Part shown: positions 1 through 64,000 of the stretch, piece after piece
Numbering within the stretch: position 1 is the first letter of the stretch
Layout: each line of letters begins with the position of its first letter
NCBI RefSeq assembly: GCF_018918095.1
Contig: NZ_JAHLPV010000001.1
Location: forward strand, 186,001-250,000
Reading direction: 5' to 3'
DNA from: Acetivibrio sp. MSJd-27
Lineage (GTDB): Bacteria; Bacillota; Clostridia; UMGS1840; HGM11507
DNA length: 64,000 bases
Program-made: the position numbers and the translations under genes
Notes under the pieces: model-generated
Database searches by the model: none
Told to the model about the DNA's origin: nothing
What the model saw: only the letters and a program-made list of their open reading frames with translations

Positions 1-3000
1 CATACCGGTTCCGGCCGGAATCAGCTTGCCGATGATGACATTTTCCTTCAGGCCGATGAGCGGATCGCGTTTTCCTTTGATGGCCGCTTCGGTCAGAACT
101 CTTGTGGTTTCCTGGAAGGAAGCCGCGGAGAGGAAGGAATCGGTTGCCAGAGAAGCCTTGGTGATACCCAGAAGCACCACGTTTCCTTCTGCCGGGCGCA
201 GTCCCTTAGCTTCCATCATCCGGTTCTGTTCGTCAAACTCGATGGAATCCACCAGCGTACCGGTCAGCATGTTGGTGTCTCCGGAATCCTCTATCTTAAT
301 CTTACGCATCATCTGCCGCACGATAACTTCAATATGCTTGTCGTTGATGTCAACACCCTGCATCCGATAAACCTTCTGAACCTCTTTGATCAGATAGTTC
401 CAAACCGCCTGCGGGCCTTTGATGCGGAGGATGTCATGCGGGTACAGGGAACCGCCGGTCAGCTCGTCGCCCGGCTCGATAATATCCCCTTCGTTTACCT
501 TGATGCCGAAGCCGTAAGGAATCTGATAGGTTTCCGCTTCGCCGTTGTCGTTGGTGACGATAACTTCCCTTTTCTTTTTGGTTTCGGAAAGGGTGACCTT
601 ACCGCCGATCTCCGCCATAATGGCAAGCCGTTTCGGTTTTCTTGCCTCAAACAGCTCCTCAACCCTGGGAAGACCCTGGGTGATATCGTCACCGGCGACA
701 CCGCCGGTGTGGAAGGTTCTCATGGTCAGCTGGGTACCCGGTTCGCCGATAGACTGCGCCGCGATGACGCCGACCGACTCGCCGATATCCACTTTTTTGC
801 CGTTTGCAAGGTTCGCGCCGTAACATTTTGCGCAGACACCATGTTTGCACTTACAGTTCAATACGGAGCGGATTTCAAGCGACTTGATACCCGCCTTGCT
901 GATGGCGCTGACCTCTTTTTCGGTGATGATTTCACCGCCTCTCGCCAGAAGTTCGCCGGTTTCCGGATGGAGCACATCGTGGACGGGATACCGTCCCATG
1001 ATCCGTTCTTCAAAGGATTCCAAAACGCTCTTGTTCTCATCGATATCCATGACGATAAGCCCTTCCTGAGAGCCGCAGTCCTCTTCCCGGATAATGATAT
1101 CCTGGCTGACGTCAACCAGCCTTCTGGTTAGATAACCGGAGTCAGCGGTACGCAGCGCGGTATCCGCCAGACCTTTTCTCGCACCACGGGTAGAGATAAA
1201 GTATTCCAGGATGTTCAGACCTTCCCGGAAGTTCGCGCGGATCGGGATTTCGATGGCTTTACCGGTTGTGTTCGCCATCAGACCGCGCATACCGGCCAGC
1301 TGACGAATCTGGTTGACGCTACCACGGGCTCCGGAATCCGCCATCATGAAGATTGGATTGAAGCGATCCAAGCTGTCCATCAATGCATTGGTAACCTGAT
1401 CGATGGTTTTTTCCCACTGTTTGATGACCAGCTCATAGCGCTCTTCATCGGATATCAGACCGCGCTTGAAGCTTCTTGTGATTTTGGCGATCTCTTTTTC
1501 CGCTTCCTCGATCATGCCTTTTTTCTCTTTCGGCACCACCATGTCGGAGGTGGAGATGGTTACCGCACCCAAAGTAGAATACTTAAAGCCCATCTCTTTG
1601 ATTTTATCCAGAACCTCAGCGGTTTTTGTCCCGCCGTGGATTTTGATACATTTGTCAATGATTTTTCCAAGCGCTTTCTTGTCTACCAGGAAAGCGATCT
1701 CCAGCACCAGCTGGTTCTCCGGTTTCGAACGGTCTACAAAGCCCAGATCCTGCGGGATATTTTCATTGAATATAATCCGCCCGACCGTCGCGTCGATAAT
1801 ACCCGTTATCTCCTTGCCGTCAATCGTTTTGGAGGTCCGCACCTTGATGGGGGCATGCAGGCCGACCGCTTTGTTCTGATAAGCCAGAATGGCTTCATCA
1901 AAGTCGGAGAATACCTTTCCTGCACCTGGCTCTTCCTCATTCAGATTGGTCAGATAATAGCTTCCTAGAATCATATCCTGTGTGGGCACAACAACCGGTT
2001 TTCCATCCTGCGGTTTCAACAGGTTGTTCGCGGACAGCATCAGGAACCTTGCTTCCGCCTGCGCCTCCGCGGACAGAGGTACATGCACCGCCATCTGGTC
2101 ACCGTCGAAGTCGGCATTGTAAGCGGTACAAACCAGAGGATGTAGCTTCAGAGCGCGGCCTTCCACCAGCACCGGTTCAAAGGCCTGAATCCCCAATCGA
2201 TGCAGAGTAGGCGCACGGTTCAGCAGAACCGGATGTTCCTTGATGACATCCTCCAGAATATCCCAGACCTCATCGCGGACGCGTTCTACCATCCTCTTGG
2301 CGGATTTGATGTTATGCGCTTTGCCGGTTTCCACCAGCTTTTTCATCACAAAAGGTTTGAACAGTTCCAGCGCCATCTCCTTAGGCAGACCGCACTGGTA
2401 AATTTTCAGGGACGGGCCGACAACGATAACCGAACGGCCGGAGTAGTCCACACGTTTTCCCAGCAGGTTCTGCCGGAAACGCCCCTGTTTTCCTTTGAGC
2501 AGGTCGGACAAAGATTTCAGCGGCCGGTTGCCGGGGCCGGTAACCGGTTTCCCCCTTCTTCCGTTGTCGATGAGGGCGTCTACCGCTTCCTGCAGCATTC
2601 TCTTCTCATTGCGGACAATGATGTCGGGTGCGTGGAGCTCCAACAGTTTTTTCAGACGGTTGTTCCGGTTGATTACCCTCCGGTATAAGTCGTTCAGATC
2701 GCTGGCCGCGAACCTGCCGCCGTCCAGCTGCACCATCGGGCGAAGATCCGGGGGAATGACAGGGACGACATCCATGATCATCCATTCCGGTTTATTGCCG
2801 GAGAGGCGGAACGCTTCCACCGCCTCCAGCGTTTTGATCAGTTTGATTTTTTTCTGTCCGGTAGCGGTTTCCATCTCCTCTTTCAGCTGAGCGGAAAGCG
2901 CGTCCAGATCAATTTTCTGCAGCAATTCCTTGATGGCGGAAGCTCCCATGGAAGCCTGGAACTTATCGCCGTATTTTTCTTTTGCTTCCCGGTATTCCTT

Positions 3001-3456
3001 CTCGGTCAGGATCTGCTTTTCCATCAGAGATGTTTTGCCCGGATCCGTAACAATGTACGCGGCAAAATACAATACTTTTTCCAGCACTCTGGGCGTCAGG
3101 TCCAGAAGCAGACCCATCCGGCTGGGCACGCCCTTGAAGTACCAGATATGGGAAACGGGAGTTGCCAGCTCAATGTGACCCATCCGTTCCCTTCTGACCT
3201 TGGAGCGGGTTACCTCGACCCCGCATCGATCACAGACAACCCCTTTATAGCGGATTCTTTTATATTTACCGCAATGGCATTCCCAGTCTCTCTGAGGCCC
3301 GAATATTTTTTCGCAGAACAGACCATCCTTTTCGGGTTTCTGGGTTCTGTAATTTATGGTTTCCGGCTTTTTGACTTCCCCGTAGGACCATTCCCTGATT
3401 TTCTCCGGAGATGCAAGGCCGATTTTGATTGATTCAAAGCTATTGAATTCTATCAT
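1..3456 (-). CDS. rpoC: DNA-directed RNA polymerase subunit beta' (3' end cut by window edge)
   Basis: Largest subunit of RNA polymerase, which holds the catalytic magnesium. The visible part is 1152 codons from ATG at 3454-3456, preceded by the ribosome-binding site GGAAGGAG eight bases upstream; the C-terminus lies left of the window. Zinc-binding cysteines are seen at C60, C62, C75 and C78 ([17 protein letters not shown]). The catalytic NADFDGD motif is encoded at 2098-2118, and the second zinc site (CGSQEG and [11 protein letters not shown]) is intact. It starts 33 bp after the rpoB stop, so the two are cotranscribed from the promoter at 7443-7471. The sequence is continuous, with no frameshift. 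Identification is certain. Confidence 0.98.
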
Positions 3457-3489
3457 GTATGATACTCCTTCCAAACAGGCGGGAATCTG

Positions 3490-6400
3490 TTATTCCTCGT
3501 CCGGTAAATCTTCCGACAGGATGGTATCGATATCGATATCCTCTTCATCCTCTTCGTCCAGCACTGGATCCGCTTCCGTTTCCGGATCAAAAACAAGCTC
3601 GATGTCATCCAGTTCGATTGCATCGTCCTCGTCTTCCTCCTCGTCCGCTTCCTCAATCGCACTGTCGCTTTCCGCATAGCCGATCAGTTCATCCTCGTCC
3701 TTGATCGCGCTCGGAATTGGTGCGATATCGTCATCGGAGGTATCTCCGAGATTGATTTCCTCATCGTTTTCACCGAACACTTTCATATCCAAGCCAAGAC
3801 TTTGCAGCTCTTTTATCAGAACCTTGAAGGATTCCGGAATGCCCGGACGGGGTACATTTTCGCCCTTGACGATTGCCTCGTAGGTTTTGACACGTCCCAC
3901 GATATCGTCGGATTTCACCGTCAGGATTTCCTGCAGGGTGTAAGCCGCACCGTACGCTTCCAGTGCCCATACTTCCATTTCCCCGAACCTCTGGCCGCCA
4001 AACTGGGCTTTACCACCCAAAGGCTGCTGCGTTACCAGAGAGTATGGCCCGGTGGAACGGGCATGTATTTTATCATCGACCAGATGATGGAGTTTCAGCA
4101 TATACATGATACCGACGGTAACGCGGTTATCAAACGGTTCGCCGGTTCTTCCGTCATAGAGGACGGTTTTCCCGTCTTCATCCATTCCGGCTTTCTGGAG
4201 GGTTTCCAAAATATCCTCCTCCTGTGCGCCGTCAAAGACAGGAGTGGCAATCTTCCAGCCCAGCTTTCTGGCCGCATAGCCCAGATGGACTTCCAGCACC
4301 TGCCCGATATTCATACGGGAAGGAACGCCCAAGGGATTCAGCACGATATCCAGGGTGGTGCCGTCGGGCAGATAAGGCATATCCTCCTCCGGCAGGATTC
4401 GGGAAATAACACCCTTGTTTCCGTGACGTCCCGCCATCTTATCGCCGACCGAAATCTTTCTCTTCTGCGCGATGCTGACGCGGACAATCATGTTGACGCC
4501 GGGGGACATCTCGTCGCCGTTTTCACGGGTAAACACCTTGACGTCCACAATGATACCGGATTCACCATGAGGCACTTTCAGGGAAGTGTCGCGGACTTCA
4601 CGGGATTTCTCACCGAAGATTGCGCGAAGCAAACGCTCCTCGGAGGTGATTTCGGTTTCGCCTTTCGGGGAAACCTTACCGACCAGGATATCTCCCGACC
4701 GAACTTCCGCACCGATGCGGATAATGCCGCGGTCGTCCAGATCCTTCAGAGCGTCTTCCCCCACATTTGGAATATCTCTCGTGATTTCTTCCGGCCCTAA
4801 TTTGGTGTCGCGGGCTTCGATTTCATATTTTTCAATGTGGATTGATGTGAACACATCATTCCGCACCAGTCTTTCATTGATTAAGATAGCGTCCTCGTAG
4901 TTGTAACCTTCCCAGGTCATGAAGCCGATCAGAATATTTCTTCCCAGCGCGACTTCCCCCTGACTGGTGGAAGGGCCGTCCGCGATAATCTCGCCGGCTT
5001 TTACCCGATCCCCTTTGGTGACAATGGGACGCTGGTTGATACAGGTACTCTGGTTGGAGCGCTTGTATTTGATCATATCGTACTTATGCTTCACACCGTC
5101 GTCCGATTTGATGACGATGGAGTCGCCGCTTACTTTCTCCACAACGCCCTCGTCCTTGGTGACGACACAGACGCCGGAGTCCAGCGCCGCGCCGTATTCC
5201 ATACCGGTTGCCACAATCGGTGATTCCGGCACCAGCAGCGGCACAGCCTGACGCTGCATGTTACATCCCATCAGCGCACGGTTCGCGTCGTCGTTTTCCA
5301 GGAAGGGAATCATCGCGGTTGCAACGGAAACCACCTGCTTCGGCGACACGTCCATATAATCTATTTTGGAGGATTCAATCTCCAGGAACTCATACATCCA
5401 TCTGGCGGTTACGATCTCATTCTGGAAGGTACCATCCTCGTTCAGCGGCTCATTTGCCTGTGCGATGATGAACTCATCCTCCACGTCCGCCGTCATATAA
5501 ATGACCTCATCCGTCACAATGCCTTCCGGCTTGAGCACACGGCGGTACGGCGATTCAATAAATCCGTACTGGTTGACCTTTGCATAGGTGGAGAGAGAAC
5601 CAATCAGACCGATGTTCGGACCTTCCGGCGTCTCAATCGGGCACATACGTCCATAATGGCTATGATGCACGTCACGCACTTCGAATCCGGCGCGTTCTCT
5701 GGAAAGACCGCCCGGCCCCAATGCGGATAGCCTTCTCTTGTGGGTCAGCTCCGCCAGCGGATTGGTTTGATCCATGAACTGGGACAACTGGGAATTTCCG
5801 AAGAATTCCTTGATGGACGCTACAACCGGACGGATGTTGATCAGGTTCTGCGGGGATACGATGTCCATATCCTGCTGAATGGTCATCCGCTCGCGGATGA
5901 CCCGTTCCATCCTGGCCAGTCCCACTCTTACCTGGTTTTGCAGAAGTTCGCCCACACTGCGGATTCTCCGATTGCCCAGATGGTCAATATCATCCACATT
6001 GCCCACGCCGTACATGATGGTAACATGGTAGTTCACGGTGGAGACAATATCATCAATGGTGATGGATTTGGGGATCAGTTCCTCTTTGCGCGCGTAAAGC
6101 GCCTCCTTAATCTCATCTTCCTCTGTATACTGCTCGAGTATCTCTTTCAGAACCGAGTATTTCACCCGTTCGTTGATGGTTTTATGATTGTAATCAAAAT
6201 CGATAAAGTAGGAAAGGTCGCACATGTCGTTGGAGAGGACAACCAATTCTTTTCCGTCATCCAGACGGATTTTTACCATATTTACCGCGCTGCGGTCCAG
6301 CTCCAATGCGATCTCTTTGGTGATGGTATCGCCTTCCGCCGCGAACATTTCACCGGTGAAGGGGCACACAATATTCTCCGCCGCTGTCCTTCCCACAATG

Positions 6401-7248
6401 CGGTTGACAAACAGGCATTTCTTATTGTATTTGTATCTTCCAACCCTTGCCAGATCATACCTTCTGTTATCGAAAAACAGATTGTGCAGAAGCGTCTGAG
6501 CGCTCTCCACAGACGGCGGCTCACCAGGACGGAGCCGTTTGTAAACCTCAAGCAAGCCTTCCTCATAATTTGTGGTGCTGTCTTTTTCAAATGTGGAGGT
6601 GAGCAGGCTCTCCTCTCCGAACAGGCTTGTAATCTGTTCATTGGTTGAGAAACCCAGCGCTCTTAAAAATACGGTTGCCGGCAGCTTTCTGGTCCGGTCA
6701 ATACGGATATAGAAGGTATCGTTGGAATCCATCTCAAATTCCAGCCATGCGCCCCGGTTCGGGATCATGGTGGAACTGTAGAGCTCTTTACCGGACTTAT
6801 CGCGCTCCATTCCGAAATAGATACCGGGGGAGCGGACCAGCTGGGAAACAATGACGCGCTCCGCGCCGTTGATCACAAAGGTACCGGAATCGGTCATCAG
6901 CGGGAAATCGCCCATGAAGATCTCCTGTTCCTTCGCCTCGCCGGTTTCCTTGTTGATAAGCCGCACCTTTACGCGCAGCGGGACGGCATAGGTCGTCTCC
7001 CTTTCCTTTGCCTCCGCGACCGTGTATTTCGGTTCCTCATCAAACCGGTAGCCCACAAATTCCAGAACGTACTTATCCATATGATCGACAATCGGGGAGA
7101 TGTTTTCAAAGACTTCCTGCAAGCCATCCTCGATAAACCAGTCATAGGAATTTTTCTGCACTGCGATCAGATTCGGCGGAGCCACAACCTCATCGATGCG
7201 GGAAAAGTTCATTCTTTCCGTTCGGCCGTAAGTAACTGGATGCACCAC
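3490..7248 (-). CDS. rpoB: DNA-directed RNA polymerase subunit beta
   Basis: Second-largest RNA polymerase subunit and the target of rifamycins. The rifampicin region is wild type: D493, H503 and S508 correspond to E. coli D516, H526 and S531 (motifs [16 protein letters not shown]). The C-terminus is a long acidic tail rich in D and E (about the last 80 residues), as in many Clostridia. I chose GTG at 7246-7248 because AGGTGA (7254-7259) lies five bases upstream and the protein then begins MVHPVTYGR, like other Firmicutes RpoB; a second GTG at 7243-7245 is equally possible. The upstream neighbour is a membrane protein gene and not rplL, which is the usual partner. 1252 residues. Confidence 0.98.
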
Positions 7249-7287
7249 AAATATCACCTCATTAAAATTAATAGGGACTCGTTGTAA

Positions 7288-7308
7288 AAAAATGCTCGAC
7301 GCATTTTT
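7288..7308 (-). other. Hairpin with U tract in the rpoB leader
   Basis: AAAAATGC and GCATTTTT form an 8-bp stem with a 5-base loop; on the minus strand it is followed by a run of T. It sits about 40 bases upstream of the rpoB start. It could be a weak attenuator or only an RNA-stabilising hairpin; the stem is AT-rich, so termination would be inefficient. Confidence 0.4.
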
Positions 7309-7442
7309 AAAAATCTTTCTTTTGTATTCATAAACCTATCTCTTTATAAACACAAAAATATGAATTTTACTTGATTTTGAAGCGTTTTGCCTTTTAACAA
7401 CCTAAAAAAGGGCAAAACTATCCCATTTAAACGTATTGCATT

Positions 7443-7471
7443 ATTGTAGCATGAAAATCAAGGGGTGTCAA
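7443..7471 (-). promoter_or_regulatory. Sigma-A promoter of rpoBC
   Basis: On the minus strand TTGACA (7466-7471) and TACAAT (7443-7448) are separated by exactly 17 bases. This leaves an untranslated leader of about 190 bases before rpoB. It explains how rpoBC is expressed although no ribosomal protein genes lie upstream. Confidence 0.85.
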
Positions 7472-7563
7472 TAGAATTCATTAATTTTTTTGAGTTTTTT
7501 TGGATAGGGTATCCTTTCCGTTTGCTCTGTATGAAATTTATATCAAAAAAGGAAAGGATGATA

Positions 7564-7596
7564 AAAAAGCGCTTTACTTGGTGTGAAGCGCTTTTT
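7564..7596 (-). terminator. Intrinsic terminator after the YhgE gene
   Basis: AAAAAGCGCTT and AAGCGCTTTTT flank a loop of about 11 bases. The hairpin is symmetrical, with U tracts on both strands. It lies 75 bp after the YhgE stop codon and isolates the rpoB promoter from the upstream operon. Confidence 0.85.
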
Positions 7597-7672
7597 GGAA
7601 TAATTAAAATACCGTTAGAAATCAATCCTCTTTTATGGCTACTACGGCGCAGTTCCATTGACCCTAGCTTTC

Positions 7673-10486
7673 CTAATGCTCGATAACGCCGGACTGCCCC
7701 AGCTTTTTGGCAAACCTTGCAAGGCTGGGCGAAACCCATTTTTTGAGGCATAATCCCAATGCCATAAAGAACACAAAATACCACATAAGAAGAAAAATAT
7801 CTTTGAGCAGTGCCGGATAATAGATCCCCGCGATGGCTTCCCGCATACCTCCGATGGCATAGGTAAAGGGCAGAAATTTGTGAATGGTCTGGAAAAAGGG
7901 AGGCGTCACCTGGATGGGGAAAGTTCCCCCTGCCCCCGCCAGCTGCAGAACCAGAAACACAACCGCGATCGCTTTGCCCACATTGCCGAACAGGGAGGCC
8001 AGCGTATAGACAATCATGGAAAAAATCAAGCTGTAATAGACCGCCAGAACCACCAGCAAAATGGGATGCATTGGTTTTACCCCCAAGACAAAAATGTCTC
8101 CCAGAGAGGCGATTGCTCCCTGCAGGACGGCAAGCGATCCATAGATCAGATATTTGCCAAGAAATTCTTCCACTGCGGTGGGAATAAAATCGATATTCTT
8201 CGCCTTTGTGGTAAGCAGGGCGCTCAGCAGCAAAGCCCCCACCCACAGACAGAGAGTGGTATAAAAGGGAGTGAGCCCTGCGCCGTAGTTTTCCATGGGA
8301 TAGAGTTTGTGGGTATTCAGCAGTACCGGGGAAGAAACGAAATCCCCTTCCTCATTTCCATCCCTGCTCATCAGGCTGATGAGACTTTTCAGATCCAGAT
8401 TGGCATCAATTTCACGTATTTTGCCCGTCACCTGATTCAAAAGACTGCTCAGATTGGGCAGGCTGTCTTTCAGCCGCTGAATTTCCTCCACCGTCAGCTG
8501 ACCTTTGCTGTTCAGACTGTTCAAAACCTCCCTTGCGGCATCGACATCCTCCTCTGACCGGGAGAGAAGCCCATTGACATCCGAGACAAACAATGAGGTG
8601 CTGCGCACGTAGCTCAAGAGCTTTGGAATCAGGGTTTCGTCCGTATTGACAATCACTCTTCCCAGCGTGTTATCCAGCTGTATGAAAACCCTCTGTGTAT
8701 CCTCCAGCGTCCGGTTTAACTGGCCATCATCCTCAACCACGTTTTTCAGCTGTTCCAGCTTTTCCTTGAAATCCGCGGCCCGCGGAGCCATATTCGCCAG
8801 TTTGGAGGACAGTTTTGCGGGATCCGATTCTTCCAGTTTTTCCTGTACTTTGTTTAAATCTTTATTCATCTGTTCCAGATCCTTTAAAGCTTTATCGATT
8901 TTCACGGTAAGGCTTCGGCGGGTTCCTGTGATAGAGCTTCCCATATTGTCACATACCTGTGAGAGTTTTCCCGCAAGAACCTCCATGTCATAGAGGCGGT
9001 TTCCCACATCGCCGTGCAGGGCGGAGATCTTGCTGCGGAGCAGTTCCAGCTGTGTTTTCAGGGAAATCAAGGAATTTCTGAGCGTTTCTTCCGGCGCATT
9101 GTTTTTCAGTTGCCGTTCCATATCCCCAAGAATGCTGTTCGCCAAGCTGAAACGGAGATCGCCCTCCAGCGTGTTCTGAGCCTCGGATACCGCCTCCACG
9201 GCGGCTGCCCGTTTTTCCTGTGAACCGGCTCCCAAAAATTCTTCTATTTTTTCGATTGTCTTTTCCAAGCGATCTATCTTTTTTTCAATGGATCGGAATG
9301 CTTCATTCACTGCCCCGGAAGCCTGCTTGAGCAAGTCTGCCAGCTGATCGTTCAAACCAGCAATCTGGTGCAGTGTGCTCGCAAGGACACGTGTGTCCAG
9401 CAAATCCGCCTGGGCGCTTCGCAGGGAGCTCTTCATATCCGCAATGATTTCCTTCAGCCGCACATTTATATCCAGCAGTTTCTCCTTCCCGTCGCCGCTG
9501 ATCTGTCCCACTTTGTCCGCCATATCCAGAAGATCCTTTTCCACCCTGTCCATATCGTCGATGGCGCTTTGCAGGGATTCCAGATTTCCTGGCTTATTGT
9601 CTGCGATATCTCTTTGAATTTCATCCAGCAAAGCGGCAATATCCTTTGAAAGGCTCTGCATCATCAGAAGATCCTCCTTCACTTCGGGCGAGACCTCCTC
9701 CACTTTATCGCGGAATAAGTTGAGATCACGTGAAAAGTGATCGGTAAAATCAATCAAGTCGGTGAGGGTATCTCTGATGTAAACTACATTTTCGTCTGCT
9801 CCATCGATTTTCACCAAGCCATCTTTTGCCGCGGCGAGCATACCGTCCAGTTTTCCATCGATATTGGGAACCGCGTCGTTTAAGATATAAATCAAATTTT
9901 TGTATTTCTCTATTTTCGGATACTCATCATCCAGCGTGATGCCCAGCTGATTGAGTACCTCAAAAACCTTCTCGGTCACTGTACTCACAAAGGAGCCGGT
10001 GATTTGCTTTTGAATGGTGGAGGCGCCAGAGTCGGTCATTTTCGGCGCAATAGCATTGATCTTCTCGTTCACATAATATTCCAAAGTTGGTTTCTGAGGC
10101 GTTTCATCCAGCACCGTAGCCATTTTCTGTGAGAAATCCTTAGGGATAATAATCGCAGCATAAGCTTTTCCACTGTCCACCACTTGAATTCCCTCTTCTA
10201 TCGTGTCATAGAACGTCCAACCCAGTTTGTCATTCTCCCGCAAGGAGTCTGAAACCTCAGCACCGATGTTCATGGCATTGCCCGCGATGGAGGAGCCCTC
10301 ATCCAGATTGACCACCGCCACCTTGACGCCGCCGGTGCTCCCATATGGATCCCAGGAGGCATAAATGTTGATCCAAGCGTACAGGGAAGGCAAAATAGCC
10401 AAACCGGCCACAATGACGATGGCTACCCAGTTTTTTGCAATCTTCCGTAGATCTTCCATAAAAATTCTTCCGATATTGTGAAACAT
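7673..10486 (-). CDS. YhgE/Pip family membrane protein (ABC-2 permease-like)
   Basis: A 937-residue membrane protein of the YhgE/Pip family: one membrane helix near residues 20-42 followed by the typical INIYASWDPYG stretch, then a very long extracellular helical, coiled-coil region (about residues 200-690), and a cluster of five or six membrane helices at the C-terminus that resembles ABC-2 type permeases. Relatives include the phage-infection protein Pip of lactococci and the ESAT-6 secretion protein EsaA/YueB, also a phage receptor. Its exact substrate is unknown. It is the second gene of an operon with a MarR regulator 20 bp upstream and ends before a strong terminator. ATG at 10486 follows GGGAGGGG. 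Family assignment is firm; transport or secretion function is inference. Confidence 0.9.
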   Translation of the reverse strand: MFHNIGRIFMEDLRKIAKNWVAIVIVAGLAILPSLYAWINIYASWDPYGSTGGVKVAVVNLDEGSSIAGNAMNIGAEVSDSLRENDKLGWTFYDTIEEGIQVVDSGKAYAAIIIPKDFSQKMATVLDETPQKPTLEYYVNEKINAIAPKMTDSGASTIQKQITGSFVSTVTEKVFEVLNQLGITLDDEYPKIEKYKNLIYILNDAVPNIDGKLDGMLAAAKDGLVKIDGADENVVYIRDTLTDLIDFTDHFSRDLNLFRDKVEEVSPEVKEDLLMMQSLSKDIAALLDEIQRDIADNKPGNLESLQSAIDDMDRVEKDLLDMADKVGQISGDGKEKLLDINVRLKEIIADMKSSLRSAQADLLDTRVLASTLHQIAGLNDQLADLLKQASGAVNEAFRSIEKKIDRLEKTIEKIEEFLGAGSQEKRAAAVEAVSEAQNTLEGDLRFSLANSILGDMERQLKNNAPEETLRNSLISLKTQLELLRSKISALHGDVGNRLYDMEVLAGKLSQVCDNMGSSITGTRRSLTVKIDKALKDLEQMNKDLNKVQEKLEESDPAKLSSKLANMAPRAADFKEKLEQLKNVVEDDGQLNRTLEDTQRVFIQLDNTLGRVIVNTDETLIPKLLSYVRSTSLFVSDVNGLLSRSEEDVDAAREVLNSLNSKGQLTVEEIQRLKDSLPNLSSLLNQVTGKIREIDANLDLKSLISLMSRDGNEEGDFVSSPVLLNTHKLYPMENYGAGLTPFYTTLCLWVGALLLSALLTTKAKNIDFIPTAVEEFLGKYLIYGSLAVLQGAIASLGDIFVLGVKPMHPILLVVLAVYYSLIFSMIVYTLASLFGNVGKAIAVVFLVLQLAGAGGTFPIQVTPPFFQTIHKFLPFTYAIGGMREAIAGIYYPALLKDIFLLMWYFVFFMALGLCLKKWVSPSLARFAKKLGQSGVIEH

Positions 10487-10505
10487 GGTGTAAATCCCCT
10501 CCCCG

Positions 10506-10940
10506 TCAAATCAATTCCTTCGCATACTCGGCCAAAACATGGATCGCATTCAGAATATTCTGCCTTGTAAAATCATCCAGCCCGTTGAAACGCCGGTGCA
10601 GGTAATCCTCCAGACAGTTATTCACCTTCTGTGCCACCTGCGCGCCATCCGTTGTCAGGCTTAAATAGATTTTCCGTTTGTCGTCCGCCGCCTTTTCGCT
10701 CTGGATGTAGCCGTAATCCGACAGCAGATCGATGGTCGTTTTAAAGGAACCCTTCTCCAGAACCACCAGCTTGCAAATCTCACTCATGGTCATCTTATCA
10801 TGCTGTGACATGATGGCCAAAACCCACAGCTGAGTGGTGTTCAGCTTTTTTCCCAACCCTTGGATTTCAAACTCCTTATATAGCTTTTTAATGAGATACT
10901 GGATAAAAATCATATCCTCCAACAGTCCGCGCTGTGACAT
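10506..10940 (-). CDS. MarR family transcriptional regulator
   Basis: A 144-residue MarR-type repressor: dimerisation helices at both ends and a central winged helix-turn-helix (about residues 35-95, with LGKKLNTTQLWVLAIMS, MSEICKLVV and DDKRKIYLSLT). The start at 10940 (MSQRG) has GGGAGG eight bases upstream; an in-frame start 30 bases further upstream lacks a good ribosome-binding site and falls in the leader. It is the first gene of the operon with YhgE. Its promoter carries two tandem palindromes just after the -10 box, so autoregulation is likely. Such regulators usually respond to small toxic compounds; the ligand is unknown. Confidence 0.92.
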   Translation of the reverse strand: MSQRGLLEDMIFIQYLIKKLYKEFEIQGLGKKLNTTQLWVLAIMSQHDKMTMSEICKLVVLEKGSFKTTIDLLSDYGYIQSEKAADDKRKIYLSLTTDGAQVAQKVNNCLEDYLHRRFNGLDDFTRQNILNAIHVLAEYAKELI

Positions 10941-10963
10941 GAAACATTCCTCCCTGCAAAATA

Positions 10964-10992
10964 GCAACAATTGTTACCGTAATATTTGTTAC
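10964..10992 (-). promoter_or_regulatory. Tandem operator-like palindromes before marR-yhgE
   Basis: Two near-palindromes lie side by side: GCAACAATTGTTAC (10964-10977) and GTAATATTTGTTAC (10979-10992), spaced 15 bp centre to centre. They fill the space between the -10 box and the start codon, where a bound MarR dimer would block transcription. Confidence 0.6.
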
Positions 10993-10993
10993 T

Positions 10994-11022
10994 ATTTTAT
11001 GCTTTTTCCTTTCCTTTGTCAA
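10994..11022 (-). promoter_or_regulatory. Promoter of marR-yhgE operon
   Basis: Minus strand TTGACA (11017-11022), 17-base spacer, TAAAAT (10994-10999). It is a near-consensus sigma-A promoter; transcription would start inside or next to the adjacent palindromes. Confidence 0.8.
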
Positions 11023-11176
11023 CCCAGTTCACAGAATGTTCACAGTGGAAAAAGAAATTGGACAAAGCGGAAAAACTTTAGGATAATCTTGCTGAACATA
11101 TTCCCCTCTTCTGTAAGTACAGAACGTAACATCCTTTGACCTGCAAGGCCGGAATATTTTCATGGTAACTTTTTCC

Positions 11177-11205
11177 TTGCAAAAGTATTGTTATCTTGTT
11201 ATAAT
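11177..11205 (+). promoter_or_regulatory. Promoter of marR-MATE operon
   Basis: Plus strand TTGCAA (11177-11182), 17-base spacer, TATAAT (11200-11205). It reads into the TTG-started MarR gene 45 bp downstream and overlaps the first operator-like box by one base. Confidence 0.75.
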
Positions 11206-11231
11206 TAGCTTACTAACAGTTAGCTTTCTAA
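11205..11231 (+). promoter_or_regulatory. Tandem TTAG-N4-CTAA boxes before marR-MATE
   Basis: TTAGCTTACTAA (11205-11216) and TTAGCTTTCTAA (11220-11231) are two matching inverted-repeat boxes 15 bp apart, placed directly after the -10 element. They are the obvious operator for the MarR protein encoded next. They differ from the boxes of the divergent MarR operon, so the two regulators probably do not share sites. Confidence 0.6.
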
Positions 11232-11249
11232 TAAATAGGAGGGAGTATC

Positions 11250-11678
11250 TTGAACACACCTTTTCATCTGATGATATTAAAGGCCTTCAGCGCCCAGCGC
11301 AATACCATCCGCCCGCGAATGGCCGGTTTGGGGCTGTCCCCGGGCCAGCCGAAAATTCTGAATATCCTGACCATGCGGGGTGAATGCCTGCAAAAAGATC
11401 TGGCGGAAGCCTGCGACATTGAACCCGCCACAGTATCCAAGCTCTTAAACAATATGGAGGAGAATCACCTAATCACCCGCGGCACGGTTCCCGGAAACAA
11501 ACGGGCGGTAGAAATTTCTATCACTCCAAAAGGAAGCCGGCTTCAGAAGGAGATCTCCCTCGCCTGCTCCCAAGTGGAGAGAAAAGCCCTGGAAAACTTC
11601 TCGGAAGAAGAGCGGAGAAGCTTTGAATCTTATCTCTGCAGAATGTATCACAATCTGACCGGAAAGGAAATGAAATGA
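11250..11678 (+). CDS. MarR family transcriptional regulator
   Basis: A 142-residue MarR-type repressor with the winged helix-turn-helix around residues 45-100 (QKDLAEACDIEPATVSKLL, then a wing containing GNKRAVEISITPKG). Translation starts at TTG 11250-11252, with AGGAGGGAG six to eight bases upstream; no ATG fits. Its stop overlaps the start of the MATE pump gene by four bases (ATGA), so the two are translationally coupled. The function is inferred to be drug- or metabolite-responsive repression of the pump. It lies back to back with another MarR operon but is not closely similar to it. Confidence 0.92.
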   Translation: MNTPFHLMILKAFSAQRNTIRPRMAGLGLSPGQPKILNILTMRGECLQKDLAEACDIEPATVSKLLNNMEENHLITRGTVPGNKRAVEISITPKGSRLQKEISLACSQVERKALENFSEEERRSFESYLCRMYHNLTGKEMK

Positions 11679-13051
11679 CAATGGAACAAAGCCAGCAGCA
11701 ATTTATCAAAATGACCCAATCTCCTATCCCAAGACTGATTACCACACTGGCGGTTCCGACCATCATCAGCATGCTGACCACTGCCATTTACAATATGGCG
11801 GATACCTTTTTTGTATCCAAGCTGGGCACCAGCGCCACCGGCGCTGTGGGCATCGTGTTCTCCCTGATGGCAATCATTCAGGCGATCGGCTTCACTCTGG
11901 GGATGGGTTCCGGCAGTTTCAGTTCCCGCCTGCTGGGACAGCAGGAAAATCAGAAGGCAAACGAGGCCGGTTCCACCGCATTCTTCACCGCGATTGCGTT
12001 CGGACTGCTCCTGACCGTCTTCGGTCTGTTATTTATTGACGGACTGATGGAACTGCTGGGCGCCACTGAAACCATCCTGCCTTTTGCCAGGGATTATGCC
12101 CGCTTTATTCTGATGGGCGCCCCGGTGATGTGCGCCTCCTTTGTGCTCAACAATCTTTTGCGGGCGGAGGGCAAGGCGGTGCTCTCCATGGTTGGCCTAA
12201 CCTTGGGGGGCGTTTTCAACATCATCCTGGACCCCATATTTATTTTTCTTTTGAACATGGGCATTGCGGGAGCCGCTGTCGCCACTCTGCTAAGCCAATG
12301 CATCAGCTTCTGTATCCTCCTGTTCTGCTTTTTAAGCAAAAAGACCATTATTCAGCTGCATTACAAAAACATATCCCGTCATCTCAAAACCTATCTGACT
12401 ATCCTGAAAACCGGCATGCCCTCCTTCTGCCGGCAGGGACTGGCCAGCGCCTCCACCGTTGCTCTCAACGTCAATGCGGCCGTATACGGGGACGCGGCGG
12501 TAGCCGCCATGTCTATCATCGGCAGAATCTTTCTGTTTATGCTTTCCTTTATGATTGGTTTCGGCCAGGGATTTCAGCCGGTGGCAGGATATAATTACGG
12601 CGCGAAACGGTTTGACCGCGTCAAACAGGCCTATTGGTTTGCATTAAAAGTGGGGATTCTTGTGTTCACCGTGTTGGCCGCCGCCGGATATTTTGCGGCT
12701 CCCTGGGCCATCGGATTGTTCCAGAAGGAGGATCCGGAAGTCATGCGCATCGGCATATACGCTTTCCGCGTGCAGTGCCTGGCGCTTCCGCTGCAGCCCC
12801 TGATTGTCACCAGCAACATGGTGCTGCAGTCGGTGGGAAAATCCTGGCAGGCCACGTTTCTGTCCGCGGCGAGACAGGGGATCTTCTTTCTGCCGCTGAT
12901 TTTCGTGATGCCCGCCCTGTTCGGCCTGAACGGTGTTCAGCTGACCCAGCCTCTGGCCGATGTCTTTACTTTTGTGAGCTGTTTTCCCTTTATGATCCGC
13001 TTCTTTCGCGAACTGAACCGAAAGATACCGAAGCAGCAGCCTGTGAGCTGA
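11675..13051 (+). CDS. MATE family multidrug/sodium antiporter
   Basis: A 458-residue integral membrane protein with 12 predicted helices and the fold and motifs of MATE exporters of the DinF/NorM-like bacterial type (PRLITTLAVPTIISMLTTA near residue 20, a duplicated six-helix layout, FGQGFQPVAGYNYGA in the second half). It would export cationic drugs or metabolites in exchange for Na+ or H+ across the cell membrane. It is cotranscribed with the MarR gene upstream (ATGA overlap). An intrinsic terminator follows at 13110. Substrate cannot be read from the sequence. Confidence 0.93.
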   Translation: MTMEQSQQQFIKMTQSPIPRLITTLAVPTIISMLTTAIYNMADTFFVSKLGTSATGAVGIVFSLMAIIQAIGFTLGMGSGSFSSRLLGQQENQKANEAGSTAFFTAIAFGLLLTVFGLLFIDGLMELLGATETILPFARDYARFILMGAPVMCASFVLNNLLRAEGKAVLSMVGLTLGGVFNIILDPIFIFLLNMGIAGAAVATLLSQCISFCILLFCFLSKKTIIQLHYKNISRHLKTYLTILKTGMPSFCRQGLASASTVALNVNAAVYGDAAVAAMSIIGRIFLFMLSFMIGFGQGFQPVAGYNYGAKRFDRVKQAYWFALKVGILVFTVLAAAGYFAAPWAIGLFQKEDPEVMRIGIYAFRVQCLALPLQPLIVTSNMVLQSVGKSWQATFLSAARQGIFFLPLIFVMPALFGLNGVQLTQPLADVFTFVSCFPFMIRFFRELNRKIPKQQPVS

Positions 13052-13109
13052 CCATCTATCCCGTTTCACAGGAGAGAAAGAAAACGGACACATAAAGCTC
13101 AGCTGACAC

Positions 13110-13152
13110 AAAAAATCCGAGGTTCCTCCAAACTGGGAATCTCGGATTTTTT
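13110..13152 (+). terminator. Terminator of marR-MATE operon
   Basis: AAAAAATCCGAG and CTCGGATTTTTT form a perfect 12-bp stem around a 19-base loop. It is AT-symmetrical, so it can also end transcripts coming from the alkyl sulfatase side. Confidence 0.9.
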
Positions 13153-13282
13153 AGGTTGTTTGAAAAGTTTTCTCCGTCAGAACGGAGTTTTGTCACGCCC
13201 TGCCGGATTACACGGAAAGCACAGAGGGATAATGCGCCGCACCGATGACTATGCTTGAAACAGCACCGCCTGTGCGGTAAAA

Positions 13283-13385
13283 TTATCTCAAATCGACAAA
13301 AAACGGATCGCCGTATTGGATATAATCTCCCTCGGCGTCTGCGCAGATGACATAGGGTCTGGTATAATAGCTTGTTCCGCTCAGG
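13283..13385 (-). pseudogene. Remnant C-terminal coding fragment
   Basis: Immediately after and overlapping the alkyl sulfatase stop codon, another minus-strand frame encodes LSGTSYYTRPYVICADAEGD and ends ...GDPFFVDLR before a TAA at 13283-13285. The pattern YYTRPYV, a D/E-G turn, then YGDPFFVDL resembles the last beta-strands of immunoglobulin-like modules that end many clostridial surface proteins. No start or upstream coding continues in this frame because the sulfatase gene occupies it. It looks like the tail of a deleted gene. The rest of 13153-13282 holds nothing I recognise. Confidence 0.45.
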
Positions 13386-15408
13386 GTTCAATGATATGGA
13401 AGGTGCTTTTCCCGGAGACCGGAACCTGATTCATATGCTCCGCCAGCAGTGTCACAAGCTCTGCCTTGCCCTCCGCTTTCATGGCCTTTGCCATGTTTTC
13501 CTGATTATTGGTTAACAGATAGAACAGCGCATTCTTTGGACAGGTGATGGACACATCCGCCGCATCCGACTGCGCGTTTTCATACACCAGCAGCACACCG
13601 TTTTTTATACGCAGTATGTGCTGTTCGCCCACATCGGGCAGATTCACGTTCATTGTGAAATCATAATCTGCCAGCGCCTGCTTATCCAGCAGGATCCCCA
13701 TGTAATCAAACATCATGGAGGCAGTCATTTCCAGCACCATGGCGCCGGTATTTTTCGCCTGCTTGACGCTTTGGGCACGGTTTCCGTTTCGCAGCTCCAG
13801 CGCGGCGGTGAGATAGGCATTGCGCCAGGGGCCTGACTCCGCCTGATAGCCCAGCTGCTCCAGTGCGTCGGCGCACAGCAGACGGGCATCGATATTCTCC
13901 GGATCGACAAATACAATGGTGTTGGTAACCTCTGCCACCCACTGATATTCCCCCGCCTCGTAGTCCTTCTTTGCCATGCGCAGAACCTTATCCACGTCGC
14001 CCAGATATTCCACCCACTTTTTGGCTCTGTCGGTGGGCGTGAGGGGATTGAGATTCACCGGGTTCGCATCGTACCAGCCCATATACTTCTGATACACGGC
14101 TTTTGAATTGTGTGCCACCGTGCCGTAATATTGGCGGGTGTACCAGTTCTTTGCCAGCTTCTCCGGCAGCTCGATCATGTTGGAGATCTCGTCGGAGGTA
14201 TACCCCTGATTGATATAGGTCAGCGTCTGATCGTTGATGAATTTATACACTGCGGCGGTGTTGACCAGATAGTCATTGACGATCTGGTTGCCCCAATGCG
14301 GCCAGTTATGGGATTGAAAGGTGAGTTCTGCGTTCTTGCCATATCGGGTAACGGCTTCTGTGATATAGCCTGCCCAGGCAGCGCCGTCACGCACCTGCGC
14401 GCCGCGGAGCGTATAGAGATTGTGCAGCGTACCGGTGCAGTTTTCCGCCACCCAAAGCGCTTTGAATTGCGGGAACCAGGTATTCATTTCTGCCGGAGCC
14501 TCGGTGTCGGGAGTCATTTGGAATTCCATTTCAACTCCGTCAATCGTAATGACCTCACCGGTCTCTTTCACCTCATATGTGGGTGCGAGATAGGACACGG
14601 TACCGGTGGACTGTCCCATACCGATACCCTGTGCCAGCTTGCCGGTTACACCCGGCTCCAGAAGTACACCATACTGATAATTGGATCGCCGTCCCATGGC
14701 TTTTCCGGCATAGACGTTTTCCGCAATGGCATGCTCGGCAAAGCCCTCCGGAACAATGATCGGAATTTTTCCGCCGGCGAGCTGCTCCGCGAGAGACAGA
14801 CCGACGTCCGCTCTCTCCTCCGCACGCATCACGCCAAAAATACCGCCAAAGTGATCCACATGAGGATGCGAAATGATCACCGCCTTGACGGGATAGCTTC
14901 CCAGATTTTTCTCTATCAGCTGCATGGCGGCCTGGCTGCACTCTACACTCATCAGCGGATCGAACACGATCCAGCCGGTATCCCCTTTGATCACCGTCAG
15001 ATTAGCCATGTCATAGCCGCGCACCTGATAGAGGCCGCGGCATACCTCAAACAAACCGTAAGCGTGGTTGTTCTTAGTGTTCTCCCACAGGCTGGGGTTT
15101 ACGGTATCCGGCGCTTTCTCATATTCCTCCAGAAAACAATAGGCTTTCTGACTCCAGATCACATCGCCGTCCGCATCCGTCAGTTCCAATGCTTCCGGGG
15201 CATCAAGCCGTCCGCGCACAGCAAACTCCGCCTCCTGATTGTCATCAAAATCCAACTGCGAATAGACGTCGGCGTTCTTCTGCGCAGTATATCGGCTGGC
15301 ACCCTTGGGCTCCGCCGTCAAGCCCAGGTCACCGTTCTGCGTGCCGTTGCAGGATGTGCAGGAAAAAAGCAGCATCGCTGCAAGAAGGATAGAAAAAATG
15401 TATTTCAT
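13381..15408 (-). CDS. Alkyl sulfatase, SdsA/BDS1-like, metallo-beta-lactamase fold lipoprotein
   Basis: A 675-residue secreted enzyme that hydrolyses alkyl sulfate esters to alcohol and sulfate using two zinc ions. N-terminal signal peptide with lipobox cysteine (residues about 14-20). The MBL domain has SHPHVDHFGG (HxHxDH), and the family block AENCTGTLHNLYTLRGAQV with a conserved AEN-TLHN core; SHNWPH supplies another metal-ligand histidine. A dimerisation domain follows (about 400-530) and an SCP2-like C-terminal domain (about 545-675). It is the second gene after a DUF1254 lipoprotein with a 25-bp gap. LytTR-like repeats lie upstream of the shared promoter. A surface-attached alkyl sulfatase in a gut-type clostridium would act on sulfated surfactants or host or dietary sulfate esters; the true substrate is unknown. 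Confidence 0.93.
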   Translation of the reverse strand: MKYIFSILLAAMLLFSCTSCNGTQNGDLGLTAEPKGASRYTAQKNADVYSQLDFDDNQEAEFAVRGRLDAPEALELTDADGDVIWSQKAYCFLEEYEKAPDTVNPSLWENTKNNHAYGLFEVCRGLYQVRGYDMANLTVIKGDTGWIVFDPLMSVECSQAAMQLIEKNLGSYPVKAVIISHPHVDHFGGIFGVMRAEERADVGLSLAEQLAGGKIPIIVPEGFAEHAIAENVYAGKAMGRRSNYQYGVLLEPGVTGKLAQGIGMGQSTGTVSYLAPTYEVKETGEVITIDGVEMEFQMTPDTEAPAEMNTWFPQFKALWVAENCTGTLHNLYTLRGAQVRDGAAWAGYITEAVTRYGKNAELTFQSHNWPHWGNQIVNDYLVNTAAVYKFINDQTLTYINQGYTSDEISNMIELPEKLAKNWYTRQYYGTVAHNSKAVYQKYMGWYDANPVNLNPLTPTDRAKKWVEYLGDVDKVLRMAKKDYEAGEYQWVAEVTNTIVFVDPENIDARLLCADALEQLGYQAESGPWRNAYLTAALELRNGNRAQSVKQAKNTGAMVLEMTASMMFDYMGILLDKQALADYDFTMNVNLPDVGEQHILRIKNGVLLVYENAQSDAADVSITCPKNALFYLLTNNQENMAKAMKAEGKAELVTLLAEHMNQVPVSGKSTFHIIEP

Positions 15409-15433
15409 ATAGAGAGAACCTCCTTTCTCTGAA

Positions 15434-16795
15434 TCATTCCATGACCTTTATAACGGGCGGCTGCCAGTTTTTAAGGGCAGTCATGTCCGGAGTATATATC
15501 CGCATGTACAGATGAAATGCATCCCCGGAGACCGGCAGCCAGTTGGAGGTATCCGCAGGCTGCTCCTTAGACAGAATGATATCCAGTGAGCCGTCTCCGT
15601 TACACCTGAAATCCGATCGGTCATTCACGCAATAGCGGTTGAGGGGATTGTCGATCAGAAAATCATCACTGCCATAGGCGGTCACCGACCAGAATCCCCC
15701 TTCCAGAATAGGCGGCATCGTGTCAAAATGCAGAACATATTTTTTCTCGCCGGTCAGCGCTGCACCGGTGTTGTCCGTTCCGGTTTTGGGATAGATTGCC
15801 ACATTCACGGTGTTGGCGCCCAGTCCCGCCAGAGCCACCAGAGCACGATAGGTATATTCCGTACCAAAATCGCCGATAGGCGCGTCAAAGTACTGCCATT
15901 GTCCAAGCTTCACCGAATAGTTCGCAGCTCCGGCCACCAGCTTTCCGCGCAGCTGCTGCAGCATCTCCGTCCAGCGCGCGGCAATATCCCCGGGAAGAAT
16001 ACTTGTGTCAAAAGCCAGCCCGGGGCCTATGTTGATCGCGGAAAATCTTTTCAGCACGTCCGCGTCAGCAGCGGCAGGAGGATTCGCCAGCATCAGCGTA
16101 TTGGCTTTGTCAAAGAATTCCTTCGGGCCCATGGAAAGCACTTTCTCCACGGGAACAAAATCGTTCTCCGCCGTATAAGCACCCTTTGGAGCAACGTAAT
16201 CGCCGCCCTGCCTATATGCTGAGAGCGGCATCAGATTCATCTTCCGCTGAATCACATACACGTTAGGAAAATCCTCCTGCCCGGAAAGCACGACACGGGC
16301 GATGAGCCATACCATAGAGGTGGGGACCTCCACCCGGGTAACACCGTCCGGCAGTTTCCCCTCCCATCCGGGAACGGTGAAAGCATAGGTGCCTGCCTTC
16401 TCAAGCACAGCGGCAGTGTTGGTCCAGCCGTCGAGAACCTGCACGTTGAAGAAACGGTCGGCTTCGGGCATGACATATACCATAGGCTCGGCGCTCAGAT
16501 CAAGCCAGGCCTGCGTATAAACGGTGTCCACATTGGGTGTTACAACAAGCTTTGACTGTGCGTCTGCCAGCTTCTTCGCATGGATGAGCTGATTGATCGG
16601 CGCGCGGCCGGTGACGGGTGTTTCAGTGTTTATGGAAGAAGTTTTTGTGGCGTCCATGATGACAAGCGGAAAGGCATAGGTATATGCCTCGCTGACCAGC
16701 TCCCACGCAGTGTCAGAATCCGTGCCGGTCTCGTGAACGCCGCAGGACGAAAGCAGTAAAGCTGATGTTATTAGAAGAATAAGAAACTTTTTCAT
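15434..16795 (-). CDS. DUF1254/DUF1214 domain lipoprotein
   Basis: A 453-residue exported protein. The first 20 residues form a lipoprotein signal ending in LLLSSC. The N-terminal half matches DUF1254 (AYTYAFPLVIMDATK, VVTPNVDTVYTQAWLDLSAEP, RFFNVQVLDGWTN) and the C-terminal part DUF1214 (FWSVTAYGSDDFLIDNPLNRY). The biochemical role of this family is unsettled; members often sit beside hydrolases acting on esters or sulfates. It is the promoter-proximal gene of the alkyl sulfatase operon, start ATG at 16795 with GGGAGG upstream. Its pairing suggests it handles the same substrates at the cell surface, which is inference only. Confidence 0.9.
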   Translation of the reverse strand: MKKFLILLITSALLLSSCGVHETGTDSDTAWELVSEAYTYAFPLVIMDATKTSSINTETPVTGRAPINQLIHAKKLADAQSKLVVTPNVDTVYTQAWLDLSAEPMVYVMPEADRFFNVQVLDGWTNTAAVLEKAGTYAFTVPGWEGKLPDGVTRVEVPTSMVWLIARVVLSGQEDFPNVYVIQRKMNLMPLSAYRQGGDYVAPKGAYTAENDFVPVEKVLSMGPKEFFDKANTLMLANPPAAADADVLKRFSAINIGPGLAFDTSILPGDIAARWTEMLQQLRGKLVAGAANYSVKLGQWQYFDAPIGDFGTEYTYRALVALAGLGANTVNVAIYPKTGTDNTGAALTGEKKYVLHFDTMPPILEGGFWSVTAYGSDDFLIDNPLNRYCVNDRSDFRCNGDGSLDIILSKEQPADTSNWLPVSGDAFHLYMRIYTPDMTALKNWQPPVIKVME

Positions 16796-16954
16796 ATTGA
16801 CCTCCCTGTTCTATCACATTTATTTTCTTTTTCCGGATGGATGCCCGCGGTGTATGAGAAATTCCGCATGTGCCAAAGTTTGCTTTCATTGCAAAAGCAG
16901 ACTTTCTATTTTCCCCTTTGGCTATGGCATTTTCATCCTTTTTGTGTCAAATAT

Positions 16955-16984
16955 ATTATAAAGGATAAAGGGAGATCTTGCCAA
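16955..16984 (-). promoter_or_regulatory. Promoter of DUF1254-alkyl sulfatase operon
   Basis: Minus strand TTGGCA (16979-16984), 18-base spacer, TATAAT (16955-16960). The imperfect -35 box and the direct repeats next to it fit an activated promoter. The leader is about 150 bases long. Confidence 0.7.
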
Positions 16985-16995
16985 CAAAAGAGGCA

Positions 16996-17026
16996 TAAAA
17001 CGACGTTAAAACGGCGTGAATCGACA
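16996..17026 (-). promoter_or_regulatory. Direct-repeat array, candidate LytTR binding site
   Basis: Three minus-strand 10-mers follow one another: TGTCGATTCA (17026-17017), CGCCGTTTTA (17016-17007) and CGTCGTTTTA (17005-16996). The last two match at 9 of 10 positions with an 11-bp period, one DNA turn. The array ends 11 bp upstream of the -35 box and begins just after the stop codon of the LytTR regulator gene, a typical activator position. Confidence 0.5.
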
Positions 17027-17038
17027 AAAAAGCAGTGC

Positions 17039-17920
17039 TCAGCTGTTCTTCTCCAGCAGGTTTCCGAAATAGAACATCAGGGCTTTTTCGGCATCGCTGC
17101 TGTTTTTGGTGAATTTTATCTCTGAGATATTGAACAGAATGCACCCGCAGTGCCCTTTGAAAGTCGGAAAACAGATCACTTTCAAATAGGTATCTATCTC
17201 GGGGCTGTAGTCGATAATCTCCAGCATTTCGCCGTAAAGCGTCGCGCGCTCATAGCTCTGCAGCCACTTGGAGTCCATGTTGGAAAACAGACTGCCGAAA
17301 GAGCTGCCGATAAGCCGCTCCAGCGGTATCTTTTCAAGCTTTGCCAGCGCGGGATTGCCGTAGCGGAAAATCCAGTCCACAGCGTGGCTTTCCTCATTGA
17401 ATATCATCTCGATATCCGTGAACGCGAACGGCAGTTTGTCGAAACTGCTGTAATACTTGCGGTATTCCTTCTCCGTTTGCGGAACATCGTCCCCGGCGAA
17501 GCTATTGATGATGCTCTTCTGCTTTGTGTGCAGCTGTTCAATGATCCAGTTCTTCTTTCGTTTCGTGTATTCCAGAGACTCACCGTTGCTGAGATTAATT
17601 TTATCGGTGATATCATGGATCGCCATTGCGGACACGAGGCACCCGCGGTGTACCTTTATAAACCCCTCGCCCAGCTTCCCTTCAAGCTCGCTGAGCGTCA
17701 TTCTTGTCCCGTATATCTTACCTCCGGAAACGTGTATCTCGGCATTCTTCCCTATCACAAGGACGTAAAGGATCGCGCCGGTTCGGAGCACCATCTTTCT
17801 TCGGTTGGAAACGACGGTGATGTATTTTGCTTCCTGCAAATCGGAGACTCCGTTTTCTGTTCCGTCAGCAGTGAAAGGCGCATTGCCGCCGGCAATGTCA
17901 GAAATCTTTTTGGCTTTCAT
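17039..17920 (-). CDS. LytTR DNA-binding regulator with C-terminal PAS-like domain
   Basis: A 293-residue transcription factor. Residues about 30-130 form a LytTR DNA-binding domain (KYITVVSNRRKMVLRTGAI, then KVHRGCLVSAMAIHDI, the typical VHRSFLVN-like element). Residues about 145-275 resemble a PAS sensor (FDKLPFAFTDIEMIFNE, IFRYGNPALAKLEKI, FGSLFSNMD), so it may sense a small ligand. There is no receiver domain, so this is not a classic two-component regulator. The start MKAKK at 17918-17920 is preceded by GGGGAGAGAAGG; a longer frame upstream runs into a terminator hairpin and is unlikely. It most likely controls the downstream DUF1254-alkyl sulfatase operon. Confidence 0.8.
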   Translation of the reverse strand: MKAKKISDIAGGNAPFTADGTENGVSDLQEAKYITVVSNRRKMVLRTGAILYVLVIGKNAEIHVSGGKIYGTRMTLSELEGKLGEGFIKVHRGCLVSAMAIHDITDKINLSNGESLEYTKRKKNWIIEQLHTKQKSIINSFAGDDVPQTEKEYRKYYSSFDKLPFAFTDIEMIFNEESHAVDWIFRYGNPALAKLEKIPLERLIGSSFGSLFSNMDSKWLQSYERATLYGEMLEIIDYSPEIDTYLKVICFPTFKGHCGCILFNISEIKFTKNSSDAEKALMFYFGNLLEKNS

Positions 17921-18093
17921 ACCTTCTCTCCCCTTTCCGAAAAAGCCTGTGAAACGAAAAAAACACGCCCAAGCCTGCACAAAATTCTTTCTTGTGCAAG
18001 CAGGGCGTGTTTTTCCATCCTTTTTGAAAAACCGAAAAGAGCAAAAAGACAGCTTTTTCTATACTGATATGCGATTTTATCCCGTGCAGACAT
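17917..18093 (-). other. Possible 58-codon leader ORF overlapping the LytTR gene start
   Basis: ATG at 18091-18093 follows AAGGGG at 10 bases and reads 58 codons through the hairpin at 17962-18016, ending in TGA that overlaps the LytTR start as ATGA. It begins MSARDKIAYQYRKSC. It matches nothing I know. It could be chance, or a leader peptide whose translation disrupts the terminator and couples to the regulator. Confidence 0.25.
17962..18016 (-). terminator. Terminator hairpin in the LytTR gene leader
   Basis: A 12-bp outer stem (AAAAACACGCCC with GGGCGTGTTTTT) and a 7-bp inner stem (TGCACAA with TTGTGCA) close a short loop, followed on the minus strand by seven T. It lies between the promoter at 18140-18169 and the gene start at 17920, so it is either an attenuator or the distal end of the SulP transcript. 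Confidence 0.7.
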
Positions 18094-18139
18094 GGCTGTC
18101 AAACCCCTTTCTGTCGGACAAACATTCCTGTATGGGATA

Positions 18140-18169
18140 ATAATAGCATATTTTTTTGGTTTCAGTCAA
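18140..18169 (-). promoter_or_regulatory. Promoter of the LytTR regulator gene
   Basis: Minus strand TTGACT (18164-18169), 18-base spacer, TATTAT (18140-18145). It gives a leader of about 210 bases containing the terminator-like hairpin. The stretch 18170-18285 between it and the SulP stop shows nothing else I can name. Confidence 0.65.
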
Positions 18170-18285
18170 TCATTACAATGTATTTGGAACGACCTTTTTT
18201 CTCTCCCGGCGTTGTGACGTTGATTCCTTACCGAAAGGAGAAAAACGGATTTTTTGAACAGGCAGAAGCACCGATAAATTCCACG

Positions 18286-19908
18286 CTATTCCCCGATAAG
18301 AGCCTTTTCCACGCTCCAATAAAAGTTATCTTCCCCGACATACTCGGTAATTCCGCTTCGGATCATCATCTGCTCCACACTCTCCGCCAAACCGCAGATG
18401 AAAATCTGTTTTTTCGATGCTCTCAGCTGTCGGAGCATCTCCAGAAATGCCTGCGCTCCTGAAATATCCAGATAGGAAACACCCCTCATGGACAGAAACA
18501 CTGTTTCATGATGTTCCAATTCTTTCGCCATTTCGTCCAGAGCCTGAACATTGGAAAACAAGATCGCCCCGCTGATATAGACCACGGCAGCGTTTTCGGA
18601 ACGCTCCTCCAGCATATCCTGGGGTCGGTGCATTCTGGAGGCATCCACCTCATCATAGTGGATTTCCAGATTGGATTGCCGGGCGGCCAGCAAAATCAAG
18701 GCAATCACCACCCCGATCACGATAGCAACCGTCAGATCAAAAAGAATGGTTGCCAGCATGGTCACCGAAAATTTCAGAATAGCCCCTTTAAACTTTCTGG
18801 AAAACAGATAACGTATGGTATTCCACTCATTCATCCGCCACGCTGTGACCATCAGAACACCGGCAAGGGCGCTCAGCGGTATTTTGGACATAACAGGCGC
18901 CAGAACCAGCATGGAAACCAGCAAGCCCGCTGCGTGAATCAGCCCTGCGATTCTCGTCTTCGCTCCGGACTTGATAGCCACACTGGTGCGGGCGATCGCC
19001 GCCGTGGCGGGAATGCCGCCGAAGAAAGGAACCAGAATATTCCCAATTCCCTGCGCTACCAGCTCCCGGTCGTTGTCCAGATGCACGCCGGTCATCCGCC
19101 CTGCGCTGGCGCCGCACAGAAGACTCTCCACCATCCCCAGCATGGCGATGCTGACCGCGGGAATCAGCAAATTGCCCATTTCAGCAACATTTATTCCTGA
19201 GAAAGTGAGGCGCTCCTCCAAAACCAGCGTTGTGGGAATGGAGCCTACCGTCGCCACATCCAGAGAAAAGAAAATAGACGCCGCGGTGGCCATTATAATG
19301 GAAAGCAGAGACGCGGGAATAACAGCATTCCACTTTTTCGGGTAAAACACCATCAAAAGAATCACCAGCACTCCGATGAGGACGGTGATCCAATCCGGTG
19401 AAAAACCATTTGTAAAATAGCTGAAAAACTTTTGGACAGCGGAACTTCCCGCCGAGGTAACTCCAAAAAAATTATCCAGCTGGCCCAGGGCAATAATCAC
19501 CGCAATCCCCGAGGTAAAACCTGTTATCACAGGCATAGGAATAAAGGCTGTCAGCCGCCCAAGACGGAAAATGCCCGCAAGCACCAGCAGAACGCCGGCC
19601 ATCAGGGTCGCTTCAAAAACGCCAATCATGCCATATTGTGCCACGATGGACATGAGTATGGCCGCCATAGCACCGGTTGGTCCTGAAATCTGATAGAAAG
19701 CACCGCCGAACAAGCAGATTACAAAGCCGCCTATGATCGCCGTCAGCAATCCAGATGCGGCCGTCGCACCGCTGCCCACCCCAAAAGCCAAAGCCAGAGG
19801 AAGGGCAACCGCAGCGACAGTCAGTCCAGCCATGATATCTTTTGTAAATTTTTTTGCATTATAGCCTGAAAACTCTTCTTTTAAATCCCTTACATATTTG
19901 CCTAACAT
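18286..19908 (-). CDS. SulP family anion transporter with STAS domain
   Basis: A 540-residue membrane protein of the SulP/SLC26 family, which carries sulfate, bicarbonate or other anions. About 10-12 helices fill residues 20-420; the family stretch GLTVAAVALPLALAFGVGSG is seen near residue 28 and FGGIPATAAIARTSVAIKSGA near 300. A cytoplasmic STAS domain occupies about 430-540 (VYISGAILFSNVQALDEM, VSYLDISGAQAFLEML). Start ATG at 19906-19908 with AAAGGA upstream. It has its own promoter at 20149-20177 and a leader with a terminator. The neighbouring alkyl sulfatase raises the possibility of sulfate as substrate, but family members cannot be told apart from sequence. Confidence 0.93.
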   Translation of the reverse strand: MLGKYVRDLKEEFSGYNAKKFTKDIMAGLTVAAVALPLALAFGVGSGATAASGLLTAIIGGFVICLFGGAFYQISGPTGAMAAILMSIVAQYGMIGVFEATLMAGVLLVLAGIFRLGRLTAFIPMPVITGFTSGIAVIIALGQLDNFFGVTSAGSSAVQKFFSYFTNGFSPDWITVLIGVLVILLMVFYPKKWNAVIPASLLSIIMATAASIFFSLDVATVGSIPTTLVLEERLTFSGINVAEMGNLLIPAVSIAMLGMVESLLCGASAGRMTGVHLDNDRELVAQGIGNILVPFFGGIPATAAIARTSVAIKSGAKTRIAGLIHAAGLLVSMLVLAPVMSKIPLSALAGVLMVTAWRMNEWNTIRYLFSRKFKGAILKFSVTMLATILFDLTVAIVIGVVIALILLAARQSNLEIHYDEVDASRMHRPQDMLEERSENAAVVYISGAILFSNVQALDEMAKELEHHETVFLSMRGVSYLDISGAQAFLEMLRQLRASKKQIFICGLAESVEQMMIRSGITEYVGEDNFYWSVEKALIGE

Positions 19909-20021
19909 ACAACAATTCCTTTATTATTTTTTATCTTGGGCTGAAGAAAAAACGGATACCGAAAACAGATTTCCGCCCTCCTTTCCAATACAATTTATTT
20001 CTTTCAACCGGAGGATTCCCA

Positions 20022-20046
20022 TAAAAAAACAAGCTTCTCAGCTTGT
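20022..20046 (-). terminator. Terminator in the SulP gene leader
   Basis: ACAAGCT and AGCTTGT form a 7-bp stem with a 4-base loop, followed on the minus strand by seven T. It lies about 110 bases before the SulP start and 100 bases after the SulP promoter, so read-through must be regulated or partial. Confidence 0.75.
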
Positions 20047-20115
20047 CAATGAACCGCATTCTTTTCCACTTCCCTTCTGCCATCGATCACAGAAACGCGA
20101 AAGGAAAAGAAGCAT
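20038..20115 (-). other. Candidate 25-residue leader peptide of SulP attenuator
   Basis: ATG at 20113-20115 opens a 26-codon frame ending in TGA inside the terminator stem. The peptide begins MLLFLSRFCDRW and contains cysteines at positions 9 and 20. The frame lies in an RNA that can also fold: TTCTTTTCC pairs with GGAAAAGAA and TTCTG with CAGAA. A ribosome stalled at the second cysteine codon would sit just before the terminator. Coding is unproven. Confidence 0.35.
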
Positions 20116-20148
20116 ATCTTTCGTCCCCGAAAACTCTTTCTTATTTAT

Positions 20149-20177
20149 ATTATACGATATTACAGATAAGCTGTCAA
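20149..20177 (-). promoter_or_regulatory. Promoter of the SulP gene
   Basis: Minus strand TTGACA (20172-20177), 17-base spacer, TATAAT (20149-20154): a full consensus sigma-A promoter. It transcribes a leader of about 230 bases with a terminator, a layout expected for attenuation. Confidence 0.85.
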
Positions 20178-20249
20178 GGTTCAAAGGGCTTTGCGCTTAC
20201 CTTTTTCATTCTCCATATACCGCTCCGCCGATGATGAAAACAGCACCCG

Positions 20250-20291
20250 CCAGTTAGAACATCACGCTCCCATCGTCAACTGGCTTTTTTT
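20250..20291 (+). terminator. Intrinsic terminator-like hairpin without an obvious gene
   Basis: GCCAGTT and AACTGGC enclose a 22-base loop and are followed by seven T on the plus strand. No plus-strand gene lies upstream. It may end a small RNA or protect the SulP promoter region from plus-strand transcription. Confidence 0.5.
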
Positions 20292-20310
20292 GGCAAACAG
20301 CCGTTTCAGC

Positions 20311-20411
20311 ATAAAAAGCTTTTCATTCCGAACAGCACAACCGCGCTTCGCACGCTGTTTTTTGAAATGTGTAATTGCACACGATTCCACGCAATTTCCT
20401 ATGTTATAAAA
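20311..20411. repeat. Dispersed ~100-bp repeat, copy 1
   Basis: This stretch matches 47392-47494 over about 100 bp. A core of over 25 bp is identical, including CGCGCTTCGCACGCTG followed by TTTTTTG; the right part keeps an AATTGC...GCAATT inverted repeat and a shared TATGTTATAAAAA end. Most substitutions between copies change any encoded amino acid, so it is a nucleic-acid repeat and not a gene. A further imperfect hairpin (AATACTTATCT with AGATAAGCATT) follows at 20411-20442; I see nothing in 20443-20567. Confidence 0.75.
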
Positions 20412-20567
20412 ATAATACTTATCTGTTAATGAGAAGATAAGCATTATCTTATTTCCCGTGTTCATGGAATTATTTTATTTATATACATCAAATATATCAA
20501 AAGAGATATCACCCAAGACCTGACTTTAACGGAATATTGTTTTCCATTTCTGCTGCATAGTTGGAAT

Positions 20568-21470
20568 TTACTTTACCTTTTCAACAGGTATCCAAAGCTC
20601 TCTATAACGATTCTTGCTGCTTTCTCCTCTATACCAATGTGTAGCTACGATTTCAGGTGCATTGGCAAGCTGATACCCAGAAACAGGAAGCCACTCGGCA
20701 GCAATTCTCCTTCTGAGATCCAAGAATGCTGTTGTGGGATATAAGCATCGTTCTGTCTCGAAAATCGCATATACTTGCTTTGGTATGACAATATTCTCAT
20801 AATATCCCGCAAACTCTTCTCCGAGTACTCCGGACTTATGCAAGCTATTGTGATAGAATTCAGGGAGTTGATATGTGATATAGAAATCATAGCCGTCATC
20901 ACCAATATTGGTGATGACATCATAATTCAAATCTGGATATCCCGAAAGACCTTGCAGAATGTATTGCAATGGTCTTGTATTGACATACATATCTTTTTCC
21001 TGTTCTTTGCGCTCACCCGGTATTCCTGTAAAATGACGTTTATACCCCGTCAAAACCATCTCGGGCTTTTCTTCAATCCTGTAATTCATAGTACTACCGC
21101 CTTCCAACGAAAATTTTAGTACAAGACGGGAAAAGGACTTGAGTCTGCTGCCGTGATTCCGAGCCTGTGACGGCAGTACACCGTGGAACTTTTGGAATGC
21201 TTTCGCAAAGCTATCCGGACTCTCATAGCCGTATTTCAGCGCAATATCAATGATTTTTCCATCACTCGCAGCCAGTTCCGCACCAGCAAGAGACAGCCTG
21301 CGGTTGCGAATATACTCGCCAAGAGTGAATCCGCAAAGAATGCTGAACACACGCTGAAAGTGATAGCTTGATGAAAAGCTTCGTGCTGCGACTTTTTCGT
21401 AGTCAATCGTTTCCGTTAAATTGTCTTCGATATAGTCTACAGCCTTTTGCAATCCAACGATCCAATCCAT
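20568..21470 (-). CDS. AraC family regulator with GyrI-like effector domain
   Basis: A 300-residue regulator with the DNA-binding part first. Two AraC-type helix-turn-helix motifs span residues about 5-105 (DYIEDNLTETIDYEKVAARS, FTLGEYIRNRRLSLAGAEL, IIDIALKYGYESPDSFAKAF). Residues about 130-300 form a GyrI-like/BmrR-type effector-binding domain (YRIEEKPEMVLTGYKRHFTG, GYDFYITYQLPEF, AIFETERCLYPTTAFLDLRR), which binds hydrophobic or cationic compounds. The layout matches Rob/SoxS-like regulators of Firmicutes. Start ATG at 21468-21470 with AAGGAGG upstream. Targets are unknown; no transporter is adjacent. Confidence 0.9.
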   Translation of the reverse strand: MDWIVGLQKAVDYIEDNLTETIDYEKVAARSFSSSYHFQRVFSILCGFTLGEYIRNRRLSLAGAELAASDGKIIDIALKYGYESPDSFAKAFQKFHGVLPSQARNHGSRLKSFSRLVLKFSLEGGSTMNYRIEEKPEMVLTGYKRHFTGIPGERKEQEKDMYVNTRPLQYILQGLSGYPDLNYDVITNIGDDGYDFYITYQLPEFYHNSLHKSGVLGEEFAGYYENIVIPKQVYAIFETERCLYPTTAFLDLRRRIAAEWLPVSGYQLANAPEIVATHWYRGESSKNRYRELWIPVEKVK

Positions 21471-21600
21471 ATTATTCCTCCTTGTCTATGTTTATTCTAT
21501 CAGATGGCGAACTGTTTTTCCCGATAATTTGTGCTGAGTATAATCGGATGCGTTATTTTGAAACATAGAGTTTTATGAATAACAAGGTAATTTTAGAACA

Positions 21601-21632
21601 AAAAAGCGGCAAGTCAAAACTTGCCGCTTTTA
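21601..21632 (-). terminator. Terminator of tRNA-Thr/tRNA-Tyr transcript
   Basis: AAAAGCGGCAAGT and ACTTGCCGCTTTT form a perfect 13-bp stem with a 4-base loop directly after the tRNA-Tyr CCA end; the minus strand continues with T residues. Confidence 0.9.
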
Positions 21633-21633
21633 A

Positions 21634-21718
21634 TGGTGGAGGAGGGTGGATTCGAACCACCGAAGCGAGACGCAACAGATTTACAGTCTGCCCCCTTTGG
21701 CCACTCGGGAACTCCTCC
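21634..21718 (-). tRNA. tRNA-Tyr (anticodon GTA)
   Basis: The minus strand folds into a class II tRNA with a 7-bp acceptor stem (GGAGGAG with CTCCTCC), a long variable arm, anticodon loop CTGTAAA with GTA, the T-loop GTTCGAATC, and an encoded CCA end at 21634-21636. It is 85 nt including CCA and lies 7 bp after tRNA-Thr. Confidence 0.96.
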
Positions 21719-21725
21719 ATATGTA

Positions 21726-21801
21726 TGGAGCTGGTGATGGGACTCGAACCCGCGACCTGCTGATTACAAATCAGCTGCTCTACCAATTGAGCTACACCAG
21801 C
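21726..21801 (-). tRNA. tRNA-Thr (anticodon TGT)
   Basis: The minus strand forms a standard 76-nt tRNA with acceptor GCTGGTG/CACCAGC, D-loop AATTGGTA, anticodon TGT in TTTGTAA, T-loop GTTCGAGTC, and an encoded CCA at 21726-21728. Cotranscribed with tRNA-Tyr. Confidence 0.96.
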
Positions 21802-21815
21802 GTGTTACTTTAGGG

Positions 21816-21844
21816 ATTATAACACAGTTTCAAAAGCTTGTCAA
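21816..21844 (-). promoter_or_regulatory. Promoter of the tRNA pair
   Basis: Minus strand TTGACA (21839-21844), 17-base spacer, TATAAT (21816-21821), with a TATAATCCC start region 15 bp before tRNA-Thr. Full consensus, as expected for stable RNA. The stretch 21845-22046 upstream is AT-rich, and I see no gene in it. Confidence 0.9.
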
Positions 21845-22046
21845 CATTTTTTTGAAATTTCTTTTTTCTTTTTTCAAAAAAATATTTTTGACTCAAACGG
21901 TGCTTCCATCATCTTTACAATTTAGAAAACCGTTCCCGCTTTTATTATTTGCAGTATATCATATAAAATTCATTTTGTCAATATTTTTTAATAAATTATC
22001 TATCCTTTTTTCCTGATGCAAGACAAATGGTTTTCAGGGGAACCGC

Positions 22047-22094
22047 AAAAAAAGAGCCGCCCGGTGAGCTGTCCATTCACGGCTCATCAGGCGG
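22047..22094 (-). terminator. Terminator of the carbohydrate-utilisation operon
   Basis: CCGCCTGATGAG pairs with CTCACCGGGCGG (one mismatch, one G-T wobble) around a 14-base loop; the minus strand then reads CTCTTTTTTT. It follows the membrane AraC gene by about 50 bp and closes the 19-kb operon. Confidence 0.8.
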
Positions 22095-22146
22095 ATCTTG
22101 TCTTCCTCCGATTCAACAAGGGGTCCCTCCCCTTGCAGAGACGGGG

Positions 22147-24342
22147 TTATTTATCGCTTCGGAATTTCCCGGGGGTCATTCCCACATTCTTTTTAAAGTT
22201 TCGGATGAAGACCACATCACTGTAATATCCGACCTTCTGTGCGATGCTGCTCACTGTCATATCGGTTTGAAGCAAAAGCTGCTTGGCGCGCTCCATCCTC
22301 TTTTCGGTGATATAATCACTGATGTATACGCCGGTATATTTGGTCCAAAGCCTGGAAAAATACAGGGAATTGAGGTGGAAACGGTCCGCCACCGCCGATA
22401 CGCTCAGGTTGAGATCGTGGAAATTTTCATCCACATAGGCTCTGGCTTCGCGGATCAGCTTGGCGTTTTTATCCTCGAATTCCGCTTCCGTCCGCTCCGC
22501 CAAGCCGGTGAGAATTTCATTGTGAAGCTTCTGCAGTTCATGGAAGGTTTTCGTCTCCAGCAGTCTGGCCGTCCACCCTTCCACCTCCTCCTTCCGCACG
22601 CCCGTGCCCGCTTTCAGCAGGCTCTTCAAGCCCTCGGTGATCATGTTGATCAGGGCGTACATCTTGCATTTGACAGCGCTTAAGTTCAGAGAACTCTTTT
22701 CGATCTGTTCAAAGACAGGCTCTGTCAGATGGATCGCCGCCGGATAGTTTCCGCTCTGCAGAAGGTGGATATACTTTTCCTGTATGGCTGTGATATCCGT
22801 ATCATCAAAAAGGGTATCCTTATTGATCTCATCATAGAACAGAATCTCTTTCGGCAGCAGGGTTAGCTGGTAGTCCAGCGTGTAGACCGCATCACGGTAA
22901 GCCGAATTGATGTCCGCAATATCTTTTGTCACCGCGCTGAACGCCGCCTTGAAGGTGAAGCCAAAATGGTTGGAAACCACCTGGGCGCACCGCATCACGA
23001 TGCTGCTCAGCTCCTCCTTGGTGATATGGTCAAAGTTGATGACAGCCACATAGATATCGTCGATGGTATTGGACAGCACCATACAATTTTCACTGAGCAT
23101 TTCGGTGGAAATGTTTTCAATAATAAAATTGGCCAGGCCGATCTGCTCCTCGTACTCCCCCTCGTTCTTCTCAAAAAAGAGGTTGTCGATATTGTCCACA
23201 TAGAAGAGCGCCACATAATAGTTTTCGCCCACAGGGCGGATATGGAACTTCTCCAGATTGATCCGGATGCTCTGAGGGTTCATATATTTGTTTGTCAGCA
23301 GATTGCTGACGAACACGGATTTGAGCTGATCCTTCTGGCTGTCCAGCTCCCGGCGCATATCCTTTGTCTGGGAGAAAAGTCCGGTGAGGCTCTCTTCCAG
23401 CCGGGAATAAACCTTTTCATCCATGTTGATATTCGCGGCCATATTGCGGTTCAGAAGCTCGGTGATGCGGCTGACCGAACCATAATTTTTTTGGGCATAC
23501 CGGATACTGGCATAGACAGAGATGACAATCAGCAAAAGAACGGTGATTCCGAGCAGAATATAGATGCCCCCGTAGGCGTCAAACGCGCCGTACTTCTCAT
23601 AGGAGAACACATACTTCAGCATGGTGATGGTAGACGGAATACGGAATTCCGTATAACTTTTTCGGATGTCATCCGCTTCATAGCAGTAAATTTCCGCATT
23701 GTCCTGATTCCAGATGGAAATTTTGATTTTCTGCCCGTTCCAGACCGGCTGCATTTGTTCATCCAGACTGGCCTTTTTGATGACAACGCAGATGTTGGCT
23801 TCCCGGTCGCTCACCCGGAAGGTATTGACATAGTAAATATCCTCCCCGAAGGCAATATAGCGGTTGACATAGTCCCCGTTCAGAAGCGCGAGCCACTCTT
23901 CATAGGTGGCGGTTCCTCCGCTGTAGAAATCCTGATAATATTTCTGCAGGCTGTATTTTCCGAAATTATTCAGCAGATAATCATTTCCCTTGTTATAGAT
24001 GAAAATGCTGTCGGTCACATTGTAGGACACTGTGTTGATGGTGGAATTCCGAAACAGCTCCACCACCTGGTTCTGCTGAAGAGAGCCCGGCTCGGGCAGG
24101 GCGATATAATCCCGGATAGTCTGGCTTTTCTCGTAGGAGAGAAAGATATTCTGCAGGTTTTCAAAAACGGTGTCCATCTTCTGCTGCACCATCTGGAACA
24201 TGGATTTTTTATTCTGTTCAATCTCTCCCAAATGAAGGTTCAGGGAGGAAACCAGCACGCTGATGGATAAAATAGCCGAGATCAGGATGATGATAAAGTA
24301 AGACATCAAAAGAGACGTCAGAAATTTGTTTTTCCAGTGCAT
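22147..24342 (-). CDS. Membrane-bound AraC family sensor-regulator (YesS/YtdP-like)
   Basis: A 731-residue one-protein signalling system. A membrane helix at about 10-35 and another at about 258-280 bracket an extracellular sensor region of about 220 residues that resembles a Cache-type domain. The cytoplasmic part carries helical linkers and ends in two AraC helix-turn-helix motifs (about 630-731: FHDLNLSVSAVADRFHLNSL, SSIAQKVGYYSDVVFIRNFK, GMTPGKFR). B. subtilis YesS and YtdP have the same architecture and control pectin-type sugar loci. Start ATG at 24342 with GGGAGG upstream. It is the last gene of the utilisation operon, so it probably controls its own operon and the divergent unit by sensing an external oligosaccharide. 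Confidence 0.9.
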   Translation of the reverse strand: MHWKNKFLTSLLMSYFIIILISAILSISVLVSSLNLHLGEIEQNKKSMFQMVQQKMDTVFENLQNIFLSYEKSQTIRDYIALPEPGSLQQNQVVELFRNSTINTVSYNVTDSIFIYNKGNDYLLNNFGKYSLQKYYQDFYSGGTATYEEWLALLNGDYVNRYIAFGEDIYYVNTFRVSDREANICVVIKKASLDEQMQPVWNGQKIKISIWNQDNAEIYCYEADDIRKSYTEFRIPSTITMLKYVFSYEKYGAFDAYGGIYILLGITVLLLIVISVYASIRYAQKNYGSVSRITELLNRNMAANINMDEKVYSRLEESLTGLFSQTKDMRRELDSQKDQLKSVFVSNLLTNKYMNPQSIRINLEKFHIRPVGENYYVALFYVDNIDNLFFEKNEGEYEEQIGLANFIIENISTEMLSENCMVLSNTIDDIYVAVINFDHITKEELSSIVMRCAQVVSNHFGFTFKAAFSAVTKDIADINSAYRDAVYTLDYQLTLLPKEILFYDEINKDTLFDDTDITAIQEKYIHLLQSGNYPAAIHLTEPVFEQIEKSSLNLSAVKCKMYALINMITEGLKSLLKAGTGVRKEEVEGWTARLLETKTFHELQKLHNEILTGLAERTEAEFEDKNAKLIREARAYVDENFHDLNLSVSAVADRFHLNSLYFSRLWTKYTGVYISDYITEKRMERAKQLLLQTDMTVSSIAQKVGYYSDVVFIRNFKKNVGMTPGKFRSDK

Positions 24343-24364
24343 AAGATTTCCTCCCTTTTCTTTT

Positions 24365-27085
24365 TTACCGGTAGAGAATGATAAAGCGGCAGCCGCCCCA
24401 CCATTGATATATCAGCGCCTTGGAATAATTTTCGCTGTCGGTTTTATAATCGATGATATCCCCGTCTGACGCATTGACAAACTGCTTTTTCCCCTGGCTG
24501 TCGAACAGGAGAATATTTGGCACCGCCGAGGTGTTGTAGACAAACATATTGTCAAAGAAGGTTGCCGAACCTGCCGCCTCGCCGGCCGCAAAGCTTTCCA
24601 TACTGACCGCCGGCGTGGTGGAACCGGATTTCAGCACCTTTGCTCCCTTGTTGACAATCAAGGTTGTGTTTTCTTTCGCGTAGACGCTGGCAAACAGCAC
24701 CTTGGAGGATTCCGAATAGTTATTCCACTGTCCGTCGTCCCACATTCTCTTTTTCAGAACAAAGCGGTTGCCGGTGCCGGGCTCGGTTACATAGAACACG
24801 GGGTAGGCATAGGTGATTTCCCCTTTTTCATTGATGATAAACTGAGCCACATCGCCGGTTTCATAGCCGCTTAACACCGATTCATCCTTAGTGTAATACT
24901 GGTTTTCTTTTTTGTTTCCGTAAGGATCAATCGTGAGAACCCTGACCGAATGAACCGGATCCCCCGCCGCATTGACCGCCTGATTCACCGCCTGAATCAG
25001 CTGCATGGGGGTATCCGAGGTGATGGAAGCGTCGCCGCCCTTCTGGGTGACCAAAATATCCACGCCGTAAGAGCCCCGGCTCAGCTTGAAGGCCTGAAGA
25101 TAGGAGTTCTGGGAATCCGCCAGAAAGCCCAGCGCCTGCTTTACGCTGAATTCGCTCGGATCCGCGGACGCGATGGTCTCCTCGCTGCCCACCGGAAGAA
25201 CAAAAACCTTCGCGTCCGAAGCAATGGTATAGATCCCTTCCAGCGTTTCGCTTCTGCGCATGAAATCCCGGTACCCGTATGTTCCCCGCAGCGGGAAGGG
25301 ACGCAATGCCTCCTCGTCGCCGCCAACCGTGGGAATGGTGATCTTTCTTATCTCGTTTTCGCCTTTGGTTTCAAACAGAATAATCTTGGCGATTTTTGCG
25401 CCTGCCGCGCTGTTCAGAGCATCGAAATTCGCATCCAGCGCGTTTTTGACGGAAGTGCTGTCCTTGCAGCGCAGATCGTTCACCGTTGCGTCCTCCACGT
25501 CATAATCCCGGATGACGCCGTCCTCGCAGAGAATCCGCATGCGGACATTGCCCTCCAGCAGGCTGTCCTCCTGATAATAGCCGATGACGTATCCGAGGGT
25601 GCCGCTCCCCGCCAGGTTTTTGATCTGACAGAAGACGTTCCCGTCAATATCCAGCTTCAGCGTCACCGTCGCGCCCAGATCGAACGCAGTTCCCTGTCCG
25701 TACGCACCGTAGTATTCCTTGGCGACGGAATACTCCTTCCCGTTCACCGTCACCAGTGTATCATTCCCCTCGGTGATTCCGTCGATGGTGCCCATAACGC
25801 TCTCAAAGGCGCAGTACAGCACGGCCTGATCCAGATCGCGGTTCAGCATCACCGAAACCACATCCCACTCCTTTATCTCGCTCAGCTCACGGGCATAGCC
25901 CTGCATGTCGATGACCTTCAGATCGTCAATGTCGCTTAAATCAATCACTTCCGTCTTCCAAGCCGAATCGTGGGAGGGCCACACCTTTACCGTCAGCTTC
26001 TGATCCTTGGTATTGACGGAGTTGATCACATAGGTGTCCATCTTGCTGACCAGCACCACATCCGCCTGTCCGTCGGTGTTGTAGTCAATCACGGTGATAC
26101 TGCCCGCCGACAGATCAAACACCTCACTAAGAGGCTGCTCGGTATTGAGACTGCCGTTGACGAAAATATCCGTGGCAATGTTCAGCTTGACATAGAATTC
26201 CTTTTCGGCCGGATCCGGCTGATATACGAGCTTGCGTTCCGTTTCATTATAGCTGATATTGTCGGAGGGATAGAGCTTCACCATCTGCTGTTTTTCCATC
26301 TCGGCTGTCACAAAGACAATGGTCTTTTCCCCGTCCGATACGTCGTAGTAGATCTCACATTTATAGCCGAAAAAACCGGTTAAATCCAGTTTATCCGACA
26401 CGTTCATCACTTCGCCGCCGGCAACCGCCCGATGTCCGCCCGGAGCCGTCACGCCGGAAAGCGCGGTGTCGCCTACCGCCTGAAGAACGGCGTCAATCCG
26501 CTCCACCTTTTTAAAATAGCTCAGCACGCTCTTGCCGGTCCGGGCAGGGGTCAGGCCGTTGCCCAGATACGCATAGGACATATACTCCTGCGCAAGGGTG
26601 TTATAGATCAGCTTGTAGGCCTGCGCTTTTGTGATGTAATCCCCTTCCTGCGAAATTCCCTTCAACAGTCCCAGGGCGGAGGCCTGAATCCGGAAATTGC
26701 CGTCCACGTCCCCCTGCCGGCTGACCAGCGGACCGTAGCCCGTCAGGCAGACGGCGGAGCGGATCGCGCTGGCATAGGTCAGCTCCAGATAAGGACGGAA
26801 GGTACCGTCCTCATATGGAAACATCAGCTCCTGCGCCACCGCTGAGTTGATCGCATTGTTATTTTTCGATTTTCCGGTGTCCGGATAGCGCGCGGTTTCA
26901 TCTCCCAAAAATCCGGCAATGTTCGACAGCAGAACCGCGAACTCCTCCCGTGTGATATACTCGCCCTCCTGCGGCATTTTCTCAGCGATACCAAGTCCCA
27001 CAAGAACCTCCGGTTTCGCAAAGGCCGTGCTTGCGAGGGAGAGCAGCAAGGTGAGAATCACCAAAATGCTGATACCCTTTTTCAT
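24365..27085 (-). CDS. Secreted S-layer-homology-like surface protein, 906 aa
   Basis: An exported protein with a signal peptide of about 23 residues (ending STAFA). The N-terminal 190 residues contain SLH-like repeats (GEYITREEFAVLLSNIA, PYEDGTFRPYLELTYASAIR, EGDYITKAQAYKLIYNTLA), enough for anchoring to secondary wall polymer. The remaining 700 residues are beta-rich with recurring DxNxDGxxDV turns (DYNTDGQADVVLVSK) and no catalytic motif I recognise. AAGGAGG precedes ATG at 27085. It lies 15 bp after the previous SLH protein gene. The probable role is structural or polysaccharide-binding at the S-layer; the sequence does not show enzyme activity. Confidence 0.8.
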   Translation of the reverse strand: MKKGISILVILTLLLSLASTAFAKPEVLVGLGIAEKMPQEGEYITREEFAVLLSNIAGFLGDETARYPDTGKSKNNNAINSAVAQELMFPYEDGTFRPYLELTYASAIRSAVCLTGYGPLVSRQGDVDGNFRIQASALGLLKGISQEGDYITKAQAYKLIYNTLAQEYMSYAYLGNGLTPARTGKSVLSYFKKVERIDAVLQAVGDTALSGVTAPGGHRAVAGGEVMNVSDKLDLTGFFGYKCEIYYDVSDGEKTIVFVTAEMEKQQMVKLYPSDNISYNETERKLVYQPDPAEKEFYVKLNIATDIFVNGSLNTEQPLSEVFDLSAGSITVIDYNTDGQADVVLVSKMDTYVINSVNTKDQKLTVKVWPSHDSAWKTEVIDLSDIDDLKVIDMQGYARELSEIKEWDVVSVMLNRDLDQAVLYCAFESVMGTIDGITEGNDTLVTVNGKEYSVAKEYYGAYGQGTAFDLGATVTLKLDIDGNVFCQIKNLAGSGTLGYVIGYYQEDSLLEGNVRMRILCEDGVIRDYDVEDATVNDLRCKDSTSVKNALDANFDALNSAAGAKIAKIILFETKGENEIRKITIPTVGGDEEALRPFPLRGTYGYRDFMRRSETLEGIYTIASDAKVFVLPVGSEETIASADPSEFSVKQALGFLADSQNSYLQAFKLSRGSYGVDILVTQKGGDASITSDTPMQLIQAVNQAVNAAGDPVHSVRVLTIDPYGNKKENQYYTKDESVLSGYETGDVAQFIINEKGEITYAYPVFYVTEPGTGNRFVLKKRMWDDGQWNNYSESSKVLFASVYAKENTTLIVNKGAKVLKSGSTTPAVSMESFAAGEAAGSATFFDNMFVYNTSAVPNILLFDSQGKKQFVNASDGDIIDYKTDSENYSKALIYQWWGGCRFIILYR

Positions 27086-27100
27086 CTGATTCTCCTCCTT

Positions 27101-28780
27101 TTATGACAGTTCATACAACAATTTACCGATAATTTTGACCGCCTGTGCTCTGGTTAAGTTGTCCCTCGGGCCAAACCAGGAATCCGAGCCAATCATCAGT
27201 TCCAGTTTTCCCATGGTTTCCACCGCGGCGGAAGCATAGTCCGCAATGGCGTCACCGTCCAGATAGCTGAGCGGCTCCGCCGGCGGAACCTCAACTCCTC
27301 TCATCTGGCAGATGCGCTCCATCACCACCGCCATGTCCTGGCGGCTGATGGGCTCGTTGGCGCCGAAATAACTCTCGTCCATTCCCTTGAAATAGCCTGC
27401 CGCTATCGCTTTGGAGACATAGGGATAGAACCAGTCGTCCGCTTTCACGTCGGAGAAGTCCATATTCTCCGCCTCCGTCTCCGGATTCAGCGCGCAGACC
27501 AGAACCTTTGCCAGCTCCGCCCTTGTGAGGTTGTTGTCCGGATTGAAATTGCCTTCCGTATCCCCGGTTATAATGTTGTTCATCTTCAGAGAGGGCAGAT
27601 ATGCCTTTGCATAGGCGGGAATGGATGCCTGATCCTGAAACAGAATGATCTCCTGCTCCGTACCGCCGCCGGGCAATTGCTCGCTGGGCGGCACGACAAT
27701 CGTACCCGGTTTCACCACCGGCGTACTGCTTCCCGTGCTGGAATTGCCGCTGTTGCCGCCGTTGCCGCTTCCGCCGGTTCCGGAGCTGACATCCACCGTA
27801 TTGATGGCAGTCTGCAGCATTGCAATGGTCTCATACTGCTTTCCGCCGATCTGCTTGTTTATTTTGTCTGCATATTTGCGGTAGCGGGTGTAATCCACAT
27901 CCTTGAGATAGGTATCCGCACCGTTGATGACCGAAGTCAGACTGCTCCAGTTATCCGTTTTTTCCACCGTAGTCAGAATGGTTTCGTCATAAATTTTGCC
28001 GCGCAGGGCTTCCAAGCTGTCCGCTTTGAATCCGGCCGCATTGGCGTTAATCTGTGTTTTCAGCTTGCCCTGGCTGTAAAGCGTGTACATCTGCGGGTTT
28101 CTGTCAAGTCCGATGCCGCTTACCCCGTAAGCTTCGACAAACGCGGCAACCTCGTCAGCCGTTTTGGTCTGTGCAAACAGTGCGGCGAGATAGGCTTCCC
28201 CGTATGTGGCATTGATTTCTGCGAAGGAGGTGTAGGGCCTGTTTTTCACCATGTAATCATAGACCGCCGTTTTATCGGACGGGCTTGGATAGCCGGGCTC
28301 CTTCAGGAAAATCTTTGCGTCCTCTCCGGTAAGAAGCGTCTCCATGTCCTCACTCTTGGAAACCGCGTTGATCTGGTTCAGAAACTCCGCTTCAAACGTC
28401 CCCGGTACCATGGAATAGGTTGTTGTGAAGGTGTCTGAACCGTCGTCGGAAGCCACGTAAATGGTATAGATCCCTTTCGGGGCGTCCTTCATGCTGACCG
28501 AAAAGGAGATCCCTCCAAAACGATCCGCGGATTTCTGTTGGGCAAACCAGACCGTTTTGTCATCGTTGGCCTGCCCGTCGTTTTTGACATCGCCGAGGCC
28601 TTTTCCCGGGCTGAGCACCAGCAGGCTGACGCTGCTCCCGGGCGCATAGACCGCGCCGCCCCCTATGGTGAGTACCTCGGAGGTTTTGTCATAATTTACG
28701 GTAAGCCCTGTCTCCGCGAAGGCGGAAAACAGGATCGTCATTGTAAAAACCAAGCATAAAAGAAAACTTTTCCTTTTCAA
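27101..28780 (-). CDS. Secreted protein with C-terminal SLH domains
   Basis: A 559-residue surface protein. I place the start at TTG 28778-28780 because GGGGAGGAG lies eight bases upstream and it gives a clean signal peptide (MKRKSFLLCLVF...FSAFA); an ATG at 28816 overlapping the previous stop is an alternative. After a beta domain (about 25-110) comes a helical region, then a Gly/Ser/Asn-rich linker (about 325-345), and SLH repeats at about 370-559 ([60 protein letters not shown]). The SLH part is a close relative of that of the preceding enzyme gene, so both anchor to the same wall polymer. The function of the N-terminal part is unknown. Confidence 0.85.
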   Translation of the reverse strand: MKRKSFLLCLVFTMTILFSAFAETGLTVNYDKTSEVLTIGGGAVYAPGSSVSLLVLSPGKGLGDVKNDGQANDDKTVWFAQQKSADRFGGISFSVSMKDAPKGIYTIYVASDDGSDTFTTTYSMVPGTFEAEFLNQINAVSKSEDMETLLTGEDAKIFLKEPGYPSPSDKTAVYDYMVKNRPYTSFAEINATYGEAYLAALFAQTKTADEVAAFVEAYGVSGIGLDRNPQMYTLYSQGKLKTQINANAAGFKADSLEALRGKIYDETILTTVEKTDNWSSLTSVINGADTYLKDVDYTRYRKYADKINKQIGGKQYETIAMLQTAINTVDVSSGTGGSGNGGNSGNSSTGSSTPVVKPGTIVVPPSEQLPGGGTEQEIILFQDQASIPAYAKAYLPSLKMNNIITGDTEGNFNPDNNLTRAELAKVLVCALNPETEAENMDFSDVKADDWFYPYVSKAIAAGYFKGMDESYFGANEPISRQDMAVVMERICQMRGVEVPPAEPLSYLDGDAIADYASAAVETMGKLELMIGSDSWFGPRDNLTRAQAVKIIGKLLYELS

Positions 28781-28812
28781 AAAAACCACTCCTCCCCTGT
28801 TTTGATATCCTT

Positions 28813-31800
28813 TCATTGCTCCGCTCCCTTCCAAGGCAGCTCATAGAGCAGCTTTCCGATCACTTTTACTGTCTGGGCCCGGGTCAGGCATTCCTCCGGT
28901 GCGAAACGGCTGTCATATCCGTTCATCAAACCAAGCAGACACATATCCGCCACGGCAGAGCGGGCATAATCGGCAATCTGCGCTTCATCCTGATAAGGCT
29001 CCGCCGGTCCTGCGGGAACCGTGATGCCCCTCATGGTGCAGATTCTTGCCATGACAACCGCCATGTCCTGACGTGTGACTGGTTCGCTGGCGCCGAAATA
29101 ATCGCCGGATACTCCCTTGAAGAAGCCGGATTTCACCGCGCTCTGCACGGCGTCAAAATACCAGTCTTCGGCGGTCACATCGCTGAATGCCGGCACGGCT
29201 TCCCTCTCGCCGAAGGAGAACGCGGAAGTCAGAATTTTACAGAGCTCCGCTCTTGTGATGTTGCTGTCCGGATGGAAGAAACCTTCCGTATCCCCGCTTA
29301 TGATCCCTGCTTCCCGCAGCTCCGGCAGATACGCCGCCGCATAATCGGGAATGGACGCCTGATCCAGGAAAGGCTTTAACTCCGGCTTCCAAGTAGGAAC
29401 CGGCGTCTGGGCAGGTGTTTGTGTTGGTGTTGGCGCCGGGGTTGAGGTCGGTCTTGAACCGGAGCCTCCGCCCGATCCGCCACCGGAACTGCCGCCGGGT
29501 TTTGACGTTGGAGTTGAGGTGGGCGTTGGCGACGGTGTGGGATCCGGTGTGGGGGTGGGATCCGGTTCAGAATCCCCGCCGCCGGCTGTGACGACAATAT
29601 CCTTGGTGTTTTCCATCACAAACTGATCGTTTACGGAGGTCAGTACCTTTCCGTTATAGCTTACATTCTCAAAGGTGATGTCGTGAATGCCGTCCGCAAA
29701 AGGAGTGGACAGCAGGATCGATTCCTCGCGGGTGTCCAGTATCTGAATATTTTTGAATACCACATTTTTGGTCTCCGCATGGGTTTTCTCCCCTGCGTTG
29801 ACCAAAATTTTGATGACCTCTTTGCCTGCAACGCTGTCCTCCACCACGATATTTTCAAACCGCACGCCGTCGATATCGGCTCCGGCATTGTTCCAGATAC
29901 CGACAACAGGGCCGGTGCCCGGGCTCCAGAGCGGGTTCATGGAATGAATGACCGTACAGTCGTACCACCCCGCATTGGTGACATCCTGATACAGTTCGCA
30001 GATGCCGCCCAGAGAGGAGGACACGTCGTTCCACGCCACACAGTTGCGGAAGGTGACATTGTCCACCGGTCCCCAGGATTTGAGGATAAAGCTGTCGTCC
30101 GCGTTATGGGCGAAGCAGTTGGTGATCATGCCGTTGCTGGAATCGCAGAAGTCGATTCCGTCGTTGTTGGCAAAGAAGCCCACCATTTTGATATTGTTGT
30201 AGTTTACCCCGTCACACTGTGCGATGAACACGTTCCATCCGGAGCTCTCCATCAGGATGATTCCGTCCACGTTGACGTTGGAACAGCCGAAAATCTCCAT
30301 CAGCTTATGCCGCTGAAGCTTTTCCAGTGGTTTGCGCGCGGAGATGATTCCCCTGCCGCGAACCGTGATGTTTTCGAGATAGTTGCCCGGCCCGGGATTG
30401 TCCCTGTGGGCATATATCAGCGCGTCCATTGTCTGCAGTTCATAGCCGTAGTAAGTACCGCCCGGTGTGGTCTTTGTCTGGGTATTGGTGTAGACCACCG
30501 CGCCTCCGTCCACATACACGGTCTCATTGCCCTTCAGATACAGAGGGTCAATGTAGTGGACGCCAGGGCCGAAATAGATGACGTTCGGATCTTCCAGATC
30601 GGGCTTATTTTTCTCCAGAGGATTGGCAAACAGGTGCAGGGGGCGCTGGGTTCCCCAAGGCTCCACGCTCAGGTTTGCCGGCTGGTATATGGTAAAGCGG
30701 ATGGTGTTGCCCTTTACGATCGGCTTGATGTCCTCGGACAGAGGACGAATCGCCATGGTCGGATCTACGCCCAAATCCGTGTTGTGCAGTTCGATCTCGA
30801 CCTCCGCAGGACCGAAGAAGTCAAAGTAGGCGATTCCCACCGGGGAAACAGGGCGACCGATGATTGCACCCTCCTGAACCCCCTGACCGGGAAAGGCGTA
30901 AGACTGGTAGACGGCAACCTCCTGCCCGTTTACCCGAACGGTGTAATCCGGCATCGGCGGAACATCCTCACTGTCCGGCATGGGATAGGTCACAACCTTC
31001 TGCGCCGCCTTTATCAGATTGAAAAGCAGCCGCAGCATGTCGCCGTTGGTGGCTGTTTTGCTGCCGTCAAAGTTTGCCGCACTGTCAATCAAGCCGTATT
31101 CCGCAAGCTGTGCCGGAACATCGGTGACAGCCGTGTCTTTCTGATCGGTTTCAAACAGATACGCCTTTACAATCCACTTCCCGACCTCCTGCATGGTCAT
31201 GACCTTGCTTCCATCAAAGGTATCTGTTCTCTCAATCAGCCCGAGAGCGGCCAGCTCATTGGCATCGGACGCCTCGGTATCCGAAAAGATTTTCTGTTTG
31301 GTTAAATCCAGCCGTTCCGGCAGATATTCATGATCGGCGGACAGGGTATTGTAAAGATAGCCTGCCGCCGTTTCTCTCGTCAATGGCTCCGACGGTTTTA
31401 TCTCCGTCTGCGTCTCCCCAAAGAGGCCGTAATGGGAAAGCAGGCTTGCCTCGCTTTTCAGATCTCCGGCGTCGGCGAAGCTTCTCTCCGCCTCCGGCAC
31501 CGGCTGAAACCTTCCCTCGTCCTTGCCGAGAAATTTCAGTTCACTGATGCCGAAATAGCCGGGTTTTCCGTTGGCCTCCAGCACCCGCAGCTTCACTGCC
31601 CTGGTGCGGATCTCCCTGAATTCCATAAAACGCTGTTCGGAAGTATCCGCATAGTTCCACTGAAACACAATGTTTCTGCGAAGGGGCTGCCAGTTTCCCT
31701 CCCCGTCCAGATAATCCGCGTCCATCTTGGTCACGCCGCTGTTGAGGGGCGCAAGACAGGAGACGGAAATTTTGGAGAGGGCGACGGGGATATCCCCGAA

Positions 31801-32043
31801 ATCCGCGGTGATCTCCACCGGCATCTTCTCCTTGGTATTCACCTTGAACATGGTGTCATAATGACCGTCCAGCATCCGATCCGGTGTGGTATCCTCCACA
31901 CCACCGGAGACAGTCGAGGTGAGGCTTGAAAGAAGGCCGTTCAGATTGGTGAGAAACACCGGCTCCTCCTCTGCCGCCGCGGCTGTCCCGAATACCGGAA
32001 GCAGGCACGCCGCCAGCAGAAGCGCAATTATCCGTCTCATCAT
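28813..32043 (-). CDS. Secreted GH28-like glycosidase with SLH anchor
   Basis: A 1076-residue cell-surface enzyme. In order: signal peptide (1-24), a discoidin-like beta domain (about 40-175), an SLH-like helical region (about 190-345), a right-handed beta-helix of glycoside hydrolase family 28 type (about 365-815), a Pro/Thr/Ser/Gly linker (about 820-900), and SLH repeats to the end. Putative catalytic aspartates are in NNDGID (626-631) and HNADDSF (D649, D650), the GH28 pattern; the later GHG and RxK motifs are not obvious, so the subfamily is divergent. It overlaps the upstream gene by ATGA. The likely role is cutting a pectin- or mucin-like polymer outside the cell, substrate unknown. Confidence 0.85.
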
Positions 32044-35030
32044 ATCACCTCAATTTGTTCCATCAATGGCCGCAGATCCGTATCCTTCCAATCTCCCCAG
32101 ATGGTATAAACCATTTTGGTCGCGTTCTGCGGAACGTGGGGAACCGCGAAGGAAATATCCTGGGTGGTTCCGGCCTGAATTACCGCCCCCTTGCAGTAGG
32201 AGCTTAACAGCTTGTCGTCCTGATAGAAGAACACCACAACGGTGGCTGTTCTGCTCTCGGAACGCTGGTTGGAAATTCTTGCGTTCACGGTGCCGGCGCC
32301 GGCGGCTTTCAGCGCTTCCAGCGAGCTGAAATCCGCACTGCAGGAGAGGACCGACGGACTGTCGGTGACCGGATCGCCGCCGATCACTTCCATCTCGCTG
32401 ACGCTTGCGCCCCATCCGCCGCAGGCTTCAATTTCAATCTTGATCGCCGTGCACTGTACCGTGCGGGGCAGATCGATCTGATACCAGGACACGCAGTTGA
32501 TTTCCACACCGTCGCTGCGGAGCAGCCCCTTGTCCGCATAGGCTTTCTTCCCCTCCGCGTCAAAGGGAATGGTAGAGGAGAAGTAGGATCCCAGCTCCGG
32601 TGTGTGCGCCTGGTATACGGGTACATCGTCCATGATTTTTTCCATTGTTCCGTTGATTTGGGCATAGACATCCAGGCTGTTGATTGCACAGGGATAATAT
32701 CTGGTGGAAAGACGGATGGAATCCACATCCTTCAAACCGTCAAAGCTGAGCTGTGCCCAGAGATTGTCGTCACAGTTGGTGGTATCCGAATTCCAGTAGT
32801 TCGTTATATCCGCCCACAGACTGTCGTTTAATCCATATGCCTTCTCCGGATTCACTCCCGCGCTTGCCGTGGTGTTTGAAATCACATCCCGCACAGCGAT
32901 TTTTTGGGAGGCGGACAGGTATTTTTCTTTTTCTTCGCCGCTCATGCCGCTGACCGCATCTTTGAGAAGGCTGATATTTTTCTGTGTGGGCTTCTCAGCC
33001 GCATATCCGAGGAGATAATCCGCTTTTTTCGCTTTGATCTCCGCCGCGTTGTCCCGGGTTTCAATATCGGCCGCCATGGGCTCCCAGCCCCAGGCCATCA
33101 CCTCGTCCAGAAGGATTGCTCCCCAATAGTTCGAGGCTTCCGTCACTTTAACGCGGAACTGATAGCCCAGCTGCGGCTGATCAAATTCCACATCCATAAA
33201 GCGGGCAATCTTGGTTTCGTCGCTCTCCGCTCGGGATAAATTGTTCCAGTCCAGCACAGCCTGATTTCCGTCAGCTGTCACGCCGCCGGTCTGCGTATGG
33301 CTTGGCGGAACGGTAACCCAATCCTTTCCGTCGTGCACCTGCATTTCGATCCTTTTTATCTGTCCGGTCGCTTCCCTTCCCTCTCCCAGAGTAAGCTTCT
33401 CCAGTTCCACCAGCCTGCCCTGGAAATCAATGGTGATATAGAACGGGATTCTCGCTTCATCATAGGGCAGAGCGGTCTTATACCACCCATCCCCTGTGAT
33501 GTTGTAATCCGTCAGGTAATCCCAGCTGGATCTCTGCGGATTGTTGGGATCGATCATACGCAGCGGATTGCCCTGCCCGTCGGTGACCGATACCGGCTGG
33601 CGGAACGCCATATTCTCCGCATTGTAATGATACTCCACGTTTGCGCCGTCGGTGCCGAAGGTGCGCGCCTCCGTCAGAATGACGCCCGTCCGGCCGGAAT
33701 CTCTGACCGCGGTGGTCTGAACCCTCAATTTTTCACAGACCGCGGCATTGGGCAGGACAATGGTGTAAAAGTCGGAATAGTGTACTTCCCCCTGGGCAAT
33801 CTGTCCGGCTTTTTCAAATTCCGCATAAGCGTCGCTGCCGAACGCGGTTTCCAAATTAAACTCATGGTGCTCCGGCACTCTGCCGATATGGACGTCAAAC
33901 TCGCCGACCAATGTTTCCGCACCGCCGGAGGTGGCATAGACGGCAACCTTCTTCGGGGCGTTGTCCGCGTTGCAGCCGCCCAGTTCAATTGCGTTTACGG
34001 TGACGGTTTTTCCGTAGTCATAGGTAAAGCTGCCCATGGGATCGGAGCTCCAGTAGGACAGGCCGTTGGCGTTTTCATCGTTCAGCTGCCCGAGCTGTTC
34101 GCTCCCGTCACCCGACAGGGACGCCTCCAGCGCAAGGTTTCTCCAGGGCTGCAGAACAGCCTTGTTTACCTGTGCGGTCAGCGTTTCCTTCTCGGCGTCG
34201 TCGGCGATGTATTTCAGCAGTGTTCTTGCCTGCTCCGCATTTTCCGCCGTGCCCATTTTTTTCATGACGGAAACGGCTTTTTTTGCATAGCCGTCCAGAA
34301 AATCGGGAGCGCAGTCCGCCAGTTCCGAATCGGCTGCATAGTGACCGTCCATCATGATCTCATCGATGCCGATTTCACCCCAGGCGTCGCCGTTGGGTTC
34401 GCCGATCTCGAGGATTTCAATCCGGAAATCGTGGGATACAATGTATTCTCCCAGCGGAACATGGATAAAATCCGCTTTGGCGTAGTCATTGTTCCATGCA
34501 CTGACGGTCAGGTTCTCGGTCAGGCTGGGCTTCGACCAGTCCAGCGCGATGCTGTTGTCGTCCATCAGCGCGTATTCCCCGTTGGCGGCGGCGGCTGGCA
34601 CGATAACCTGCCACTCGGATCCAACCTTATTGTACAACTTTACTCTGGTATACCGCCCCAAGTCGGTTTTGCCGTCAAAATTCCGCAGGGTTTCCACCAG
34701 ACGAATCTGATGGATTGCGGCCGCCTTGCCGCCGTAGTCAAAATCGACATAGACCGGCAGCCCGCCGCTCCGTTCCGCTGAAAAGGTATAGTTTGTGCCC
34801 CAGTAATGCTGATTTGCCGCAATACTGTAATCGTTGACCGTATTCCAGTAGGTTCTCCAATGGTTCTCGCCGTTGTATCCGGCACTGGCAGGAGCGCCGT
34901 CTTTATTGGTCACGGAAACCTCCGCGTAGTAACCAATATTGAAATCCGTTTCCTCCGCGAGGCCCGCAAAGCCTAAAAGGCTGAAAAGCAGAACTGCCGC
35001 CAGAACGGAGGCCAGCATTTTCTTTCCCAT
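32040..35030 (-). CDS. Secreted protein with repeated discoidin-type (F5/8 C) modules
   Basis: A 996-residue exported protein with a signal peptide (1-25). Four beta-rich stretches repeat the discoidin/carbohydrate-binding pattern, with N-terminal YYAEVSVTNKDGAPASAGYN and later NENANGLSYWSSDP, NPQRSSWDYLTDYNITGDGW and AYGLNDSLWADITNYWNSD, each followed by a VYVDFDYGG- or ITIDFQGRL-like strand. Short helical segments with KADYLLGYA and LLKYI-type sequences link them. No catalytic motif was found. It lacks SLH repeats, so it may bind polysaccharide and be held by partners. The gene sits between the second binding lipoprotein and the GH28-SLH enzyme. Confidence 0.8.
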   Translation of the reverse strand: MGKKMLASVLAAVLLFSLLGFAGLAEETDFNIGYYAEVSVTNKDGAPASAGYNGENHWRTYWNTVNDYSIAANQHYWGTNYTFSAERSGGLPVYVDFDYGGKAAAIHQIRLVETLRNFDGKTDLGRYTRVKLYNKVGSEWQVIVPAAAANGEYALMDDNSIALDWSKPSLTENLTVSAWNNDYAKADFIHVPLGEYIVSHDFRIEILEIGEPNGDAWGEIGIDEIMMDGHYAADSELADCAPDFLDGYAKKAVSVMKKMGTAENAEQARTLLKYIADDAEKETLTAQVNKAVLQPWRNLALEASLSGDGSEQLGQLNDENANGLSYWSSDPMGSFTYDYGKTVTVNAIELGGCNADNAPKKVAVYATSGGAETLVGEFDVHIGRVPEHHEFNLETAFGSDAYAEFEKAGQIAQGEVHYSDFYTIVLPNAAVCEKLRVQTTAVRDSGRTGVILTEARTFGTDGANVEYHYNAENMAFRQPVSVTDGQGNPLRMIDPNNPQRSSWDYLTDYNITGDGWYKTALPYDEARIPFYITIDFQGRLVELEKLTLGEGREATGQIKRIEMQVHDGKDWVTVPPSHTQTGGVTADGNQAVLDWNNLSRAESDETKIARFMDVEFDQPQLGYQFRVKVTEASNYWGAILLDEVMAWGWEPMAADIETRDNAAEIKAKKADYLLGYAAEKPTQKNISLLKDAVSGMSGEEKEKYLSASQKIAVRDVISNTTASAGVNPEKAYGLNDSLWADITNYWNSDTTNCDDNLWAQLSFDGLKDVDSIRLSTRYYPCAINSLDVYAQINGTMEKIMDDVPVYQAHTPELGSYFSSTIPFDAEGKKAYADKGLLRSDGVEINCVSWYQIDLPRTVQCTAIKIEIEACGGWGASVSEMEVIGGDPVTDSPSVLSCSADFSSLEALKAAGAGTVNARISNQRSESRTATVVVFFYQDDKLLSSYCKGAVIQAGTTQDISFAVPHVPQNATKMVYTIWGDWKDTDLRPLMEQIEVI

Positions 35031-35062
35031 AAAACCTTCATTCCTTTCTTTTTTGCAGGAAT

Positions 35063-36541
35063 CTAGTTGTTTTCCGTCAAATACTGTGCAATCTTATTCC
35101 CGCCCTTTTCATTATACTGCCGTTTGAATTCCTCCCACTCCGCGTCGAAATCCCCGGATTCCGAGATCAGCCGGATGATGGTGTCAATGGCAAAGTCCTC
35201 CAGCTGCATCACGTCGATTCCCTTTCCGCCGCTGGGAAGATAGTTATTGTAATTTTTAGAAACATAAGCGTATCTGTGATACTCCGCCTTCATCTGGGTG
35301 ATAAAATCCTTGTAAAGGGTCTGATCATCCACGTAAAGGTTGTCATAATTGACCAGCGCCTTGATGGTCGCGCTGCCGTCAATGTCCCGGATCCGCACGG
35401 TGCTGCCGTCACTGCCCTGCCCCAGCAGGGAGTATGGCTTTCCGTCCCGCATTTCATAGTGGACACCCTCCACGCCGTAGCGCATCAAAAGCATCCCCTC
35501 GGGACTCAGCATATAGTCCGCAAGCTCCAGGCGTTTCCGGATAAGGGCTTCGTTCCCGTCGTCCTTTAAGTACAGGCCCCCGTAAAAGTTATAGGTTCCG
35601 CTCACCCGCTTCTCCCCGCTTGTGTTGGTCATAACGGGAATGTACGCGATGGCGTCCAGCGGGGAGGAGCCGGGATACCTCTGTGCATACAGCTTTGCCA
35701 TCTTGTCGTATTTATAGTTGGTGTAAATGACCGGGGAAGCCCCCGTCAAAAACTTTTCAAACATATTGTCCCAGTTTGGAGTCAGCATGAATTCCCTGTC
35801 CAGAAGCCCCTCGTCCCACAGCCTTTTTAAGAAGCGCACTGCCTGCTTCATGTTGTCGTTGATTGCCGTGGCCCGCCATTTGCCGTCAACCATTTCATAG
35901 TCGGTCAGCCTGGCATCAAACAGGTCAAAAACAGCGTACAGGAAATATTTGCTCTCGATGGTGAAGGGATAGCTGTCCGGACGTTTTTCGCGGATCTGTT
36001 TTAAGAAAAGGTAAAATTCCTCCGCATTGCGCGGCAGTTCCAGCCCCAGGCTGTCAATGATATCCTTGCGGTAAAACCAGGCGTGCTCCGCCAGGATATA
36101 CTCGTCGGAATCGTTGATTTTGATGGGGATGAAATAAACCCTTCCGTCGTTTGACGATTTGATGAACTCAAACTCGTTGATCCGCTTTTTGATATTGGGA
36201 TAGTCGTTCAGATAAGGGCTTAAGTCCAGCACGATGTTCTGATTGACCAGACGCTCCACCTTGTCCCCATAGGTATACCCATAGGAAAATAAATCCGGCG
36301 TGTTTCCCGCCGAGGTCAGAACCTCCAATTTGTCATGCCGTTTTTCCCAGATACTCTCGATGTAGTCAAGGCGGATCCCCAGCTTTTCCTCCAGCTTTTT
36401 GGAGACCACCGCATTCTCGCCCGGCATCTCAAGATCGCCCGCCAAAACACGCAGCGAGGGGATTTCCTCCCGCTTTGCCGTTTTGCAGCCGGAAAACAGC
36501 ACCAGCACAATTGTCAGAACCGCAATGAACCGAATTTTCAT
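35063..36541 (-). CDS. Extracellular solute-binding lipoprotein of sugar ABC transporter (second)
   Basis: A 492-residue lipoprotein (lipobox LFSGC, cysteine near residue 19) of the extracellular solute-binding family 1/LplA type. Characteristic features: VLTSAGNTPDLFSYG near residue 75, NDGRVYFIPIKINDSDEY, and a C-terminal helix ending in WEEFKRQYNEKGG. It begins 7 bp after the LplC-like permease stop. The operon therefore has two different binding proteins for one permease pair; this one could supply another oligosaccharide size, or act as a sensor partner. ATG at 36541. Confidence 0.85.
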   Translation of the reverse strand: MKIRFIAVLTIVLVLFSGCKTAKREEIPSLRVLAGDLEMPGENAVVSKKLEEKLGIRLDYIESIWEKRHDKLEVLTSAGNTPDLFSYGYTYGDKVERLVNQNIVLDLSPYLNDYPNIKKRINEFEFIKSSNDGRVYFIPIKINDSDEYILAEHAWFYRKDIIDSLGLELPRNAEEFYLFLKQIREKRPDSYPFTIESKYFLYAVFDLFDARLTDYEMVDGKWRATAINDNMKQAVRFLKRLWDEGLLDREFMLTPNWDNMFEKFLTGASPVIYTNYKYDKMAKLYAQRYPGSSPLDAIAYIPVMTNTSGEKRVSGTYNFYGGLYLKDDGNEALIRKRLELADYMLSPEGMLLMRYGVEGVHYEMRDGKPYSLLGQGSDGSTVRIRDIDGSATIKALVNYDNLYVDDQTLYKDFITQMKAEYHRYAYVSKNYNNYLPSGGKGIDVMQLEDFAIDTIIRLISESGDFDAEWEEFKRQYNEKGGNKIAQYLTENN

Positions 36542-36548
36542 CTTTTCC

Positions 36549-37442
36549 CTATCCTTTCACACTGCCTACTACCAAACCTTTTATAAAGTATTTCTGTAAG
36601 AAAGGATAAACCAGCATAATCGGAAGCGCCCCCAAAAAGATCTGGGCGATCCGCACGGATTTATCACTTAAAACCGCAAGCTGCTGCAGCTTTTCCTCCG
36701 AAAGATTCCGCATATTGCTCATGTTCGCATCCTGCACAATGGTCGCCAGGTAAGTTTGCAGGGGATATTTGCTTGGCGAATTGATATAGAGAATCCCGTC
36801 AAACCAGGCATTCCAATGCCCGACAATGGTAAAGAGCAATATGGTGGCCAGCGCCGGCAGAGATACCGGCAGATAAACCTTGAACAGAATCGTCAGATGA
36901 CCCGCGCCGTCCAGCAGAGCGGATTCCTCCAGCTCCACCGGAACCTGCCTGAAAAAATTCATCAAAAGCACCATGTTCCAGACGTTCAGCGCCCCCGGAA
37001 GAATCAGTGCCCAGATGGAATCCAGCAGGCCGAGCTCCTTTATCAGGATGTAGGTCGGCACCATACCGCCGCTTAGAAACATGGTCACCACAAAGAACCA
37101 GGTGTAGACATTTTTCGCCCGGAACTTGGAGGCAGGCTTGCTCAGCGGATAAGCGGTCAGCACAACCAGCAGCATGTTGATGGAAGTCCCCAGCACCACC
37201 CTCACCACCGAGACGAGGAAGGAGCGCAGAAACTCCGGTTTTTCATACAGAAATTTATAGGCCTCAAAGGTAAAATCCTTTGGCCAGAGAAACACCTGCC
37301 CTGTGGAAACCGCCGTCTTTGAGCTCAGCGAAACGCTGAGAAGATAGACAAAAGGCAGCACGCACAGCAGGGTTACCAGTAGCAGAAATACAATATTGAC
37401 CGGCTGGAAGATTCTCTCTCCCAGACTTCTTCTCATTTTCAT
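36549..37442 (-). CDS. Carbohydrate ABC transporter permease, LplC-like
   Basis: A 297-residue inner permease of the MalG/LplC branch with six membrane helices. The EAA loop that contacts the ATPase is seen near residues 188-207 (ELEESALLDGAGHLTILFKV). I prefer ATG at 37442 (MKMRRSL), which has AAAGGCGG about 7 bases upstream; GTG at 37448 is also open. It pairs with the LplB-like permease 16 bp upstream. No ATP-binding protein gene is present, so a shared MsmX-type ATPase elsewhere is expected. Confidence 0.93.
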   Translation of the reverse strand: MKMRRSLGERIFQPVNIVFLLLVTLLCVLPFVYLLSVSLSSKTAVSTGQVFLWPKDFTFEAYKFLYEKPEFLRSFLVSVVRVVLGTSINMLLVVLTAYPLSKPASKFRAKNVYTWFFVVTMFLSGGMVPTYILIKELGLLDSIWALILPGALNVWNMVLLMNFFRQVPVELEESALLDGAGHLTILFKVYLPVSLPALATILLFTIVGHWNAWFDGILYINSPSKYPLQTYLATIVQDANMSNMRNLSEEKLQQLAVLSDKSVRIAQIFLGALPIMLVYPFLQKYFIKGLVVGSVKG

Positions 37443-37457
37443 TGTCACGCCGCCTTT

Positions 37458-38357
37458 CTAGAAAATCCGGTAATCGGTGAACTTGTATGCAATCCAGTTG
37501 GAGACGGCCACCAGGGTTACCGATATAACGGATTTGAACAATCCCATCGCCGTCGCGATACCGTATTGCTGGTTGTATATCCCGATCCGGTAAACCAGGG
37601 TATCCAGCACGTCGGTCGTCTCGTAGGTGAGAGGGTTGTAGAGCATCAGAATCTGGTCAAAGCCCGCGTTTAAAAGGTTGCCCAAACTCAGCACGGTGAG
37701 CAGGAATATCATGGGCGCCATGGCGGGAATGGTGATATGGATCGCCTGCTTCAGCCTTCCCGCCCCGTCGATGGAGGCGGCCTCGTACAGGCTGGGATCG
37801 ATATTGGTGATCGCCGCCAGGAACACAATCATGTTGTAGCCCATTGATTTCCACACGTCGGTCCAGATGATGATATGCCGCGCATACTTGTTGCTGCCCA
37901 GAAAGGAAACGGCATCCTGTCCGAAAAAGCCAAGAATCTGATTGACGATGCCGTCCAATGAAAATATCTCTAATATTATACCACCTAAGATAGCCCAGGA
38001 CAAGAAATAGGGCAGAAAAATACTGGTCTGCACCGTCTTCACATACCGCTTGGAGCGCACCTCATTGATAAGAAGGGCGAGCAGCAAGGGTACCGCCAAA
38101 AACAGAACCGCTTTCGCCGCGGCGATGTACAGGGTGTTGAAAAAAGCCGTGCCGAAATCCGGCATATGGAACAGGTACCTGAAATTGTCCAGCCCCACAA
38201 AGCGGGAACCGAAAAATCCCTTGAACGGATTGTATTCCTGGAAAGCCATGATAAGTCCGCACATGGGACCGTAGGCAAAAATAAGGCAGATGATCACGCC
38301 GGGCAGAAGCATCAGATGATAGATTGTGTTGTCCTTTTTGATTTGAAAGCGTTTCAA
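37458..38357 (-). CDS. Carbohydrate ABC transporter permease, LplB-like
   Basis: A 299-residue permease of the LplB/YteP branch with six membrane helices and an EAA loop near residues 185-210 (LYEAASIDGAGRLKQAIHI). The early motif PMCGLIMAFQEYNPFKGFFG is typical of LplB proteins. Translation begins at TTG 38355-38357, with AAGGAG nine bases upstream. It follows the LplA-like binding protein by 14 bp and forms the membrane channel with the next gene. Confidence 0.93.
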   Translation of the reverse strand: MKRFQIKKDNTIYHLMLLPGVIICLIFAYGPMCGLIMAFQEYNPFKGFFGSRFVGLDNFRYLFHMPDFGTAFFNTLYIAAAKAVLFLAVPLLLALLINEVRSKRYVKTVQTSIFLPYFLSWAILGGIILEIFSLDGIVNQILGFFGQDAVSFLGSNKYARHIIIWTDVWKSMGYNMIVFLAAITNIDPSLYEAASIDGAGRLKQAIHITIPAMAPMIFLLTVLSLGNLLNAGFDQILMLYNPLTYETTDVLDTLVYRIGIYNQQYGIATAMGLFKSVISVTLVAVSNWIAYKFTDYRIF

Positions 38358-38371
38358 AGTGATTCGACTCC

Positions 38372-40018
38372 TTATTGTTTATACCATTCGTTGACTTCCT
38401 CTGTGATCTTGTCTCCCCCAAGATTTTTCCAGGTTTCCACGTACTTGTCAAACTCATCGACGGATTTTTCTCCGGCAATGATTTTGATGAAGGTTTCCTC
38501 CGTCAGCTTCTCCAGCGTCGCGCCGTTGTCAATCATGGTGCGGGTGGAAGCGCCGGTGAATTCATTGTATACCACCTTGGAATCGCTCACCGCTTTCATC
38601 GCCGTGGCCCAGCCGCCCTGTTTGTCCACGCGGGCGAAGAGTCCGCCGAACATCTTCTTGCTGTCCCAGGCCATATTTCCCTTTTTGTAAGCCTCGTAAT
38701 CCGCCATCCGTTCCAGCTTTTCCTGTTCCTGCCCGCTTGTGACAGGCGTTCCGTTTTCATAAGCCTCGTTTACATTTTTATAAGTCGTGTCAATCTCATA
38801 GGGATCCAGATAGATCATGGGGCACCAGCTCCAAACATGACCGTTCTCAGCGGTCAGCACATCCTTGTAAGTCGTCTCCGACTGAATGAACATATTCATC
38901 CCTTTTAAGAGCACTTCCGGATTCTTGAAGTTTTTATTCACTACGTAATAGCTGAGCACCTGCTGACGGTCCAGCGTGATGGTCGGCTGACCGCCCTCCT
39001 GAAGCGGGGGAATCTCCACGCAGACCCATTTCGCCTTTTCGTTGGCGGTGATGGATTCCGGAACCGGAAATTCCGCAAACCACCATTCGGACAGAATCAG
39101 ACCGATTTTACCGCTGATAATGTCCTCGCTGACCTGATCCTCGTTTTTGGTGAACAGCTCCCGATCGAACAGGCCTTCCTGATACATGCGCGAAAGCTCG
39201 GTAAGCGCCTTCTTTGTCTCGGGCTGGATATTGCCGGAAACCAGCTTGCCGGTTCCGTCGTCGATCCATTTGTCCACAAAGGATCCGTAGGGCATAAACA
39301 TGGGTTTGATGCCGAAGCCCCATGGCGACAGGCTTTTTGCCGAAGCGCCGAAGCCGTATGTATCTTTCTTGCCGTTTCCGTCGGGATCGTTCTGTGCAAA
39401 CTGTTTTGCGATGTTTTCCACGTCCGCCCAGGTTTTCGGCATTTCCAGATTCAGCTTATCCATCCAGTCCTTCCGCAGCCACAAAAGCGGAGCCGCGCCG
39501 CGGACATCGGAATAGCGCGGGATTGCCAGCAGCTTTCCATCCTGGGTGACACTTTCCAGCACCGCCGGATCCCGTTCAATCATCTCTTTGAGCTGGGGGC
39601 TGGCATACTTGTATGCCTCCGTCAAATCCGCCAGCATATCGTTTTCTTTCAGATACTCGAAGTTTTTCTGATCCAATGCCATGATGTCCGGCAGGGAGTT
39701 GGAGGCGATCGCCGTGGAAAACTTCTGCTCAAACTGGGATTCCGGCACGGTCCACAGATAGTTTATCTCAATGTTCAGCTCATCCTTCAGAAGCCGGTTA
39801 AACGCCTGGTTTTCCGGTGTGGTGCTCTTGGGCACGTTCTTGTCCGTTGGATCGCCGTATCCAAGCACGCAGTTGACCGTCACCGGCGTTTCATATTTCC
39901 CCATCGGATCATAATTTTTGTTTGCAACACCGGTATTTTCACCGGTATCCCCGCCGCAGGACGCGAGCATTCCGCAGCACAGCGCTGCCGCCAGCGCCGT
40001 TGATAAGATTCGTTTCAT
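38372..40018 (-). CDS. Extracellular solute-binding lipoprotein, LplA-like
   Basis: A 548-residue lipoprotein with lipobox MLASC and the long form typical of LplA proteins that work with LplB/LplC. Features: PEDQAFNRLLKDE-like block near residue 65 (PENQAFNRLLKDELNIE), DPDGNGKKDTYGFGAS near residue 195 and an aromatic-rich sugar cleft. ATG at 40016-40018 follows AGGAG at 10 bases; a longer frame upstream has no signal sequence. It delivers oligosaccharide to the two permeases downstream. Confidence 0.92.
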   Translation of the reverse strand: MKRILSTALAAALCCGMLASCGGDTGENTGVANKNYDPMGKYETPVTVNCVLGYGDPTDKNVPKSTTPENQAFNRLLKDELNIEINYLWTVPESQFEQKFSTAIASNSLPDIMALDQKNFEYLKENDMLADLTEAYKYASPQLKEMIERDPAVLESVTQDGKLLAIPRYSDVRGAAPLLWLRKDWMDKLNLEMPKTWADVENIAKQFAQNDPDGNGKKDTYGFGASAKSLSPWGFGIKPMFMPYGSFVDKWIDDGTGKLVSGNIQPETKKALTELSRMYQEGLFDRELFTKNEDQVSEDIISGKIGLILSEWWFAEFPVPESITANEKAKWVCVEIPPLQEGGQPTITLDRQQVLSYYVVNKNFKNPEVLLKGMNMFIQSETTYKDVLTAENGHVWSWCPMIYLDPYEIDTTYKNVNEAYENGTPVTSGQEQEKLERMADYEAYKKGNMAWDSKKMFGGLFARVDKQGGWATAMKAVSDSKVVYNEFTGASTRTMIDNGATLEKLTEETFIKIIAGEKSVDEFDKYVETWKNLGGDKITEEVNEWYKQ

Positions 40019-40037
40019 TCCTTTCACGCTCCTTTTT

Positions 40038-41420
40038 TTATTGTACTGTAATGTCCGCATTACAGCTGTTCACAATTCTGGGATCCGCGGGATCCCGCAG
40101 ATATCTGCCGTTTATGCAGATGTTCTCAAAATGAACCCCGTCCACCATCTTTTCTTGCTGTCCGTAAACGGCGATCCGCTCGTCCCCGCTGTCCAGAACA
40201 TCAATATTCCGGAAGGTGACGTTCCGCACCCGTCCACTGTCCAGCCAGACGACGCTGACCTTGATTGGCTCCTTGCCGGCAGCCGCCTTCTCGATGGTGA
40301 TATCCTCAAACAGGAAGTTTTCCGCCGTGCCGCCGTATGCGTTCCAGACGCCGATGACTCCTCCGGCGTCGTGATCCCACAAAGGAAAGGTGGAGTGCGT
40401 CACCGTGCAGCTGCGGAACACGATATTTTTTGTCTCCGCGGCGATCTCACAGACCGCGCCGAAGGAGGTGGAAACGTCGTTCCAGGCTACGCAGTTCTCA
40501 AACACCACATTGGACACCGGTTTGAACGCCTTGACCAGAAACGAGTCGTCCGCGTTGTGGGCGAAGCTGTTCCGAACCAGCACGTCGTGGGAATCGCAGA
40601 CGTCGATGCCGTCGTTGTTGGCGAAATGTCCCAGCACCTTGACGTTGTCGATGAGCACCTGCGAGGCCTCCTCGGTGTGAATAGACCAGGAGGTTCCCTC
40701 CCGGAAAACAATTCCCTCCACGGTGACATCGGTGCTGCGCATAATCCCCAGCAGGCGGTGGCGCTGGCAGGCCTCCAGTGTTTTTCTGCCGCACAGCACC
40801 CCCCGCCCCGCAATCCGGACATTTTTAACCCCCTCCGCCATGAGGGTAAAATCCGTCCACCACATTTCAATGGCGTTGACCAGACCAAAGGGCTTCCGCT
40901 TTTCCGGCGGCTGCGGCTTGGCGTATACGAACGCGCCTCCCTCCAGATACACAATGTCGTTGTCCTTCAGGCGAATAGGGTCGATCCGATGGGTTCCCGC
41001 CTCAAAATAGTGCACATTCGGTGCTGTTTTGTCGGGGATATCCGTTTCCATCGGATTGGCGAAGATATGTAACGGCTCCTGTTCCCCAAAGGGTTCCACC
41101 GAAAAGTTGGCATTCTGCGTGATTTTCAGACGAATGACCGTGCCGTCGGTTTCGGGGTGAATGCCAAGGCTCAGGGGCCTGACCATCACTTTGTGGGTGG
41201 GCAGGCGTTTTAAACGGATTTCAATCTCCGCTTCCCCCTCAAAATCAAAGGCTGTAAAGGAAACCGGAGAAACCGGTCTGCCCTGAATCCTTTCGCTTGC
41301 CTGCTTCGGATCAAAGCGAAAACTGGTGTAAACGCCTGTTTCAAGTCCGTTGACCCGCACGGTGTACATCTGCGATTTCGGTTCCTCCGGTGCAATGGGA
41401 TAAATTTTCAATTGATTCAT
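40038..41420 (-). CDS. Cytoplasmic GH28-like glycosidase
   Basis: A 460-residue right-handed beta-helix protein without signal peptide, so it acts inside the cell. It corresponds to the central enzyme domain of the 1076-residue SLH protein: both have the YTVRVNG...GRPVSPV opening, ANNDGID (N268, D270) and HNADDSF, and WNDVS. Start ATG at 41418-41420 follows AAGGAGG; codons further upstream are untranslated leader. It is the first gene of the 19-kb operon. It likely trims imported oligosaccharides made by the extracellular paralogue. GH28 assignment is by fold and motif; substrate not known. Confidence 0.88.
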   Translation of the reverse strand: MNQLKIYPIAPEEPKSQMYTVRVNGLETGVYTSFRFDPKQASERIQGRPVSPVSFTAFDFEGEAEIEIRLKRLPTHKVMVRPLSLGIHPETDGTVIRLKITQNANFSVEPFGEQEPLHIFANPMETDIPDKTAPNVHYFEAGTHRIDPIRLKDNDIVYLEGGAFVYAKPQPPEKRKPFGLVNAIEMWWTDFTLMAEGVKNVRIAGRGVLCGRKTLEACQRHRLLGIMRSTDVTVEGIVFREGTSWSIHTEEASQVLIDNVKVLGHFANNDGIDVCDSHDVLVRNSFAHNADDSFLVKAFKPVSNVVFENCVAWNDVSTSFGAVCEIAAETKNIVFRSCTVTHSTFPLWDHDAGGVIGVWNAYGGTAENFLFEDITIEKAAAGKEPIKVSVVWLDSGRVRNVTFRNIDVLDSGDERIAVYGQQEKMVDGVHFENICINGRYLRDPADPRIVNSCNADITVQ

Positions 41421-41476
41421 TTGTTTTTCCTCCTTCCGTTGATTGATTTTCTCAAGCATCACAAAACCGAAAAAAA

Positions 41477-41515
41477 GATTCACAATCATTTTTGGCTGTG
41501 TGATTTGTGAAAATC
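41477..41515. promoter_or_regulatory. Inverted repeat in the divergent control region
   Basis: GATTCACAATCA and TGATTTGTGAAAATC form an imperfect inverted repeat with a 12-base spacer, between the two divergent units. It could be an operator for the AraC sensor or a leader hairpin of the minus-strand operon. Confidence 0.3.
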
Positions 41516-41538
41516 TTTCAGGCTCGGCTTGTGTTTTT

Positions 41539-41567
41539 ATTATAAAGGAAACTTCATTCGGAGGATA
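41539..41567 (-). promoter_or_regulatory. Probable activator-dependent promoter of the 19-kb operon
   Basis: Minus strand TATAAT (41539-41544) with a 17-base spacer to TATCCT, a poor -35 box. This pattern, a good -10 and no -35, fits activation by the AraC-type regulator encoded at the end of the operon. Leader of about 110 bases. Confidence 0.45.
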
Positions 41568-41700
41568 TAAACGATTCCATAAATCAACATACAATTTCAT
41601 ACTTCCCGTTCCCCTGAAAACACCTGTATCCCCTGCTGCGGGCTCTTTTGACGGAGAAATATACTTTTGCATACTTTGCCCGATTCTATGGAGCAGTCTA

Positions 41701-41730
41701 TTTACGGGACGGCTCCCTTTTTGATAAAAT
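41701..41730 (+). promoter_or_regulatory. Promoter of DUF5107-GH123-transporter unit
   Basis: Plus strand TTTACG (41701-41706), 18-base spacer, TAAAAT (41725-41730), 26 bp before the start codon at 41757. Moderate match; may also need the activator. Confidence 0.45.
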
Positions 41731-41756
41731 TTTAAACAAAGAAAGGAGTCAAATCA

Positions 41757-43676
41757 ATGGAAAAATGTTACATTTCTAAAATGAGAATAACAGGTTCCTT
41801 ATTAAAAGAGGAAAGCCCTTATCCTTTTATGGCAGTCCCCTATGAGAGCCGTGTTCACGCGGAGGCGGAGGATGCGGTAAAAAAGGAGCTTCGTCTCAAC
41901 TACGGGCTAATCACAAGCACCCTGCCCTATACCCTGCAGGATGAGTACGATCGCGAAACGGTTCCCTTAACCCTGCGGACCCCCGTGCTGGAGAACGAAA
42001 ATCTGAAAGCGGTCTTCCTTCCGGATTACGGCGCAAGGCTCTGGTCGCTGTATTCCAAGAAAGACGGCAGGGATCTTTTGCACTGCAACCGAGTGTTCCT
42101 CCCTTCCAACCTGGCGGTGCGCAACGCATGGTTCGCCGGCGGCGTGGAGTGGAACATGGGATTCCGCGGTCATTCTCCCTTTACCTATGATAAGGTGTTC
42201 TGTGAGATCTGCCATGACAGCGGGATGAACGTTCCGGTTCTCAAGTTTTATGAATGGGAGCGCAAACGGAAAACAAAGTTTGAACTGTACGCCTATCTGC
42301 CGCCTCAGGGGGAGGACTTGGTCATCAAAGTCAAGCTAAGCAACTATGCGGGGCAGGAGGTGCCCATGTACTGGTGGTCCAACATTGCCGTTCCCGAAAC
42401 GGTGGACACCCGGGTTATCGTGCCCAGCACCTGCGCCTATACCAACGATTACAGCGGCTGTGTCCACAAAGTACCCGTCCCGTACTATGACCGGAAGGAT
42501 CTTACATACACCACCGGAGAGCTGAATTCCAGAGACTACTTCTTCCGCATTCCGCCGGAGGAACCCAAATTTATCGCCACGGCGGACAAATACGGAAAAG
42601 GGCTTCTGCAGCAGTCCACCAAGCGGCTGATGTCGCGCAAACTGTTTCTCTGGGGCATGCGGCGCTGTTACCGCAACTGGCAGAACCTGCTCTCGGAAAT
42701 CTGCGATCCTTATATTGAAATACAGGCAGGGCTTGCCCAGACGCAGATGGAGTGCATTCCCATGCCAAAGGACGCGGTGTGGGAGTGGACGGAAGCCTAT
42801 GGCCCCTTCCGCGGCGACCCGCACCGGCTGCACAGCCAGAACTGGGAGGAAGCCGTCGCCTGTGCGAAGGAACAGCTTGGGAATGTGATAGAGAGAGAGG
42901 AACCGCGTGTTTTACAGCTCACAGACAGCGAAACCGTTCTTCCGGCTTCCGGCTGGGGCGCGCTGGAAAACGAGCTTCGGAAGAGGAATGGTTTATCGGT
43001 AATTCCGGATTTCCCGCCCAGCTCCATCGGCCAGAAGGAACAAATCTGGCTGGATTTGCTGGAAGGAAGCTTTCCCTGTCCGAAGGATTACCGGGAAGCG
43101 CCGGTCTCCTTCACCGAGGAGGAGGAGCTTTTAAACCGGCTCACCGAGCAAAAAGAAAACTGGTATGCTCAGTATCTGCTGGGCGCGGGAAGATGGGCGC
43201 AGGGCCAAAAGAAGGATGCGGAGGAATGTTTCACCCGTTCCGCCGCCCTGTATGAGAATCCGCTGAACCTGTACGGACTTTCCTTCTGCAAAGCAGAGCG
43301 AAAGGATCCGGCGGCGGTATCCCTTATCGTCAAGGCGCTGGACATGGCGAAAAACGATTATCACCTCTTAAGGGAAGCCTTCCAAATGCTCATTGATTTC
43401 GGCGAATACCGGCTTCTGATTCAAAAATATGAGGAACTGCCGGAAGAGCGGAAAGCAGCCGGCAGAATGAAGCTGTTCCTGCTGTATGCTTACATCAAGC
43501 TGGAGCGGATTGAGGACTGCGACCGGCTTCTTAGGCAGCCCTTTGTGATTGACGATCTGCGGGAGGGGGAAAACGTGTTTGTCCCCCTATGGTTCGAATA
43601 CTGCAAATTGAAAGGCGAGGAGCTTGAGGTTCCCGCCTGGCTGGATTATTTATACCGGCAGAAAAAGGAGGACTGA
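41757..43676 (+). CDS. DUF5107 domain protein with TPR-like C-terminus
   Basis: A 639-residue cytoplasmic protein. The N-terminal two-thirds (about 40-380) match DUF5107, a beta-sandwich domain related to galactose mutarotase-like folds (VFLPDYGARLWSLYSKKDGRD, WFAGGVEWNMGFRGHSPFT, PMYWWSNIAVPE). The C-terminal third is a helical repeat of TPR type (AQYLLGAGRWAQGQKKDAEE, LYENPLNLYGLSFCKAER). Start ATG follows AAAGGAG at 8 bases. The family is often found next to glycosidases and is thought to act on or bind intracellular oligosaccharides. It heads an operon with a GH123-like enzyme 2 bp downstream. Confidence 0.85.
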   Translation: MEKCYISKMRITGSLLKEESPYPFMAVPYESRVHAEAEDAVKKELRLNYGLITSTLPYTLQDEYDRETVPLTLRTPVLENENLKAVFLPDYGARLWSLYSKKDGRDLLHCNRVFLPSNLAVRNAWFAGGVEWNMGFRGHSPFTYDKVFCEICHDSGMNVPVLKFYEWERKRKTKFELYAYLPPQGEDLVIKVKLSNYAGQEVPMYWWSNIAVPETVDTRVIVPSTCAYTNDYSGCVHKVPVPYYDRKDLTYTTGELNSRDYFFRIPPEEPKFIATADKYGKGLLQQSTKRLMSRKLFLWGMRRCYRNWQNLLSEICDPYIEIQAGLAQTQMECIPMPKDAVWEWTEAYGPFRGDPHRLHSQNWEEAVACAKEQLGNVIEREEPRVLQLTDSETVLPASGWGALENELRKRNGLSVIPDFPPSSIGQKEQIWLDLLEGSFPCPKDYREAPVSFTEEEELLNRLTEQKENWYAQYLLGAGRWAQGQKKDAEECFTRSAALYENPLNLYGLSFCKAERKDPAAVSLIVKALDMAKNDYHLLREAFQMLIDFGEYRLLIQKYEELPEERKAAGRMKLFLLYAYIKLERIEDCDRLLRQPFVIDDLREGENVFVPLWFEYCKLKGEELEVPAWLDYLYRQKKED

Positions 43677-43677
43677 C

Positions 43678-45204
43678 ATGATACAGGCAAAAATTTTTCC
43701 GGCGGAGGAGTGGCTCTATCCCGACAGCGCCGGCGGCAGGGAGTCTGTCGATCTCTGCTGCCCTTCCAACTCCTTTGCCTGCTGGCAGATGATGCTGCGC
43801 GCTGAGGGAACGGTGCGGATATCCGTCTCTGGCCTGGAGGGACTGCAGGTGTTCCGGCTTCTTCCGGTCACCGTCAACTTAAACTCGTCTTTCATCGAGG
43901 AGCTGGACACCGAGCACACCTCCCTTGCGGATTTGCCGCAGTACTATACAAAAAAAGCGCCCTTTGAAGTGTATGACGCCATGCTTCCGCTGGAGGACAT
44001 GTCCGTCCTGGCGGACGGAGACACTGCCCTTTATTTCAAATGGCCCAGCGGGCAGCAGGCGGGGGATTTCCGCGGTGAAATCCGTCTTAAGACAGACCGC
44101 GAGACCTGCCTTGTCCCCTGTCACGTCAAGGTGTTCTCCGCCTCGGTTCCGGAAAAGGGACGGTTCAACATGATAAACTGGATTGAGATGAATCCGAACA
44201 AATACGGCTGCACCGCCTTTTCCCAGAAATACTGGGAAAAGCTCACCGAGATATTGAAGCTGGCCAGGATGGGAAGGCAGAATTTCTGCAATGTGTCAGC
44301 GGCCTATTTCCAGTGCAGTTATGACGGAAGCTATCACTTTGATTTCACCCGGGTGGAGAAGTTTCTTTCCATCTGTTTTTTCCTGGGCTTTGAAAAAATT
44401 GAGGGGCCTTCCCTCAAACAAATTTACGAGAATCTGGTGATGCCGGTGGAAAAGGCGGCGTTCGGCGCGCCGGAATGTCTCCCGCCTCTTAGGCAGTTTC
44501 TCACCCAGTGGTATGCTTTTCTGAAGAAAAACCATTATGAGACCATCACCTTTCAGCACATCTACGATGAGCCGCGGGAGAAGAACGTGGCCTTTTACCG
44601 GGAGCTGGGCGGGCTGGTGCATCAATATATGCCGGGGATTCCAACGATGGACGCGGTGCTTTCCCTTCATACGGAAGAGGCGGCGGATATTCTGATCCCT
44701 ACCACCCGCTTTTATCAGCTAAACAGAGAAGTGTTTGAGCAATACCGAAAAAATGGGAAAACGCTGTGGCTCTATACCTGCTGCTGGCCTTCCGCCCCCT
44801 ATTTAAACCGCTTTTTGGATATGCCTCTGCTGGATGTGAGGCTGATTCACTGGCTGAATTTTCTGCTGGACTGCGACGGTTACCTGCACTGGGGCTTTTG
44901 TTTCAATCCCGACGCACAGGATCCGTGGAAGGAGCCGTCCATCCCCTTCAAAATATTTGACGACAGCTTGGAACAGTTTCTGCCCCCGGGAGACACTCAC
45001 ATTATTTATCCTTATCAGGGAAAGCCGCTTGGAAGCGTCCGGCTGGAAATGCAGCGCGCGGGGGTTGAGGATTTTGAACTGCTCAGCCAAATATCCGACC
45101 GGGAAAAAGCCCTTCAAATCGTCCGAAAATGTATCAGCGAGGACTTCACAGGGAACCGGCAAGCCTTCCGGGAGGCGTATCTGGAGCTGTTATGTACGCC
45201 CTGA
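43678..45204 (+). CDS. GH123-like glycosidase (DUF4091)
   Basis: A 508-residue protein without signal peptide. The C-terminal TIM-barrel part carries the Asp-Glu pair of family GH123 (TFQHIYDEPR, D297-E298), which uses substrate-assisted catalysis on beta-N-acetylgalactosaminides. Final elements include PWKEPSIPFKIFDDS and VRLEMQRAGVEDFELL, typical of DUF4091. ATG at 43678 follows AAAAAGGAGG and comes 2 bp after the previous stop. Presence of this enzyme suggests the locus degrades a polymer containing N-acetylhexosamine, for example a mucin-type glycan or bacterial polysaccharide. Substrate is inference. Confidence 0.83.
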   Translation: MIQAKIFPAEEWLYPDSAGGRESVDLCCPSNSFACWQMMLRAEGTVRISVSGLEGLQVFRLLPVTVNLNSSFIEELDTEHTSLADLPQYYTKKAPFEVYDAMLPLEDMSVLADGDTALYFKWPSGQQAGDFRGEIRLKTDRETCLVPCHVKVFSASVPEKGRFNMINWIEMNPNKYGCTAFSQKYWEKLTEILKLARMGRQNFCNVSAAYFQCSYDGSYHFDFTRVEKFLSICFFLGFEKIEGPSLKQIYENLVMPVEKAAFGAPECLPPLRQFLTQWYAFLKKNHYETITFQHIYDEPREKNVAFYRELGGLVHQYMPGIPTMDAVLSLHTEEAADILIPTTRFYQLNREVFEQYRKNGKTLWLYTCCWPSAPYLNRFLDMPLLDVRLIHWLNFLLDCDGYLHWGFCFNPDAQDPWKEPSIPFKIFDDSLEQFLPPGDTHIIYPYQGKPLGSVRLEMQRAGVEDFELLSQISDREKALQIVRKCISEDFTGNRQAFREAYLELLCTP

Positions 45205-46061
45205 TCCTGCTTCCTATTCTGGCGACCGTGGCGGACGGCTGTGTCTCCAAGACGTTCACCCAAGCGCCGCACACAGAGAAAGCCATTCTTTTTTTCTGCG
45301 CCGGAAAGCCTTTTTTCGGCGCCCTCCTTTTCTTGATCCTTCCGCTGTTTTCCGGCGTTCCCGGACAATTTCCTCTCCGCGCGCTGGCCGCCGGAACTGC
45401 GGGAGGCATTGTCATCAGCCTCACCACCTATTTTGTGATAAAGGCGATGAACCAAGGCCCCATGTCCCTGACCGTGCTGTTCCTGTCCTCCGGCTTTCTC
45501 GTTCCATGCCTGGCGGGACCGCTGCTGCTGGGGGAAAAGGCTACTCTGTTCTCCGCTCTCGGCGTCGCGGCGCAGCTTGCGGGTCTTGTGCTGATATCCA
45601 ATGTAGATCTGAATTTCAATGTAAAAAATAAGAGAACATATCTGTTCTATCTCATCCTGTGCCTGGCCGGGAACGGAACCTTTATGCTGTTTCAGAAAAT
45701 TCCCTCGGTATTTTTCCCGGAGGCGGGACTGACGCAGTATACTGCAGTTATGCTGGGGACAGCCTGCCTTTTCTCCCTGTTTCTTGCGCTCTTTCCAAAG
45801 GGAAGGATGGAAAAAGGAGAAATGCGGGCGGCGGCGAAAACTTCCTTTCTGTCAGGCATATGCCTGGCGGTTGTCACCATCAGCAACCTGTTTCTGGGAA
45901 GATTCCTCACCGCAGGCATGAGTTTCACGGTTCAAAGCGCGGGGATTCTTATTCTGAATCTTTTGACAGGAATGATGATCTACCAAGATCGTCTGACGAT
46001 AAAAAAAGGGGTCGGAGCGCTTCTCTCCCTTTCCTCGATCCTCCTGCTCTCCATTCAATAA
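45192..46061 (+). CDS. DMT superfamily (EamA-like) transporter
   Basis: A 289-residue membrane protein with ten predicted helices in two five-helix halves (LLPILATVADGCVSKTF at the N-terminus; GMSFTVQSAGILILNLL in the second half). It belongs to the drug/metabolite transporter group. The ATG at 45192 overlaps the GH123 stop by 13 bases and has GGAG upstream, so it is translationally coupled. It might export a sugar or amino-sugar derivative from the pathway, but this cannot be read directly. Confidence 0.82.
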   Translation: MYALILLPILATVADGCVSKTFTQAPHTEKAILFFCAGKPFFGALLFLILPLFSGVPGQFPLRALAAGTAGGIVISLTTYFVIKAMNQGPMSLTVLFLSSGFLVPCLAGPLLLGEKATLFSALGVAAQLAGLVLISNVDLNFNVKNKRTYLFYLILCLAGNGTFMLFQKIPSVFFPEAGLTQYTAVMLGTACLFSLFLALFPKGRMEKGEMRAAAKTSFLSGICLAVVTISNLFLGRFLTAGMSFTVQSAGILILNLLTGMMIYQDRLTIKKGVGALLSLSSILLLSIQ

Positions 46062-46080
46062 GCATTAGGGAGTCAACCGG

Positions 46081-46141
46081 CAGCGCCCGGCGGAAATATG
46101 GAAAACACGGTCTTTCCATAGCTCCGCCGGGCGCTGTTTTT
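46081..46141 (+). terminator. Terminator of DUF5107-GH123-DMT operon
   Basis: A 14-bp GC-rich stem (CAGCGCCCGGCGGA with TCCGCCGGGCGCTG), an inner stem (TATGGAAA with TTTCCATA), then TTTTTT. A second smaller hairpin (AAACGCCG with CGGCGTTTTT) follows at 46208-46232. Confidence 0.92.
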
Positions 46142-46207
46142 TCATGTTTTTCTTATCCGGATATTGATTTTTCCAGATATTTATATTAATATGAATCTAT
46201 CAAACAG

Positions 46208-46232
46208 AAACGCCGCTTCATACGGCGTTTTT
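46208..46232 (+). terminator. Second hairpin with U tract upstream of tmcAL
   Basis: AAACGCCG and CGGCGTTT form an 8-bp stem with a 7-base loop and T tail, 26 bp before the tmcAL start. It could be a back-up terminator or, if tmcAL starts upstream, an attenuator. Confidence 0.55.
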
Positions 46233-46258
46233 CAAGACTTGGAAAGGCGGTGGCTCAA

Positions 46259-47389
46259 TTGGATACCGTAGGAATTGTCGCGGAATACAACCCGTTTCAC
46301 AACGGGCATCTCTATCACCTGAAGCAGGCAAAGAAAAGGACGGGATGCGGGTACAGCGTCGCCGTGATGAGCGGAAATTTTGTCCAGCGGGGCGAACCCG
46401 CCCTGTTCGACAAATTTACCCGTGCCGAACTGGCGGTAAAATGCGGGGTGGATCTGGTTTTGGAGATTCCGCCTGCCAACGCGGTTGCCTCGGCGGAATA
46501 TTTTGCCCGGGGCTCCGTCTCCATTCTGGAAGCAACAGGAATCGTTGACGCACTCTGCTTTGGAAGTGAAAGCGGAGATCTCCGGGAGCTGAAGCAAACC
46601 GCAAGGCTTCTTCTCTCCTCGGAAATACAGGAGAAGATCCATCATGAAATGAAAGGCGGTATTCCCGTTTACCAGGCAATGCAGAAAGCGCTGCCCTGCT
46701 ATCCCTCCTCGCCCAACGACATCCTGGGAATTGAATACTTAAAGGTGCTGGAAAGCCGGAAAAGCCGTATCAAGCCCTATGCCATACAGCGCATCGGGAC
46801 AGGTTACCACGACCGGGAAGCCAGCGGAACCATCGCCTCCGCCACCGCAGTTCGGGAACGTTTCGCAAAGGGCGAAGAGATCGGAAGCCTTCTCCCCTAT
46901 GACCGTCTTCCCTTCTCCGCGGCTGTGGAAAAGGAATTGGAGCCTGCCCTGCTGTATGCCCTGCGGATCAAAACGCCGGAACAGCTGAAACGATACGCCG
47001 ACGTGAGCGAGGGGCTGGAAAACCGAATTTATGAAGCCTGCCGGAAATATGACCGCATCGAGGATATCATTCTCGCCGTGAAGTCCAAGCGGTATTCCTA
47101 CACCCGTATCCGGCGGGTTCTTTACAATATCTTTCTGGACATCCCCCGTGAAACGCGGGAGAAGAAGCCGGAATTTATCCGTGTGCTCGCCTTCAGCCGG
47201 AAGGGGCAAATACTTTTGAACCGGATGAAGGAGACCGCAAATCTTCCGGTTATCAACGGTTATGCCAAAAAGGATTTTTACCAGTATGAGACGGCACGGC
47301 TGGACAAAAAAGAAAACGACCTGTATGCACTGGCCCTGCCTGGAAAGAAAATTTTTGAGGGAGGGCTCAGGGCGGTTATGGTGCCCTGA
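46259..47389 (+). CDS. tmcAL: tRNA(Met) cytidine acetate ligase
   Basis: A 376-residue enzyme that uses acetate and ATP to make N4-acetylcytidine at the wobble position of elongator tRNA-Met (YlbM family). Nucleotidyltransferase motifs: EYNPFHNGHLYHL near the N-terminus and MSGNFVQRGEPALFDK. I place the start at TTG 46259 because the protein then begins MDTVGIVAEYNP, aligned with B. subtilis MKAVGLVVEYNP, and AGGCGG lies eight bases upstream; GTG at 46250 is also open. Complete length; single-gene unit. Ends 3 bp before a dispersed repeat. Confidence 0.93.
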   Translation: MDTVGIVAEYNPFHNGHLYHLKQAKKRTGCGYSVAVMSGNFVQRGEPALFDKFTRAELAVKCGVDLVLEIPPANAVASAEYFARGSVSILEATGIVDALCFGSESGDLRELKQTARLLLSSEIQEKIHHEMKGGIPVYQAMQKALPCYPSSPNDILGIEYLKVLESRKSRIKPYAIQRIGTGYHDREASGTIASATAVRERFAKGEEIGSLLPYDRLPFSAAVEKELEPALLYALRIKTPEQLKRYADVSEGLENRIYEACRKYDRIEDIILAVKSKRYSYTRIRRVLYNIFLDIPRETREKKPEFIRVLAFSRKGQILLNRMKETANLPVINGYAKKDFYQYETARLDKKENDLYALALPGKKIFEGGLRAVMVP

Positions 47390-47391
47390 GA

Positions 47392-47494
47392 ATAAAAAAG
47401 TTTTTCCTTCCGAAAAACACAGACGCGCTTCGCACGCTGTTTTTTGAAACATGCAATTGCCCACGATTCCGCGCAATTTCCTATGTTATAAAAA
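47392..47494. repeat. Dispersed ~100-bp repeat, copy 2
   Basis: Same element as 20311-20411, in the same orientation, directly after tmcAL and about 70 bp before the truncated Rhs gene. Shared features: CGCGCTTCGCACGCTG core, the AATTGC...GCAATT inverted repeat, and TATGTTATAAAAA end. Its position suggests it marks a rearrangement point at the Rhs fragment. Confidence 0.75.
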
Positions 47495-47567
47495 ATGAAA
47501 TATAAGGTCATTTTTCTGCTCTTGCTTTTTCTGGTTCTGACGCCCGCTTGGCAAAGCGAAAAGACGG

Positions 47568-48752
47568 ATGACGAAAGCAACCATAAACAATGTGACAACG
47601 ACCTACACCTATGACGCCAACGGCCTGCGCCAGAGCAAAACCACCAACGGCGTGACCACCAGCCATATCTATGACGGGCAGAATATTGTCATGGACGACA
47701 AGGCCGGGGAAAAGCAGGTGTTTGTCAGAGGCCTCTCCCCTATCTCCCGAACAGTAAACGGAGGAAGCAAGGAGTATTATACCTTCAATACCCACGGAGA
47801 TACAACAGCCTTGGTCAACGCAAGCGGAACCATATTAAAAGATTATACCTATGATGCGTTCGGGAACCAGAAGCAGGAACAGTCAGAAGACACCAACCCA
47901 TTCCGTTACTGTGGAGAATATTTCGACAATGAAACCGGATTTATCTACCTCAGGGCAAGGTATTATGATCCGAGCATGGGACGATTTATTACGGAGGATC
48001 CAGCAAAAGACGGTGTGAATTGGTTTGTGTATTGTGGGAATAATCCGGTGAACTTGTGGGATCCGACTGGAACAATACGCGAAGGACAGTGGATTGATGG
48101 TCAATGGATTGAAAATCCAGATGCTTGGGAATTTGGAGAGCATTCTGATACTTATAAAATTCTTAAAGATTTGGGTGAACGATGGACTTATGTTAGAAAT
48201 TCTGGTGGAGATCCTTCTGCATATGCTTATGAAGCAAATAGAGTAAGAAGATTGGCTAGAGAAGGAACACCTGTTCAATATGCACAGGACAAAATTATGA
48301 ATGAACTTCATTCTGGAGTTAAATGGGCAAAATCAATGTTTAATGAATATATGGATGCAAATGATAGATACCTAATCTTAACAAAAAGATTCTATACTCC
48401 CAGTGAAAGCAATGCAGGTGGAACTGATGGTTGGAATTATAAATGGAAAAGTGAATGGAGAGTACCATATGCAAAGTATAACTGGAATGAAGATGGTACT
48501 GACTCAGATATGAATGCTTATACTTCAGGGGGGTGGTTTGGAGAAGGAAGCTACCCTAAAAATTGGATGCCATGGATGTATTTTGATGGAATGTTCTTGT
48601 CAGGAGCAGATATGGGAAATTTAGCATTAGGTTATATTATGAAAAGTATGGGATATGAACCATCTGAATATCATCCATGGAATGATAAAAAAGGCGATAG
48701 AGATTGGAATTTAATTGAATATGGTGCTGCAATGGCAAGTCAAGGGAGATAG
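47568..48752 (+). CDS. Truncated Rhs/YD-repeat C-terminus with toxin tip (polymorphic toxin 44-like)
   Basis: A 394-residue protein in two parts. Residues 1-168 are the end of an Rhs shell: YD repeats (YTYDANGLR, YTYDAFGN) and the associated core (GEYFDNETGFIYLRARYYDP, GRFITEDP) closing with the cleavage-type boundary NPVNLWDPTG (DPTG at 48060-48071). Residues 169-394 are an AT-rich tip with WNYKWK, GADMGNLALGYIMKSMGY and DWNLIEYGAAM, resembling the polymorphic toxin type 44 domain. A full Rhs protein has over 1000 residues before this point; here an in-frame stop lies at 47538, so the N-terminus and secretion signal are missing. It is a displaced tip or silent cassette. The ribosome-binding site is weak. 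Confidence 0.8.
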   Translation: MTKATINNVTTTYTYDANGLRQSKTTNGVTTSHIYDGQNIVMDDKAGEKQVFVRGLSPISRTVNGGSKEYYTFNTHGDTTALVNASGTILKDYTYDAFGNQKQEQSEDTNPFRYCGEYFDNETGFIYLRARYYDPSMGRFITEDPAKDGVNWFVYCGNNPVNLWDPTGTIREGQWIDGQWIENPDAWEFGEHSDTYKILKDLGERWTYVRNSGGDPSAYAYEANRVRRLAREGTPVQYAQDKIMNELHSGVKWAKSMFNEYMDANDRYLILTKRFYTPSESNAGGTDGWNYKWKSEWRVPYAKYNWNEDGTDSDMNAYTSGGWFGEGSYPKNWMPWMYFDGMFLSGADMGNLALGYIMKSMGYEPSEYHPWNDKKGDRDWNLIEYGAAMASQGR

Positions 48753-48754
48753 AC

Positions 48755-49690
48755 ATGAAAAATAATATAATCAAACTATTTGTGATAATTTTAATCATTA
48801 CAACAGTTAGCTGTTGTTCGCCTATGATATCGGACAAAAATCTATTAGAACAAGGCAATTCAAATGGAAATATTAAACAGATGGGGTATGTGGTTGAAAG
48901 AGAGGGATGGTTTTATTATTGTGATCCAACTGGAAATGGTGAATATAAGTTAAAAGATTGCTTGTTCAAGAAAAGAACTGATGGAAGTAACGTTCAAAAT
49001 TTGAGTAAAAATATAGCTTATCAAATTAATGTGGTCGGGAACTTTATATATTATATAAGTGGTGATCCGGGGCCTATATATAAAGTTAATAAGAATGGGG
49101 GAACAACTAAAAAACTTGAGGATAAACGTGCAAGTAATCTTATCGTTTTAGGAAATGAGATTTTTTACATAAGTGAAGGCTCATTGTATAAAATGGATGT
49201 TAACGGTCGAAATAAAAAGAAATTAAAGGATAATGTATTAGAATTTAGTATATGTGATAAGTTTATTTATTTTACTAGTTATAGTGAGCAATCTTTATAT
49301 AAATTTAATTTAGAAGGAGAAAATATTCAAAAGTTAAGTAATGATTATGCAAAAGATATTAATGTTGCAGATGGATGGATCTATTATTGGGAATTTAATA
49401 ATTCTAAAATTTATAAGCTGAAAGAGGATGGTACCGAAAAAATAATTTTAAGCGATGATATATGTAGAAACTTAAATTTACATCAAGGTGTTTTATATTA
49501 TCGTAATCAAGAAACAAATTCATCAATATATAAAATAAATATAGATGGAACAGGACGGACTAAAATTATTGATGGAAATATAGTTAACATCAATATTATA
49601 AACGATTTTATTGTATTCTATAAAATTACAGAAGGGAAAGGATATTATCGGATTAATACTAACGGCAAGAATCTGGAGTTGTGGCCATAG
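48755..49690 (+). CDS. DUF5050-like beta-propeller lipoprotein, candidate immunity protein
   Basis: A 311-residue lipoprotein with a signal peptide and lipobox TTVSC (cysteine near residue 20). The rest is built from repeats of about 40 residues with the pattern NFIYYISG...IYKVNKNG, WIYYWEFNNSKIYKLKEDGT, VLYYRNQ...IYKINIDGTG, as in DUF5050 propellers. It follows the toxin tip by 2 bp with AAGGGAG before its ATG and shares the tip's strongly AT-rich composition, both unlike the flanks. Position and composition suggest an immunity function, but DUF5050 proteins are common for other purposes. No terminator is seen directly after it; 49691-49861 holds no gene I can support. Confidence 0.75.
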   Translation: MKNNIIKLFVIILIITTVSCCSPMISDKNLLEQGNSNGNIKQMGYVVEREGWFYYCDPTGNGEYKLKDCLFKKRTDGSNVQNLSKNIAYQINVVGNFIYYISGDPGPIYKVNKNGGTTKKLEDKRASNLIVLGNEIFYISEGSLYKMDVNGRNKKKLKDNVLEFSICDKFIYFTSYSEQSLYKFNLEGENIQKLSNDYAKDINVADGWIYYWEFNNSKIYKLKEDGTEKIILSDDICRNLNLHQGVLYYRNQETNSSIYKINIDGTGRTKIIDGNIVNINIINDFIVFYKITEGKGYYRINTNGKNLELWP

Positions 49691-49861
49691 AATATAGTTG
49701 ACAACACCTCGGATATGTTAAACTGGATCAGGGTACGAAAATAATGTCACCTGTCGTCAGACATCAAATTCGTCTCCTGTCTTTTCCTCTGTATTTACCT
49801 ATACGTGAAAAACTGATAACCAATACAGCTAACAATCACATCTCATTTATCAAAAACTTGT

Positions 49862-49900
49862 AAAAAATGGGACTAGAGTAATTTCTAGTCCCCATTTTTT
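49862..49900. terminator. Bidirectional terminator at left end of tail/lysis module
   Basis: AAAAAATGGGACTAGA and TCTAGTCCCCATTTTTT form a long stem with U tracts on both strands. It ends the phage-like module (minus) just after the holin stop and also the lipoprotein transcript (plus). Confidence 0.9.
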
Positions 49901-49906
49901 CTCTTA

Positions 49907-50206
49907 TCAGCCTTCATCATTCTTTGAGCTCTGTTTTATTACCTGATTCACATAAACGCTTCCACCCGCTAACAAAATTCCTTGAGTGATTCCTGTAAAT
50001 ATCATAATAGCTACATCTTTATATGTATTTACATCAACCGTTGCAATTAAATAAATGACGGATAAAAGTATCCCGAATGCACCGAGAAGTAACGGAATAA
50101 AGTTATCGGAAATACTAGACTTTTTAATTGCCATTCCAATAAAATAGAGAACAGGAATCAGAACAAGAAGCTCCGGTTTTAAGTATTGCTGAATTAATTC
50201 ATACAT
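49907..50206 (-). CDS. Small phage holin-like membrane protein
   Basis: A 99-residue protein with three predicted membrane helices (about 13-26, 35-57, 65-85) and a short charged C-terminus, as in clostridial phage holins. CGGAGG precedes ATG at 50206. It is the last gene of the module, 39 bp after the amidase, the classical holin-endolysin neighbour relation. It would form membrane lesions that let the amidase reach the wall. Confidence 0.8.
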   Translation of the reverse strand: MYELIQQYLKPELLVLIPVLYFIGMAIKKSSISDNFIPLLLGAFGILLSVIYLIATVDVNTYKDVAIMIFTGITQGILLAGGSVYVNQVIKQSSKNDEG

Positions 50207-50245
50207 AATCGTTTCCTCCGTTTATTAATATTTTAATGATTACTA

Positions 50246-51445
50246 TCAATGCCACATTCCGACATTGTTGATTCTTCTATTACCATCCGTTGTTTCAATA
50301 ATCTCACCATTGCTGAGAACAAAACTTCCTCCACCATCTAATTTCACAACATCGGTGAGCCCAAGTGAAACCATCAGCCAATGCATTTCTTCATAGGCAC
50401 ATTTTTTTGCTACAAGGTAAATATCATTCCCCGAAATACCTAAAAAGTTGTGCCAAGTATTATATAACTCAGATCCGTCATATCCTTCGGATTTTATTTC
50501 GTCCATTGACACCTGCTTTCGATTTCTAGTAATCGGAATGCCGGAAATAGCAGTCTTAATGTTCTTATTCTCTAAATTAGCCATTTTAGATATACCAAAA
50601 GTTCCATCATTCTTCACATACAAGGTAGTCAATTCTTTTCCGGCCACGTTAATCCAACTGGGATTGTCCTTGGATTGTGCATAGATGATTCCACTGTCAA
50701 CCAAGTTCCCCACAGGAATTGTACCTTTATCCGTCCATGCAAAGAATCCGGCGTTAAAATAATTGTCTACATCCACATTATTCTTTGGACAGTCGCATTG
50801 ACAAAACCCCAAATTAGGAGGATAAATTTCCTGCTTGTAGGTATCTGTAATTTTATAAATGGTTCTTGGTTTACTCACAGTTACATTCTCCTTTTTGTGT
50901 CCAACGTGTTCAAACAGTCCGTCTGCAATTGCCTGTGCAAAATCCTGTTGCTTGTTTAATAGCAATTCTTCCTCTGATGGATTGCTAATGAATGCAGTTT
51001 CAACAAGGATAGCAGGGCAGTAGGTTTCACGAAGTACCTGCAAATTGCCTGTTTTTACGTCTCTGTCGGATGTCCCCATTCTTGTTATAATTTTTTCTTG
51101 AACTTTCTTTGCCAGTTTTTCTGCGTTTCCTCCAAATGCGCATACATATGTCTCTGAACCTTCTGCTTCTTCCGATTCGGAAGCATTACAATGAATTGAT
51201 ATAAAATATTCTGCACCAAAAGCATTCGATATTTTTGCTCTTTGTGCCAAACTGGAATGTAAGCTTGTCCCCAGACAATCGCTTTGTTTCTCCCTTGTCA
51301 TTTTTACTTCAAAACCGTTGGCGGTCAAAATATCCCGGAGGACGGAGGCAATCCCGTATGTAATGTCCTGCTCCCGTGATTTTCTACCGTTTGCCCCGGT
51401 ATCGTGGCCGCGATCATTGTGTCCCGCGTCTATACAGATTTTCAT
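50246..51445 (-). CDS. N-acetylmuramoyl-L-alanine amidase fused to phosphodiester glycosidase (NAGPA) domain
   Basis: A 399-residue phage-type lysin. Residues 1-165 are an Amidase_3 domain with zinc ligands H9 (DAGHN), E25 and H85 (ISIHCNAS) and catalytic E149 (LVETAF). Residues about 180-399 match the NAGPA/DUF2233 family of phosphodiester glycosidases (YFNAGFFAW; DVVKLDGGGS). The start is ATG at 51443-51445 with GGGGGAG upstream; codons further upstream are only open by chance. The enzyme lacks a signal peptide and so depends on a holin. A second hydrolase domain in place of the usual wall-binding modules is unusual; it could cleave GlcNAc-1-phosphodiesters of wall polymers. Confidence 0.88.
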   Translation of the reverse strand: MKICIDAGHNDRGHDTGANGRKSREQDITYGIASVLRDILTANGFEVKMTREKQSDCLGTSLHSSLAQRAKISNAFGAEYFISIHCNASESEEAEGSETYVCAFGGNAEKLAKKVQEKIITRMGTSDRDVKTGNLQVLRETYCPAILVETAFISNPSEEELLLNKQQDFAQAIADGLFEHVGHKKENVTVSKPRTIYKITDTYKQEIYPPNLGFCQCDCPKNNVDVDNYFNAGFFAWTDKGTIPVGNLVDSGIIYAQSKDNPSWINVAGKELTTLYVKNDGTFGISKMANLENKNIKTAISGIPITRNRKQVSMDEIKSEGYDGSELYNTWHNFLGISGNDIYLVAKKCAYEEMHWLMVSLGLTDVVKLDGGGSFVLSNGEIIETTDGNRRINNVGMWH

Positions 51446-51464
51446 GATTCCGCTCCCCCTTTCT

Positions 51465-52598
51465 TTAATATTTGATGCATGCAAGCATGGCCACGTTTCG
51501 CGGTCTGACACGGATAGAACTGCTGGAACCTGCGGAACTGCTTGTACCCGATATTTTGGAAGAGGAAGCGTTATCTGCATTTTCTTCGCCGTCCGTTCCA
51601 TACCAAGTGGCATTGAATGAGCCTAAATACAACTGTGTTCCTTCCTGGCTGTTTCCGAATACCCTGCCCGAGTCTATTCCTCTTCCATCGTCATAGCCGC
51701 GGAGAAACTCTGCCCGCAAATCCGGCAGTTGGAACGTGGTGCTTCCGTCGCCGGCACCGTAAGTCGTCCCGATAACTGCGAACAAAGCGCTGTATGCCGT
51801 TCTGCTGACAGCGCTTCCGTCGCATTTCAGATAACCGGCCGGAGGCGTGGCCGCCGCATAATAGATAACGGTGCCTGCCGGCACGCCTGTGTTTGCGTGA
51901 AGTTCATTGATTGCGGCTACCACCGACGTTTTCACCGTTGTCAAAAGACCGGAGAGCGCCCCCACATCGGTCAGGCTCCCGTCCGCTTCCACAATCCGCT
52001 TGTCATATACCTGCATGGTTTTCGCCGTGTTGTTCGTACCTGTCCCAAGTTGGATAGCGTCGATCGGTGTTCCATCATTTATGGTCACACAATTTGCTCC
52101 ATTTCCACATGCAACGCCATCACTCGTTGAAGCGCCTGCACCTACTGCACAGCCGGCGTTCGCCATTGAAAATTCGCCAATCGCTCCACCAGATGTGGTT
52201 GTTGCATTATCGCCCATTGCTCCTCCGCTTGTTGATACAGCGCCATACCCTACTGAACCTCCATACTCTGAATTTGCATTTTTTCCAATAGCTCCGCCTC
52301 TATTTGTATGTGCGCTATCACCGACCGCGCCGCCTTCTGTGGCAGAAGCTTGATTTCCTATTGCACCACCATATCCTGCACTAGCGCTTGATCCGCCTTC
52401 AAAACCACCATCTGCTGTACAAACATAAGCTTTTTCATTCAAAGCTGCTTGTGTCTGTGTGCTTATCGGCTTGTTTAAATCGCTTGTATTGTCCACGTTT
52501 CCAAGCCCAACCTTTGATTTTGCAATGGTACCGTTTTTATATGCGGTCACCGCGTTGTCCAAATCCTGCCCGCTGTTTTGCATAATATAATTTGCCAT
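51465..52598 (-). CDS. Phage tail-fibre protein with collar domain and 12-residue repeats
   Basis: A 377-residue fibre. The N-terminus has the fibre motif LGNVDNTSDLNKPIS (33-47). Residues 77-172 contain eight tandem 12-residue repeats of the form GGAIGxxAxxxx, as in trimeric YadA-like heads. A tail collar domain follows (about 245-315: GTVIYYAAATPPAGYLKCDG, TTFQLPDLRAEFLRGYDDG), and a Ser-rich tip ends in VRPRNVAMLACIKY. AAGGAGG precedes ATG at 52598. It likely mediates host binding. The gene is 12 bp after the large tail protein. Confidence 0.87.
   Translation of the reverse strand: MANYIMQNSGQDLDNAVTAYKNGTIAKSKVGLGNVDNTSDLNKPISTQTQAALNEKAYVCTADGGFEGGSSASAGYGGAIGNQASATEGGAVGDSAHTNRGGAIGKNANSEYGGSVGYGAVSTSGGAMGDNATTTSGGAIGEFSMANAGCAVGAGASTSDGVACGNGANCVTINDGTPIDAIQLGTGTNNTAKTMQVYDKRIVEADGSLTDVGALSGLLTTVKTSVVAAINELHANTGVPAGTVIYYAAATPPAGYLKCDGSAVSRTAYSALFAVIGTTYGAGDGSTTFQLPDLRAEFLRGYDDGRGIDSGRVFGNSQEGTQLYLGSFNATWYGTDGEENADNASSSKISGTSSSAGSSSSIRVRPRNVAMLACIKY
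52083..52370 (-). repeat. Eight 36-bp coding repeats in the fibre gene
   Basis: Encodes GGAIGNQASATE, GGAVGDSAHTNR, GGAIGKNANSEY, GGSVGYGAVSTS, GGAMGDNATTTS, GGAIGEFSMANA, GCAVGAGASTSD and GVACGNGANCVT. The period is exactly 12 codons. These units can be gained or lost by recombination, changing fibre length. Confidence 0.8.
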
Positions 52599-52609
52599 GT
52601 TAAACCTCC

Positions 52610-55444
52610 TTAAAATTGAATCACTGTTTTCCCATCGTTTGTCACAACCTTTTCCCCGTCGGAAGTGAGCAGATAATCTGCGGATAACTCGCTGCTGTTT
52701 TCCGTGAGGGAGGGATAAAGAACCCGCATTCCGCCCGTCTGTTTATCGGCGGAAAGGCAGGTGTAATATTGTGCTGTTTTGAGTTTCAAAAGCTCCTGCG
52801 CCCAAGTTTCGGCAGAGTAATCCGTCTCAACCGGAGTGTTTAAGACATACTGTACAGTAACCGGAGTTCCCAGAGTCTTTTGACTGCTGCAATAATTACG
52901 CATTGCGTCCCCCGCCTCGGTTGTGGTAGGGGTGCTTGTAAAACCAAGTGCCGACCAAGGAACACGTATATATGATTTATAGTTATAACTTTCTCCTAAA
53001 ATAGTTAAATCGAATCCATGAGATGTAAATCCCGTTGTACCATATTTACATGTGTCATAATTATCATTAAACTTTATAAAGTACCAACAATATTGCTGTG
53101 TTTCCGAACCCACCGTATTAAGCACACAACGGTTTAAATTGGCGTCAAGCTCAAATTGTCTTATATGCTGATATTTTTTAACCGCGTTCCCATCGCAAAT
53201 CAGATAATCCTTGTCATCCGATATAGATCCCAGGCTGAGCGGTATCTCCGCGCTGGTGCAGCGGTATTTGTCGACAAACGGTATCGTGTCACCTTCCACA
53301 AACATGGATTTTGTGATGTTGGTAATCCTCTGTCCGTTTCCGCCGGTTCCGTACAGCACAAAGGTATTCTCTGTAAAATCCCAATCGACCGGGATTTGTT
53401 TTGCTGTGCCTATGCTAAATCTTACCCACTTTGTTTGGCTGCTGTTGTATAAAAGCAGATTCCCGATGTTGTCATTCTCCGTCCCGCTTACAACTTCATA
53501 ATCACAGCGCCATGTGTAGGTTTTGCCAGCCTTTAGGCATGTCATATCGACATATTCTGTCACATTATTCGCATACTGGTTAAGCGTGATATTCCCGCCG
53601 GAAAACAGATTTTTCCCCCTGCTCGTCACTGTCACATTCGATAAGTCATAGAATTTCTGCGGATAATCTGACGATGGTGTGATTGATTCCGGCGGTGTGG
53701 GGTTAAAAGGCTCATAGCTTCCACTGTAAGAGCTTCCTAATTCTCCTGTAAACTGTGTTACTGTTTTCCCCACTAAACTAGAGTTCGTGTATAATCTAAC
53801 GGTGTCTGCTCCTAGTAAATCCTCTGTGATGGTGATTGCTCTGTTTGGAGATTTATTATAGACCTGTACCCCGTCTTTTAAGATGATAAATGCAGAGTTA
53901 TTACTGTTGATTGCAGTTCCGTCGTCGCAAACACCTCCTCCAAAGTAATAGGTTTCCCCAAGCACAAAAGGGGGTGCTGGCCAGTCCTTTGTAGTTGACC
54001 CAGTGCCATTTGTCGTGTACGGTTCAAAAGGTATTAACTGCTTTCCGTAAGCCGTCCACGGCAATACAGGCAATGTGCTTGACTCGACTTTTGTAAAGGT
54101 TAAGACGGTTTTTAAAGGGGTTGTCCGCGGAAGGATAGCTATAGGATCGTTTTCATTCAGCCATCTTAAACATGACTGCCTGCATATCTCTCTATCGCTA
54201 AAGTCTGTGATATCCAGATGTTCTTTCAAAATGTCAAAAAATAAAACTTGTGGTGTGTCCGTTCCTAAATATAGCCGAATGTTATCTCGGTTATAATAGG
54301 AATAAGAGACAAACTTAAAATGGCTACACTCCAACTGATTTGCTTTAATTTTCGCTTTGTCGATGTCGGCTCTTTGTGCAAAATGGAGCGCATCGTCCGT
54401 CAGAACACTAAAGCTTGCTGTAGAATTATCCTTTAAGTGATGTTCTTGCGTGTTTTGCTCCAAATATCCTGTTCCGCTCACGCTGTCAAATCGGATAAAA
54501 TCCCGGTATGTATCATCCAATCCCCGCAAATCCTCTGTCAATGTCACCTCATAAATCCCGTTTTCCGTGGGTATCTGATAGCTTCCAGCGGAGATGTGGG
54601 AGGTTAATTCAGAGGGATAAGCAGGAGAAGGTTTGCTGTATTCATACTCCTGATACGTTTTTGATGTGTCGCCTTCCACAATCATCAGATTGCTTATTGT
54701 TAATGTTTGACTCAGACAAAACGGATAGATATAAAATTTATAATCCCCTTCCTCCGGTACTGTTATAACCCCGTTACAATTTCCCCAAATCGGTTCTGAT
54801 ATGCCGGAAAAACCAACACTATCAAGCGTTCCGCTCTCAAGATTTCCGCTTACATAATAAGAGCCTGCTTTTAAATGGATCGCTTTCTGATTTTCAAGAA
54901 ACGAGTTGTAGTTGTCGTTGTCAGCAAAATCAAATGATACGCTCCCTTTTCCGGTCACTATATTGGTGATTCCTTTTTCATCGTCACTGCCTGCCGGAAG
55001 CCATTCTGCTTCACAGTCTAAGAGATTGTATCCTGTTTCCTGTATTTGTGTTGTCACCCCCTCCGCCTGATTCCATTTTGCCTTCTGCCCGCTTTTTCCG
55101 AACACCTTCAGCGTCTCATAAGGTGCGTTGACGGTATTCTCCAAAACCAATCCGCTTCTCTCGTCCGGTGTAATCGTTCTGAAATCGAGGTAGGAAACCA
55201 CTCCGTCTCTTTCTGTCCAGGCTTTGCCTGCCGCCGGATCGGCGTTCAGGCTTCCCTCCGTCAAGTCGGAGGGAAGAAAAAGAAGCCAATCCGTGCCGTC
55301 CAGAGATACCTGGTATTTGCCGGCGGCAACAGGAGGGAGACAGGTATAGCTTCCATCCGCTGCGGAAAACAGCAAATCCGGATAAAGCCCGGGTGATTGC
55401 GCGGCGGCCGTTGTGTATAAAACGCGGTTCTGTTCTGTAAACAT
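52610..55444 (-). CDS. Large phage-like tail/receptor-binding protein
   Basis: A 944-residue protein with no membrane helices. It repeats beta-rich jelly-roll-like modules: several stretches follow the pattern of carbohydrate-binding domains in phage tail tips (LKAGSYYVSGN, FVLGETYYFGGGV, CLKAGKTYTWRCDYE), and PSPAYPSELTS and ESITPSSDYPQKF are the PSPxYPSE linkers seen in siphophage tail proteins. The C-terminus ends in SDGEKVVTNDGKTVIQF. Start ATG at 55442-55444, with AGGAGGG upstream. It lies between BppU-like and fibre genes, so it is probably the adsorption part of the tail tip. Confidence 0.78.
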   Translation of the reverse strand: MFTEQNRVLYTTAAAQSPGLYPDLLFSAADGSYTCLPPVAAGKYQVSLDGTDWLLFLPSDLTEGSLNADPAAGKAWTERDGVVSYLDFRTITPDERSGLVLENTVNAPYETLKVFGKSGQKAKWNQAEGVTTQIQETGYNLLDCEAEWLPAGSDDEKGITNIVTGKGSVSFDFADNDNYNSFLENQKAIHLKAGSYYVSGNLESGTLDSVGFSGISEPIWGNCNGVITVPEEGDYKFYIYPFCLSQTLTISNLMIVEGDTSKTYQEYEYSKPSPAYPSELTSHISAGSYQIPTENGIYEVTLTEDLRGLDDTYRDFIRFDSVSGTGYLEQNTQEHHLKDNSTASFSVLTDDALHFAQRADIDKAKIKANQLECSHFKFVSYSYYNRDNIRLYLGTDTPQVLFFDILKEHLDITDFSDREICRQSCLRWLNENDPIAILPRTTPLKTVLTFTKVESSTLPVLPWTAYGKQLIPFEPYTTNGTGSTTKDWPAPPFVLGETYYFGGGVCDDGTAINSNNSAFIILKDGVQVYNKSPNRAITITEDLLGADTVRLYTNSSLVGKTVTQFTGELGSSYSGSYEPFNPTPPESITPSSDYPQKFYDLSNVTVTSRGKNLFSGGNITLNQYANNVTEYVDMTCLKAGKTYTWRCDYEVVSGTENDNIGNLLLYNSSQTKWVRFSIGTAKQIPVDWDFTENTFVLYGTGGNGQRITNITKSMFVEGDTIPFVDKYRCTSAEIPLSLGSISDDKDYLICDGNAVKKYQHIRQFELDANLNRCVLNTVGSETQQYCWYFIKFNDNYDTCKYGTTGFTSHGFDLTILGESYNYKSYIRVPWSALGFTSTPTTTEAGDAMRNYCSSQKTLGTPVTVQYVLNTPVETDYSAETWAQELLKLKTAQYYTCLSADKQTGGMRVLYPSLTENSSELSADYLLTSDGEKVVTNDGKTVIQF

Positions 55445-55455
55445 CCTCTTCCCTC

Positions 55456-56802
55456 CTAGGCTTTGCCGTAGGGCATGCAATTCCAAACCATCTTGTCAGC
55501 AAATTTCTTTGCGGTGTAGACCATGGCCTGGTTTCCCACCGGCTCCAGCAGACCGAAGGCCGCGCTCCGCTCCTCCTCCGGAATCTGCAGAAGCCCGCCG
55601 CCGCTGACATAGATGGAAAGCTCCGCCCCGTTGGGCATATTGGTTATGTTGATCGGTTTATCCGAACCGATAGCGACCATAGCGTTTTCATTCTGTGAGA
55701 AATCGTACGCGATTACCTCCGCCGTGCCGTCCAGTACCAGCGGGGCAATATAGCGTCCGGAAAGATCCCGGTAAGAACCGGAATAGGCAACCTCCGCCAA
55801 ATCCAGAATACTGGAAAGCGTCTGTTTGTCAAAGACCGAATAGGGAATTTTCCCGATCAACAGCCACTCGTTGGGCACATGATTGCCGTCCTTGTCCACC
55901 GTGTCGTAGATATACCACTGGGTTTCGCCGCTGTTAAAATCCGTGATAAAGCACCAGTCATCCGTCTTTTGATCGGTGATTGCCGTCATCTCCGCTACGG
56001 AATTTTTATAGTATATGCGCGGGAATTTTGTGACGTTGTCCATCATTTTCAGATAGAGCTCATTGCAGGCCGCCTGTGCCGCGGATGCGGACTGTGCCGC
56101 GCTCAGGGCGTTGTCCTCACTGATTTCACTTCCATTTTGTGCTTCCAGTGCCAAATCCTTGGCACTGCTTGCGGCGACCGCCTGCCTTGCCGCTTCCAGC
56201 TCGCTCTGCTTGGCGTTGTCCGCACTGCTTTTTGCCTCTTGTGCGCTGTCAGCTGTTTGGCTTTGATACGCTTCGGCGGTCGTCAGCATCGACTGCATAT
56301 CCGCTTCATAGTTGATGATTCTTTCATCCACCTCTGTTTTGGTGTAGGTGTCGGCCTTGTCCGCCTTTCCCGTCTCCAGCGCCGTGAGCCTGGTGTTCGC
56401 AGCGGTCAGATCGTTTATCACCGTATCCATAACGGTTTCATCCTGGGGCTGTCCGGGAATATTGTCCATGTCCCCGATGCCCTCCTTGACCTGGTAATAG
56501 ACCTTCTGCACCGTCAGGGCGCTTTCCCCGTCATACAGGGCGACAATCAGCTGGTTCTTCCCAATCTGAGAAACCGCGCTCCCGTCCAGCGGAACGCACA
56601 AGGTATCCCCCTGGATATTCGTCTGAAGCTTATAGGCGTCGTTTAGCTTGACCACTGCGGACTTGTCCGCCAGCGGGATGGGAACCCCTTTCTCCTCGAA
56701 CTGTATCACAATCCGGTTTCCCGTGTCGTGCTGGCAGAACACCAGATTGGAATAATTTTTTTCCTGATAGAGATCCAGTGTGATGTGATAGCACCGTTCC
56801 AT
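55456..56802 (-). CDS. BppU-like phage baseplate upper protein
   Basis: A 448-residue protein. The N-terminal 120 residues match BppU-type baseplate domains (FCQHDTGNRIVIQFEEKGVP, GQPQDETVMDTVINDLTAAN). A coiled-coil rod of about 100 residues (140-245, rich in A, S and E) follows, then a beta-rich C-terminal part with sugar-site-like strands. AGGAGG precedes ATG at 56802. In siphophages BppU links the baseplate to receptor-binding proteins; here its partner would be the next gene downstream. Confidence 0.85.
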   Translation of the reverse strand: MERCYHITLDLYQEKNYSNLVFCQHDTGNRIVIQFEEKGVPIPLADKSAVVKLNDAYKLQTNIQGDTLCVPLDGSAVSQIGKNQLIVALYDGESALTVQKVYYQVKEGIGDMDNIPGQPQDETVMDTVINDLTAANTRLTALETGKADKADTYTKTEVDERIINYEADMQSMLTTAEAYQSQTADSAQEAKSSADNAKQSELEAARQAVAASSAKDLALEAQNGSEISEDNALSAAQSASAAQAACNELYLKMMDNVTKFPRIYYKNSVAEMTAITDQKTDDWCFITDFNSGETQWYIYDTVDKDGNHVPNEWLLIGKIPYSVFDKQTLSSILDLAEVAYSGSYRDLSGRYIAPLVLDGTAEVIAYDFSQNENAMVAIGSDKPINITNMPNGAELSIYVSGGGLLQIPEEERSAAFGLLEPVGNQAMVYTAKKFADKMVWNCMPYGKA

Positions 56803-56813
56803 TTCGCAGCCTC

Positions 56814-57203
56814 CTATTCCCCGTCGTTTTTGAGTTGTTCCAGTACGTTGGTGAGTTTTTTTGGCAGAGGAACACCCAGCGTGCCCGCGTTTTCCAGAAT
56901 GCTGATGCCCTCGTTTGCCGCGTAAAAGCCGATGACAAAGGAGCGCACCTCACAGATGCCGACCGCCTCCCCCACTAGATGGGCTACCGCGACAATGCAC
57001 AGAATGCACACCTTTTTGATGATTCCCCGAAATCCAATCCGGGAGGACAGCTCCCGCTTGGCGATGCCGCACAGCACGCCGGTCAGATAGTCCATCCCCA
57101 TCAGGACGAGCAGGACAAAAAGCAGCATGTCCAGCCCTCCGAACAGATAGGATAACGCCGCCGATACCGCCGCGGCACACAGTTTTATGTATTGCTGATT
57201 CAT
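56814..57203 (-). CDS. Phage holin, holin_4_1 (toxin secretion/phage lysis holin) family
   Basis: A 129-residue protein with three to four membrane helices and the family signature DYLTGVLCGIAKRELSSRIG near residue 40 and GIIKKVCILCIV near 60. AAGGAGG precedes ATG at 57203. It sits 17 bp after the 632-residue unknown protein and before BppU, away from the amidase, so the module has two holins of different families. Confidence 0.93.
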   Translation of the reverse strand: MNQQYIKLCAAAVSAALSYLFGGLDMLLFVLLVLMGMDYLTGVLCGIAKRELSSRIGFRGIIKKVCILCIVAVAHLVGEAVGICEVRSFVIGFYAANEGISILENAGTLGVPLPKKLTNVLEQLKNDGE

Positions 57204-57220
57204 TGTTTTCCTCCTTTTCC

Positions 57221-59119
57221 TTACAGCGCCTGCGCCTGCCGCCGGAGCTCCTGCTCCGCTTTTTTCTTGGCGTCGTACAGGGCGAGCATTTTTTCCGTGG
57301 AATCCATGGATGTAAATTTTGGATTTTCCTTGGCTTCACTCAGAGCCAAATCAACCATTTTACCGTAGTTCTTTTTATAATAACGAAGCTGTTCTTCCGT
57401 CAATGGAGCTTGCTTTTCTTTTTCCAGGGTGATCTCTTTTTCTTTCTCCGGTAAACGGAACGCGTTTTTCACTATTTTTTGATATCCCTTGTCCGCTGCT
57501 TTCCACTTTATTTTTTCCGGATCCCCCATATCCCGAAGCGTCTTTTTCACATCATAGGGATCGGAATAATCGTCCGGTTTCTTTGTATCGGATTTCATTA
57601 TTTTGGAAGGCGCGGTGAATCGTCCCGCCGTTTTCTCCGCAAACTGCATTGCCGCCTCGTCCAGCGATTTCTTATCTTTTACGGCATCGATAACGGTTTC
57701 ATACAGATCGCTTACGACACCCTCTATATTCTCTTTCACATTTTCGGGAATCCGGTCATAAATTTTCTCAAACGTTTTGGTATATTTCGTGGACTGAAAA
57801 GGCAGCTGAAACAAAACCTTCGGGCTCAAGACCTTGCCGTAGACCGCTTCAAGAACTACGTTGGTCGCTTTGCCGGCCAGCGTCGCCCCAGGATGCTCCT
57901 CTTCCGCCCGCTCCCGGCGCTGCGCCCTGGCGTCCTCCACCTTTTTGACGCCGAACACGTCGTCCTCTGGATCATCCAGAAGGTTCCGAATACCCCTTTC
58001 CAAATCAAATCCTTTTTTGGTCAGTTGATTGAAGTAAGCCTCCCCCGATGTGGTGGCGCTCTGCTCCAGCTTGTCGGCACGATAGTCGTTGAGAGCGATT
58101 TTAGCGTCCGCTTCCGCCTGTCCCTGATAGCCGTGATTCATAACCCATTCCCGGTCATGGGAGGCTTTCACACCGGGGAGCTGTCCTCCTGCCGGCTCCT
58201 TTAAAAGACCCATTTTTTCCTCGATCTTTTGTTTTCTTTCAAATTCCTGATAATCTTTCTTTTTGAAAAACCGGTCCAGATGGTTATACATTTGGTTTAC
58301 CGTTTTGGGATCCCACTGGGTCATATCGTCCACGTCAATATGATTCTTCTGAATATAAGTGTCGTATCCCTGCCGGTGCAATTCATCCGCAAACTCCTGC
58401 GCGGCGGCGGCGTCATCCCCAAAAAGGCGCTTTGCCATCCGCAGGGAGGCAGATTCCTGGGCGTATTTTTCGGCAAGCTGGGCATTCCTCAACTCTTTTT
58501 TCTGTTTTTCCGATTCCTGTCTTTCTTTGAAATGATTGATTTCTTCCTGTAAGGAACCAATGTTTCCAAGCTGTTTCAGCGTATTTCCTTGTTCAAATAT
58601 ATTTTTCCGGGAAGTGGGAACAGACGCATTTCCGACGATTTCAAATCCGTTGGACATGGTTCCCGTGTTCTTCGGCTGTGAAGGCGTATCGCTGCCGGCA
58701 TTACTTGACGCTTCCCCATTCTCTCTATTCGGATTGGGAATCAGCTGTGTGTTGGGATATTTCGGGGGTGCGGCGGAAAGCGTTGTCCCCGGATAGGACG
58801 CAGGATCCTTTTTTGGGGCATTTTCGGAGGAAGGGCTGTCCAAAAAAAGCTTTTGATAAAACGGCGTCTCCTTTTTTTTCGGTCCGAAAGACGGAGAAGA
58901 GGTTTGGAAAGCAGACGCATTTCCCGCCGGGGATTCCGTGCGGACAGAGCTGCCGCCCTGGGCGGCGGCGCTTCGGTTCCTTTCCTCCTGCGCGGCTTCC
59001 TCCCCATAATATTCTTCCAGAAACTGATCAAAGCTCAGATTGGTTCTGCCTCCCCGCACGGTTTCATACTCCCGCAGGGCAATTTCTCTCTCTTTTTGTT
59101 TTCTCTGTTCTTCTGTCAT
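57221..59119 (-). CDS. Unrecognised 632-residue helical protein of the tail/lysis module
   Basis: I do not recognise this protein. It starts at ATG 59117-59119 with AAAGGAGG nine bases upstream. Residues 1-40 are charged helix (EEQRKQKEREIALREYE), about 50-170 are a disordered S/P/N/G-rich linker, about 170-330 a coiled-coil rod rich in K, E, Q; about 400-500 holds a mildly hydrophobic stretch (LSPKVLFQLPFQSTKYTK), and the end is again strongly charged helix (PEKEKEITLEKEKQ). There is no signal peptide or transmembrane helix. It has the same general plan as the 666-residue protein at 61611-63611. Such proteins resemble internal or ejected phage proteins, but that is only analogy. Confidence 0.8.
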   Translation of the reverse strand: MTEEQRKQKEREIALREYETVRGGRTNLSFDQFLEEYYGEEAAQEERNRSAAAQGGSSVRTESPAGNASAFQTSSPSFGPKKKETPFYQKLFLDSPSSENAPKKDPASYPGTTLSAAPPKYPNTQLIPNPNRENGEASSNAGSDTPSQPKNTGTMSNGFEIVGNASVPTSRKNIFEQGNTLKQLGNIGSLQEEINHFKERQESEKQKKELRNAQLAEKYAQESASLRMAKRLFGDDAAAAQEFADELHRQGYDTYIQKNHIDVDDMTQWDPKTVNQMYNHLDRFFKKKDYQEFERKQKIEEKMGLLKEPAGGQLPGVKASHDREWVMNHGYQGQAEADAKIALNDYRADKLEQSATTSGEAYFNQLTKKGFDLERGIRNLLDDPEDDVFGVKKVEDARAQRRERAEEEHPGATLAGKATNVVLEAVYGKVLSPKVLFQLPFQSTKYTKTFEKIYDRIPENVKENIEGVVSDLYETVIDAVKDKKSLDEAAMQFAEKTAGRFTAPSKIMKSDTKKPDDYSDPYDVKKTLRDMGDPEKIKWKAADKGYQKIVKNAFRLPEKEKEITLEKEKQAPLTEEQLRYYKKNYGKMVDLALSEAKENPKFTSMDSTEKMLALYDAKKKAEQELRRQAQAL

Positions 59120-59186
59120 AGAAACGGCCTCCTTTATGGTAAATATATTGATGACTTCCAATTATATGGGAATATTGGAAAATTTC

Positions 59187-59214
59187 TTGATTATTTCTTT
59201 TGTTGTGTTATAAT
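59187..59214 (+). promoter_or_regulatory. Promoter of the two lipoprotein genes
   Basis: Plus strand TTGATT (59187-59192), 16-base spacer, TATAAT (59209-59214). A 21-bp imperfect palindrome CCAATTATATGGGAATATTGG just upstream (59158-59178) could be an operator. It gives the lipoprotein pair independent expression against the direction of the tail genes. Confidence 0.65.
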
Positions 59215-59282
59215 AATAAAGTCGAATTTTGAAGGAATATGTTTGAAAATAAAAAATTTATTTATGGTTAGGAGATTGTGAT

Positions 59283-60341
59283 ATGAAAAAAACAAAACAG
59301 ATGATTTGTATGTTTCTTGCATGTTTGCTCCTTCCGCTGAGCGGCTGTACTTCTTCGGAAGATACCATTTCCGAGCTTCAGAGGGCGTCCTTTGTGATGG
59401 AGGAGCTTGAAAAGCTGCAGATGACTCAATTCAATATGGAATATCTGACAAATCTTCTCGACTTTTATACGGATGGATTTTCTATGCTGTCGGATGAGCT
59501 GATAAAGCATGGCGCGGAACAAGCGCTTGCTACTGCAAAGGAAAACACGCAGTATCTGGAAGAGAGCCGGGAAAGCCTGGGTGCCATGCGGGAAAACATT
59601 CGTCTGATGCATCTTCCCGGAATGGATGAAACCACGCTGGATGAAATTTTCAAAATATATGACAATCTCCTTTTGTCACTGAAAGATTATTTCACAGCGC
59701 TTTATCGGAATGGGGAATATACAGATTTTCAGCAGCTTTCCAGCTATTATCTCGACGAGTATTTTCTGGAGCGCACCCGCGATCTTTGCGGACTCTATTA
59801 TGACTCCTGTACCAAACACCTGGAAAATTATAAAGGAAGCTTCCTGAAAAAGCGGATTGCAGACGATTTTAAAAACGCAGCCCGCCTTTCCTCCTCCTTG
59901 TATCAGCTGACAAATCTGGCGATTGGCATACATGACTCGGTTTATGAGAATTACATATCGCTGACAGCCGCCGTGATTGAAAACTCCACTAGCATCGTGC
60001 AGTATGCTAAGGAGGATCGCGACCGGCTGGATACCCTTTCCAAACAGCTGGATGAGTTTTCCGCCTCCGCCGCAGAATTTCAGAACACTGCCGCTGAAAT
60101 TGACGTTGACCTCTCCGGGCTGGATGACACGATCGCCTCCCTTAAGAAAAGTCTGGAAGATATTTACCGGCTGAATGACGGCATTATGAATTATGAAAAA
60201 TCAAAGGGTTCTGAAATTTATCTGGAGGCAATCGACACCGTATCGGAACTGGACAAAACGATAGCCGAAAATATCCGGCAATGCTCCGATTACAATTGGA
60301 ATGTCAAAAAATTTATGGGCCTTTACGGTCTGGAACAATAA
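59283..60341 (+). CDS. Helical lipoprotein, unknown function (moron-like, first of pair)
   Basis: A 352-residue lipoprotein: signal peptide of about 21 residues with lipobox PLSGC, then almost entirely alpha-helical with heptad-like regions (MEELEKLQMTQFNMEYLTNL, LDDTIASLKKSLEDIYRL). It would sit on the outer face of the membrane. AGGAG precedes ATG at 59283. It shares size, layout and the block LPGMDETTLDEIFKIYDN with LPSLGVTQQHLDAMFENY of the next gene, so they look like distant paralogues. Its position, divergent to the tail genes, resembles lipoproteins that block superinfection, but no family is recognised. Confidence 0.8.
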   Translation: MKKTKQMICMFLACLLLPLSGCTSSEDTISELQRASFVMEELEKLQMTQFNMEYLTNLLDFYTDGFSMLSDELIKHGAEQALATAKENTQYLEESRESLGAMRENIRLMHLPGMDETTLDEIFKIYDNLLLSLKDYFTALYRNGEYTDFQQLSSYYLDEYFLERTRDLCGLYYDSCTKHLENYKGSFLKKRIADDFKNAARLSSSLYQLTNLAIGIHDSVYENYISLTAAVIENSTSIVQYAKEDRDRLDTLSKQLDEFSASAAEFQNTAAEIDVDLSGLDDTIASLKKSLEDIYRLNDGIMNYEKSKGSEIYLEAIDTVSELDKTIAENIRQCSDYNWNVKKFMGLYGLEQ

Positions 60342-60400
60342 AAATTTTAAAAAGCACAAACCCCGCCGCTATTTTTTTACCGCGGCTGAAAAGGAGAGAC

Positions 60401-61492
60401 ATGATGAAAAAAAATTTACGGCGGCTGATTCCGCTCTTTGTTGCATGCACGGTTCTTTTCGGAGGCTGTACCTCCCCGCAGAAAGCGGAAAAACAGCTTA
60501 TTTTGGATTTGAAAAGCGCGGCTTCCCTGCTGCAGTTCTCCGGCGAAACAATGGCAGCCCGATACCGTATGCACGTATCGGCAAACAACGCTTCCCTCTT
60601 AAGCGCCCAAACGGTTATGACCGAAGAAAACTTTCAGAAACAAGTGAAAAGCGGCAAGGAATACCTCGTGAAGAACGCGGAAATCCTGCTCGGCATTCAG
60701 GAGCAAACCCTGCCCAACGCAATTATTTACATCACCAGCCTGCCCTCCCTCGGCGTTACGCAGCAGCATCTTGACGCCATGTTTGAGAACTACCGGACGG
60801 CGAATGTCTCCTTCTCCACCTGCTTCAGCAAAGCGGAGAAGAGCGGCACCAAAACCAGCTTCAAGGAGTTGGAGCCCACCCTCAAGGAGGGGCAGGAAGC
60901 CCTGAAAAAAGCGGATGAAACCATCCAAAAGCTTCAGTCGGCTTTAAGTCAGTTTATCACGGATTACAACAAGGATTCAGGTGATTTGGGCTGGAAGATA
61001 GCCATGAAATCCAACCTTTCTTCTGTTGAACAGGCGCAGGCTTCCAACCGGGTTCTCACACGCTGTTTCGAGCTCACCGACTTAACGATTTCGCTTTCGG
61101 ATTTCTACAGCCAGTTTTCCAGAACCATCTTCAGCCAGAATCAGGCGAATGGTTTTCCTTCCTCCGCGATCAGCGAAAACCGGACGCTTCTCCGTTCCAT
61201 TTCCCAGAAGCTGGAGGAATGGAAAACAAGCGGGGAGGAGGTCAAACAGAACGCGGACTTGCTTGGTCTGGATTCCGCCGCTTATACCAAAGTCCTGAGT
61301 GAAATGCAGACGGCTGTGCAGAAAGCGGACGCCGCGCTTTCGGCGATGGAAACGAAGAACGCCAGCCAGCTGTCCTCTTCGGTATCGGCGTTTGAAAAGG
61401 CATACGAAAACCTGTCCGCCTCCCAAAATGAGCTTGCCACGCTTATCCATACCTGCTCAAAACAATTGCTGGATCACTTCAGCAATCCGTAA
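60401..61492 (+). CDS. Helical lipoprotein, unknown function (second of pair)
   Basis: A 363-residue lipoprotein (ATG at 60401; the next ATG at 60404 is equally likely, AAAGGAG upstream). Lipobox LFGGC, then long helical regions with repeated leucine and alanine heptads (LKEGQEALKKADETIQKLQS, MQTAVQKADAALSAMETKN). It shares its plan with the preceding lipoprotein, 60 bp upstream, and is cotranscribed. It ends facing the convergent 666-residue gene across the terminator at 61499. Function unknown; an exported surface protein of the module. Confidence 0.8.
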   Translation: MMKKNLRRLIPLFVACTVLFGGCTSPQKAEKQLILDLKSAASLLQFSGETMAARYRMHVSANNASLLSAQTVMTEENFQKQVKSGKEYLVKNAEILLGIQEQTLPNAIIYITSLPSLGVTQQHLDAMFENYRTANVSFSTCFSKAEKSGTKTSFKELEPTLKEGQEALKKADETIQKLQSALSQFITDYNKDSGDLGWKIAMKSNLSSVEQAQASNRVLTRCFELTDLTISLSDFYSQFSRTIFSQNQANGFPSSAISENRTLLRSISQKLEEWKTSGEEVKQNADLLGLDSAAYTKVLSEMQTAVQKADAALSAMETKNASQLSSSVSAFEKAYENLSASQNELATLIHTCSKQLLDHFSNP

Positions 61493-61498
61493 TCTCTT

Positions 61499-61525
61499 GC
61501 GGTTGCCCTTTCGGCAGCCGCTTTT
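61499..61525. terminator. Terminator between convergent genes
   Basis: GCGGTTGCC and GGCAGCCGC (one G-T wobble) with a CTTTC loop, followed by TTTT on the plus strand. It ends the lipoprotein pair. Confidence 0.75.
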
Positions 61526-61610
61526 CATAATTACGGTTTGGGTTCGGGACGATGCCCACATCGACCCGTTCCCCTTTGTTCTTTGCGCTCTGTTCTCTGT
61601 CCTTCGTTCC

Positions 61611-63611
61611 CTACCTCTGCCCTTCCACAAATCTCTGGAAAGAGGTCAAAACCTGGTTTCTGCGCTGCTCCTCCAACATTCTTTGCTCCTTCCGGCCTGT
61701 CATCTGAAAGGCAGGGCTGTTCCGCAATTTTTCAAGCTCCTGTTCCAACACGCCGTACAGCTCGGTAAGCTGATCCCGCGTATACATTCCCTTATCCAGC
61801 TCTGACAGCGGCGCTTCCCCCTCGTTCTTTTTCGATTGGTTCACGCGCTGGTTATAAGCCTCCGCCTTCTCCCGAAACTGCCGGTCGGTCACTTCCTTGG
61901 ATTCCTGTTCCTGCAATGCCTTCGTCCGAAGCAGCTCCGCCCCGGACTTGCGCTGCGGCAGGCTGAAATCCTCTTTTATGGTTTCCCCCGCCCAGTCTAT
62001 GGCAGCGCCAACATTCTTTTGCGTCCGTTTCTTTGGCGATTCCAATGCCCATTTCCCCAGCACATCGCGCCCTATTAGAGCGCGTTCAAGCTGCTCCGGT
62101 GCAAGCGCTTCCCCTATTTTAAGAGAGCCTCCGACCGTATCCAATACTTTTCCGGTTCCCAAATCAAACAGGGTTCCCGTCACGGTATCCCTTGAAGCTT
62201 CCCAGCCGTTTTTTTCATCCATCTTATAATCCGAAATATTTTCAACCGCGTTATCCAAAGCCGTGGCGGCGGGAGCAAGCGCTCCGGCACTGCGTATCAC
62301 GGCAACATTTGCAATGTCTCCAATGGCCGATCCAACGCCGGAAACAACCGGATTCGCCATCCGGCGGATTTCGCTGTATGTATAATCGCTGGCCTTTGGA
62401 TAGCCTTTCTCCGCCCAGCCCTCCTTATTATTCACATACCCTATTGCGTCCGGCGCCCCCTCCAAAAAACTGTTTAGACCGGAATAAAGAAAGTTCAGCG
62501 CCGGATTGGCGGTCCGCGCGACCGAATAGAGCGCGTTCCGATAGTACTTCGCCATCTCGGATTTCTCGTCGTCTTCCCTGGCGGCCGTGTTGATCAGGTT
62601 TTCATAGGTTCCGAAGTTATCCTTGATTCCCTGCTTGAAATCTTCGTTTAAATATTGCTCCGCGTTTTTGATATTGACATTCATGAAGTCCGGCATCGTG
62701 CCCTCAAACATCTCGCCCAAACTGGCGCGGTAAGCCGCGTCTGCCGCCTCATGCTCCTCCTTCTTCTGTTTTGCCTGTGCTTTCTGGTTGTCCTGAGACT
62801 GCCGGTTTGCCATACTGGATACCATCATGTTCCGCATCTGGTCAAAATTCAGTTTTTTCTGCGTTTTCTCCTCATCAATATTCAGCCTTTCGTCATATAC
62901 CTTCTGATTAAAGTGGCTATCCTTCAGATATTCCATTGCATACGCCTGTTTCTCCGGCTCTCCCGGAAACAGGTATTCAGCCGCCTTTTCGGCGGGTGTT
63001 TTTTCCCGATAGCCATCCCAAAAAGCGTCCTCTTTTGCTTGCAGGCGATTGTGATAAGCGTTTGCTTTTTCGATGTTGTTTTTTTCAATCACCTTCTGCG
63101 AAGCCTGCGCCTCTTTTGCTTTCTGATACGGCGCCCCGAGGAGCTTGTCCAAATCAAGCTTGACATATTCCGTGCCCAGTTCGCGGCTACGCTCCATCTC
63201 CCGGTTCGCCAGCCGCTCTTCCATGCTGATTTCGCTTCCGCGGTTCGGTTTCTCCTCCCCGCGTGGGCTTGTCCACGTTTTTGTGTAAGGGAGCTGGAAA
63301 GGATCCTTTATGCTTGTCCCGCCAAGCTGCGGCTTGTTTCTGGAATCGCCGGTTTGGTACGTGCCTGCAGTGCGGCCGCCGGAAACGCTTCGGGAAACGC
63401 CCGCTCCTCCGGAGCTGCCTCCCCCGCCGAAATTTTTTCCGATTCCGGAAATCCCCTGCGTCGTTGACATCGTTGCCGTGTCCGCCCCTTTCTGATACTC
63501 CGGCGGAAGATCCAAGCCATATTTTTTGGCAAAATCTTTCGGGGATATGCCCGGATTCTGTTTTAACTCCTCTGCGTATTCCTCGTCAAATAATTGTTTT
63601 TCACTTTTCAT
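61611..63611 (-). CDS. Unrecognised 666-residue helical protein of the tail/lysis module
   Basis: I do not recognise this protein. ATG at 63611 follows AAGGAGG. Order: charged N-terminal helix (MKSEKQLFDEEYAEEL), a Gly/Ser/Thr-rich linker (about 50-115), a long charged helical region (about 130-330), a stretch of small and hydrophobic residues (about 370-460: ANPALNFLYSGLNSF, VVSGVGSAIGDIANVAV) that could be amphipathic or membrane-active, and a charged helical end (QELEKLRNSPAFQMTGRKEQ). No signal peptide. It matches the 632-residue protein in layout though identity is low. Being the promoter-side gene of the module, it may be a structural or ejected protein; this is inference. Confidence 0.8.
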   Translation of the reverse strand: MKSEKQLFDEEYAEELKQNPGISPKDFAKKYGLDLPPEYQKGADTATMSTTQGISGIGKNFGGGGSSGGAGVSRSVSGGRTAGTYQTGDSRNKPQLGGTSIKDPFQLPYTKTWTSPRGEEKPNRGSEISMEERLANREMERSRELGTEYVKLDLDKLLGAPYQKAKEAQASQKVIEKNNIEKANAYHNRLQAKEDAFWDGYREKTPAEKAAEYLFPGEPEKQAYAMEYLKDSHFNQKVYDERLNIDEEKTQKKLNFDQMRNMMVSSMANRQSQDNQKAQAKQKKEEHEAADAAYRASLGEMFEGTMPDFMNVNIKNAEQYLNEDFKQGIKDNFGTYENLINTAAREDDEKSEMAKYYRNALYSVARTANPALNFLYSGLNSFLEGAPDAIGYVNNKEGWAEKGYPKASDYTYSEIRRMANPVVSGVGSAIGDIANVAVIRSAGALAPAATALDNAVENISDYKMDEKNGWEASRDTVTGTLFDLGTGKVLDTVGGSLKIGEALAPEQLERALIGRDVLGKWALESPKKRTQKNVGAAIDWAGETIKEDFSLPQRKSGAELLRTKALQEQESKEVTDRQFREKAEAYNQRVNQSKKNEGEAPLSELDKGMYTRDQLTELYGVLEQELEKLRNSPAFQMTGRKEQRMLEEQRRNQVLTSFQRFVEGQR

Positions 63612-63890
63612 GGGTACCTACCTCCTTTTTTGTATATTTCGTAGGGCGCTCCGCTTTGTTTGGGATGAAATCTCCTCAGAAAATAGAATTAATATTACAA
63701 TTTTATCAGATATTATCCGATTAATTTCCAATATACTCATCCTTAATTTGTTTGCATTCTGTTTATTTCAGAAATCTCTCCCGCGCCATTCCGTTTTTCC
63801 TGCGTTCGCCCGTTGTTGCCCCTGTTATCCAGTTCGTTTCCACAACCTGTCATTCTAAGCGAAGGGAAGTATCTCATTTCCTTCTCGTAC

Positions 63891-63974
63891 CGTAGGGGCG
63901 GATATTCCGGCGGTTTCGTTGTAGGGGAGGGGTTCCATCCCCTCCCGTCGTAGGGGCGAACTGCGTTCGCCCGC
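63891..63974. repeat. Tandem palindromic intergenic repeats
   Basis: Three units start with GTAGGGG. Two are hairpins: GGGGAGGGG-TTCCA-TCCCCTCCC (63924-63946) and GGGCGAA-CTGCG-TTCGCCC (63954-63972). A GTAGGGCG fragment at 63641 and GCGTTCGCCCG near 63802 look like decayed copies. This is the type of short palindromic repeat scattered between genes in many Clostridia genomes. Apart from these copies I see no gene in 63612-64000. Confidence 0.6.
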
Positions 63975-64000
63975 CTTCCCTATCGTTTTCCGCAATCTGT

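Follow-up and report, generated by a model that had tools for sequence, protein, structure and literature searches.

LP1 and LP2, two adjacent genes lying within a prophage, form what sequence analysis supports as a real, intact and orphan lipoprotein pair. The pair is likely a moron, and phage exclusion by its products is plausible. The explanation that we tentatively prefer combines these points: LP1 and LP2 would be a moron cassette for lysogenic conversion, carried by a prophage that is probably cryptic, and would encode surface lipoproteins that most likely serve phage exclusion.

The window, i.e. the whole stretch of 64,000 nucleotides that was analysed, covers positions 186001–250000 of contig C1 in a genome of 3.05 Mb and 104 contigs. 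The prophage spans from about 49907 to about 90.2 kb on the window scale, i.e. it continues for about 26 kb past the window on the same contig (Table 1). Its further minus-strand genes on this contig encode a capsid-like protein and the large terminase, and other prophage genes code for SSB, a Lin1244-type protein and a sigma-like protein. The pair is located within the structural block, approximately 29 kb from the repressor gene. An integrase was not found among the larger prophage frames run through Pfam (79606–81366 and 65142–66341 on the window scale aside), hence the prophage may be cryptic. It also shows signs of decay, specifically, dispersed repeats in many gaps and duplicated partial gene copies, and we consider it probably cryptic. 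Since the prophage looks degraded, LP1 and LP2 may be idle.

Table 1. Features of the lipoprotein gene pair and the surrounding prophage. Coordinates refer to the window unless preceded by a locus name; CuAO, copper amine oxidase.
Feature	Coordinates	Strand	Description
LP1	59283–60341	+	352 aa, predicted lipoprotein; lipobox LSGC, Cys22; eight main helices
LP2	60401–61492	+	363 aa, predicted lipoprotein; lipobox FGGC, Cys23; eight main helices
Sigma-A-type promoter	59187–59214	+	TTGATT-16-TATAAT, TG extended -10
Inverted repeat	59156–59180		TTCCAAT-N11-ATTGGAA, directly upstream of -35; probably chance
Intrinsic-terminator-like hairpin	61499–61521	+	stem of 9 pairs and T-run, downstream of LP2
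P0002	57221–59119	-	632 aa, flanks the pair; no family
P0003	61611–63611	-	666 aa, flanks the pair; no family
Phage holin (Phage_holin_4_1)	56814–57203	-	E 5.2e-41
Tail-fibre-like protein, weak	55456–56802	-	phrog_26941, E 8.7e-5
Tail collar/fibre protein	51465–52598	-	PF07484, E 1.3e-24
Endolysin	50246–51445	-	Amidase_3 fused to NAGPA phosphodiester-glycosidase domain; frame searched 50246–51613
Second holin (Phage_holin_5_2)	49907–50206	-	E 7.4e-25; left edge of prophage
CuAO1	L004:4338–5117	+	exported; copper-amine-oxidase N-terminal domain and helical-looking tail
CuAO2	L004:6805–7581	+	exported; copper-amine-oxidase N-terminal domain and helical-looking tail
S24-type repressor	L005:9597–10202	+	same contig

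Neither product of the large genes on either side of the pair, P0002 or P0003, could be matched convincingly to Pfam, PHROGs or NCBIfam, and a search of 391 genomes of the class with P0003 returned only its own genome. The sequence-only reading had described the pair as an interruption of minus-strand tail genes. The big flanking genes are indeed on the minus strand, but the term tail module is loose, as P0002 and P0003 fit no family convincingly and the genes that can be recognised as fibre, holin or endolysin occupy 49907–57203. Many gaps of the prophage contain a dispersed GC-rich repeat with palindromic pieces (e.g., L004:3800–4093 and L004:6300–6560), a short piece of which, at 61532–61567, adjoins the LP2 terminator. 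A 65-base probe from this repeat matched the genome at 20 places, of which seven fall inside the prophage, which makes up about 1.3% of the genome, and seven more on contig C7.

LP1 and LP2 are arranged head-to-tail on the same strand with 59 bases between them, and are thus tandem rather than divergent, as they had been called initially; the feature as first delimited ended at 61525 and takes in the terminator, whereas the LP2 coding sequence stops earlier. Good Shine-Dalgarno sequences were recognised by eye before both genes, and the LP2 start codon may be at either 60401 or 60404. When all six frames were scored against host codon usage, the annotated frame was far ahead in both LP1 (0.356 versus 0.051 for the best other frame) and LP2 (0.300 versus 0.074). 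Each N-terminus, inspected by eye, has the basic start, hydrophobic stretch and lipobox of a signal peptide, from which a lipid anchor is predicted, the phenylalanine at position -3 of the LP2 lipobox being less usual. The third-position GC content of the two genes (0.52 and 0.65) is similar to that of the flanking genes (0.55 and 0.61).

The two proteins share 22% identity over 304 aa in a BLASTP comparison (E 9e-8). After removal of the signal peptides, the mature sequences align with a local score of 98, compared with a shuffle mean of 41.5 and a score of 58 for the reversed-sequence control; this score was reached in 0 of 500 shuffles and, likewise, in 0 of 500 shuffles of 20-residue blocks. 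By these alignment tests LP1 and LP2 are true paralogues, and they are the only two copies in their genome. An internal repeat within either protein is not claimed, as the comparison of halves gave scores of only 37 and 42. The initial description of two paralogue-like lipoproteins is borne out by the alignment and, as read from the sequence, by the lipoboxes.

Consensus matches for a promoter and a terminator of the pair's own, as initially proposed, were recovered on both sides of it. Dinucleotide shuffling of the 163-base gap yielded a promoter of the same or better quality in 11 of 1000 sequences, while the wider 2.9 kb region has five promoter-like sites against a shuffle mean of 2.9, which is no clear excess. 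No promoter-like site was listed in the gap between LP1 and LP2, suggesting that both genes are likely transcribed as a single bicistronic message. The palindrome upstream of the promoter, which had been placed at 59158–59178 and proposed to control the pair, extends slightly further on both sides. We rejected it as an operator, since a perfect arm of equal or greater length appeared in 73 of 200 shuffles. Its exact sequence occurs once in the whole genome, so that no shared regulon is visible, and no such inverted repeat was found in the 221 bases around the start of the repressor gene. A search for Rfam families in the region 49000–64000 returned none.

The AlphaFold2 models of both proteins are almost wholly helical, in agreement with the sequence-only reading. 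Built from a two-sequence alignment, they reach moderate confidence (LP1: pLDDT 69.3, pTM 0.67; LP2: pLDDT 77.5, pTM 0.73), with wide variation among the five models of each protein. The helix segments can be read in each model as two four-helix bundles in tandem, the first helix beginning three residues past the anchor cysteine, in a part with low pLDDT that corresponds to the place of the serine-rich spacer in Ltp-type exclusion lipoproteins. At an E-value of 0.001 or better, Foldseek returned nothing for LP1 in PDB and BFVD and nothing for LP2 in BFVD; for LP2 against PDB, only the VIA second look was used. The LP2 model aligned best with the nitrate-responsive antiterminator NasR (4akk; Z 15.6, 251 residues, rmsd 4.5) and BF3319 (3iee; Z 14.0, 254 residues, rmsd 5.5), followed by ligand domains of chemoreceptors (Z about 10–12). 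For LP1 the best match was a designed bundle (Z 10.7, 160 residues, rmsd 2.6), and its C-terminal half matched Tar with Z 9.2–9.4. It should be noted that helical models often reach Z values of about 14 without known kinship and that most of the values obtained here are within this background, therefore the structural matches point to tandem bundles and nothing more.

Searches for homologues were carried out with LP1 or profile A1 in genome_contigs, plasmids and the sampled genomes, and with LP2 alone in phages, viral_contigs and its own genome. LP1 hit 19 pattern stretches and no relatives in genome_contigs, and LP1 and LP2 hit two and four pattern stretches, respectively, and no relatives in viral_contigs. 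Nothing was found in the phage collection with either protein or in the plasmid collection with LP1. In three overlapping samples, each of which includes the own genome, there was a single weak match besides the latter: LP1 gave 2 of 148 genomes of relatives, and profile A1 gave 2 of 391 genomes of the class and 2 of 398 genomes of the phylum. On reading, two of these three weak matches are chemoreceptor-type coiled coils and one is a helicase-like protein; they look like coiled-coil matches and were not accepted as relatives of LP1 and LP2. With no homologues recovered from these collections and samples, the refuting condition set in the sequence-only reading, homologues mostly in chromosomal, non-phage contexts, does not come into play.

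None of the PADLOC models matched LP1 or LP2 at an E-value of 0.01, and neither the Ltp nor the NIT family was present among the Pfam matches of the mature proteins up to E 10 (for LP2, among the best 25 of 26). Against the sequences of solved structures, the best E-values were 0.22 for profile A1 and 0.15 for LP2. No relative with a known function was obtained.

The relatives of the prophage were traced through its terminase. In two of them (G006 and G008), the portal-like, capsid-like and tail-type genes follow each other on a single strand with short gaps and without any exported insert, and L075 and G128, as far as they were covered, have the same uninterrupted one-strand appearance. These uninterrupted blocks suggest that antisense exported genes are peculiar to the present prophage among those seen. 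Direct counterparts of P0002 and P0003 are not recognisable in these relatives, so that the uninterrupted block of G006 and G008 merely suggests that the pair may have been inserted between genes adjacent in related phages. The 643-aa protein of the prophage matches a 1628-aa protein of G006 with 28% identity over query residues 333–494 (E about 1e-5). No related phage was found when viral_contigs was searched with P0003, CuAO2 and the 948-aa and 643-aa proteins. Relatives of the terminase with conserved neighbours also occur in other Clostridia (G004, G005, G007, G105, G051, G128, L073, L074 and L075). In L074, L075 and G128 the same upstream genes adjoin the terminase gene, and in G105 and G051 it occurs without other recognised phage genes, in a shared chromosomal order; these relatives could represent a domesticated terminase or a gene-transfer-agent-like element.

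The structural block holds more surface cargo, as indicated by two additional antisense exported proteins with helical parts, CuAO1 and CuAO2, which are 58% identical and are encoded by AT-rich genes (GC3 of 0.30 and 0.31). The copper-amine-oxidase N-terminal domain is frequent in this host, as the CuAO profile has 46 matches in the genome, including these two. Their unit appears to be tandemly duplicated, because L004:5142–6341 repeats part of the protein encoded by L004:7609–10179. The helical part of CuAO1 has, in the 391 genomes of the class, its own match and two weak ones, one in a chemoreceptor-like protein and the other in a protein without a certain name. An alignment of mature LP1 with the helical part of CuAO2 starts at matching places and scores 69, a value reached in 2 of 500 shuffles; a domain common to LP1 and the CuAO proteins is not claimed, as the probability was just 1.4% when profiles were compared.

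P0002, P0003 and the 643-aa protein (L004:17398–19329) have in common an N-terminal stretch of approximately 25–35 residues, a candidate sorting tag. The similarity of P0002 and of P0003 to the 643-aa protein was reached in 0 of 2000 shuffles each, and that between P0002 and P0003 in 121 of 2000. After the gene of the 643-aa protein comes a small AT-rich gene (L004:17076–17408), a layout that, at a guess, resembles that of a toxin with its immunity gene. On reading, the start of the frame L004:15794–16960 nearly duplicates a segment inside the 643-aa protein, so that the prophage has two segmental duplications. A barnase-like ribonuclease frame (L005:2317–3031) and a barstar gene beside it adjoin the terminase gene; on reading, this frame opens with what seems to be the last part of a minor head protein of the MuF type, and it looks like what is left of a MuF polymorphic toxin.

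The proposal that LP1 and LP2 are a moron-type cassette was supported. Their own promoter and terminator, antisense orientation and export signals, as well as the uninterrupted block in G006 and G008, argue for it. A base composition unlike that of the phage is one of the usual marks of morons, and this mark is absent from LP1 and LP2 in terms of GC3, unlike the CuAO genes of the same prophage; their similarity to the neighbouring genes argues against a recent capture. In the scenario that we prefer, the promoter would drive a bicistronic message for two paralogous lipoproteins, which would be exported and tethered by a lipid anchor to the outside of the cytoplasmic membrane, each exposing two tandem four-helix bundles outside. 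Because the pair runs against the late operon, it could be produced while the structural genes are silent, although such lysogenic expression is deduced from gene arrangement, and it would meet antisense transcription once these genes switch on. The most likely function would be blocking the entry of phage DNA or ejection proteins at the envelope, in the manner of Ltp-type exclusion lipoproteins. Exclusion is favoured because, among the possible functions, no other has as good a precedent as that set by Ltp from phage TP-J34 (PMC3952083). Superinfection exclusion, as first proposed, was neither directly supported nor directly refuted by the searches, which gave no homologue and no match to the Ltp or defence families. 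The lack of a family or defence match, the position in the structural block and the neighbour-like GC3 all count against exclusion, and the moderate-confidence fold models obtained from a two-sequence alignment count against the preferred explanation as well.

An unlikely but serious alternative is that the prophage confers on its host a lipoprotein pair for ligand sensing, solute binding or adhesion, without any anti-phage role, the bundles being sensor or binding domains. The structural neighbours of LP2 (NasR, BF3319 and chemoreceptor ligand domains) and the resemblance of the C-terminal half of LP1 to Tar point in this direction, but most of these Z values are within the helical-model background, there is no sequence match to NasR, BF3319 or chemoreceptor families, and no transporter or kinase gene was recognised beside the pair. 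It is quite unlikely that LP1 and LP2 are an idle remnant, i.e. a long-standing insertion, within a prophage undergoing decay, whose frames are still open but have no present function. The intact promoter, the two intact long frames and the host-like codon usage argue against such a remnant, whereas the lack of an integrase among the large frames examined, the dispersed repeats, the duplicated partial genes and the absence of relatives that could reveal selection are consistent with it.

Immunity lipoproteins shielding the lysogen from its large tagged neighbours or from toxins of kin phages appear improbable. The N-terminal motif of P0002 and P0003 recurs in the 643-aa protein, whose gene precedes the small AT-rich gene, and the prophage also carries barnase-like and barstar genes; however, the members of those gene pairs share one strand, while LP1 and LP2 are opposite to their neighbours, and no toxin domain was recognised in P0002 or P0003. 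Very improbable is a kin-discrimination island, in which the tagged proteins (P0002 and P0003 flanking the pair, and the 643-aa protein with the immunity-like gene after it) are particle-borne and ejected, and LP1, LP2 and the CuAO proteins, on the surface of the lysogen, block the uptake of these same ejected proteins or of kin phage DNA. The least probable role is that of a late accessory of envelope lysis or a component of the particle: LP1 and LP2 are located among structural, holin and endolysin genes, but on the opposite strand and with their own promoter and export signals, and the related prophages lack the pair.

Prophage surface proteins help to decide which phages enter a lysogen, and many of them are unrecognised. 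If LP1 and LP2 exclude phages, Gram-positive exclusion lipoproteins gain a tandem-bundle architecture unlike that of Ltp, and the tagged, possibly ejected neighbour proteins suggest where to seek the target; if they do not, the pair is one more orphan conversion gene.

Among the known systems, the ligand domains of Tar-type chemoreceptors correspond in the models to one four-helix bundle each and thus to either half of LP1 or LP2, which have no transmembrane or signalling part and carry a predicted lipid anchor instead. BF3319 from Bacteroides fragilis, for which no function was found in the literature, is likewise all-helical and covers most of the LP2 model, but at the helical background and without a sequence match. 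The all-helical arrangement of NasR aligns over both modelled bundles of LP2, again without a sequence match. NasR is a cytoplasmic RNA-binding protein with a sensor domain of the NIT family, whereas LP2 is a predicted lipoprotein. The closest functional precedent is different in sequence. Ltp is a lipoprotein expressed from the TP-J34 prophage that is located outside the membrane and prevents DNA injection, and its gene sits in the lysogeny module; a work cited there names, in its title, the tape measure protein as the Ltp target (PMC3952083). By sequence comparison LP1 and LP2 are not members of the Ltp family: they lack a match to it, and with it the Ltp repeat domain, they form a tandem paralogue pair of 352 and 363 aa, and their genes run antisense within the structural block, not in a lysogeny module as the Ltp gene does. 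What they appear to share with Ltp is a prophage origin, a predicted lipid anchor and, in a Gram-positive host, a predicted location on the external side of the membrane.
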